From the NCBI GenBank assembly GCA_947646015.1, contig CANSEY010000037.1:1-35679 (forward strand): 35,679 bases of DNA, given 5' to 3'. Shown here one piece after another: positions 1 to 35,679 of this stretch (within the stretch, counting starts at the first letter, position 1; each line of letters opens with the position of its first letter). Made by a program: the position numbers and the translations under genes. The notes under the pieces are model-generated. The model had not been told where the DNA came from. It did no database searches and saw nothing but the letters and a program-made list of their open reading frames with translations. The stretch is from an uncultured Bacteroides sp. (GTDB lineage Bacteria; Bacteroidota; Bacteroidia; Bacteroidales; Bacteroidaceae).

Positions 1-1
1 C

Positions 2-151
2 TTCTGCCCTATCCAGGGTTATTCTGAGCGCCAGTCGAAAGAGTTTATCCTTCAACGGCAAAATATCGTTTCGGAAGCTGATCTCTTGCATCTCTATAAT
101 AATGACGGGCTGGGATACGAAAAGTTACAGACGCCCATTACTTTTTTTTAA
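2..151 (+). CDS. C-terminal end of an unidentified protein (5' end outside the window)
   Basis: Frame 2 is open from the first full codon at base 2 to a TAA stop at 149-151, giving 49 residues that end in TPITFF. The stretch is hydrophilic with no membrane segment. It converges with argB, whose stop lies 1 nt away, so the two genes meet tail to tail over a T/A-rich tract with no clear hairpin. I do not recognise the family from this tail. It could be chance, but an open frame reaching the window edge with balanced codon use favours a real gene end. Confidence 0.5.
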   Translation, partial: FCPIQGYSERQSKEFILQRQNIVSEADLLHLYNNDGLGYEKLQTPITFF

Positions 152-152
152 A

Positions 153-926
153 TTATTTTTTTATCCGCGTTCCTTCGCTGCCTTTAATCGCTGATGCTAA
201 GGTAATTACAACTTCTGTAACTCCTGCATTAATTGCTTCAAAAGAATTCTCCAACTTAGGAATCATACCACCTTGAATAACGCCGTCAGCAACGTATTGT
301 TCGAATTCGGAACGGGTAATCTCAGGGATCACGCTATCGTCATCATTCTCGTCACGCAGCACTCCTTTCTTTTCGAAGCAGTACATCAGCGTCACGTCAA
401 ACAGCGCCGACAAAGCCTTTGCCGTCTCTCCGGCAATGGTATCCGCATTTGTATTCAGCATATTACCTTGACCATCGTGTGTCAATGGTGCCATCACGGG
501 CACCACTCCTTTATGAATCAGATCAGCCAGCAAAGAAGCATCTACCTTCTCCACGTCGCCCACGAAACCATAATCAACCTCTTTCACCGGACGCTTTACC
601 GATCGGATCACATTCATATCCGCCCCGGTCAGTCCAAGAGCGTTCACTCCACGGGCCTGCAAACCGGCAACAATATTCTTGTTTACCAGACCACCATACA
701 CCATCGTTACCACTTTCAACGTTTCCGCATCGGTAATACGACGACCATTTACCATTTTGCTTTCAATACCTAGTTGTGCGGCAATCTTTGTTGCCGAGCG
801 ACCGCCGCCGTGAACCAGCACTTTATGTCCGCTGATGGCGGCAAAGTCATTCAACAACTGAAGAAGGGTGGCTTCCTCTTCTACGATTTTTCCACCCACC
901 TTAATTACAGTTAGTTTTTCCCTCAT
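153..926 (-). CDS. argB: acetylglutamate kinase
   Basis: Phosphorylates N-acetyl-L-glutamate with ATP, the second step of arginine biosynthesis, in the cytoplasm. The 257-aa length is normal for the amino-acid kinase family. The N-terminal VIKVGGKIVE strand and the VHGGGRSATKI glycine-rich loop (about residues 38-48) form the nucleotide and substrate site. Family blocks LTGADMN and LNTNADTIAG are present, as is the C-terminal GGMIPKLENS block (about residues 219-228). It lies 59 bp downstream of speA on the same strand and is probably cotranscribed from the speA promoter. A synthesis gene beside arginine decarboxylase suggests linked arginine/polyamine metabolism. Identification is secure. 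Confidence 0.95.
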   Translation of the reverse strand: MREKLTVIKVGGKIVEEEATLLQLLNDFAAISGHKVLVHGGGRSATKIAAQLGIESKMVNGRRITDAETLKVVTMVYGGLVNKNIVAGLQARGVNALGLTGADMNVIRSVKRPVKEVDYGFVGDVEKVDASLLADLIHKGVVPVMAPLTHDGQGNMLNTNADTIAGETAKALSALFDVTLMYCFEKKGVLRDENDDDSVIPEITRSEFEQYVADGVIQGGMIPKLENSFEAINAGVTEVVITLASAIKGSEGTRIKK

Positions 927-985
927 TTTTTATTCAATTCTAATAAGTTTGCCGAATGGAGAACTCGGCTCCGGCACCTTGCCGG

Positions 986-2878
986 TTATTCTAAGTAAGT
1001 ATATCCGTAAAGTCCCGAACGATAATTGGACAGAAACTCTTTACCCTCTTCCAATGATATCTTTCCTTCTTTTACAGACTTGGTCACCCATGTTTCAAGG
1101 GTACGTACCAGTTTTTTAGGATTATATTGTACGTAATCCAACACTTCCGCTACTGTTTCACCATCAATAATCTGTTCGATATTATATCCCTTTTCATTCA
1201 CAGAAACGTGAACAGCATTCGTATCTCCAAACAGATTATGCATATCTCCCAAAATCTCCTGATAAGCTCCGACCAGGAAAACAGCCAGATAGTAAGGTTC
1301 TGTTTTCTTCAGACTATGCACAGGCAGATAATGAGCCACATTCCGGGTAGAAATGAAGTTTGCAATCTTTCCGTCCGAATCACAGGTGATATCCTGCAGG
1401 GTAGCCGAACGTTCCGGCTTCTCATCCAACCGCTGAATAGGCATAATCGGAAATATCTGATCAATCGCCCAAGAGTCGGGCAAGGACTGGAACAATGAGA
1501 AATTACAAAAATATTTATCCGCCAGCAACTTGGACAATCCCCGGAATTCATCCGGCGCGTGTTTCAAGCCTCCGGCGATCTGATTAATTTCCCGTGTAAT
1601 GGACCAATACAAACGTTCGATCTGAGCACGGGTCTTCAAATCCACAATACCATGACTGAACAGGTCGAGCGCTTCTTCCCGAATCTGTTGTGCATCATGC
1701 CATGCTTCCAGCATCTTATTCTGGTTCAACGAATCCCAGATACTGTACAGTTCCTGCACAAGCTCATGTGCATCCGGAGCGATTTCCTCTTCATCATCCC
1801 ATTCCGGAAGAGTAGCTGTTTCGAGCACCTCGAAGATCAAGACAGAGTGATGAGCCGTCAATGCCCGGCCGCTCTCGGTAATGATATTCGGATGCGGAAT
1901 GCCGTTTTTATCGCTGACATCTACCAATGTAGAAATGGAGTCATTCACATATTCCTGAATGGAATAGTTTACACTACCTTCACTATTGGAAGAACGGGTT
2001 CCATCATAATCAACGCCCAGTCCGCCGCCGATGTCCACAAACTCCACATTGAATCCCATAGAGTGAAGCTGCACGTAAAATTGAGAAGCTTCGCGCAAAG
2101 CCGTCTTAATGCGACGAATCTTCGTCACCTGGCTGCCAATATGGAAATGAATCAGTTTCAGGCAATCTTTCAATCCCTTGCTTTCCATAAAGTCAAGCGC
2201 TTCGAGCAGTTCGCTGGAAGTCAGACCGAACTTGCTGGCATCGCCACCCGATTCTTCCCATTTTCCACTGCCGGAAGAAGCCAGTTTTATACGAATACCG
2301 ATATTGGGCTGTACATTCAACTGTTTCGCCATTTTGGCTATCAGTTTCAATTCATTCATCTTCTCTACTACGAGGAAGATACGTTTGCCCATCTTTTGGG
2401 CAAGGAGCGCCAGTTCTATATAACTTTCGTCTTTATAGCCGTTGCAAACAATCAATGAGTCAGAATCCGTATTGACGGCAATCACCGCATGAAGTTCCGG
2501 TTTGGAACCGGCTTCCAGTCCGAGATTGAATTTCTTTCCGTGGCTGATAATCTCTTCTACCACAGGACGCATCTGGTTGACCTTAATGGGATAGATGATA
2601 AAATTCTCGGCTTTATAACCGTACTCTTCGGCAGCCTGTTTAAAACAGGAAGACATCTTTTCAATACGGTTGTCCAGAATATCCGGGAAACGCAACAGCA
2701 TGGGAGATGCCACATCCCGCAATTGCAACTCGTCAACCAGTTCCTTCAGGTCGACGGTCACTCCATCTCTCCGCGGTGTAACAACAACATGACCTGCGTC
2801 ATTAATACTAAAGTACGAAGTACCCCAACCCGTAATGTTGTAGAGTTCTTCAGAATCTTCAATACGCCACTTTCTCAT
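986..2878 (-). CDS. speA: biosynthetic arginine decarboxylase
   Basis: Decarboxylates arginine to agmatine, the entry to putrescine and spermidine synthesis. It is a PLP enzyme of the alanine-racemase fold (group IV decarboxylases). The 630-aa length matches the SpeA family. Visible landmarks are the PLP-lysine block YPIKVNQ (about residues 96-102), HFHIGSQ (about 245-251), the phosphate-binding DIGGGLGVDYDGT (about 282-294), and a C-terminal barrel after a helical insertion. The ATG at 2878 is preceded by a strong promoter 39-69 bp upstream, which supports this start. argB follows 59 bp downstream, and a CCGGC/GCCGG hairpin at 971-985 sits just after the stop without a clear T-run. Confidence 0.95.
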   Translation of the reverse strand: MRKWRIEDSEELYNITGWGTSYFSINDAGHVVVTPRRDGVTVDLKELVDELQLRDVASPMLLRFPDILDNRIEKMSSCFKQAAEEYGYKAENFIIYPIKVNQMRPVVEEIISHGKKFNLGLEAGSKPELHAVIAVNTDSDSLIVCNGYKDESYIELALLAQKMGKRIFLVVEKMNELKLIAKMAKQLNVQPNIGIRIKLASSGSGKWEESGGDASKFGLTSSELLEALDFMESKGLKDCLKLIHFHIGSQVTKIRRIKTALREASQFYVQLHSMGFNVEFVDIGGGLGVDYDGTRSSNSEGSVNYSIQEYVNDSISTLVDVSDKNGIPHPNIITESGRALTAHHSVLIFEVLETATLPEWDDEEEIAPDAHELVQELYSIWDSLNQNKMLEAWHDAQQIREEALDLFSHGIVDLKTRAQIERLYWSITREINQIAGGLKHAPDEFRGLSKLLADKYFCNFSLFQSLPDSWAIDQIFPIMPIQRLDEKPERSATLQDITCDSDGKIANFISTRNVAHYLPVHSLKKTEPYYLAVFLVGAYQEILGDMHNLFGDTNAVHVSVNEKGYNIEQIIDGETVAEVLDYVQYNPKKLVRTLETWVTKSVKEGKISLEEGKEFLSNYRSGLYGYTYLE

Positions 2879-2916
2879 TTTCTGTTATTCAGTGTTTTTA
2901 GTAAATAATTGGATGG

Positions 2917-2947
2917 CAAAAATACAGATTTATCTACAGGTTGCCAA
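2917..2947 (-). promoter_or_regulatory. speA(-argB) promoter
   Basis: On the minus strand a TTG (2947-2945) is followed by exactly 20 nt and TATTTTTG (2924-2917), matching the Bacteroides sigma-ABfr consensus TTTG/N19-21/TAnnTTTG. Expected transcription start is near 2910, giving a leader of about 30 nt before the speA ATG. Confidence 0.75.
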
Positions 2948-2995
2948 TTAATTGGATATTATTTCTTCCAATTGGTTTATATAACCGGTCTTAAT

Positions 2996-3523
2996 TTATA
3001 ATTCCAGCAGTTCCTGCAGACGTTGCACAGATGATTCAATCTGCCAGCGGTCTTCCAGTTCGTCCGCATTAAAGATATATTGCGCCTGCGTATAAAAAGG
3101 TGCGCGCTTTTCGAGTGCCTGAATGATGAAATCCATTAATTCCTCATCTTCCTTTCCCTGAAGAATGGGACGTTGCTGCTTGGCAATACGCAAGCGTCTG
3201 AACAGCACATCGGGATGCACATTCAGGAAAACGGTTTTTCCCGTCCGGTTCATAAACTCCATATTGTCATAAAAGCAGGGTGCCCCCCCGCCTGTAGAGA
3301 TAACGACGTTCTCAAACTCAGCTACCTCATGAAGCATATTTCTTTCCAACTCACGAAATCCGGCTTCACCCCGTTCCGTGAATAGTTCTCCGACAGTTTT
3401 ATGAAAACGTTCTTCGATATACCAGTCCAGATCAATGAACGGGATATTCAGTTTGCGGGCAAAAGCCTTGCCCAAAGTAGTTTTTCCGGCACCCATATAG
3501 CCGGTAAGGAAGATACGAACCAT
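2996..3523 (-). CDS. aroK: shikimate kinase
   Basis: Phosphorylates shikimate at the 3-hydroxyl with ATP in the chorismate pathway; cytoplasmic. The 175-aa length is typical. The P-loop GYMGAGKTTLGK (residues 8-19) comes first, then DLDWYIEE (residues 32-39; the acidic shikimate-binding motif) and STGGGAPC (about residues 76-83), and a lid region rich in Arg (QRPILQGK). The ATG at 3523 directly abuts a perfect 15-bp hairpin (3524-3557) that also contains a -7-like element. The gene lies between the speA promoter and the nitroreductase and is probably transcribed alone. Identification is secure. Confidence 0.95.
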   Translation of the reverse strand: MVRIFLTGYMGAGKTTLGKAFARKLNIPFIDLDWYIEERFHKTVGELFTERGEAGFRELERNMLHEVAEFENVVISTGGGAPCFYDNMEFMNRTGKTVFLNVHPDVLFRRLRIAKQQRPILQGKEDEELMDFIIQALEKRAPFYTQAQYIFNADELEDRWQIESSVQRLQELLEL

Positions 3524-3557
3524 AAATGATTAATTTTGCTCACAAAATTAATCATTT
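3524..3557. promoter_or_regulatory. perfect 15-bp palindrome over the aroK start and -7 element
   Basis: Arms at 3524-3538 and 3543-3557 are exact inverted copies separated by a 4-nt loop (CTCA). Each arm contains TAATTTTG, so a TAnnTTTG -7 element occurs on both strands; the minus-strand copy (3550-3543) is positioned to serve aroK, though no matching -33 TTG is seen. It could be an operator, a translation-blocking hairpin, or the 3' hairpin of the nitroreductase gene that ends at 3584. Confidence 0.6.
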
Positions 3558-3583
3558 AATGAATAATGAAGAATGATTCTCTA

Positions 3584-4186
3584 TTATTTAAAAACTTTTA
3601 TCCGTTCTTCCAGTGGCTGGAACTCTTTTTCTCCCGGCTGATTGACAGGCACTCCGAACGGCATTTCCGCAATCAGATGCCAATGTGCAGGCAAATTCCA
3701 TGCCCGACGCACCTCATCATCAATCAATGGATTATAATGTTGCAGGGAAGCACCGAAGCCCACATCTTCAAGCATCACCCAAACAGCCAGCTGATGCATC
3801 GCCGAGGTTTGTAATGACCATCCGGGGAAATTCTCCTGATAAGACGGGAAAGCTTCCTGAAGCCCCTTCACCACCTTCTGATCTTCAAAGAACAGCACCG
3901 TACCATATCCACAGGCAAAGGAATTGTCAATCTTTTCTTCGGTTTTCGCAAACGCTTCTCCCGGCACAATCTTCCTCAACGCATCTCTTACAATGTTCCA
4001 TAACTTTTTATGAGACTTGCCAAGAAGAAGCACCACACGGGTAGATTGAGAATTGAATGCCGACGGCACGTGTCTCACTGCCAGATTGATAATGCATTCT
4101 ATCTCCTGATCCGGAATAGGTGACTGGTCGGTAATCGAATAATAAGTCCGACGATTCTTCAAAGCTTCACTAAAAGTTCTTTCCAT
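3584..4186 (-). CDS. nitroreductase family protein (FMN-dependent oxidoreductase)
   Basis: Predicted flavin enzyme reducing nitro compounds or quinones with NAD(P)H; the physiological substrate is unknown. The 200-aa length fits the small HBN (hydroxylamine/nitroreductase YfkO/Frm2-like) branch. The N-terminal block SEALKNRRTYYSI carries the conserved Arg-Arg FMN-phosphate contact, VPSAFNSQSTRVVLLLG (about residues 40-56) is the P-S-x-F-N-x-Q-S-x-R motif of that branch, and GFGASLQHYNP occurs near residue 143. A strong ribosome-binding site (AAAGGAGC) precedes the ATG at 4186. It is divergent from rnhA across a 138-bp gap containing an inverted repeat. Confidence 0.88.
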   Translation of the reverse strand: MERTFSEALKNRRTYYSITDQSPIPDQEIECIINLAVRHVPSAFNSQSTRVVLLLGKSHKKLWNIVRDALRKIVPGEAFAKTEEKIDNSFACGYGTVLFFEDQKVVKGLQEAFPSYQENFPGWSLQTSAMHQLAVWVMLEDVGFGASLQHYNPLIDDEVRRAWNLPAHWHLIAEMPFGVPVNQPGEKEFQPLEERIKVFK

Positions 4187-4232
4187 AATAGCTCCTTTCT
4201 TAATTTTATTTTCTTAAACTCCTTATAAATTA

Positions 4233-4258
4233 GAACAAGCTTCTCTGCCAACTTGTTC
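4233..4258. promoter_or_regulatory. operator-like inverted repeat GAACAAG-N12-CTTGTTC
   Basis: Exact 7-bp arms at 4233-4239 and 4252-4258 with a 12-nt spacer lie between the divergent nitroreductase and rnhA genes. The right arm ends 10 nt before the rnhA -7 element, where a repressor or activator could act on both promoters. The protein that would bind is unknown. Confidence 0.45.
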
Positions 4259-4268
4259 GATTCCGGAA

Positions 4269-4276
4269 TATATTTG
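4269..4276 (+). promoter_or_regulatory. rnhA promoter, -7 element
   Basis: TATATTTG matches TAnnTTTG. No good -33 TTG lies 19-21 nt upstream (the nearest TTG, at 4253, is 13 nt away). The predicted start near 4283 gives a leader of about 42 nt and rules out an initiation codon upstream at 4253. Confidence 0.55.
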
Positions 4277-4324
4277 TACCTTCGCACCGTCAATGCTGTT
4301 GACATAATCATTCATTATCAGAAA

Positions 4325-4960
4325 ATGGCTAAAGAAAAGTTCTACGTAGTATGGGAAGGAGTGACGCCGGGAGTATATGCTTCCTGGACGGATTGCCAGC
4401 TCCAGATCAAGGGGTATGAAGGTGCAAAGTACAAATCGTTCGACACCCGTGAAGAGGCGGAACGTGCACTGGCCTCGTCACCTTACGCCTACATCGGCAA
4501 AAATGCGAAGAAAAAAACGGAAGCTGCCCGAACCGGTTCCGATACACTGCCTGCTTCCGTCATTGACAATAGTCTGGCAGTCGATGCTGCGTGCAGTGGC
4601 AATCCCGGCCCGATGGAGTATCGGGGGGTACACGTGGCAAGCCGCCAGGAAATTTTTCATTTCGGCCCGATGAAAGGTACAAACAATATCGGAGAGTTTC
4701 TGGCCATCGTGCACGGACTGGCATTGCTGAAACAGAAAGGATTTGATATGCCCATTTATAGCGACAGCGTGAATGCCATCAGCTGGGTGCGACAGAAAAA
4801 ATGCAAAACCAAACTTCCGCGAAATGAGGAAACTGAAGAACTGTTTAAAGTAATAGAACGGGCAGAGAAGTGGCTCAGAGAGAACACTTACACTACCCGT
4901 ATTCTTAAATGGGAAACCAAGGCGTGGGGAGAGATTCCGGCAGATTTCGGCAGAAAATAA
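4325..4960 (+). CDS. rnhA: ribonuclease HI with N-terminal viroplasmin domain
   Basis: Degrades the RNA strand of RNA:DNA hybrids. From ATG 4325 the protein is 211 aa. Residues about 4-45 (FYVVWEGVTPGVYASW...) form the caulimovirus-viroplasmin domain, which binds hybrids in eukaryotic and bacterial type-1 RNases H. Residues about 80-211 are the catalytic domain: VDAACSGNPGP (first Asp), NNIGEFLAI (Glu), YSDSVNAI (second Asp) and the late Asp of IPADFG, so all four metal ligands are present. The frame is open upstream to a TTG at 4253, but that codon lies before the -7 element, so I chose the first ATG, where the viroplasmin homology starts. It converges with the GtrA gene; the stop codons are 12 nt apart. 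Confidence 0.93.
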   Translation: MAKEKFYVVWEGVTPGVYASWTDCQLQIKGYEGAKYKSFDTREEAERALASSPYAYIGKNAKKKTEAARTGSDTLPASVIDNSLAVDAACSGNPGPMEYRGVHVASRQEIFHFGPMKGTNNIGEFLAIVHGLALLKQKGFDMPIYSDSVNAISWVRQKKCKTKLPRNEETEELFKVIERAEKWLRENTYTTRILKWETKAWGEIPADFGRK

Positions 4961-4972
4961 TAGCCGGAAAGT

Positions 4973-5404
4973 CTATTCTGCGACTTGATCAGCAGCCTGT
5001 TCCTTCTTATGTTTAAACACAAAGCGGAGCATCAGAAAATTAGTGGGAACAGCCACAGCGAGCACACACAAGGGAGCTATCTCCTGATCTACATTCAGAT
5101 ACAGGAACAAATTGAACAATCCCATATGTATCAGATAGTTCACCAAATGGCTGCCTCCAAATCCCAAAGCCCTTTTCAAAGAAGGGTTGCTACGGAACGT
5201 GAAATAAGAAGTCAGAAAGAAATTACAGATAAAACTCGTCACATAGCCTATCGTGTAGGCAATATTCAAGTTGGTCATTTCGTATTCCTGCAACAGATAA
5301 TAAACCCCATAATGTATTCCGGCGGCCAACGTTCCCACCGTGCAATAACGAATAAACTGGTAGCGTTTACTCTTCGATTGAAATACTGATTTTACAATTT
5401 CCAT
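4973..5404 (-). CDS. GtrA-family membrane protein (polyprenyl-phosphate-sugar flippase)
   Basis: GtrA proteins have four membrane segments and are thought to flip undecaprenyl-phosphate-linked monosaccharides to the periplasmic side for surface-polysaccharide decoration. This 143-aa protein shows four hydrophobic helices (about residues 20-38, 47-67, 80-102 and 108-127) and the family motifs RYCTVG and AYTIGY.TSFICNFFL. It is the last gene of the minus-strand glycan operon, 44 bp after the GT-C gene. It closely resembles the second GtrA at 21271-21654. Its partners are probably the lipid-linked sugar synthase in the fusion protein (6594-8495) and the GT-C enzymes upstream. Confidence 0.87.
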   Translation of the reverse strand: MEIVKSVFQSKSKRYQFIRYCTVGTLAAGIHYGVYYLLQEYEMTNLNIAYTIGYVTSFICNFFLTSYFTFRSNPSLKRALGFGGSHLVNYLIHMGLFNLFLYLNVDQEIAPLCVLAVAVPTNFLMLRFVFKHKKEQAADQVAE

Positions 5405-5448
5405 TAGTAAGTAGTTTTAGTTTTATAGTTCAGATGTTTCATTTTCAT

Positions 5449-6609
5449 TCAGTCAGATGGACGCACGAAGTCCTGAGTCAGTTGTTCCCACACTATTTTC
5501 AGCCATATCAAGGTGCAAGGCAAAGCCTTTAAAGCATAAGGCTTCACATAATCCATCCTTATGAATCTTGGGAAAAGATCGGTAGTAGACAAAGAAGTCA
5601 GTAGAATACAGAATATAAGTAGAAACAAGTTTAACCCCGGTGTAGTGGCCTGTGTAGGTGTCTTTACATACCAGATTCCAACAGCAATCATAGCAGTCAG
5701 ATAGCCATAGGTTTCAGTGCCGGTGCTAAATAGCACCATAAACAAAAGTGCAGAGGATAGAAACAAGAATCTGAAAGATTCATTTCCGTATTGCCGGATG
5801 CGTAAATAAGGAAGGGCAAACAAAATCATTCCGGGAACGATTATCCATAAATCACTGAAGGAGGCTCCCGTTATCCGATGTAACATACCCAGCAAAGATA
5901 TGTTTTGATTGACGCTAAACTGATTCAGCCCATTCTTATAGACAAGCACATCGAACCATTCTTTATACGAATGAACGACATATTCCGGAGAAGCATAGAG
6001 CATCGGAAGCAGAAAAACGATCACTGCCCAAAAGACTAATCCGCTGGTGAGTTTCATTTTATGTTTCGAGAATAAAAAGAAAGCCAGTCCGACTATCCCA
6101 TAAAGTTTGGTCATAGTCCCTAATACAATCATCAAAGCAGCCCAAAAATCCTTTTCTTTCTCGATCAGCACATACGAGAATATAATCATAGCGGTAATAC
6201 CTATGCTATATTGCTGAGACAAAACAGCTGTAAAAACGTCATTTACAGAAACTAATATAACAACAGCAAATTGCCACTTTTTCAAATCTAACTTGCTGAT
6301 AGCATAATAAAGGAAACCACAATTCACCAGACACCAAAAGACCATCCCCAAGGGTCTGGGAAGAACCGCAAAAGGAGAAATCAATGCAGTGAAAGAAATA
6401 CCATACAGAAAAAAATCTTTCTGTTCCTGAAGATATTCTACATATAAAGGAGAAGAAGATATCGCATGCCAAAAAGACTGGCTAAATATAACATAATTGC
6501 TATATGTCCCCTTCATCATCAATGATAAACTGCAAGCTAATCCTACTCCCATCCACAAGATGAATAGAAAGACGGGATTCTGCACATATCCTTTCAACCT
6601 CTCCAACAT
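5449..6609 (-). CDS. GT87/DUF2029-like GT-C membrane glycosyltransferase (duplicate of its neighbour)
   Basis: A 386-aa polytopic protein with about 9-10 hydrophobic helices, resembling polyprenol-phosphate-hexose-dependent mannosyltransferases (GT87/DUF2029). It should move a sugar from a lipid-phosphate donor onto a glycan on the outer face of the inner membrane. Features include the first loop with YVEYLQEQKDFFLYGISF and the block LGTMTKLYGIVGLAFFLFSK (about residues 163-182). It aligns over its whole length with residues 1-385 of the adjacent fusion protein, sharing ALKALPC and WEQLTQD at the end, but lacks the GT2 domain. Its start overlaps the stop of the upstream gene by 16 bp, implying translational coupling. 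Sugar specificity cannot be read from sequence. Confidence 0.78.
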   Translation of the reverse strand: MLERLKGYVQNPVFLFILWMGVGLACSLSLMMKGTYSNYVIFSQSFWHAISSSPLYVEYLQEQKDFFLYGISFTALISPFAVLPRPLGMVFWCLVNCGFLYYAISKLDLKKWQFAVVILVSVNDVFTAVLSQQYSIGITAMIIFSYVLIEKEKDFWAALMIVLGTMTKLYGIVGLAFFLFSKHKMKLTSGLVFWAVIVFLLPMLYASPEYVVHSYKEWFDVLVYKNGLNQFSVNQNISLLGMLHRITGASFSDLWIIVPGMILFALPYLRIRQYGNESFRFLFLSSALLFMVLFSTGTETYGYLTAMIAVGIWYVKTPTQATTPGLNLFLLIFCILLTSLSTTDLFPRFIRMDYVKPYALKALPCTLIWLKIVWEQLTQDFVRPSD

Positions 6610-8495
6610 ATCATCAATAAGTTTTTTAGTTCATTTACAAATACCCCCTTTTTCATATCAGGCAACATCACTTCGCCTCTTAAGTCTACAGGAACCTCTT
6701 TGATGAAGGTGGTATCATCAAGAGAAGCCTTATATATAAACTCGGTATCAAATAAGAACTGTTTAATACGAGTGGACGCAAGAAAAGCTTTTCCCTTACA
6801 GTTAAACCCCTTTAATCCCCCCTGCGTATCTGTGTGGGTCAGCCCTAACAGCATAAAGTTCAAGAAACGTGAAGCATGACTCGCCAACTTTCTACGGGTA
6901 GAAAGTTGTGAATAATACGTATGATTACGATTTGCTACAACTACATCATACCCTTCCTCAAGATATTTAATCACCTGACAAACAGACTCAATCTTATATG
7001 GAAAATCATAATCTGTATAAAGAGCCAGCTCTGAATCAGAATGTGCTATACCATCACGAACAGCAGCTCCTTTCCCTTGATTTATCTTATTGTCTACAAT
7101 GATAGTGTTGGGTAAGTTATTTGTCAAACGAAGTACAGCTTCTTCCGTAAATCCGCGTTTGGAACCATCATTTACTACGATAAAGCGAATATTGTACCCG
7201 TTCAGCATCCCTTCCAACTCTTTATGTTTCTCAATCAGTTGCTGCTCCCATCCTTCATGAGGATTATAACAGGGCAATATGACGTCAATCCGTTCATCAT
7301 CTTTTTTATGTAGAAAAGGAGTTGGGGTTCTTGATGTATAGTCCTGAGTTAATTGTTCCCAGATGATTTTAAACCAGATAATAGCACATGGGAGAGCTTT
7401 AAGTGCAAATGAAGTTATGTATTCAGTCCTGAAATGTTTTGAAAAAAGAATACTGCTTGAAGACGCTGCCGTCAACACAAAACAGAATAGCAATAAGCAT
7501 GTATTCAGCACAAACGATTTTTTATACGTTGGCGTACTTACATACCATATACCCACACCAATTAGAGCACCCACATATCCACATTCTTCCGTCCCTGTAC
7601 TAAACAAGACCATAAATAACAGAACTGATGCCAAAAACGAAAGCCGAAAATTTCTATTCTCATATTGTCCAATACGCAAATAAGGCAATAAGAATAAAAC
7701 AATTCCAGGAATTATCAGCCACATATCGCTATATTCAACAGCATGAGTAATCTTTCGAACCATTCCTAATAAAGAGATATTCTGATAAAAGCTCAACTCA
7801 TTAACATCATTCTTAACTTCAAGAATACTAACCCATTCTTTATAAGAATCAAATACATATTGTGGAGAAGTATAAAACATTGGAACTACAAATAGAACGA
7901 ATGCCCAAAATAGAATTCCCCACAGAAAATATAATTTTCTTTTAGAGAAAAGGAAAAAAGCTAACCCCACAATCCCATAAATTTTGGTTAATGTGCCTAA
8001 CACAATCATCAATGCAGCCCAAAAATCTTTTTTTCTCTCGACAAGAATAAAAGTAAAAAGAATGAAAGCGGCTACTGCTGCATTATACTGCTGAGTCACA
8101 ACAGATAAATATAAGCCATTATATGACAACCAAATAATAATGGCTGTTTTCCATTTTTCAAACTCTAACTTTTTTATAGCAAAGTACAATAAAAGAGCAT
8201 TACACAAACTCCACAAAGCAGAACCCACCATTGTTGGCATGATTGAAAAGGGAGCAATCAATAAAGTAAAAGGAATGCCATATAGAAATAAATCAAAATA
8301 TTCTTTAGGATATTCTACATATAAAGGCGTTTGCTCCAAAGCATGAAAAAATGAACGGGAAAATATCAAGTAGTTATTTGCAAGTCCTTCTGTCCAGCTT
8401 ACCCAAAATCCCCAGATAGCCACCCCAAACCACAAAATTGCTAATACAATAGGATTTTGCACTAACCTTAGTATAAATCTTATTATATCTTTCAT
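6594..8495 (-). CDS. bifunctional GT-C (GT87-like) / GT2 polyprenyl-phosphate sugar synthase fusion
   Basis: A 633-aa protein. Residues about 1-385 are a polytopic GT87/DUF2029-like region that should use a polyprenyl-phosphate sugar. Residues about 402-633 are a cytoplasmic GT2 domain like dolichol-phosphate-mannose synthases: IDVILPCYNP, VNDGS (441-445), NQGKGAAVRDG (472-482), the metal-binding DYD (495-497) and TDTQGGLKGF. So the enzyme that makes the lipid-linked donor appears fused to the enzyme that spends it. Its ATG overlaps the stop of the deacetylase gene by 4 bp, and its 3' end overlaps the duplicated GT-C gene by 16 bp. GtrA at 4973-5404 could flip the donor. Domain order is clear; sugar identity is not. 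Confidence 0.85.
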   Translation of the reverse strand: MKDIIRFILRLVQNPIVLAILWFGVAIWGFWVSWTEGLANNYLIFSRSFFHALEQTPLYVEYPKEYFDLFLYGIPFTLLIAPFSIMPTMVGSALWSLCNALLLYFAIKKLEFEKWKTAIIIWLSYNGLYLSVVTQQYNAAVAAFILFTFILVERKKDFWAALMIVLGTLTKIYGIVGLAFFLFSKRKLYFLWGILFWAFVLFVVPMFYTSPQYVFDSYKEWVSILEVKNDVNELSFYQNISLLGMVRKITHAVEYSDMWLIIPGIVLFLLPYLRIGQYENRNFRLSFLASVLLFMVLFSTGTEECGYVGALIGVGIWYVSTPTYKKSFVLNTCLLLFCFVLTAASSSSILFSKHFRTEYITSFALKALPCAIIWFKIIWEQLTQDYTSRTPTPFLHKKDDERIDVILPCYNPHEGWEQQLIEKHKELEGMLNGYNIRFIVVNDGSKRGFTEEAVLRLTNNLPNTIIVDNKINQGKGAAVRDGIAHSDSELALYTDYDFPYKIESVCQVIKYLEEGYDVVVANRNHTYYSQLSTRRKLASHASRFLNFMLLGLTHTDTQGGLKGFNCKGKAFLASTRIKQFLFDTEFIYKASLDDTTFIKEVPVDLRGEVMLPDMKKGVFVNELKNLLMICWRG

Positions 8496-9280
8496 TTCAT
8501 TATATCCTTGTTTAGTTTTATATAATCTATAAAACGACCAAAACTAACATTCTTTTTCCTAAAATATAGGATGAAGGCATCCAGCCTTTTTTCCATTCCT
8601 TCTCCTGCATGATTTCGTATAATAAATGGCAGTTTCCATTCCGGATGTTCATTTAACGAATAAAATTCCCACGGATGAAAGTATGTCACGAAATATCCAT
8701 CATGCCGATGAGCGTATTTACACAGCCAACGATAAAGTGAAGCAGGCAAATTATGACAAGAGAGCCAAAACAAAGGAAAGCGCAGCAAAGGAGTAACTGA
8801 TGCCGGCATTTGCATCACACGGTCTTTTATAAAAGGAGTACGGGGAGTAGAAAGCCGCATATATCTTCCCGGGATAAATGTCGGATTCAAGGAAGAATTA
8901 TATATATACCCCGCCTCATATACAGCTTTTTCCGACACAGGCATCATGCGCGCCTGCCGATAGCCATAAACTTTGGCTCCGGTGATTTCCTCCAACTGAT
9001 CCTTCGACCTTTTCAGATCTTCTACTTCAAAGGTCCAATGATAGAAGCCATGAGAAGCAATCTCGTGACCTCCCTCCTGAATGCGCTTTATTATATCAGG
9101 AGCATGAAGAGCAAAATTTGCCGTACAGAAAAAGGTCGCTTTTACCTGATTCCGTTCCAAGCAATCCAAAATTCGGGTAGTCCCCTCTACAGAAACTTTA
9201 ATTTGCTCTTCCATTGATATGTCCACCTGATGTTCTTTGGGCACATCAAATTCCTCAATGTCAAAACTTAATAAAATCAT
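8492..9280 (-). CDS. polysaccharide deacetylase (NodB-homology, CE4-like)
   Basis: A 262-aa enzyme of the NodB-homology fold, expected to remove N- or O-acetyl groups from a glycan or lipid-linked sugar with a bound metal. Catalytic motif 1 is LSFDIEEFD (residues 4-12), motif 2 is ASHGFYHW (about 75-82, the H-x3-H metal pair), and YGYRQARM (about 105-112) follows. No signal peptide or membrane anchor is visible, so it probably acts in the cytoplasm on lipid-linked intermediates, as the DUF3473-like PEP-CTERM/EPS deacetylases do. It overlaps the next gene by 4 bp and follows the ABC exporter by 60 bp, in one operon. Confidence 0.85.
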   Translation of the reverse strand: MILLSFDIEEFDVPKEHQVDISMEEQIKVSVEGTTRILDCLERNQVKATFFCTANFALHAPDIIKRIQEGGHEIASHGFYHWTFEVEDLKRSKDQLEEITGAKVYGYRQARMMPVSEKAVYEAGYIYNSSLNPTFIPGRYMRLSTPRTPFIKDRVMQMPASVTPLLRFPLFWLSCHNLPASLYRWLCKYAHRHDGYFVTYFHPWEFYSLNEHPEWKLPFIIRNHAGEGMEKRLDAFILYFRKKNVSFGRFIDYIKLNKDIMK

Positions 9281-9340
9281 TCCAATATTAGTCTAGTTTA
9301 CGTTTGTTGCTGTGAGTTGCTGCAAATATGCAGCCACAGC

Positions 9341-11176
9341 CTATAATGCTTGCATATCGTTTAGTCTTTTATAATAACCGTCTAATTCCAATAATTCTTC
9401 GTGGCGCCCACGCTCTACGATTTCCCCTTCATAGAGCACACAAATCTCATCCGCATTTTTGATAGTAGAAAGACGGTGAGCAATTGCAATCGTGGTACGC
9501 GTCTTCATCAATCTCTCCAATGCTTCTTGTACCAAACGTTCCGATTCAGTATCCAGTGCAGAAGTAGCCTCATCCAGAATCAGGATGGGAGGATTCTTCA
9601 GAATAGCACGGGCGATGCTGACACGCTGTCTCTGTCCACCGGAAAGTTTGCCGCCACGGTCACCGATATTTGTATTATATCCTTCCGGCTTTTCCATAAT
9701 AAAATCATGGGCATTGGCAATCTTAGCGGCCTCTATGACTTGTTCCATAGTTGCATTTTCTACGCCAAAAGCAATATTATTGAAAAATGTATCATTAAAA
9801 AGAATGGCTTCTTGATTTACATTGCCAATCAAACTGCGCAAATCGGCAATACGTACATCTTTAATACTTGTACCATCGATGGTGATATCTCCTCCTTGCA
9901 CATCATGATAACGTGGCAATAAATCTACGAGCGTCGATTTTCCTGAGCCTGACTGTCCTACCAAAGCAACTGTCTTTCCCTTTGGCACTGTTAAGTTCAC
10001 ATGTTTCAACACTTCTCTTTTACCATCATAGCTAAAGCTTATATCTTTAAACTCAATCCGATCATTCATTCCAGTCAATGGTTTCGGATTAGGAATTTCT
10101 TTAATATTATTTTCAGCCTTCAATATTTTGTCCACGCGTTCCATAGAAGCAAGCCCCTTAGGGATATTATAACCAGCCTTGGCAAAGTCTTTCAACGGAT
10201 TTATCACGCTATAAAGAATAACCATATAAAATATAAACGTCGGTGCAGTCAATGACGAATTATGCCCTAAAATCAAAGCACCACCAAACCATAATACAGA
10301 TACAATCAGAATTGTTCCCAAGAACTCACTCATCGGATGAGCCAAAGCTTGTCGCATAGCCACTTTGTTGACTGCATCACGAAGCTCATTACTGCACCTC
10401 GTAAAACGATTTATCATTCTGTCCTCTGCAATAAACGCTTTGATAATACGCAAACCACCCAATGTTTCTTCCAACTGAGACATTGTATCACTCCACTTTC
10501 CTTGTGCCTCCAGTGATTGACGCTTTAGTTTTCTTCCGACCTTACCCATCAGCCAGCCCATAGCCGGCAATACCAAAACGGTGAAAAGAGTTAACTTCCA
10601 GCTGGTAGCAATCAATGTTATAAAATACAATATAATCATGATAGGGCTCTTTATCAACATGTCCAATGAACTGGTAATAGAGTTTTCCACCTCTCCCACA
10701 TCACCACTCATACGAGCTATAATATCTCCTTTTCTCTCCTCTGAGAAAAAGCCCATCGGCAAACGCATTACCTTCGCATATACCATGATACGGATATCCC
10801 TGACAACTCCTGTACGCAATGGAATCATCACAGCTGAAGATGCAAAATAACAGGACGTTTTAAATAAAGTCATCAAAGCCAGAAACAGTCCCAGAAAAAT
10901 CAAAGCAGTAGTAGGACCATTATCCTGAATCATTTGGGAAACATAATAATAGAAATTATTTATCGCAACATCTTTAAAACCGGCAGTTCCCCATTCCATA
11001 TACTCATATACCTTATTATTCTCTCCTGTTTTAAACAAAATATCCAGAATCGGAATTAACAAAGTAAATGAAAACACATTGAATACAGCTGACAAGATAT
11101 TCAGCAAAATAGCCCATCCGATATACTTCTTATATGGCGACACAAAACGTCGCATCAGTTGCAAAAATTCCTTCAT
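9341..11176 (-). CDS. MsbA-like lipid/glycolipid ABC exporter (fused TMD-NBD)
   Basis: A 611-aa half-transporter. Six membrane helices lie in about residues 18-345, and the nucleotide-binding domain spans about 372-605 with Walker A GQSGSGKST (407-415), signature LSGGQRQR (511-518), Walker B ILILDEAT (531-538) and the H-loop in AHRLS (H567). The family exports lipid A-core, O-antigen lipids or other amphipaths across the inner membrane. It is the first gene of a minus-strand glycan operon, so a glycolipid substrate made by the neighbouring enzymes is likely. Bacteroides have several such transporters, so I do not assign the symbol msbA. Confidence 0.88.
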   Translation of the reverse strand: MKEFLQLMRRFVSPYKKYIGWAILLNILSAVFNVFSFTLLIPILDILFKTGENNKVYEYMEWGTAGFKDVAINNFYYYVSQMIQDNGPTTALIFLGLFLALMTLFKTSCYFASSAVMIPLRTGVVRDIRIMVYAKVMRLPMGFFSEERKGDIIARMSGDVGEVENSITSSLDMLIKSPIMIILYFITLIATSWKLTLFTVLVLPAMGWLMGKVGRKLKRQSLEAQGKWSDTMSQLEETLGGLRIIKAFIAEDRMINRFTRCSNELRDAVNKVAMRQALAHPMSEFLGTILIVSVLWFGGALILGHNSSLTAPTFIFYMVILYSVINPLKDFAKAGYNIPKGLASMERVDKILKAENNIKEIPNPKPLTGMNDRIEFKDISFSYDGKREVLKHVNLTVPKGKTVALVGQSGSGKSTLVDLLPRYHDVQGGDITIDGTSIKDVRIADLRSLIGNVNQEAILFNDTFFNNIAFGVENATMEQVIEAAKIANAHDFIMEKPEGYNTNIGDRGGKLSGGQRQRVSIARAILKNPPILILDEATSALDTESERLVQEALERLMKTRTTIAIAHRLSTIKNADEICVLYEGEIVERGRHEELLELDGYYKRLNDMQAL

Positions 11177-11203
11177 TATTTGAAATAAAATAAGTTAAGG
11201 CTG

Positions 11204-11232
11204 CAAAGATACAATAAAACTGTCTAACAGTT
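11204..11232 (-). promoter_or_regulatory. promoter of the ABC-exporter glycan operon with a small inverted repeat
   Basis: Minus-strand TATCTTTG (11211-11204) is a perfect TAnnTTTG box 28 nt upstream of the ATG at 11176. No TTG occurs at the -33 position. Instead an inverted repeat AACTGT-CTA-ACAGTT (11218-11232) occupies the -33 to -14 interval, where a regulator would control RNA polymerase access. Confidence 0.55.
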
Positions 11233-11311
11233 GAAGGTTTCTTTCAATAATTAATACGAATTATATAATAGCCACCTTCTTGACCATTTATTCGTCTATT
11301 TCACTCCAACA

Positions 11312-13402
11312 CTACTCATTATCAAAAGATATGGGCACCACATGATAATAAACCCCATGAGATCTCCGGTACGATTTCACTCCCAACTTTTGCAGAATAC
11401 GCCCCAAATAAGATACTTGCCGAGGTGAAAACTTCATCTTACTAGCCTTCTGTATTCGTTGTAGCAAATCCGCAGCAAGCAACCATTCTCCTGCCTCTTC
11501 GTCGGCCGCCGCCCGATAATATACCTGAAACAATTGCTCGATCGCAGGAGACTGCTCAAACTCCTGATTAGACTCCGTCATAATAGCTTCCTCTTCTTCA
11601 TCAAACCAATACCGTTCATTTTTATAAAGTGCCGTCATTGCTTGTGCATAAAGCTGCTCATAATCAATGGGACGCACCACATCAATCACTCCCGTCACTT
11701 CGACGCCGATAAAACGGCGACTACCGGAAGTGTCTGTCAGTAAGTCTTTATGATTACTCGTCCCGATAAAAGAAGCATACCGCCGAAGTGATTCCACAGC
11801 TGACGCATTCGGGCGACGGGTATTAACAACCGGTTTTTGCAAAATATGTTTAAGGAATGATTGCTGATTGACACCTATCTGATCAAACTCATCCATATTG
11901 ATGAGAAGAAAACGATTCAGATACAACTCGGCGTCCCTTTTACGGCTAAAGTCAATGCTGTCCGTATAATACGCCTGCAAACAAGGAGGCAGAATCAGAC
12001 GGCAAAAGGTGGACTTACGATAAGCCTGCGGACCGATTAAAATAGGTGAAGTACTGTTCGCATGATTTTTGTCAACTCCACGCCAGTGCGCCACTGTACT
12101 GAGAAACCAACGACGAAAAAGTTGTCCCCAATGAGGATTATCACAAGGAACTCTTTCAGCCAGGTCACGGATGTGGTCTTTACCGTCCCAATGGGGAAGA
12201 TCATAAAGAAATTCCTCGACAGGGTGATAAACGGGAACATGATCGGAATTCAGATATCGGACCACATCCTTATCCCAAAGTTTGATGCCCTCATACATCG
12301 CATTCATCGTAATACTTGCCATCACCCGTTTGTCTATGGGGCGAAAATAAAAGTTGAAACTGTTCCGCTCACGGTATTCCACGCTCGAAGTCAGCATATT
12401 GAAACGAAACTCATAGCGGCGTTTCATAAACTCATCTGTCTGCATGACAAACAATTGCTCCGGCAGCAAACTACTTTTATCGGCAAAACCCTCGCACGTA
12501 CCATACACGTTCTTCACCGTCTCGCGAATCAGGAATTCATCTTTCGGTAAACGATAATGAGCACGTGCCCATCGCACGGTGTCTTCCTGTGGAATACCGG
12601 CACGAAAACACTGCTCAGCCAGACAAACAAGCAATGAGTGTATATCATCGCCTGGGCGGTATCCTTTTTGCTCGGCAAATGCTCGGGCAAATGCTGCTTC
12701 AAAAAGAACAGAAAGTGCTTCGTAACTATCATATCCGGGAACAAGCCGCTGTAAAGGAGAAGCCTGCGCCTGTACCTGCTCTCGATAGGTGGTTTCCCCC
12801 GGCAAAGATGCTGGCTGTTTCAGATAAACAGGCATGGCTTCGGGATTAAAATACAGCTCCGGGTCGAAAGTTAATCGGCAATACTGTTCCAGCGAAGGCT
12901 CTCTTAATTCGATATCAAACGGAAGTTGGGGCTGGTAATATTTCACAGCCAGACGATAAGCATGCGCATGAAAGACTTCCGCCTGTTCGCGATTATCAGG
13001 CAGACGGTTGTCGGGATACGTAAAACGAACCCATATCTTTACAGACTTTCCTGAAGAACCGATAAAAGCAAGATACGTCTGAGGCAGTTCCTTCACACAC
13101 TCCTTCACCTCATCAGCTTCCATACGTCCGGATAACCCGTTGACCTGAAGCATAACGATTCCATTATATTCGGCCATCGCCATCACCCCGTTTTTTCTGA
13201 CAAAAGCTGCCGCCGGAAGTATCTTCGGGACCCTCTCTATATAATCATTTTTATCACCGGGAAGTATATAAGGCAGGACTTCTCTCATATTAGAGACCAG
13301 TTGTGCTTTAGTTTCCTTTTTCATCTGCTCTACGAGCTGTTCAATCTTCAACGTACGCATCGTATTTACTTTGCCATCGTCTCTCACTTGTGTTATTCTC
13401 AT
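11312..13402 (-). CDS. VirE-type primase-helicase: BT4734_N + VirE P-loop ATPase + DUF3874
   Basis: From ATG 13402 the protein is 696 aa. Residues about 45-180 match the BT4734-like N-terminal domain (primase-like). Residues about 400-570 are the virulence-associated-E helicase core, with a P-loop-type GPQAYRKST (457-465; the usual glycine before the lysine is Arg), Walker B INMDEFD (ending 507), sensor GTSN (547-550) and an arginine-finger-like GSRRF (560-564). The remaining C-terminus matches DUF3874. Such proteins resemble replication initiators of phages and mobile elements. The open frame extends to 13474, but that codon lies upstream of the -7 element (13464-13457), so the shorter start is chosen. 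It is divergent from the HU-like gene and associated with the flanking 133-bp inverted repeats. Its cellular role is unknown. Confidence 0.88.
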   Translation of the reverse strand: MRITQVRDDGKVNTMRTLKIEQLVEQMKKETKAQLVSNMREVLPYILPGDKNDYIERVPKILPAAAFVRKNGVMAMAEYNGIVMLQVNGLSGRMEADEVKECVKELPQTYLAFIGSSGKSVKIWVRFTYPDNRLPDNREQAEVFHAHAYRLAVKYYQPQLPFDIELREPSLEQYCRLTFDPELYFNPEAMPVYLKQPASLPGETTYREQVQAQASPLQRLVPGYDSYEALSVLFEAAFARAFAEQKGYRPGDDIHSLLVCLAEQCFRAGIPQEDTVRWARAHYRLPKDEFLIRETVKNVYGTCEGFADKSSLLPEQLFVMQTDEFMKRRYEFRFNMLTSSVEYRERNSFNFYFRPIDKRVMASITMNAMYEGIKLWDKDVVRYLNSDHVPVYHPVEEFLYDLPHWDGKDHIRDLAERVPCDNPHWGQLFRRWFLSTVAHWRGVDKNHANSTSPILIGPQAYRKSTFCRLILPPCLQAYYTDSIDFSRKRDAELYLNRFLLINMDEFDQIGVNQQSFLKHILQKPVVNTRRPNASAVESLRRYASFIGTSNHKDLLTDTSGSRRFIGVEVTGVIDVVRPIDYEQLYAQAMTALYKNERYWFDEEEEAIMTESNQEFEQSPAIEQLFQVYYRAAADEEAGEWLLAADLLQRIQKASKMKFSPRQVSYLGRILQKLGVKSYRRSHGVYYHVVPISFDNE

Positions 13403-13456
13403 TTTTTCTTTCGCTGTTTGTCCTGCTTGCGTGTGTAGGGCAATATATATTTTGCA

Positions 13457-13487
13457 CAAAAGTACTGTAAACATTCTATGTAAACAA
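13457..13487 (-). promoter_or_regulatory. promoter of the VirE-type gene
   Basis: Minus-strand TTG (13487-13485), 20-nt spacer, TACTTTTG (13464-13457): a full match to the Bacteroides consensus. Predicted start is near 13450, leaving a leader of about 48 nt to ATG 13402. Confidence 0.75.
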
Positions 13488-13547
13488 GTTTCTGATCATA
13501 AGTTTCATTCCCATCTCCTCTCCCTCTACTAGAAAAGAAAAAATATA

Positions 13548-13680
13548 TTTTAGTCTCACGGTCTCACTACTTTTACATAATCATCAAATAATTAATATAT
13601 TATAGGATGAGAGATACTTTTTACAGAGGTATCTCTCATCATTTCCTCACTGAAATTACTCTATTCTAACCTGTCTCTCA
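13548..13680 (+). repeat. left copy of a 133-bp inverted repeat flanking the HU-like gene
   Basis: Aligned without gaps to the reverse complement of 14669-14801, I count 118 of 133 identical bases (about 89%). It begins with TTTTAGTCTCACGGTCTCAC, has an internal hairpin with 12-bp arms (13606-13617 and 13629-13640, 11-nt loop), and carries several TGAGAGAT/ATCTCTCA motifs. More partial copies follow (13692-13703). It lies 61 bp upstream of the VirE promoter -33 box and 137 bp before the HU promoter, outside both predicted transcripts. The 641-bp gene-free stretch 13403-14043 holds this repeat, two divergent promoters and the HU leader. Confidence 0.9.
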
Positions 13681-13816
13681 CCTTCTTTTGATTATCTCTC
13701 ATTCTGCTTTCCAACTTCCATTATTTAATTTCAGACCTATACATTTCTCCTTTTAGAAGTACTTTAAGGCGCATATATTTTACCATTCATTATCATGCAA
13801 ACAATCCTATAATTGC

Positions 13817-13847
13817 TTGTTTTACAACTATTATTGTCGTATCTTTG
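13817..13847 (+). promoter_or_regulatory. promoter of the HU-like gene
   Basis: TTG (13817-13819), 20-nt spacer, TATCTTTG (13840-13847): a full consensus match. Predicted start is near 13854, giving an unusually long leader of about 190 nt before ATG 14044. Confidence 0.78.
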
Positions 13848-13867
13848 AAAGACGTTATTCATCATAC

Positions 13868-13945
13868 TACCCGGGTGAACCGACCTGTTCACCCAGGTAC
13901 ACAGATACGTTCTCGAAGGTGCAATGATCGGTTCACCCGGGTAGA
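13868..13945. promoter_or_regulatory. leader with three GTTCACCC(G/A)GGTA sites and a 17-bp hairpin
   Basis: A perfect 17-bp inverted repeat (arms 13868-13884 and 13929-13945, 44-nt loop) sits just after the predicted HU transcription start. Each arm holds one copy of GTTCACCCGGGTA, in opposite orientations. A third copy, GTTCACCCAGGTA (13888-13900), lies in the loop and can itself fold as ACCTG/CAGGT. This looks like a multi-site operator, perhaps for autoregulation, or a structured RNA leader. Confidence 0.6.
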
Positions 13946-14043
13946 ACGATGAAGATGTCAGTAAGATGACACGCAGATAAAGGCTTTAAATGCCGAAGAG
14001 ATAAGTAACACCATATATAAACAACAGATAAACAACAATTAAG

Positions 14044-14655
14044 ATGGCAGTACAATTCGAATTTTATAAGAATCCCGTTCAGGGAGAAGAAGAGGGGGAA
14101 ACAAGTTATCATCCCAGAGTCGTGAATTTTCAACACGTGACTACCCAAAGACTGGCAGTCGAAATTCACTCGGCAACTACCTTTGGCAAGGCCGAAGTGG
14201 AAGCAATGTTAATGGAACTCAGTCGGTGCATGGGCAACCACTTACGCGAAGGGCAAAGAGTACATCTTGACGGGGTCGGCTATTTTCAGATCACATTACA
14301 AGCAACAGAGCCGATACATTCCATGGCCGCACACGCTGACAAAGTGAAGTTTAAATCGGTCAGTTTCTTGGCGGACAGAGATTTAAAAGGTGAGCTTATA
14401 GGTATGCATGCACAACGCTCAAAGTATAAACCCCACTCGGCTACCCTCTCCCAGGAAGAAATAGACAAAAAATTAACCGGGTACTTCGCTACGCATACGG
14501 TTTTGACCCGCTCTGATATGCAGTCACTTTGCCAATTCACACACAGTATGGCGGCGCGCCATATTCGCAGGTTGAAAGAAGAAGGTTCTTTGCAGAATAT
14601 CGGAATTCGTACGCAACCGATTTATGTGCCGTGTCCAGGACATTATGGGAAATAG
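14044..14655 (+). CDS. HU-like DNA-binding protein with C-terminal helix-turn-helix (HU-HIG type)
   Basis: A 203-aa protein. Residues about 1-125 resemble the HU/IHF fold of the Bacteroidetes HU-HIG group: an N-terminal MAVQFEFYKNP strand, a TTFGKAEVEAMLMELSRCMGNHLREGQRVHLDGVG-type helical and strand core (cited here only as a region, residues 42-76) and a basic arm. Residues about 138-203 look like a winged helix (LTRSDMQSLCQFTHSM followed by AARHIRRLKEEGSL). It should bind and bend DNA. The likely targets are the iteron-like repeats around it or the GTTCACCC sites in its leader. It is divergent from the VirE-type gene and ends 13 bp before the right copy of the 133-bp inverted repeat. Confidence 0.85.
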   Translation: MAVQFEFYKNPVQGEEEGETSYHPRVVNFQHVTTQRLAVEIHSATTFGKAEVEAMLMELSRCMGNHLREGQRVHLDGVGYFQITLQATEPIHSMAAHADKVKFKSVSFLADRDLKGELIGMHAQRSKYKPHSATLSQEEIDKKLTGYFATHTVLTRSDMQSLCQFTHSMAARHIRRLKEEGSLQNIGIRTQPIYVPCPGHYGK

Positions 14656-14668
14656 TTGTAAAATAGAA

Positions 14669-14801
14669 TGAGAGATAGGGTAAAATAGGGTAATTCCAGT
14701 GAGAAAAGAATGAGAGATACCTCTGTAAAAAGTATCTCTCATTCTATAATATCCTAGTTATTAGGTGATTATGCAAAAGTAGTGAGACCGTGAGACTAAA
14801 A
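14669..14801 (-). repeat. right copy of the 133-bp inverted repeat
   Basis: Inverted partner of 13548-13680 (118/133 identical, no gaps). Its hairpin has a perfect 14-bp stem (14707-14720 with 14732-14745, 11-nt loop). It follows the HU stop codon by 13 bp, so it would be transcribed and may also act as the terminator region of that gene. No obvious target-site duplication flanks the outer ends of the two copies. Confidence 0.9.
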
Positions 14802-14841
14802 AAATTCTTTTATAGCAGACTTAGATATAATCACAACACCC

Positions 14842-14871
14842 AAAGAGGAAGCACAAATGAGCTTCCTCTTT
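14842..14871. terminator. hairpin terminator after the DUF5722-like gene
   Basis: Perfect 11-bp stem (14842-14852 with 14861-14871) and an 8-nt loop, 14 bp downstream of the minus-strand gene ending at 14885. A TTT lies at one base and AAA at the other, so it may work in both directions and separate the HU module from the lipoprotein operon. Confidence 0.65.
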
Positions 14872-14884
14872 TACCTAATATCGC

Positions 14885-17077
14885 TTATGGAATATCTTGA
14901 ATAATTCCTTCCCAACTATCAATCCCTATTCGAGATAAATACTGTTCAAAATAATCATCTTCTTCATCTGTATCCGCTTTTTGATAGGTTGTCCATACAG
15001 GCTTGGCTTCACCATTATGAGGTGCATCGGCATACTTACGCAATCCCAAACAAGCACCATCTCCCAAATGGTCAAACCAACTATGCCATTGTATGCCATT
15101 AATACCGTCCAAATTGTTAATCTTCTTCCAACCATAAGCAAATCCGGCAGCCTGATCCTGCAAATCATCATCTTCATAAGATGGCGAACATGTGCCCGCT
15201 TCAGAAAGCCATACAGAACGTCTGATAGTTCCTTTATATTGATTTCGGGATGTTTTCACCCACTTATCCAACACTTCCAAATTTTTCAAGGTCACATATT
15301 CCGTATCCATAGAATAAGTTGCCTGTTCATCATCCCAAGTACACGGGTTACCTAACTGAGCCGGGTAACTATGACACGCCAATGACCAGAAGAAATCACC
15401 TTCGCTTTCACTGAACTGATTCATAAAGTCGAGCATATCTCTTACTTTATACCAACCGCCACCGGCAGCGATATTCCATCCATGCGAGAAAGAGATAAAG
15501 ACTTCTGAGTGCTGGTCATATTGATGCGCAATATTATAGCACATACGCATCGAACGGAGATAAGTATCCATAAACGTGGCAATCGGTTTGTCACCCATAT
15601 TGGTCCAATGACTTCCTCCATCCACTTCGTTATGTATAATCCAGTGCGCTATGCGCATATTAGGGTCACTATATCTTTCTGCCAGGAAGTCAAGTGCTGC
15701 AGCGTAACAATTTGTAGACTCTATTGTGGTCATATTGGGCATTGTATAAGGAGCTATACCATTAAAATCCGGATGTTTCAAAAGAGTACCGGCATCTCCG
15801 GTAGGAGGAACCAGCAAAATACCTGCTACAGAGATTCCACGTTTACTCGTTTGCTCCAACACAGCATCAAATGAACTCTTCATATATCCCTCATTAAAAT
15901 AATATGTCCTGCCACCGTAAGTATGCGGAATATCTCCTTCCTGTTGAGAAAGATGCATGAAATGAGAAATAGGAATGTTGATGGTGGCACTGGCAATACC
16001 CAAATCATCCAAATCAGATGCAAGGAATCCATGGTTTATCAATCCTCCCAACCCCTTCTTAGATTTTAAAGGAATAGCCTCAACACTTTGTTTTACGTGT
16101 ATTTTATCCACGTTCGCATAGCGGGCATGAGAAACAATCTCATCCTTGGAAGCTCCTTCTTTGTATATAGCCCACTTAGACAATAAACGATCATACTTAT
16201 AGTCACCTATAGTAACATATCTATCCAACTGAACGTTAAAAGAGCCGTTTGATAAAGGTGTTTTATTTTCCACCTTTTCCACTTTGAACATATCCACAAA
16301 TGGTGGAATCTCTCCCAAGAAGAAAGTACCTTCTCCCGTATAGTTACCTTGAATACTGATCGTACTCTCTCCTACCACCACATCAGTTACATGGCAATCA
16401 TATTCTTTATTCAGATAATCTTTAATTCCTTGTTCGTACTTCTCTTTATTAAGTGCTTCATTATTCTCGTCCTCTTCCGCCTGTTTTTCCTCATCATTCA
16501 TCATACGTAGGCGTATATTACGCATTTGTATGATATTATTAGGCTGGTCTCCAAAATCCAGACGCAGAAAATCTTTCACTTTTCCCCAATCAAACTCCTG
16601 TCTATATTTCTTTAGACGAACGCTGAATGAAGCCCATTCCGTAGAAGCAGGAACGGTTCCCGCACTCATGCTATGAGTAGCATCAATCCCATTTTTTGCA
16701 TCAGCAAAAAAGAGTTCAAGGTTACTCATCCCCATTTCCGTCTGATATTCAAATTCAAGAACATTACATTCTTCGGGAACATCTTCTTTAAACAAACCGG
16801 CAGTCGCCCAAGGATCACCATTAGTAGTTTCTATCGTATAACTACTGTCTTCATTCTGAGTTAAGGTTACTCCCGACTTATACGGTCCATCCAATAACAT
16901 ATAAACAGGTGGGATAACAATTTCTTCAGGAGGAATAACTTCTCCTCCATCGTCTTCAATAAAGTCATCATTACAGGAAGACAAGTTCATCACAAAAAAT
17001 GCCATTAAAAACAACATGCCACATCGCCCTAACAGGCGTTCAGGCCTTCTCGTAAAGAAAGCTTTCAAATTTTCCAT
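14885..17077 (-). CDS. DUF5722-like lipoprotein with GH clan-A-like active site and N-terminal CBM-like domain
   Basis: A 730-aa exported protein. A signal peptide ends in lipobox LSSC (lipid Cys35), followed by an acidic linker typical of surface lipoproteins. Residues about 55-195 are a beta-rich, carbohydrate-binding-like domain absent from the paralogue at 17108. Residues about 215-330 are a shared beta domain, and 335-730 a TIM-barrel-like region with IIHNEVD (Asn483-Glu484, like the clan-A acid/base) and VWLSEAG (Glu626, like the nucleophile). A glycoside hydrolase is therefore likely, but the substrate is unknown. It follows its paralogue by 30 bp in a two-gene operon with no SusC/SusD genes nearby, so this is not a standard polysaccharide-utilisation locus. 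Confidence 0.78.
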   Translation of the reverse strand: MENLKAFFTRRPERLLGRCGMLFLMAFFVMNLSSCNDDFIEDDGGEVIPPEEIVIPPVYMLLDGPYKSGVTLTQNEDSSYTIETTNGDPWATAGLFKEDVPEECNVLEFEYQTEMGMSNLELFFADAKNGIDATHSMSAGTVPASTEWASFSVRLKKYRQEFDWGKVKDFLRLDFGDQPNNIIQMRNIRLRMMNDEEKQAEEDENNEALNKEKYEQGIKDYLNKEYDCHVTDVVVGESTISIQGNYTGEGTFFLGEIPPFVDMFKVEKVENKTPLSNGSFNVQLDRYVTIGDYKYDRLLSKWAIYKEGASKDEIVSHARYANVDKIHVKQSVEAIPLKSKKGLGGLINHGFLASDLDDLGIASATINIPISHFMHLSQQEGDIPHTYGGRTYYFNEGYMKSSFDAVLEQTSKRGISVAGILLVPPTGDAGTLLKHPDFNGIAPYTMPNMTTIESTNCYAAALDFLAERYSDPNMRIAHWIIHNEVDGGSHWTNMGDKPIATFMDTYLRSMRMCYNIAHQYDQHSEVFISFSHGWNIAAGGGWYKVRDMLDFMNQFSESEGDFFWSLACHSYPAQLGNPCTWDDEQATYSMDTEYVTLKNLEVLDKWVKTSRNQYKGTIRRSVWLSEAGTCSPSYEDDDLQDQAAGFAYGWKKINNLDGINGIQWHSWFDHLGDGACLGLRKYADAPHNGEAKPVWTTYQKADTDEEDDYFEQYLSRIGIDSWEGIIQDIP

Positions 17078-17107
17078 AATTTCAGTTTTAGTTAATAATG
17101 TCGTTGA

Positions 17108-18835
17108 TTAAAAATTCTCAATAATATTCCAATCAGGAATTCCAATTAAAGGTAAGAATTGTTCGAAGTATTCATCTTCTTCATTTGTGCCTGCTTTTCG
17201 ATAAACTTCCCACACAGGTTTGGCTTCTCCTCTGTAAGATTCATCCAAGTATTTACGCAATCCGAAGCAAGCTCCGTCTCCCGGATGATCAAACCAATTA
17301 TGCCATTGTAGCCCATCAATCCCTTCCAATGCGTTGATTTTCTTCCAGGCGAAAGCCAAACTAGCCGCTTGCTTCTGAAAATCTTCATCCGAATAAGTAG
17401 GAGAATTTACTCCAGCCTCAGAAAGCCAGACAGAGCGCTTAATAGTCCCTTTATATTTATTTTCTTTGGTAAGCGCCCACTTACTCAGAACTTCCAGATT
17501 TTTAAACGTAATAAATTGGGTATCCATGGAAAACGTTGCGTTCGGATCAATCCAAACACATGGATTCGTCAAATCCTGAGAATAGCTATGATAAGCTAAT
17601 CCCCACTGAAAGTCTCCTTCTACCCGACTATAAACATTCAACAAATCAATGATTTCTTTGCTTGTATAGAGCCACCATCCTACATTCGCTATCTGTGTCC
17701 AGGAATGTGTAAAAGACCCCAAAACCTCTGCCTGTTTATCATATTGGCGTACTATATTATAACATATACGCATTGATTTTATATAGGTATCCGTAAATAC
17801 AGTAAGAGGTTTTATTCCCATATTTGTCCAGTCTATACAGCCGTCTACCTCATTATGCATAATCCAATGAGCTATGCGCCCGTAGCGATTGTCCGCCGTA
17901 CAATATCTTTTAGCCAGAAAATCAAATGCCGCTGCATAACAATTCACCGATTCCAGAGTAGTCATATTAGGCATTGTATAAACCCCTCTTTCATAATCCG
18001 GATGTTGCAGCAATGCCCCCAGGTCAGGGTCTACGCATTTAGCTGCCGGTTCGACAAGAATGATGGCAGCAACAGCAATATTCCGTTTGGCTGCTTCTAA
18101 AAGAGGAACGTCAAGTACAGTCTTGAGGTAACCTTCATCCATATAATAGGTTCTTCCCCCATAAGTATGCGCAATATCTCCCGCTCTTGGCGTCAGATGC
18201 ATAAACTGAGTGATACAAACATTAATCGTAGCACTACTTATCCCCAACGAAGTAAAATCCGATATATATTGGTTAGGAATAATTCCACCCAACCCTTTCT
18301 TTGAAGTCAGTTTGATAGCCGGAAGATTCTGGAACGCATGAATTTCATCTGCTTGATGCGCATGAGAAACCAGTTGGTCTCTTTCTACTCCCTCTTTATA
18401 AATAGCCCACTTTGACAAAAGACGGTCATATAATGCTCCATCCCTTTCTACATAGCGCTCTAACTCAATTTCAAAAGATGAATCTTCCAATTTTACCTTA
18501 TAAGGAGCCTTCTTCACATCTATGATATCCAAATAAGGAGGAATCTCACCTAAAAAGAAGTTGCTTTCACCGGTATATTCACCAGTAACGCGAACGGAAG
18601 ATTCCATTACTGAGACCTGGGAAATTTTACATGAATAGCTTTTCCCCAAATAAGCATTCAGATCTTGTTCGTGTTGAATATCTTCTTCATCAAAAGGAGA
18701 TTCAGGTATCTCCTCTTTCTCTTCCTCGTGACAGGAAGAAACAATGAAAGGACAGCAGGACAGAAACAAAAGAATAATAAACGACTCAATATAAGCCTTT
18801 TTTATTAAAAAAAAATGACTTTTCAATAGCTCCAT
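17108..18835 (-). CDS. DUF5722-like lipoprotein, short paralogue without the CBM-like domain
   Basis: A 575-aa lipoprotein: signal peptide ending VSSC (Cys35), then residues about 50-165 matching the beta domain of the longer neighbour, and about 175-575 matching its barrel. The putative catalytic pair is kept: MHNEVD (Asn328-Glu329) and VWLSEAG (Glu473). Whole blocks such as KWAIYKEG, YGGRTYY, MPNMTT and YKGTI.RSVWLSEAG are shared with the downstream gene, so the two arose by tandem duplication with gain or loss of one domain. It is first in the operon, after a promoter at 18872-18905. The function is probably hydrolysis or transfer on an envelope glycan, which is inference. Confidence 0.78.
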   Translation of the reverse strand: MELLKSHFFLIKKAYIESFIILLFLSCCPFIVSSCHEEEKEEIPESPFDEEDIQHEQDLNAYLGKSYSCKISQVSVMESSVRVTGEYTGESNFFLGEIPPYLDIIDVKKAPYKVKLEDSSFEIELERYVERDGALYDRLLSKWAIYKEGVERDQLVSHAHQADEIHAFQNLPAIKLTSKKGLGGIIPNQYISDFTSLGISSATINVCITQFMHLTPRAGDIAHTYGGRTYYMDEGYLKTVLDVPLLEAAKRNIAVAAIILVEPAAKCVDPDLGALLQHPDYERGVYTMPNMTTLESVNCYAAAFDFLAKRYCTADNRYGRIAHWIMHNEVDGCIDWTNMGIKPLTVFTDTYIKSMRICYNIVRQYDKQAEVLGSFTHSWTQIANVGWWLYTSKEIIDLLNVYSRVEGDFQWGLAYHSYSQDLTNPCVWIDPNATFSMDTQFITFKNLEVLSKWALTKENKYKGTIKRSVWLSEAGVNSPTYSDEDFQKQAASLAFAWKKINALEGIDGLQWHNWFDHPGDGACFGLRKYLDESYRGEAKPVWEVYRKAGTNEEDEYFEQFLPLIGIPDWNIIENF

Positions 18836-18871
18836 AAGTAAAACTGTAAAAGGGGTTTAGGTTTAATTGTA

Positions 18872-18905
18872 CAAATATAAAGCTATTAATATGAACACAT
18901 GCAAA
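18872..18905 (-). promoter_or_regulatory. promoter of the DUF5722-like operon
   Basis: Minus-strand TATATTTG (18879-18872) is a perfect TAnnTTTG box. A TTTTG (18906-18902) lies 22 nt upstream, one base longer than the usual spacing. The ATG at 18835 lies about 37 nt downstream of the box. Confidence 0.55.
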
Positions 18906-18998
18906 AACCTACTTTTTTTTACAATTTTTATACACAGCGAAAAATATTACTACCGAAAAGCATCTTAACAGACAATCATTTATTTTCACAAATGAACA

Positions 18999-20330
18999 CT
19001 AATCAATCAACAAAGCTTTCATTGGCTTTTTGTCTCCCGTATAATAGACGGAAATACAAAAAGCCTCCCAATCCGCATACCCTCCGAATCGCCAGACATA
19101 AGAATCGACCCAACAGGGAAACTCTTCGTATTTGAAAGAAACAACACCGTCTTCTGAGTGTAGATAAGTGGTCACTATATCCTGAAATTGCGCATGAGAA
19201 CGTTTTGCGCATGGAATGACAAATGCCATATGCAAAACGATCGCACTTGCTGCCACAATTGATACACTTCTACACCAAACCGCATTAAATGAAGTCTGTT
19301 CACTGATCAGCTTGATTAAAATCACAACAGAAAACAGCTCTATTCCAAACAATTGCCGGACATTTCGAAATCCTATAACCAAGCTAAAAACAAGTTCAAT
19401 TAAGATTATATAAAAATAAAGTTGATTATCATAGAAAAACTTTCTCAAGGTATGATTATTGTTGTTTCTCTTTTCACGAAAAAAAGTATATACCAGCAAA
19501 AACAGAAGAACATAAAATGCCCGAAGCTCACCGATTATCAATAAGAAGGTTTCCCAGATGGAAGGATGATCAAACGACGCGCGCCCGCGGGCAGCAGGCG
19601 ATAAACACAACAACAAGGTCCCAAGCCAAAAGCCAGCAACCAAAGCTATTTCAGGTGATTTAGGCTTCCTCTTATTATATTGTACACAATAAATAATAAA
19701 CAAAGCCCCGGAAATGCCAATAACCAAAGATTCATGTGTCCAACCAGAAATGACGCCCAGCAAAAAAAGAAGAAAAGCAACTCCCCAATTCACCTTTTCC
19801 ATTTGCCGCACTTTAGTATAAACAAGCAGAAAAGCCAAGCAAAGAACGGCGCTCCAAGTATAATTGAGGGCACCACTCATCAGCAAAAAAAGATCAACCG
19901 GGCAAGGCAGTAAGAACCATATAAAGAAAACTGCAGCAACCCAGTAACCGAATTTTGTCAGATTTCTTTTTCCGGAAATCCATATAACCAACATATTAAG
20001 TAACAGAAAAGCGAATACATTGATTAAATTAAAACAATTCTCCCCCCAAAGTCCGGCAAACGACTGCTCCAGAATATGAGGAATGGTACGGCCATTCACA
20101 TAAAAATAGTGATTATATTGCGAAAAAATAACATCGGTAAATGATGATATCTTCTGCTCAAATCCTATCGATGCGCCTTCAAAGAAAGACTTAGCTGCCA
20201 CAGGAGTCAAATAGAATGAATAAAGATAATCATCTCCACATATCGGAGTGTACATATTCATCAGGTAAAATAAACTTCCTATTATCAACAGAAATGCGCC
20301 AATACCGATCCGAACCGTTTTTTTACTCAT
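18999..20330 (-). CDS. polytopic membrane protein, DUF6056-like; putative GtrC-type glycosyltransferase
   Basis: A 443-aa protein with about 10-11 hydrophobic helices. The first periplasmic loop contains MYTPICGDDYLYSFY (about residues 25-39), with an acidic pair where GT-C enzymes hold their catalytic Asp, then YVNGRTIPHI (about 93-102). The pattern resembles DUF6056 proteins. It sits 8 bp downstream of a GtrB-like gene and third after a GtrA, so it occupies the serotype-specific glycosyltransferase slot of a GtrA-GtrB-GtrX system that decorates O-antigen in the periplasm. That role is inference from gene order and topology, since the family has no assigned reaction that I know of. Confidence 0.65.
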   Translation of the reverse strand: MSKKTVRIGIGAFLLIIGSLFYLMNMYTPICGDDYLYSFYLTPVAAKSFFEGASIGFEQKISSFTDVIFSQYNHYFYVNGRTIPHILEQSFAGLWGENCFNLINVFAFLLLNMLVIWISGKRNLTKFGYWVAAVFFIWFLLPCPVDLFLLMSGALNYTWSAVLCLAFLLVYTKVRQMEKVNWGVAFLLFLLGVISGWTHESLVIGISGALFIIYCVQYNKRKPKSPEIALVAGFWLGTLLLCLSPAARGRASFDHPSIWETFLLIIGELRAFYVLLFLLVYTFFREKRNNNNHTLRKFFYDNQLYFYIILIELVFSLVIGFRNVRQLFGIELFSVVILIKLISEQTSFNAVWCRSVSIVAASAIVLHMAFVIPCAKRSHAQFQDIVTTYLHSEDGVVSFKYEEFPCWVDSYVWRFGGYADWEAFCISVYYTGDKKPMKALLID

Positions 20331-20338
20331 AATCTTAG

Positions 20339-21274
20339 TTATTGTTTCACACCATTATATTCTCTTGCAATGTAGGTAGGACGATTCTTTGTTTCATTGA
20401 AAATACGTCCTATATATTCCCCTATGACTCCCAAGGACAGCAACTGTATCCCACCTAAAAAAAGAATCACGACCATCAGAGTAGGGAAACCTTGTACTAC
20501 TTCGCCCCATATCAATGTTTTAAACATGATGAAGCACATATATATGAAAGCAACCAGGGAAACTATAATTCCAGCAAAAGTAGAAATGCGTAAAGGAGCT
20601 ACAGTAAAGGAAGTCACCCCTTCCACAGCCAGACCCAGAAGGCTGAAAAAGTTAAACGAAGATGTACCGGCAACACGATCTTCCTGCTCGAACTTGATCT
20701 CTTTCTTACGAAATCCAATCCAACAATACATACCTTTAGTATATCTTTGGCTCTCACGCAGCTGTTTTAAAGCGTTTATACAACAACGATCTAACAGTCT
20801 GAAATCACCGACATTCGGGAGAATCTCCACACGGGTCGTTTTCTGCAATAACTTATAGAATAACAAGGACAGATATTTACGCATCAAACTCTCCTTGCCT
20901 CTGGTTATTCGCTTTGCGTATACATCATCATACCCTTCTTCCCAATATTTCAACATTTCAGGGATTAAGTGAGGAGGATGTTGCAAGTCAGCATCCATAA
21001 TCACCAGACAATCGCCCGTAGCATAATCGAAACCAGCTAACATTGCTACTTCTTTTCCAAAATTGCGCGACAGGTCGACAAAATTAATTCTCTCATCTTG
21101 TGATCTCAAAAATTTAATAACTTCCAATGTTTTATCATGGCTGCCATCATTAACAAACAAAATCTCCCACTCATATTCTGCATAAGAATCCATCATTTCT
21201 TTTAGCTTCGAATAGAGCTCCGGAAGAGAGAGTTCCTCGTTGTATGCAGGTATTAAAACACTAACTTTACTCAT
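20339..21274 (-). CDS. GtrB/ArnC-like GT2 polyprenyl-phosphate sugar transferase
   Basis: A 311-aa enzyme expected to transfer a sugar from a nucleotide donor to undecaprenyl phosphate on the cytoplasmic side. The GT2 domain (about residues 1-225) shows VSVLIPAYNEE, FVNDGSHDKT (about 39-48), LSRNFGKE and the metal-binding MDADLQHPP (about 92-100). Two C-terminal membrane helices (about 232-262 and 267-295) anchor it, and GEYIGRIFNETKNRP is the family-typical tail. Its ATG overlaps the stop of the upstream gtrA-like gene by 4 bp, a classic coupled GtrA-GtrB pair. Confidence 0.9.
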   Translation of the reverse strand: MSKVSVLIPAYNEELSLPELYSKLKEMMDSYAEYEWEILFVNDGSHDKTLEVIKFLRSQDERINFVDLSRNFGKEVAMLAGFDYATGDCLVIMDADLQHPPHLIPEMLKYWEEGYDDVYAKRITRGKESLMRKYLSLLFYKLLQKTTRVEILPNVGDFRLLDRCCINALKQLRESQRYTKGMYCWIGFRKKEIKFEQEDRVAGTSSFNFFSLLGLAVEGVTSFTVAPLRISTFAGIIVSLVAFIYMCFIMFKTLIWGEVVQGFPTLMVVILFLGGIQLLSLGVIGEYIGRIFNETKNRPTYIAREYNGVKQ

Positions 21275-21654
21275 ATTTTTTTAGATTTTAGAACAAAACG
21301 AACAAGAAGGAAATTAACCGGTACTACTAATGCAAACACAGGAAGAGGTGCCCATCTCTCCGGGACTCCGATCCATATAAATAATGACAATAGCCCGATA
21401 TGCAACAAATAATTGACAAAATGGCTGATTCCAAATCCTATTCCTTTTCTAACAGTAGGCTTAGTGTTAAAAGTGAACACATTAGACAAGTAAAAATTCA
21501 GAATAAAGCTAATAGCATAACCAATAGTATATGCAATAGCTGGTAACATCAATACACATAAAAAGAAATAAATACCATAATGAGTAGCAGTTGCCAGAAC
21601 ACCAACCAATATGAAACGAACAAACTCTCTACGCTTATTAAAAACAGACATCAT
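21271..21654 (-). CDS. GtrA-family flippase, second copy
   Basis: A 127-aa four-helix membrane protein (helices about residues 12-30, 36-57, 68-90 and 96-116) with RFILVG and AYTIGYAISFILNFYLS. It is similar along its length to the GtrA at 4973-5404. It should flip the lipid-linked sugar made by the overlapping GtrB-like enzyme. The upstream gap 21655-21872 has a -7-like TATTTTTG (21771-21764) on the minus strand but no -33 box, so the promoter is uncertain. Confidence 0.88.
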   Translation of the reverse strand: MMSVFNKRREFVRFILVGVLATATHYGIYFFLCVLMLPAIAYTIGYAISFILNFYLSNVFTFNTKPTVRKGIGFGISHFVNYLLHIGLLSLFIWIGVPERWAPLPVFALVVPVNFLLVRFVLKSKKI

Positions 21655-21872
21655 CCAATACTCTTTTATTGATTTTGATCCAACTACCTACAGGAGATTT
21701 ATAAAACGGTACAATATTATAAATAATATGTAAGACCAGCAAAGAAAAGTATAACTAAATATACAAAAATAAATAATGTTACTTCTCCATTAGATTAAAT
21801 CATAGAATGATATCTAAGGTGCAATATCTCCACTCATCTTCATGAGTTACCACCACACATCACTTTATACAT

Positions 21873-22751
21873 TCAAGAAAAAAGCTCCCTTATTTTGATC
21901 ACAACATCCATATTCTGCGAATCAAATTTTCGAGCAAACAAATGCTCTGTTTCTAATAAATATTGCAAATCCTCCATTTTCCAAACATAAGGATTCCCCC
22001 GTTCCCAATCAATTGCACGAAGTCCGGCATTCAACTGCTCACTACCAGGATAAATATGACTCCGCCTTTCTGAGTTCCACAATATAGATTGAAGGAATAT
22101 TTCGTCACCACAGCAAACATTTTTAAAACGCCTTAAAATAAAAGACTTTTGGGCTAATATAATTGTTAGCAACTCATGCGTAATACTAACCCAATTGGAA
22201 CCCTTTTTAAATTCAATTTCTTTAGGTCGGTTATAATGGAAGAAATCCTGCAACTTTAAAAAATTTATTCGAAGAGATTGTACTTGCTTTTTAAAAATAC
22301 GAGGTGGAATTTTATAATAACGACAGAACAAATGATATTTAAAAACCTTTCTTTCAAGATCTTTTAAATTAGCCTCACCACAAGAGTAAGGCACAAACTC
22401 ATACCCCTTATTTTTCTCGAAGAAACGATGAATATAGTCCTGTGACTTTATCGGTAAATCTACCCCTGACAACAAATGATAATAATCATAAGGGCCTTTC
22501 ATACTGGCTGTCTCAAGTAACAACAGTTCAGCCTTTACCACACTAATATCACCCCATCTAACATCAAGACGTTGCTCAAGTACAAAAAGACGAGCTTTTG
22601 CAAGCCGAAATAAATCTTGCTCTAAAGGTCCGAGCACGACTTTCTTATCAATATGCAGATATATATCATTCCTCCCATCATCAAGCATAGAAAGTAGTAT
22701 CTTCAATATTTGAAATTCATTATGGGCCAGAATTAAAAAAGCATGTCTCAT
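21873..22751 (-). CDS. GT14-like (core-2/I-branching type) glycosyltransferase
   Basis: A 292-aa protein resembling beta-1,6-N-acetylglucosaminyl- or xylosyltransferases of family GT14. It has MRHAFLILAHNEF at the start, DIYLHIDKK (about residues 25-33), a central DYYHLLSGVDLPIK (about 88-101, the SG-x-D-x-P block), and SNWVSITHELL with CCGDEIFLQSIL (about 206-242). The frame is open upstream to 22841, but the promoter boxes fall inside that extension and place the RNA start near 22780, so ATG 22751, preceded by AAAGG, is the likely start. It probably adds a branch sugar to the surface glycan. It is divergent from the DegT-led operon. Confidence 0.85.
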   Translation of the reverse strand: MRHAFLILAHNEFQILKILLSMLDDGRNDIYLHIDKKVVLGPLEQDLFRLAKARLFVLEQRLDVRWGDISVVKAELLLLETASMKGPYDYYHLLSGVDLPIKSQDYIHRFFEKNKGYEFVPYSCGEANLKDLERKVFKYHLFCRYYKIPPRIFKKQVQSLRINFLKLQDFFHYNRPKEIEFKKGSNWVSITHELLTIILAQKSFILRRFKNVCCGDEIFLQSILWNSERRSHIYPGSEQLNAGLRAIDWERGNPYVWKMEDLQYLLETEHLFARKFDSQNMDVVIKIRELFS

Positions 22752-22785
22752 TACCTTTGCATCATTAAATAAGTTCATTATCATG

Positions 22786-22816
22786 CAAAGATACAACAGA
22801 TAGAATTCCAATACAA
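22786..22816 (-). promoter_or_regulatory. promoter of the GT14 gene
   Basis: Minus-strand TTG (22816-22814), 20-nt spacer, TATCTTTG (22793-22786). It fixes the GT14 start downstream of 22780 and is back to back with the promoter of the aminotransferase operon. Confidence 0.75.
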
Positions 22817-22846
22817 CAATAGTTAGATAAATTCCAAACATATATT

Positions 22847-22876
22847 TTGATAAGTATTGGAATCTATCTATCTTTG
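22847..22876 (+). promoter_or_regulatory. promoter of the amino-sugar operon
   Basis: TTG (22847-22849, within TTTTG), 19-nt spacer, TATCTTTG (22869-22876). Predicted start is near 22883, with a leader of about 113 nt before ATG 22996. This probably drives the five genes to 27902, which are 1-6 nt apart. Confidence 0.75.
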
Positions 22877-22995
22877 TGAAATTTAAGTCTTAAATCATTA
22901 AATTGGAGTTGACACCCGGTTCTTAATGGAGACAAAGACAATAACGTCATTAACCTAAACAACTATTATATAGACCAATAATATCCATAATTACA

Positions 22996-24105
22996 ATGAT
23001 AGACAAACCTATATATGTGACTTCCCCCCTACTGCCTTCTTTGGAAGATTTTACTTTCTTATTAAAAGAAATATGGGAAAGCAAAATGCTGACAAATAAT
23101 GGCAACTTCCACCAAAAGCTAGAAGAGGAATTAGCTAAGTATCTTAAAGTTCCCTATCTCAGTTTGTTTACGAACGGCACTCTACCTTTAATAACCGCTT
23201 TACAAGCAATGAGAATTACCGGTGAAGTGATAACTACTCCCTTTAGCTTTGTAGCAACAACACATTCTCTTTGGTGGAATGGAATCAAACCTGTTTTTGT
23301 AGACATTGAGCCAGAAACCTGTAATCTGGATCCTAGTAAAATAGAAGCAGCCATTACCCCCAAGACTACAGCTATCATGCCTGTACACGTTTACGGGAAG
23401 CCTTGTAAAACGAAAGAGATTCAAGAAATTGCCAATAAATATGGATTAAAAGTCATATATGATGCCGCTCATGCTTTTGGAGTAGAAATAAACGGGGAAA
23501 GCATTTTAAACTTTGGAGATATGGCTACTCTGAGTTTTCATGCAACGAAAGTTTACAATACTTTGGAAGGTGGAGCATTAGTCGTTCATGACGAGCAGAC
23601 AAAAAAGCGCATCGACTATCTAAAAAACTTTGGTTTTGCCAGTGAAACTGAAGTTGTAGCCCCCGGTATTAATAGTAAAGTAGATGAGGTACGCGCTGCA
23701 TACGGATTACTTAACCTTAAGCAAGTAGATCATGCAATCAATTCCCGTCGCAAAGTAGCCATAAGATATAGAGATGAACTTCAAGGTGTTAAAGGGATAA
23801 CCTTTTTCAATGATATACCAGGAGTACGCCACAATTATTCTTATTTCCCAATTTTCATAAATGCTGAAGAATATGGAATGACGCGTGATGAACTTTATTT
23901 TAAGATGAAGGAACATAATGTATTCGGACGCCGTTATTTCTATCCGCTAATCAGTACATTCTCAACATATCGCGGATTAGATTCTGCTAACCCTGACAAT
24001 CTGCCAATAGCAACCCAAATGTCCAATAACGTCATCTGCTTGCCAATGCACCATGCTTTAAGTGAAAATGAAGTCGAGTATATCCTCCAAATTATAAAGA
24101 AATAG
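22996..24105 (+). CDS. DegT/DnrJ/EryC1/StrS-type sugar aminotransferase
   Basis: A 369-aa PLP enzyme that aminates a nucleotide-linked keto-sugar, giving a 3- or 4-amino-deoxysugar. Markers are FTNGTLPLITALQAM (about residues 56-70, cofactor phosphate site), TTPFSFVATTHS, the PLP-contacting DAAHAFG (about 156-162), the internal aldimine lysine in SFHATKVYNTLEGGA (about 180-194), and NSKVDEVRAAYGL. It is first in a five-gene operon, 1 nt before the next gene. No sugar nucleotidyltransferase, dehydratase or epimerase lies in the window, so the keto-sugar must be made elsewhere. The exact sugar cannot be assigned. Confidence 0.9.
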   Translation: MIDKPIYVTSPLLPSLEDFTFLLKEIWESKMLTNNGNFHQKLEEELAKYLKVPYLSLFTNGTLPLITALQAMRITGEVITTPFSFVATTHSLWWNGIKPVFVDIEPETCNLDPSKIEAAITPKTTAIMPVHVYGKPCKTKEIQEIANKYGLKVIYDAAHAFGVEINGESILNFGDMATLSFHATKVYNTLEGGALVVHDEQTKKRIDYLKNFGFASETEVVAPGINSKVDEVRAAYGLLNLKQVDHAINSRRKVAIRYRDELQGVKGITFFNDIPGVRHNYSYFPIFINAEEYGMTRDELYFKMKEHNVFGRRYFYPLISTFSTYRGLDSANPDNLPIATQMSNNVICLPMHHALSENEVEYILQIIKK

Positions 24106-24106
24106 T

Positions 24107-25267
24107 ATGATACAATTATCAGAAATAACAAACTCTATATCCCCTTCCTTAACAAGGCGTCTATTTAACTTGGCCCAAAAATATGACAATGTTATAGATT
24201 TCACATTGGGAGATCCGGATATACATCCACACGATAAAATAAAAGAAGCTGGCTGTAAAGCGATACTGGAAGGTCGTACAAGATACTCCCCTAATGCCGG
24301 ATTATTAGAATTAAGAGAAATAATATCTTCCAGATACAAGTTACAATATAATATAGAATACAACCCGGCAAATGAGATTATGGTTACAGTTGGGGGAATG
24401 GAAGGATTATATTTAACCCTGCTAGCCATTCTAAACAGAGGGGATGAAGTCATTATACCAGCTCCATATTGGATAAACTATGTACAGATGGTATGTATGT
24501 GTAGTGGAGAGCCCATTATCACAGCTCCTGTCAGCACCAATGACTTATCGATATCTATAGAAAACATAAGGAAGGCAATCACTCCTAAAACAAAAGCTAT
24601 TATTTTAAACACGCCCAGCAACCCTTCCGGGCGGATAATTTCTGATGACTCCATCCAACAAATAGCACAGATAGCTATTGAGAATGATTTGATAGTAATA
24701 ACAGATGAGGTATACAAAACCCTACTTTATGATAATGCTCATTTCAAAAGTATTGTTACATGCGACAAGATGAAGGAACGCACTGTTGTTATCAATAGTT
24801 TATCAAAAGAATTCTGTATGACCGGATGGCGTTTGGGTTATGTAGCTGCACCTTCAGAATTAATATCAGTCATGACAATGTTTCAAGAGAACATAGCTGC
24901 TTGTGCTCCATTGCCGTCTCAGTATGCAGCAATAGAAGCACTAAGAAATTCGGAGAAATATTCGGCTGGTATGATTGAGGAATTCACTCTCCGCCGAGAT
25001 GTTTTATTGGAAGAAGTTGCCAAAATCAAAACAATAACAGTCGATGCGCCACAAGGAACCTTTTATGCAATGTTAAATATAAAATCTACCGGATTAAAAT
25101 CTGAGGAGTTCGCATATGCCCTTTTAGAGAAAGAACAGGTAGCAGTGGTTCCTGGAATAACTTACGGTGATTGTTGCGAGGATTTTATCCGGATTGCTTT
25201 TACATTAGATATTTATAAAATTAAAGAAGGAATTCAAAGACTTAAGCGATTTGTCGAAAGTTTATAA
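24107..25267 (+). CDS. class I/II (aspartate-type) aminotransferase
   Basis: A 386-aa fold-type I PLP enzyme of the AspC/PatA group, moving an amino group between an amino acid and a 2-oxo acid. Typical elements are FTLGDPDIHPHDKI (about residues 32-45), RYSPNAGLLELREII, VTVGGMEG, NTPSNPSG (about 169-176), VITDEVYK (about 196-203), the catalytic lysine in NSLSKEFCMTGWRLGY (about 228-243), and the C-terminal FIRIAF arginine. It lies between the sugar aminotransferase and an ATP-grasp ligase, so it may supply an unusual amino acid for attachment to the amino sugar. That link is inference. Confidence 0.88.
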   Translation: MIQLSEITNSISPSLTRRLFNLAQKYDNVIDFTLGDPDIHPHDKIKEAGCKAILEGRTRYSPNAGLLELREIISSRYKLQYNIEYNPANEIMVTVGGMEGLYLTLLAILNRGDEVIIPAPYWINYVQMVCMCSGEPIITAPVSTNDLSISIENIRKAITPKTKAIILNTPSNPSGRIISDDSIQQIAQIAIENDLIVITDEVYKTLLYDNAHFKSIVTCDKMKERTVVINSLSKEFCMTGWRLGYVAAPSELISVMTMFQENIAACAPLPSQYAAIEALRNSEKYSAGMIEEFTLRRDVLLEEVAKIKTITVDAPQGTFYAMLNIKSTGLKSEEFAYALLEKEQVAVVPGITYGDCCEDFIRIAFTLDIYKIKEGIQRLKRFVESL

Positions 25268-25268
25268 G

Positions 25269-26468
25269 ATGAAAAAAGTTTTAATGTTAGGAGGCTCTTT
25301 ATATCAGGTCTATGCGATTAAAGAAGCTGTAAAAATGGGATATTATGTAATCACCTGCGATTACTTGCCGAATAACCCAGGACATCAGTATGCCCACGAA
25401 TATTATAATGTCAGCACAACAGATAAGGAGGCTGTTTACGAGTTAGCCAAAAGACTTCAAGTAGATGGCGTCGTTGCATATGCTTCAGATCCTGCAGCCC
25501 CTACAGCTGCTTATGTTTGTGAGAAACTAGGATTGCCTACCAGCCCCTATACTTCTGTAGAAATTCTTTCTCAGAAAGACTTATTCAGACGATACTTGGC
25601 TGAACATAATTTCAATGTTCCCAAATACGTCGGATGTTCTTCATACCCGGAGGCTTTGGAACAAATCAAGAATTTAACCCTTCCTGTTATGATAAAGCCT
25701 GTCGATTCATCAGGAAGTAAAGGCATCAATAAACTGACTAACGTAGATCAACTAAAAGACTTTATAGAAGATGCCCTCTCATATTCCCGTGAAAAACGCA
25801 TTATTATTGAGGAATTCATAGAGAAGGACGGATATCAGATATCAGGAGATGCCTTTTCCGTAGACGGAATTTTAAAATTCCACTGTTTTGGAAACGAATA
25901 CTACAGTTCTTCAGTTGTCAAAGATTTCGCCCCACTTGGTGAATGCTGGCCTTTCCAAATGAAACCTGAAATTATAACAGAGCTAGAAAAGGACATACAG
26001 CGTCTGATTTCTGAACTAAAAATGGGGACAACCGCATATAATGTCGAGGCTATTCTTGGCAAAAACGGGAAATTGTATATACTGGAGTTAGGTGCCAGAA
26101 GCGGTGGCAGTTTAATACCTCAGATTACGGAACTGGCAACAGGAGTCAACATGGTTAAATATGTGATAAAAGCAGCTTTGGGAGAAGATTGTTCCGAAAT
26201 AGAGATGTCACCTGCAAGGGGATATTGGTCTAATTATATGTTACATAGCAAGCAGACCGGACGGTTTAAAGAAATATCATTTGATGAAAACTTTGCAAAA
26301 AACAATCTGGTAGATTGTGTAACAGAACTGAAAAGTGGAGATAATGTTCATGCTTTCCGTGATGCTGGCGATGCATTGGGGACACTTATCCTCAAATATT
26401 CTTCGAAAGAAGAAATGTTTAATGTTATAGAAAACATGGACCAGTTTGTACATATTATTATTGATTAA
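25269..26468 (+). CDS. ATP-grasp ligase
   Basis: A 399-aa ATP-grasp enzyme (carbamoyl-phosphate-synthase-like fold), which joins a carboxylate to an amine or similar nucleophile through an acyl-phosphate. The N-terminal MKKVLMLGGSLYQVYAIKEA is the pre-ATP-grasp domain, PVMIKPVDSSGSKGI (about residues 144-158) is the ATP-binding loop, IIEEFIEKDGYQISGD follows, and YNVEAILGKNGKLYILELGARSGG carries the metal-binding Glu and Arg residues (cited as region about 257-280). ATG 25269 lies 1 nt after the upstream stop and starts exactly at the domain, so I prefer it to an in-frame TTG at 25251. A role coupling an amino acid to an amino sugar is plausible. Confidence 0.85.
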   Translation: MKKVLMLGGSLYQVYAIKEAVKMGYYVITCDYLPNNPGHQYAHEYYNVSTTDKEAVYELAKRLQVDGVVAYASDPAAPTAAYVCEKLGLPTSPYTSVEILSQKDLFRRYLAEHNFNVPKYVGCSSYPEALEQIKNLTLPVMIKPVDSSGSKGINKLTNVDQLKDFIEDALSYSREKRIIIEEFIEKDGYQISGDAFSVDGILKFHCFGNEYYSSSVVKDFAPLGECWPFQMKPEIITELEKDIQRLISELKMGTTAYNVEAILGKNGKLYILELGARSGGSLIPQITELATGVNMVKYVIKAALGEDCSEIEMSPARGYWSNYMLHSKQTGRFKEISFDENFAKNNLVDCVTELKSGDNVHAFRDAGDALGTLILKYSSKEEMFNVIENMDQFVHIIID

Positions 26469-26471
26469 AAT

Positions 26472-26915
26472 ATGAGCATAACAATCCATACAGAACCTCT
26501 AGCATATACCGAATTCAGAGATTTTATCATATCCTCTGCAAACTGGTTTGTTCCTTCTCTGTTACAGATGCCCAACCTGGATGAATGGATATTGAAAATG
26601 TACCATAACGGCTCTATGTACTATACTATTTCCGGATCTAACATTATATCCTTAATTGTTGGCTATTACAATAGAGAAGAGAGATTTTTATATATACCCT
26701 ATGTCTGTGTAAACCCCGACCATCAAGGTCATGGGATCTCTCAAAAAACAATTAATTATATCATAGAACATCTTTCTACCGATATTCAGAAGATATTGCT
26801 CGAAGTTAGAAAAGACAATAACAATGCACTTCAAGCATATCATAAAATGGGATTTTATGAGGCTGAGGATAGGGATGAGAAGTATTTAATGAAGAAAGAG
26901 ATACATAAAAGTTGA
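26472..26915 (+). CDS. GNAT-family N-acetyltransferase
   Basis: A 147-aa acyl-CoA-dependent acetyltransferase. The core strand-turn-helix is visible: FLYIPYVCVNPDHQGHGIS (about residues 73-91, with the acetyl-CoA pyrophosphate loop QGHGIS), followed by ILLEVRKDNNNALQAYHKMGF (about 110-130), the GNAT motif B. The substrate is probably the amino sugar or its amino-acid substituent, judging from the operon. It starts 3 nt after the ATP-grasp stop and ends 6 nt before the GT2 gene. Confidence 0.85.
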   Translation: MSITIHTEPLAYTEFRDFIISSANWFVPSLLQMPNLDEWILKMYHNGSMYYTISGSNIISLIVGYYNREERFLYIPYVCVNPDHQGHGISQKTINYIIEHLSTDIQKILLEVRKDNNNALQAYHKMGFYEAEDRDEKYLMKKEIHKS

Positions 26916-26921
26916 TATTGA

Positions 26922-27902
26922 ATGAAAGATATAGCAAATACTCCATTAGTAAGTATAATTTGTAGCACATATAATCATGGATTATATATATCCCAGTGTC
27001 TAGACGGTTTTCTAATGCAAAAGACAAATTTTCCATTTGAAATTCTAATCCATGATGATGCATCCACTGATAATACTCCTGATATCATTCGCGAGTACGA
27101 GCATAATCACCCTCAAGTCATAAGACCCATATATCAGAAAGAAAACAAATACTCAAAGAAAGAAGATATCTTTGCCAAATACCAATGCTCACGAGTCAGA
27201 GGAAAGTATATTGCAATATGCGAAGGAGACGATTATTGGATTGCCCCATTAAAACTTCAGAAACAAATCGATTTTCTAGAAAACAATCCTGATTACGGCA
27301 TGATATATACTACCAGCAAGGTATATAACCAAAAGGAAGGCAAAATAGAAGAAGATATTATTGGACGGGAATTTAATGGTTATATAGAGTTATTATCCGG
27401 AAATTGTATTCCAACCCTTACATCTTGCATACGCAGTGCCTTAGTAATGGAGTACTTGAAAGAGGTGGAACCCAAGAGCAAAAACTGGCTAATGGGAGAC
27501 TATCCTATGTGGCTATGGATATCATATTATCACAAAATAAAATTTCTTCCGGAAAGCACTACCGTATACCGTGTCTTAGAAGAGTCAGCAAGTCATTCTA
27601 ATGATATACAAAAATATGAAAGATTCATATTATCGACCATTGATATAACTGCATTTTATATCCACAAATTTAATACTCCATTAACAGAGCCATACTTACG
27701 ATCCCTAAGTTGCTTTTATTATGATTTATACGATAAGTATATGCATCTGGGCATGTATAAAAAGGCCAGACACTATTCAAAACTCATTAATCCTAGTTAT
27801 GTCTCCGCACGTATGCGAAGAAGAGTCCGCCGATTCCATCTCAGATTCATGCAATTAAGATTAGAAAAATGGCTCAATATAAAAGGAAACAAAAGGAAGT
27901 AA
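26922..27902 (+). CDS. GT2 family glycosyltransferase
   Basis: A 326-aa inverting glycosyltransferase of the GT-A fold. It opens with PLVSIICSTYNHGLYISQC (about residues 8-26), has the nucleotide-binding IHDDASTDNT (about 43-52) and the metal-binding EGDDYW (about 100-105), and a C-terminal basic region (RMRRRVRRFHLRFMQL) that may bind the membrane. It is the last gene of the amino-sugar operon, so it is the likely transferase for that modified sugar. A terminator follows at 27923-27949. Confidence 0.88.
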   Translation: MKDIANTPLVSIICSTYNHGLYISQCLDGFLMQKTNFPFEILIHDDASTDNTPDIIREYEHNHPQVIRPIYQKENKYSKKEDIFAKYQCSRVRGKYIAICEGDDYWIAPLKLQKQIDFLENNPDYGMIYTTSKVYNQKEGKIEEDIIGREFNGYIELLSGNCIPTLTSCIRSALVMEYLKEVEPKSKNWLMGDYPMWLWISYYHKIKFLPESTTVYRVLEESASHSNDIQKYERFILSTIDITAFYIHKFNTPLTEPYLRSLSCFYYDLYDKYMHLGMYKKARHYSKLINPSYVSARMRRRVRRFHLRFMQLRLEKWLNIKGNKRK

Positions 27903-27922
27903 AAAGGAGAAAAATATTTAGT

Positions 27923-27949
27923 GGGATATTAAGTAAGTATCCCTTTTTT
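27923..27949 (+). terminator. intrinsic terminator of the amino-sugar operon
   Basis: GGGATA (27923-27928), 9-nt loop, TATCCC (27938-27943), then six T residues (27944-27949), 21 bp after the GT2 stop codon. Confidence 0.75.
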
Positions 27950-28049
27950 CTATTCCATATTTCTATTTAGTTCCAAGTCTAATGTAATACTAGTATTGAA
28001 ATATATGTTTTATATTCCATTGAACCATAATCTTCTCTCAAGGTAACTA

Positions 28050-28690
28050 CATCAGAACTTCAATAATCTATTGAGATAGCTCATAGCTGACATACAGTTT
28101 CTTCTTGACACTCAACTTATCCTTCTACTCTGGGGCTATATTCAATACTATTTCTTTTTTTTAGAAAGTGAAACACACCTTATTCTAGCTCTACACAAAT
28201 CCTCTCTGAATGTGACATCCAAATACCAATTTCACTGGGGTTTTAAGACTACACTGCCCCCTCATGCACTCTCTTCTTTCTCATCACTGATGTAATAACG
28301 TGTCTTTCCTTGCACCTCACCTCTTACTTCCAAACTAATAATAGTTCCTAGGTTTTTCTATGCCCAGATATTCTCTTCCATCAAATATTCTGTGACTCGA
28401 AATATATACTTGTGGATTTCTATATGTCCATAGCCTGCTTCTATGATTTCTCTACTATTCGTTTTGAAAACCCACTATACATCTTTTTTGATTGGCTTTT
28501 AGAGTTAATAAATAATGCCTCTCCTCTTCCACGATTTTTCACTAAACTCTCATGGAATCAATAGTAAGAACTCTATCTTTTACATTTATATCATTTAATA
28601 TAAAAGGAATAGCTATAATCTCATTGGATATTCAACCTCCTATTAAGAAATACAGACTCGCTTACCCAAACCCCTAATACCTTCTGTGGT
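28050..28690 (-). pseudogene. decayed ISAs1-family transposase
   Basis: The 1,077-bp gap between the GT2 and MACPF genes holds no intact gene, but its minus strand reads as fragments of an ISAs1-type transposase with stop codons and frameshifts. In order along the minus strand: NEIIAIPFILNDINVKDRVL then TIDSM (28630-28540); IVEEERHYLLTLKANQK (28530-28480); EAGYGHIEIHKY (28440-28405); EVRGEVQGKTRYYISDEKE (28330-28270); NWYLDVTFRED (28235-28200); and a tail like KKKLYVSYELSQ near 28110-28075. These match, in order, the family's TIDAM, LALKANQ, GHGRIE, TRYYISS and HWVLDV.F.ED blocks. The boundaries are approximate. The remnant marks an old insertion just upstream of the MACPF gene. Confidence 0.78.
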
Positions 28691-28849
28691 GGGAGAAACA
28701 CCGCGCTGCTTTGTCTCATATTAGCTTATTTATCAGAAAAACAAGAATACAAAGAAATATTCATACGTCGGATGTAATGCTTTTAGAAAGTACAGTAAAA
28801 TTTGGCACGATTACCCTGATTTCTTTCCTTTTTCTTGTATATTTAATAT

Positions 28850-28857
28850 TATCTTTG
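28850..28857 (+). promoter_or_regulatory. candidate promoter -7 box for the MACPF gene
   Basis: TATCTTTG is a perfect TAnnTTTG box 123 bp upstream of ATG 28980. No TTG sits 19-21 nt further up, so it may need an activator. It overlaps a short 62-codon frame (28711-28899) that I regard as chance. Confidence 0.5.
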
Positions 28858-28979
28858 TACATTGTCATCCAGAACTCTTTTAAACAAATTATTATTTAAG
28901 ATTAGAGATGTAAATTAATTATTGGGGAGATAAAAAGAATGTTATTTATTGGGCAAAATATAAATTAAATACTTTTATT

Positions 28980-30461
28980 ATGAAAAACAAATTATGCGCT
29001 CTTTCCCTTATCTTGTTACTAATTTCTTGTTCAGACGAGATTCAACAATTTGATGATTCTACAAAGCAAACACAAAATGAGAATAAGGAATTAACAACTA
29101 GATCACTTGATACAGACGATCATGCTTTGGGTTTTGGATATGATGTTACAGGTGATTATTTAGACAAATATTCAATTAGAAACTCTGTAATTGATATTGT
29201 AAAATTGCGTGAGTTTGATAAGAACAGCATCATCACCAGCAATGAAGTTAGCGGAAAGAACCAATATTACTATGGTTACACTTCGTATGACTATATAAAA
29301 GAAATTACAAAAAAAACAGGTGTTAATACCTCTGTTAGCTGTGATAGTATACCAATAGTCAAAGGAAATTTAAGTTTTACAGGTTCTTTCTCTAAAGAAA
29401 ATTTCACAAGGCATGAATTATCTACCAAATATTCTTATGCAAGTGCGGATATCTGCAAAGACGTGAGATGGCTCCGATTGGCTGAGAGTGTCGATGTGTT
29501 ATCAAATTTCTTGACTGACAAATTCAAGAGGGATATTTCTAACATGACATCCCCTGAACAGTTCGTAAAAGATTATGGAACACATGTATTAGCAGATATA
29601 ACAATTGGGGGTGTCCTCCGAGTCATGTATAGTTCCAGCATAATAAAGGAAGATGATCAAGAGAAAAAAACGAAAGTTATAAAAGCTGGATTGAAAGGAG
29701 TATTAGCAAAAATCGGATTGAGTGCTGACGTGGATAAAACAGTAATAGAGAATGTATCGACTAGTGCGGAGAACATAAACCGAACTTTACATTTGGAGTA
29801 CAAAGGCGGTGACGGAGTTGGTGGAACATATAATTTAGAAACAGGTTATCCTACTATTGATAAATACTCATGGGAAAAATCAGTAACTGCTGCTAATGCT
29901 GGTTTAACAAAAATAAACTGGGATAAAGCATACCCTATTTATGAATTTATTTCTGATCCAGTAAAGAGAGAACAGGTAAAAAAAGCAGTGATAAAATATA
30001 TAAATGACAGTCAGTTGTCAGTTTTACAATTAAATCCTATTTATGAAATGTTCGCACCGACGATGGACGATCGATTTTATGCCTTTTCTTGGGATGAAGT
30101 TCAAATGCAAATAAATAAATGGAATAATGAATTTTGGGGATTTAAGGGATATATATTAGCAAAACCTGGAGTAAATACAATACCTATCTATGAGATGTTC
30201 GCACCGACGATGAACGATCGGTTTTATGCCTTTTCTTGGAATGAAGTTCAATGGCAAATAAATGATTGGAAAAATGAGAATTGGGGGCTTAGAGGTTACA
30301 TATTATCAGAACCAGAAGCTAATACACAACCTATTTATGAAATGTATTCGCCTCTTTTAAATGATCGTTTTTATGTTTGGTCATGGGAAGAAGTTCAAAT
30401 GCAAATAAGTAAGTGGGAGAATGAGTATTGGGGACATAGAGGTTATGTATTTAGTAAGTAG
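28980..30461 (+). CDS. MACPF-domain lipoprotein, BSAP-like antimicrobial toxin with three C-terminal repeats
   Basis: A 493-aa exported lipoprotein. The signal peptide ends in LISC (lipid Cys17). Residues about 45-345 are the membrane-attack-complex/perforin domain, with the signature YGTHV-x6-GG (YGTH at 199-202, GG at 210-211). Residues 352-493 are three tandem units of about 49 aa, each with PIYEM.(A/S)P, (D/N)DRFY, EVQ.QI..W and WG..GY, resembling DUF5648-type repeats; they may bind a cell-surface glycan. MACPF proteins of Bacteroides called BSAPs kill related strains by pore formation after binding LPS or an outer-membrane protein. The surrounding glycosyltransferase locus, the ISAs1 relic upstream and the IS256 element downstream support a horizontally acquired BSAP cassette. 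Killing activity is inference. Confidence 0.88.
   Translation: MKNKLCALSLILLLISCSDEIQQFDDSTKQTQNENKELTTRSLDTDDHALGFGYDVTGDYLDKYSIRNSVIDIVKLREFDKNSIITSNEVSGKNQYYYGYTSYDYIKEITKKTGVNTSVSCDSIPIVKGNLSFTGSFSKENFTRHELSTKYSYASADICKDVRWLRLAESVDVLSNFLTDKFKRDISNMTSPEQFVKDYGTHVLADITIGGVLRVMYSSSIIKEDDQEKKTKVIKAGLKGVLAKIGLSADVDKTVIENVSTSAENINRTLHLEYKGGDGVGGTYNLETGYPTIDKYSWEKSVTAANAGLTKINWDKAYPIYEFISDPVKREQVKKAVIKYINDSQLSVLQLNPIYEMFAPTMDDRFYAFSWDEVQMQINKWNNEFWGFKGYILAKPGVNTIPIYEMFAPTMNDRFYAFSWNEVQWQINDWKNENWGLRGYILSEPEANTQPIYEMYSPLLNDRFYVWSWEEVQMQISKWENEYWGHRGYVFSK
30033..30458 (+). repeat. three tandem repeats of about 147 bp inside the MACPF gene
   Basis: Units begin near 30033, 30180 and 30327. Units 1 and 2 share long identical stretches, such as ATGTTCGCACCGACGATG and TTTTATGCCTTTTCTTGG, while unit 3 is more diverged. 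The near identity of units 1 and 2 points to recent duplication and makes copy-number change by recombination possible. Confidence 0.85.
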
Positions 30462-30466
30462 AAATA

Positions 30467-30498
30467 GGTACTGTCCCATTTTATGCAAATAGAAAACT
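30467..30498 (+). repeat. solo IS-end-like sequence between the MACPF gene and the IS256 element
   Basis: GGTACTGTCCCATTTTATGC and the following bases resemble the right terminal inverted repeat of the adjacent IS256 element (GACACTGTCCACAATTTTGT on the minus strand, from 31893) with a 2-nt gap. It lies outside the target duplication of the intact element, so it may be the remaining end of a related element. Confidence 0.45.
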
Positions 30499-30569
30499 TC
30501 TGAATTTAAATTGGAAATTAGTAAAGGCACTATAAAATATTTTGTGTAAATGGAAATACGGGATTCCAG

Positions 30570-30602
30570 TTTGAGTCTCGTATTTTTTATTTTATACATT
30601 TG
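30570..30602 (+). promoter_or_regulatory. transposase promoter inside the IS left end
   Basis: TTTG (30570-30573), 21-nt spacer, TACATTTG (30595-30602). The expected RNA start near 30609 lies after an ATG at 30607, which favours ATG 30619 as the transposase start. Confidence 0.65.
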
Positions 30603-30618
30603 CAAAATGAAGAAGATT

Positions 30619-31839
30619 ATGAAAGAAAAGAATCAAGTAGTGCCTGATGAGGTATTAAGCAAGGAGTTCCTTAGCCAGTTCAAGACAGAAGCTGATGTGA
30701 GCAAGTTTCTTAAACAGTTACATGCCCAAGTACTGGAGAAAATGCTTGAGGGTGAAATGGATGCCCATTTGGGTTATGAGAAGAATTCTGTGGCAGGAAA
30801 TAACACCGGCAATTCCCGAAACGGCAGTTATCCGAAGAAAATCCAAACTGAACATGGAGAGTCTGTCATCTCCATTCCGCGTGACCGTAACAGTCAGTTT
30901 GAACCGATAGCAGTTCCAAAACATGAAAGCCGTGGACTTTCCATAGAAAAGCTTGTTATCTCCCTATATGCCAAAGAAATGAGCGTTTCTGACATAGAGG
31001 AAGAGATGCGTGAGATCTATGAAATAGAGCTCTCAACATCAGCCATTTCCATCATTACAAATAAGGTACATCAGGCTGCTCAGGAATGGCAGAACCGTCC
31101 TTTGGATCCGGTTTATCTGATAACCTGGATGGACGGTATTGTCTTCAAAGTACGTGATAACGGCAAGATCATAAACAAGACCGTTTATCTTTGTGTCGGG
31201 CTGAAACAGAACGGTCTGAAAGAAGTCCTCGGCATGTGGGTCGGCAAATCGGAAAGTTCTTCTTTCTGGATGGGCGTCCTGACTGATTTAAAAGCACGTG
31301 GAGTGCAGGATATACTGATTACCTGTACCGACAATTTGAATGGATTTACGGACACCATTCGAACCGTATTCCCTCAATCATCCACTCAAATCTGTGTAGT
31401 ACATCAGATCAGAAACTCTTGTAAATATGTCGTTTACAAGGACAAGAAAGAGTTTACGGCAGATATGAAGAATATCTATAATGCACCCAACAAGGAGGTG
31501 GCTGCAGCAGAGCTTGACAATCTGGAAAAGAAGTGGGGAGGAAAGTATCCTTATGCCATACTTTCATGGAGAAACAACTGGGATGAACTAACTGTTTTCT
31601 TCCAGTTCCCATTGGAAATCAGAAAAATAATCTATACCACAAATCTTATTGAAAATCTCAACGGAAAAATCAGAAAGTACACGAAATCAAAACTTTCATT
31701 CCCTTCGGATGATGCCGTGAAGAAAACGGTATATCTGTCACTGATGGAGATTGAGAAGAAATGGACACAGCCAATTCATAACTGGGGATTGATTATGAAC
31801 CAATTTATGCTTATTTTTGAAAACAGAATACAGATATAA
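30619..31839 (+). CDS. IS256-family (mutator-type) transposase
   Basis: A 406-aa DDE transposase from ATG 30619; ATG 30607 is in frame and also possible. Typical N-terminal blocks QVLEKMLEGEMDAHLGYEK and NSRNGSYPKKIQTEHGE are present. The catalytic triad is complete: Asp in YLITWMDGIVFKV (about residue 173), Asp in ITCTDNLNGF (about 239) and Glu in TTNLIENLNGKIRK (about 346), with the family CVVHQIRNS block in between. Length is normal and there are no frameshifts, so the element is probably active. Confidence 0.95.
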   Translation: MKEKNQVVPDEVLSKEFLSQFKTEADVSKFLKQLHAQVLEKMLEGEMDAHLGYEKNSVAGNNTGNSRNGSYPKKIQTEHGESVISIPRDRNSQFEPIAVPKHESRGLSIEKLVISLYAKEMSVSDIEEEMREIYEIELSTSAISIITNKVHQAAQEWQNRPLDPVYLITWMDGIVFKVRDNGKIINKTVYLCVGLKQNGLKEVLGMWVGKSESSSFWMGVLTDLKARGVQDILITCTDNLNGFTDTIRTVFPQSSTQICVVHQIRNSCKYVVYKDKKEFTADMKNIYNAPNKEVAAAELDNLEKKWGGKYPYAILSWRNNWDELTVFFQFPLEIRKIIYTTNLIENLNGKIRKYTKSKLSFPSDDAVKKTVYLSLMEIEKKWTQPIHNWGLIMNQFMLIFENRIQI

Positions 31840-31910
31840 GAAGAAATTACAACTGAATCCTGTTTTCATTTACACAAAATTGTGGACAGTGTCTTAGTAA
31901 AAAATTATAA

Positions 31911-31936
31911 GGTTGTGCCAACGTTTTGACACAACC
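31911..31936 (-). terminator. terminator of the minus-strand GT2 gene
   Basis: GGTTGTG (31911-31917) pairs with CACAACC (31930-31936), extendable past one mismatch. On the minus strand the hairpin is followed within a few bases by a T-rich tract (31908-31901 region). It starts 5 bp after the stop of the GT2 gene ending at 31941. Confidence 0.7.
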
Positions 31937-31940
31937 CTCC

Positions 31941-32945
31941 TTACTCTCTTTTTTTACGAGCATAATGTTTCCAATAATAAATTGGCCAGAAATAAGTAAT
32001 CTTTCTTATCCTCTTATACAACTTTTTGTCTATTTCATCTGAAGGTAAAGAGAGCCATTTACGCATCCGAACTCTCATATCTTTAATCTGCTTTCTATCC
32101 CTTAGAAATTTAGCTTCTTGCATAAAATCTGAAAAGTGATAAAAACAAGTTTGAGCAATCATTTTAATAATCGCTCCGCGCTCTTTCTCTGAAAACAGCC
32201 TCTTCTCTTTCACAAAATCTAATCTCGGATATTCGGCCATAAAAAAGTGATAATGCTTATTCATATCGAGAGTATGACAGATGCTTCCATCCCTCTGATA
32301 ATAATAATAATAGACTTTATCAACCCATACAACTTTCGTACACATAGCTACCCATTTATAAAGTACTGCGTGATCCTCAAAAAAAACTCCTTCGGGAAAT
32401 AAAAGAGAAGCAAACAGTTCTTTCTTAAATAACTTTGTGCATGAAGAACTACTCACTTTTTCACATATGATATCCTCAATAACCTCTTTAGGCTGTCGTA
32501 TGCATGTATGCCCAGAGTCAGTATAAACAGTTTCTATTTTCCCATCCTCATATTCATAACAGAAGTTGCAATAAGCCATTTCCGCTTGACTACTACTAAT
32601 GGCATCCAATAAGTCCTGAAACATTGTTTCACTTATGTAATCATCACTATCAATAAAACCAACATAAGGAGCAGAGGCTATTTTAAGCCCGGCATTTCTA
32701 GCTATAGATAACCCAGCTATCGAAAGATGCAGCACCTTTATTCTTGGATCTCTTCTTGCATATTCATCACATAGCACCGGAGAATTATCTTGAGATTTAT
32801 TCTCAACCAAGATAATCTCAATATTTTTTAAGGTCTGATTTCTCACAGATTCTACACATCGTTCCAAATATGGAGCTGTATTATGAACCGGAATAATAAC
32901 GCTTACACTATATAGAGAATTCATATCATTCATATTACGTACCAT
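31941..32945 (-). CDS. GT2 family glycosyltransferase
   Basis: A 334-aa GT-A enzyme: SVSVIIPVHNTAPYLERCV (about residues 13-31), ILVENKSQDNS (about 45-55), the nucleotide and metal site VGFIDSDDYIS (about 93-103), and CTKLFKKELF with FEDHAVLYKW (acceptor and base region, about 157-192). The C-terminal end is basic (WKHYARKKRE). ATG 32945 lies about 27 nt after the predicted RNA start; M5 and M8 are alternatives. It is transcribed alone, divergent from the next GT2. The acceptor sugar is unknown. Confidence 0.88.
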   Translation of the reverse strand: MVRNMNDMNSLYSVSVIIPVHNTAPYLERCVESVRNQTLKNIEIILVENKSQDNSPVLCDEYARRDPRIKVLHLSIAGLSIARNAGLKIASAPYVGFIDSDDYISETMFQDLLDAISSSQAEMAYCNFCYEYEDGKIETVYTDSGHTCIRQPKEVIEDIICEKVSSSSCTKLFKKELFASLLFPEGVFFEDHAVLYKWVAMCTKVVWVDKVYYYYYQRDGSICHTLDMNKHYHFFMAEYPRLDFVKEKRLFSEKERGAIIKMIAQTCFYHFSDFMQEAKFLRDRKQIKDMRVRMRKWLSLPSDEIDKKLYKRIRKITYFWPIYYWKHYARKKRE

Positions 32946-32978
32946 TGACTCACATTTATCTCAAACTATATTGGCTTA

Positions 32979-33010
32979 CAAAAGTAATGTAAAAAACAAA
33001 TAAGATACAA
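32979..33010 (-). promoter_or_regulatory. promoter of the GT2 gene 31941-32945
   Basis: Minus-strand TTG (33010-33008), 21-nt spacer, TACTTTTG (32986-32979), with the ATG 34 nt downstream of the box. Confidence 0.65.
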
Positions 33011-33103
33011 CGTTTAATCAACTAAATGATATTCCATCCAAACAAGCATAATCCTACTCAAGCCCTTTTTGGCTTTCAAAGACCTTTTATAGCCAATTAT
33101 TTG

Positions 33104-33111
33104 TATCTTTG
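33104..33111 (+). promoter_or_regulatory. promoter -7 box of the GT2 gene 33138-34124
   Basis: TATCTTTG is a perfect TAnnTTTG box, giving a leader of about 20 nt before ATG 33138. No -33 TTG is found at the right spacing. Confidence 0.55.
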
Positions 33112-33137
33112 CAGCAATAAATTATATTTTAATATAA

Positions 33138-34124
33138 ATGGATCAGAACTTAGCTATTATCATTCCAGCATATAAAGGAGCTTACCTCAAAAGAACCTTA
33201 GACTCACTAGTGCAACAGACAAATAAAAATTTCTCTGTATATATAGGTGATGATTGCAGCCCGGAAAATCTACCTGACATCATCAACCAATATATCAGTC
33301 TACTAAATATTACATATAAGAAATTTTCCGACAATCGAGGAAAAAGTGATCTTATTTCACAATGGGAAAGGTGCCTAGACATGATACAGAATGAAGAGTA
33401 CTTCATTCTCTTTTCAGATGACGATATAATGGAGGCAAATTGTGTAGAAATGTTTTATCAAGCGCTCGCATGTAATCATATATATGATGTCTACCACTAC
33501 AATATAGATATTATTGATCAACATGAAAATATCACAAAACATTGTAATGAATATCCTCAGATTTTATCTGCATCCGAATTTATCCGTCTCATATACACTT
33601 ATCAAATAGACGCTAGAATGCCCGAATTTATTTTTAGGACATCTCATTTTAACGAAACTGGGAGATTTATAAAGTTTGATCTTGCATACAGATCAGACAA
33701 TGCAACAGTATTGGTATGCGCCGAAGAAAAAGGTATTTTCTCGATAGAAAAGGCTAAAGTTCTTTGGAGGGATAGTGGAGTAAATATATCTTCAACATAT
33801 AACATCTCCACACAAAAAAGAAAAGCCATAGCCACAATTGATTTTTTTAATTGGTTAGAGGCATATTATACCAGCAAAAACCAAACATCCCCATTAACTC
33901 TAAAAGAAAGGCTCCTACTAACTATTACGGAAATATCCTCTCTATCGCCCAATTACCCCCATAGTGAATTGTATAAACTGCTTCCTTTAATTAGACAAAT
34001 CACCCATAGTAAAACAATATTATTTAAAAGTAAATGCTGTTTGTTCCTTTTAATACATCAAAAAAGAAAAACAAGAAAACTCATCAAAAAGCTAATTAAT
34101 ATATTTCTCAAATCCTATAAATAA
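33138..34124 (+). CDS. GT2 family glycosyltransferase
   Basis: A 328-aa GT-A enzyme: LAIIIPAYKGAYLKRTLDSL (about residues 5-24), YIGDDCSPEN (about 36-45), and the metal-binding FILFSDDDIME (about 89-99). The C-terminus is rich in lysine and hydrophobic residues (KRKTRKLIKKLINIFLKSYK), suggesting peripheral membrane attachment. Base composition is strikingly AT-rich compared with the 1-5 kb region, consistent with acquired DNA. It converges with the GT4 gene 29 bp away, without a clear terminator. Acceptor and sugar are unknown. Confidence 0.86.
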   Translation: MDQNLAIIIPAYKGAYLKRTLDSLVQQTNKNFSVYIGDDCSPENLPDIINQYISLLNITYKKFSDNRGKSDLISQWERCLDMIQNEEYFILFSDDDIMEANCVEMFYQALACNHIYDVYHYNIDIIDQHENITKHCNEYPQILSASEFIRLIYTYQIDARMPEFIFRTSHFNETGRFIKFDLAYRSDNATVLVCAEEKGIFSIEKAKVLWRDSGVNISSTYNISTQKRKAIATIDFFNWLEAYYTSKNQTSPLTLKERLLLTITEISSLSPNYPHSELYKLLPLIRQITHSKTILFKSKCCLFLLIHQKRKTRKLIKKLINIFLKSYK

Positions 34125-34152
34125 TTGCTTGAGAGAGAGTCTATATAATAAC

Positions 34153-35415
34153 CTATTTCCTCTGTTTTGATTTTGCAACTAATTCTATAACCCGTTTTAG
34201 CCTAGATAAGATCAAATTCCAGTTATAATTATTATCCACATATTGTTTTCCACCTTTCGCCATCTGTTCTCTGAATACGGGAAAACTCTCTATCTTATTC
34301 AATTTACGAATAAATTGCTGTTCATTCATATAATAATCAACGGCACCATGGCTTAATTTACAATGCTCCTTTAGTACAGCACATCGCCCATTCACAAGCA
34401 TCGGTATCTCCAGATTCAGCGTTTCCAGAAGTATTAGAGACAGACTCTCATATTGAGAAGGATTAACTACAAGAAAAGCATGTTGAATAATAGCAATCTT
34501 TTCTTCATCAGAGACAAATCCTGTATATATAACTTCAGCAGCATCAGGAACTTTTCCAAATATACCACCAACCATCACCAGCTTTAATGAAGACTCCTTA
34601 TATTGCTGCTTATAGTTGGAAAAACAAGTTATAAGATCATTGACCTTGGCTTTCTCCACACGACCGACACAAAGCAGATATTTATCAGGAAGCCTATATT
34701 TCCTCTTTGTTTCTTCCCAATTTGCCGCTTTTATTGGTTCAATACCTACACTTATGATCCCATGAGCCCCGAGGGCTTTACCAAACACTCGTTCACCCAA
34801 CTTTTGTTCTGCTTTCGTATTAAATCCAACATATGCAAACTTTGAAAAAGCCTCAGTCAACACTCCACGAAAAGATATCTTTGTATAGTGCATTGTAGGA
34901 ATCGCAATACTTTTCTCTCCCGCTAAAATAGCTGTATAATAAAATGGAGTATAGTCTATTGTCAATGCAATAAATGCCTTATAAACATCCTTATTTTCCT
35001 TTATAAACTGATGTAACTGGGACGAATAAAAGACACATCTCCTCATAGATTCCAGTTCTTCTTGTCGATAATAAGTCCAAACTGGTATAAAATAGGAGAA
35101 CAACCGCAACCCTCGAATTCGATAAAGAAACATTCTTAAACGCCGTACAGGTTTAGCTCTCTTCAAATACTCAGACTCTGACATATCCCGAATCGGATCA
35201 ACCTTAAAACGGCGTACCATTACACGATTTATATATTCAGCCCCTTCTGCAATATCATTGCCCCCCTTCATATAGTCTTTCACACAAGTAGTAAGCACTT
35301 CTACATCATAATCATCTACCAATCTTTCTGCCAGCATACGACAATGATATTCTGCTCCACCATTAATATCTGCCCCATACCGGACAACTACGAAAGCTAT
35401 CTTATCTTTTCCCAT
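34153..35415 (-). CDS. GT4 family glycosyltransferase
   Basis: A 420-aa retaining glycosyltransferase of the GT-B fold. The N-terminal domain opens with IAFVVVRYGADINGGAEYHC (acceptor side, glycine-rich loop), the second domain starts at YLLCVGRVEKAKVNDLIT (about residues 244-261), and the donor-binding E-x7-E region is in NPSQYESLSLILLETLNLEIP (about 333-353). The C-terminal NNYNW.LI.SRL motif is shared with the next gene upstream, and the C-terminal thirds are close, so the two are tandem duplicates. Its ATG overlaps the stop of that gene by 14 bp, indicating an operon entering from beyond the window. Confidence 0.9.
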   Translation of the reverse strand: MGKDKIAFVVVRYGADINGGAEYHCRMLAERLVDDYDVEVLTTCVKDYMKGGNDIAEGAEYINRVMVRRFKVDPIRDMSESEYLKRAKPVRRLRMFLYRIRGLRLFSYFIPVWTYYRQEELESMRRCVFYSSQLHQFIKENKDVYKAFIALTIDYTPFYYTAILAGEKSIAIPTMHYTKISFRGVLTEAFSKFAYVGFNTKAEQKLGERVFGKALGAHGIISVGIEPIKAANWEETKRKYRLPDKYLLCVGRVEKAKVNDLITCFSNYKQQYKESSLKLVMVGGIFGKVPDAAEVIYTGFVSDEEKIAIIQHAFLVVNPSQYESLSLILLETLNLEIPMLVNGRCAVLKEHCKLSHGAVDYYMNEQQFIRKLNKIESFPVFREQMAKGGKQYVDNNYNWNLILSRLKRVIELVAKSKQRK

Positions 35416-35679
35416 TTTCTTTTATAAAATTAATATCTGACTTCAATCTTCCCATTATAAGAGACCAATTATAATTACTCTCCACATAAGATGCACCTTT
35501 TTCTCCCATCTCCTCTCTCAAATCTTCCGATTGTTCAATCCGGCGAAGTGCTTGATTAAACCCACGATTATTCATATAATAAAAAGAAGCAAAATCACTT
35601 TTTAAACAATGTTCTTTCAAAACTTTACAATGTCCGTTTACAAGCATTGGCCTCTTTTGACTCATAGCCTCTAAAAGTA
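35402..35679 (-). CDS. GT4 family glycosyltransferase, C-terminal part (5' end outside the window)
   Basis: The frame stays open from the stop at 35402 to the window edge; before MSQKRP it reads LLEA, so the methionine at 35665 is internal and the protein starts further right. The visible 92 residues are the end of a GT-B fold: LLEAMSQKRPMLVNGHCKVL matches the LLETLNLEIPMLVNGRCAVL of the adjacent GT4, including the second Glu of the E-x7-E donor motif, and the YVESNYNWSLIMGRL tail matches as well. It is the upstream member of a duplicated GT4 pair. Confidence 0.88.
   Translation of the reverse strand, partial: LLEAMSQKRPMLVNGHCKVLKEHCLKSDFASFYYMNNRGFNQALRRIEQSEDLREEMGEKGASYVESNYNWSLIMGRLKSDINFIKENGKR

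Follow-up and report, generated by a model that had tools for sequence, protein, structure and literature searches.

Why would a gene for a DNA-bending protein lie between two long inverted repeats? The question is raised by a locus in a 35,679-bp stretch of DNA from an uncultured Bacteroides species (hereafter the window; positions 1 to 35,679 of contig CANSEY010000037.1, assembly GCA_947646015.1). The original prediction offered three readings of the repeat: an invertible gene cassette, a MITE-like element that carries its own DNA-bending protein, or a replication or partition site served by HU and the neighboring primase-helicase. We know of no explanation so far for the VirE/HU gene pairs of Bacteroides, and a search of the open-licence PMC literature found no account of VirE/HU units between inverted repeats. 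On our best reading, the second and third proposals point the right way: we tentatively take the 133-bp repeats for the ends, each with its iterons, of one member of a Bacteroides family of units that are, or once were, mobile.

The repeat and its genes

Direct alignment of the two arms (13548-13680 and 14669-14801) bears out the prediction of an inverted, ungapped pair with 118 of 133 positions identical. BLAST within the window extends the pair to 13538-13680 and 14669-14810 (143 columns, 87.4% identical, E 4e-44); no other inverted pair listed in the 35.7 kb is as long. With motif counts and folding added to these alignments, the left terminal inverted repeat is placed at 13538-13695 (plus strand) and the right one, with the same layout and its outer end rightmost, at 14661-14811 (minus strand). 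The left arm has an A-rich outer (left) end, TTTTAGTCTCACGGTCTCAC, followed by an AT-rich spacer and a hairpin, ATGAGAGATAC/GTATCTCTCAT, with more copies of TCTCTCA inward of the hairpin. By single-stranded DNA folding, one of the two predicted arm stems has the expected 14 bp (z -4.3), and the other has 13 bp rather than 12 (z -2.6).

The gene enclosed by the repeat (14044-14655, plus strand, 203 aa) is indeed HU-like, matching the HU-HIG profile PF18291 (E 1.1e-33; 116.4 bits against a curated cut-off of 26.2). An HU-HIG protein also appears in a table of PMC11035120. Between the left arm and this gene lies palindrome H (13858-13967, unstranded), which was absent from the original prediction and was identified by repeat listing and folding (z -5.5); it consists of GTTCACC / ACCCGGGTGAAC modules and is found in most of the HU-less copies examined as well. 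Inward of the left arm, everything up to the start codon of HU (13697-14046, plus strand) is kept at 77% in one HU-less unit, L067. As predicted, there is no recombinase gene within the repeat, and none among the open reading frames between VirE and the DUF5722 gene. A search for known RNA families gave two chance-level matches, both under the gathering score.

The VirE gene (11312-13474, minus strand) encodes a replication helicase of the BT4734-BF3469 family (PF08800, E 6.5e-47), with a likely start at 13402 (696 aa) as judged from relatives, and comprises a BT4734-like_N domain, a VapE-like domain and DUF3874. Its helicase part resembles PriRep1 (VIA-align rows, residues 313-694, with the N-terminal part barely covered). 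In the window VirE lies outside the left arm; in other units it lies inside the repeats. No third arm was found at 10801-11500 or 14812-15400, where the arms match no better than by chance. Palindromes scoring at least 24 precede the VirE start at 57 of 68 loci, a tally in which some are the hairpins of the arms themselves and in which L074, with its split VirE, is wrongly placed.

Other repeats occur elsewhere in the window. Two adjoining DUF5722 genes (14888-18835) contain repeats that are 72-84% identical at the DNA level. A gene for a MACPF-domain protein (28980-30461) has three tandem 147-bp repeats in its DUF5648 portion (30036-30476; the later two are 82% and 64% identical to the first). 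The segment 30524-31895, with a Mutator-family transposase gene and 33-bp imperfect inverted ends, looks like an ordinary insertion sequence.

Copies in the same assembly

The window's assembly (G000) contains five copies of the arm: the two in the window and single ones on contigs C5, C19 and C32, which are also recovered by a search for the hairpin pattern and all lack HU. Palindrome H accompanies the single arms on C5 and C32; it was not detected at the C19 copy, and it occurs on C44 without any listed arm match. Where a fetched window-family copy has H, the palindrome is found 130 to 240 bp from the arm hairpin, on its inner side; this is no unbiased count of the pairing, because the loci were mostly fetched via the arm. 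The same copy as that on C5 is found in genome G163, as L067, and aligns to window positions 13697-14046 and then to 14661-14824, which includes the right arm. Compared with the window cassette, it is missing the HU coding sequence and the greater part of the left arm.

By its own terms, the original prediction would be refuted if the repeats were absent around other HU-HIG/VirE pairs or were common intergenic repeats across the genome without these genes. The outcome is mixed. Only one of the 15 HU-HIG loci of the assembly, the window's own, has the motif array at a distance of 1.5 kb or less, and some copies in the assembly have neither HU nor VirE; on the other hand, equivalent repeats of different sequence are present at many other VirE loci. 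Within the same assembly, contig C4 has a VirE-HU pair inside a 124-column inverted repeat unrelated in sequence to the window arms, and C12 has a VirE gene inside a 46-column one.

The assembly itself may be a mixture. The window contig (C37) is 91-95% like G163. For the same queries, the bit scores at C2:103296 and C29:3772 are nearly those obtained in a different species, G167, in which VirE has no match.

Distribution in Bacteroides

How widespread is the arrangement? A DNA search with the 158-bp sequence of the arm finds it in only three of 151 genomes of the family, namely the window's own and two with matches of 25-27 bases. Of 158 genomes of the genus, 19 have the hairpin pattern, with 1 to 23 occurrences each (reversed control, 2/158). 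In L064, the orthologue of the window locus in G163, HU is bracketed likewise, and an HU-side arm pair is present at 8 of the 11 loci where VirE matches that of the window at 80% or more (the window, L064, L165, L166, L167, L170, L171 and L172, the pair of L171 spanning only 39 columns). In the rest of this subfamily the repeat is reduced to 20 bases (L169) or absent (L164, L168).

Within the genus, 75 of the 158 genomes have VirE relatives at E ≤ 1e-80. Sixty VirE loci were fetched among the matches listed, of which 59 could be tested (L191 was too short) for an inverted match of more than 50 bits, with 1.3 kb downstream of the VirE stop compared against 2.2 kb upstream of the start. By this measure a third of the tested loci (20/59) have their own inverted repeats around VirE, with or without HU, and 39 of the 59 have no such repeat above 50 bits. 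The controls exceeded 50 bits in 6 of 472 cross-locus pairs, which included loci with a common end family, and at 1 of 59 loci in direct orientation. The window group is missed by this geometry, because both of its arms are on the HU side of VirE. The VirE/HU arrangement is thus wider in Bacteroides than the arm sequence of the window. Four further loci (L070, L071, L073 and L075), from two species with 11 and 13 hairpins, have arms in pairs, about 600-900 bp apart, whose intervening DNA matches neither VirE nor HU.

An origin in phages or plasmids was considered and rejected. VirE has relatives in plasmid and in phage records, 16 of each, at E ≤ 1e-30 and E ≤ 1e-20 respectively, and the product name "BT4734/BF3469 family protein" is also used in annotated plasmid records. 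Only three viral contigs have VirE relatives, two of them cut at the gene, and none has a long repeat. One record named Bacteriophage sp. (L258, MT838091) does contain a VirE unit with 107-column inverted repeats (1927-5054), but the DNA on either side of the unit matches a chromosomal locus of genome G296 (L271) at 97-99%, so that the record looks like host DNA.

Anatomy and content of the units

Each arm is built from repeated copies of a short motif; the motif varies among elements, and the layout is constant. From the outside inward, as judged by eye, there are one or two copies of the motif, some 35-45 bases of AT-rich sequence, an inverted copy and then more copies. The commonest shared 7-mer is CTATCAC in L183, L184, L187, L188 and L190, CCAGCAC in L209, ATCTGCA in L193 and L194, ACCCTCA in L213, GTGACAA in L084, AGTCTAG in L223 and TCTCTCA in the window. 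At 27 of 28 strong loci (the exception being L205) the count of the top 7-mer in the left arm is matched in at most 5 of 100 base shuffles. The shared 7-mer occurs elsewhere in the stretch 0 to 4 times at 23 of the 28 loci and 5 to 11 times at the other five, all of the window group. Motif and helicase co-occur (11/18 versus 8/140 genomes, p 6e-8, uncorrected for relatedness), and this co-occurrence, together with the layout, suggests a link between the two.

Between the arms there is VirE alone, VirE with HU, or either with additional genes, such as Bro-N (L079), an HTH gene with an M78 peptidase gene (L190), or AbiEii with an AbiEi-like gene that scores below the cut-off (L072). VirE is the common gene of the units, the HU-only window group excepted. 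In L215 and L272 there is no open reading frame of at least 80 aa between the arms besides VirE and HU, and no transposase or integrase, although VirE itself might act as a transposase; in the open reading frames listed for the other VirE/HU units, no integrase was seen. L184 has further reading frames inside its arms that look IS-like by eye. A DUF6078-type gene lies in or just outside several VirE-only units (L086, 9388-9822; L258, 2268-2705; L193, 6723-7157; L209, 3695-4129); the L086 copy was scanned and the rest are alike by eye.

The arms of the window and of L064 are more alike within each genome (88.0 and 85.1%) than between the genomes (81.8 and 82.4%), the HU genes being 94.1% alike. 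Concerted evolution of the arms is not claimed, because seven further pairs have no clear within-genome excess.

Have the units moved?

L215 and L272, from different species, have a single block in common, 3.4 kb long and 93% identical, which ends within four bases of the detected arm ends at both loci. The genome with L215 also has the left flank of L272, at 96%, about 12 kb from the L215 unit and with no unit within 1.5 kb; in a third genome, G154, the L272 site has a copy of the unit without most of VirE. One and the same unit is thus found at unrelated sites in two species. Among 86 loci there are 30 pairs with a central block alone in common, and L215/L272 is the only one in which that block runs from arm to arm in both; in the remaining 29 the common block is mostly genes, or the arms were undetected. 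(The 30 pairs come from the stricter of two filters, the looser one, with 33 pairs, having overlooked flank matches near the block.) The case for mobility therefore rests on the L215/L272 pair together with the L067 site.

At the L067 site, G163, G000 and G267 have the HU-less unit, whereas nine genomes (G153, G161, G162, G226, G203, G164, G296, G154 and G187) have the same flanks without it. The matched flanks are 32-33 bases apart in three of the unit-less genomes, as against 674 with the unit. G154 has at this spot a CCTATCACC-family arm with another palindrome after it. By eye, the palindromic arrays at this intergenic spot differ between species (L369, L370, L377 and L367), or an arm of another family is there instead, a pattern that would suit a hot spot for these elements. 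Close to a different gene, the unit is complete in G163, G162 and G161 have lone arms of two different families, and no unit is visible in G226 and G153.

For L265 and L084 the unit aligns over its full length (83%) and the alignment breaks near the arms, the one flank in common being displaced by about 2.1 kb in L084, where a gene intervenes; either movement or gene gain and loss could explain the difference. No target-site duplication is visible at L215 or L272, nor by eye at the L067 site, and no shared transposase or other cutting-and-joining enzyme was found in the units examined. Many units are at the same site in several species, so movement is rare. The few units at differing places in related genomes suggest an undescribed sort of mobile element.

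Relation to known systems

PriRep1, the primase-helicase of SaPI5, is a protein of staphylococcal pathogenicity islands, whose origins include iterons by an AT-rich stretch. The VirE units have both a PriRep/VapE-like helicase and iteron-like arrays, to which the helicase putatively binds, but here the array is present as two inverted copies at the ends of the unit. SaPIs and other phage satellites also have an integrase within the element, unlike L215 and L272 and, by their listed reading frames, the other VirE/HU units. Parvovirus Rep helicases act with terminal origins, and VirE and the unit ends may be analogous to these.

The match to PF08800 places VirE with the BT4734-like archaeo-eukaryotic primases, for which the passages of PMC5862659 consulted here give the catalytic acids of motif I as hhhDhD/E and make no mention of flanking inverted repeats. 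In VirE these acids seem unconserved, the candidate positions (86 and 88, placed by eye) being variable among 67 sequences.

With transposons bounded by terminal inverted repeats and with MITEs, the VirE/HU family shares long terminal inverted repeats, derivatives with internal deletions and dispersed short copies. It differs from them in that the unit ends are motif arrays with an internal hairpin, and no shared transposase or target duplication was seen. Inverted repeats are present at 20 of 59 VirE loci and in the window group, and bounding of a unit at both ends is seen only for L215/L272.

Which explanation fits best?

If the repeats are the ends of such a mobile family, how might it work? 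The usual unit would be laid out as end, VirE, H-like palindrome, HU (in some units) and end. We infer that VirE, as a replicative helicase with a primase-like N-terminal part, binds the short repeats of each end and opens the AT-rich spacer, so that copying of the unit would start from its ends, with HU, and perhaps also H, shaping the complex of VirE and the end. Insertion of the copied or excised unit elsewhere would then fall to VirE itself, to the host or to foreign functions. The window would contain a derivative whose ends enclose only H and HU, with VirE next door; HU-less derivatives would be present in the same assembly. The anatomy, with its motif arrays and PriRep1-like helicase, also fits the predicted replication site served by HU and the primase-helicase, and suggests that each arm is an origin-like candidate binding site for VirE, assisted by HU.

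Such sites might equally belong to a resident VirE-HU system that does not move, the arms being chromosomal replication or partition sites and the HU-less copies accessory binding sites. The motif arrays and the helicase agree with this, as do the many orthologous loci that are stable across species and the dispersed copies that carry H; however, a resident system fits less well with the L215/L272 unit at unrelated sites, with an HU-less unit that is present in some genomes and absent in others, and with hairpin numbers that range from 0 to 23 per genome, and we consider it rather unlikely. If the arms were operators through which VirE and HU regulate themselves, spread by chance events, then it would be natural that arms and H are intergenic and that H is upstream of VirE and HU. 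The usual units, on the other hand, have arms at the 3' ends of the genes, and arms bound the L215/L272 unit, which makes this explanation quite improbable.

The remaining alternatives take up the other two proposals of the original prediction. That of a MITE-like element fared well in that there are HU-less units of the same kind, one of them present or absent by species at one spot, and less well in that the two-gene units have no transposase and no target duplication is visible. In its non-autonomous form, an unrelated transposase would move the elements in trans, with VirE and HU as passengers. Such elements would be expected to have long inverted repeats at their ends, derivatives with internal deletions (as in L352 and the HU-less units) and variable cargo, but not arms with element-specific motif arrays or VirE as the common gene, and with no shared transposase or target duplication seen, this explanation is unlikely. 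A phase-variable, invertible HU cassette would explain the long and similar inverted repeats around a single gene. The suggested inversion is not supported by the direction of HU relative to VirE, which is the same in all eight loci of the window group; in orthologous groups compared by eye the gene orientation relative to the flanks is kept, and two B. finegoldii strains that are more than 99.6% identical have the same orientation, one of them missing 82 bp between two motif copies in the VirE-side arm. No inversion of units was seen in the assemblies, and no recombinase is adjacent. With all of these comparisons in agreement, inversion was rejected and an invertible cassette is very improbable indeed.

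The mobile or once-mobile unit with iteron-bearing ends is thus the reading that we prefer. Against it speak the 39 of 59 VirE loci with no repeat above 50 bits, the reduced or absent arms in part of the window's own subfamily, the single arm-to-arm case among 30 pairs, the many stable sites, the lack of a visible target duplication and of a cutting-and-joining enzyme, the place of VirE outside the ends in the window group, the variable motif I positions and the motif copies found elsewhere in five window-group stretches. It is possible, if doubtful, that it represents a class of mobile elements in its own right, one that replicates from two inverted iteron ends by means of a PriRep1-like VirE and HU, is free of transposase and integrase, has end motifs specific to the lineage and gives rise to VirE-less and HU-less derivatives.

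What would this mean for Bacteroides? The placing of VirE and HU between origin-like ends gives these pairs a testable function and explains some of the dispersed hairpins. If the units do copy themselves without a transposase, this would be a new route of gene movement; some units have AbiEii toxin, Bro-N and HTH-peptidase genes inside them.
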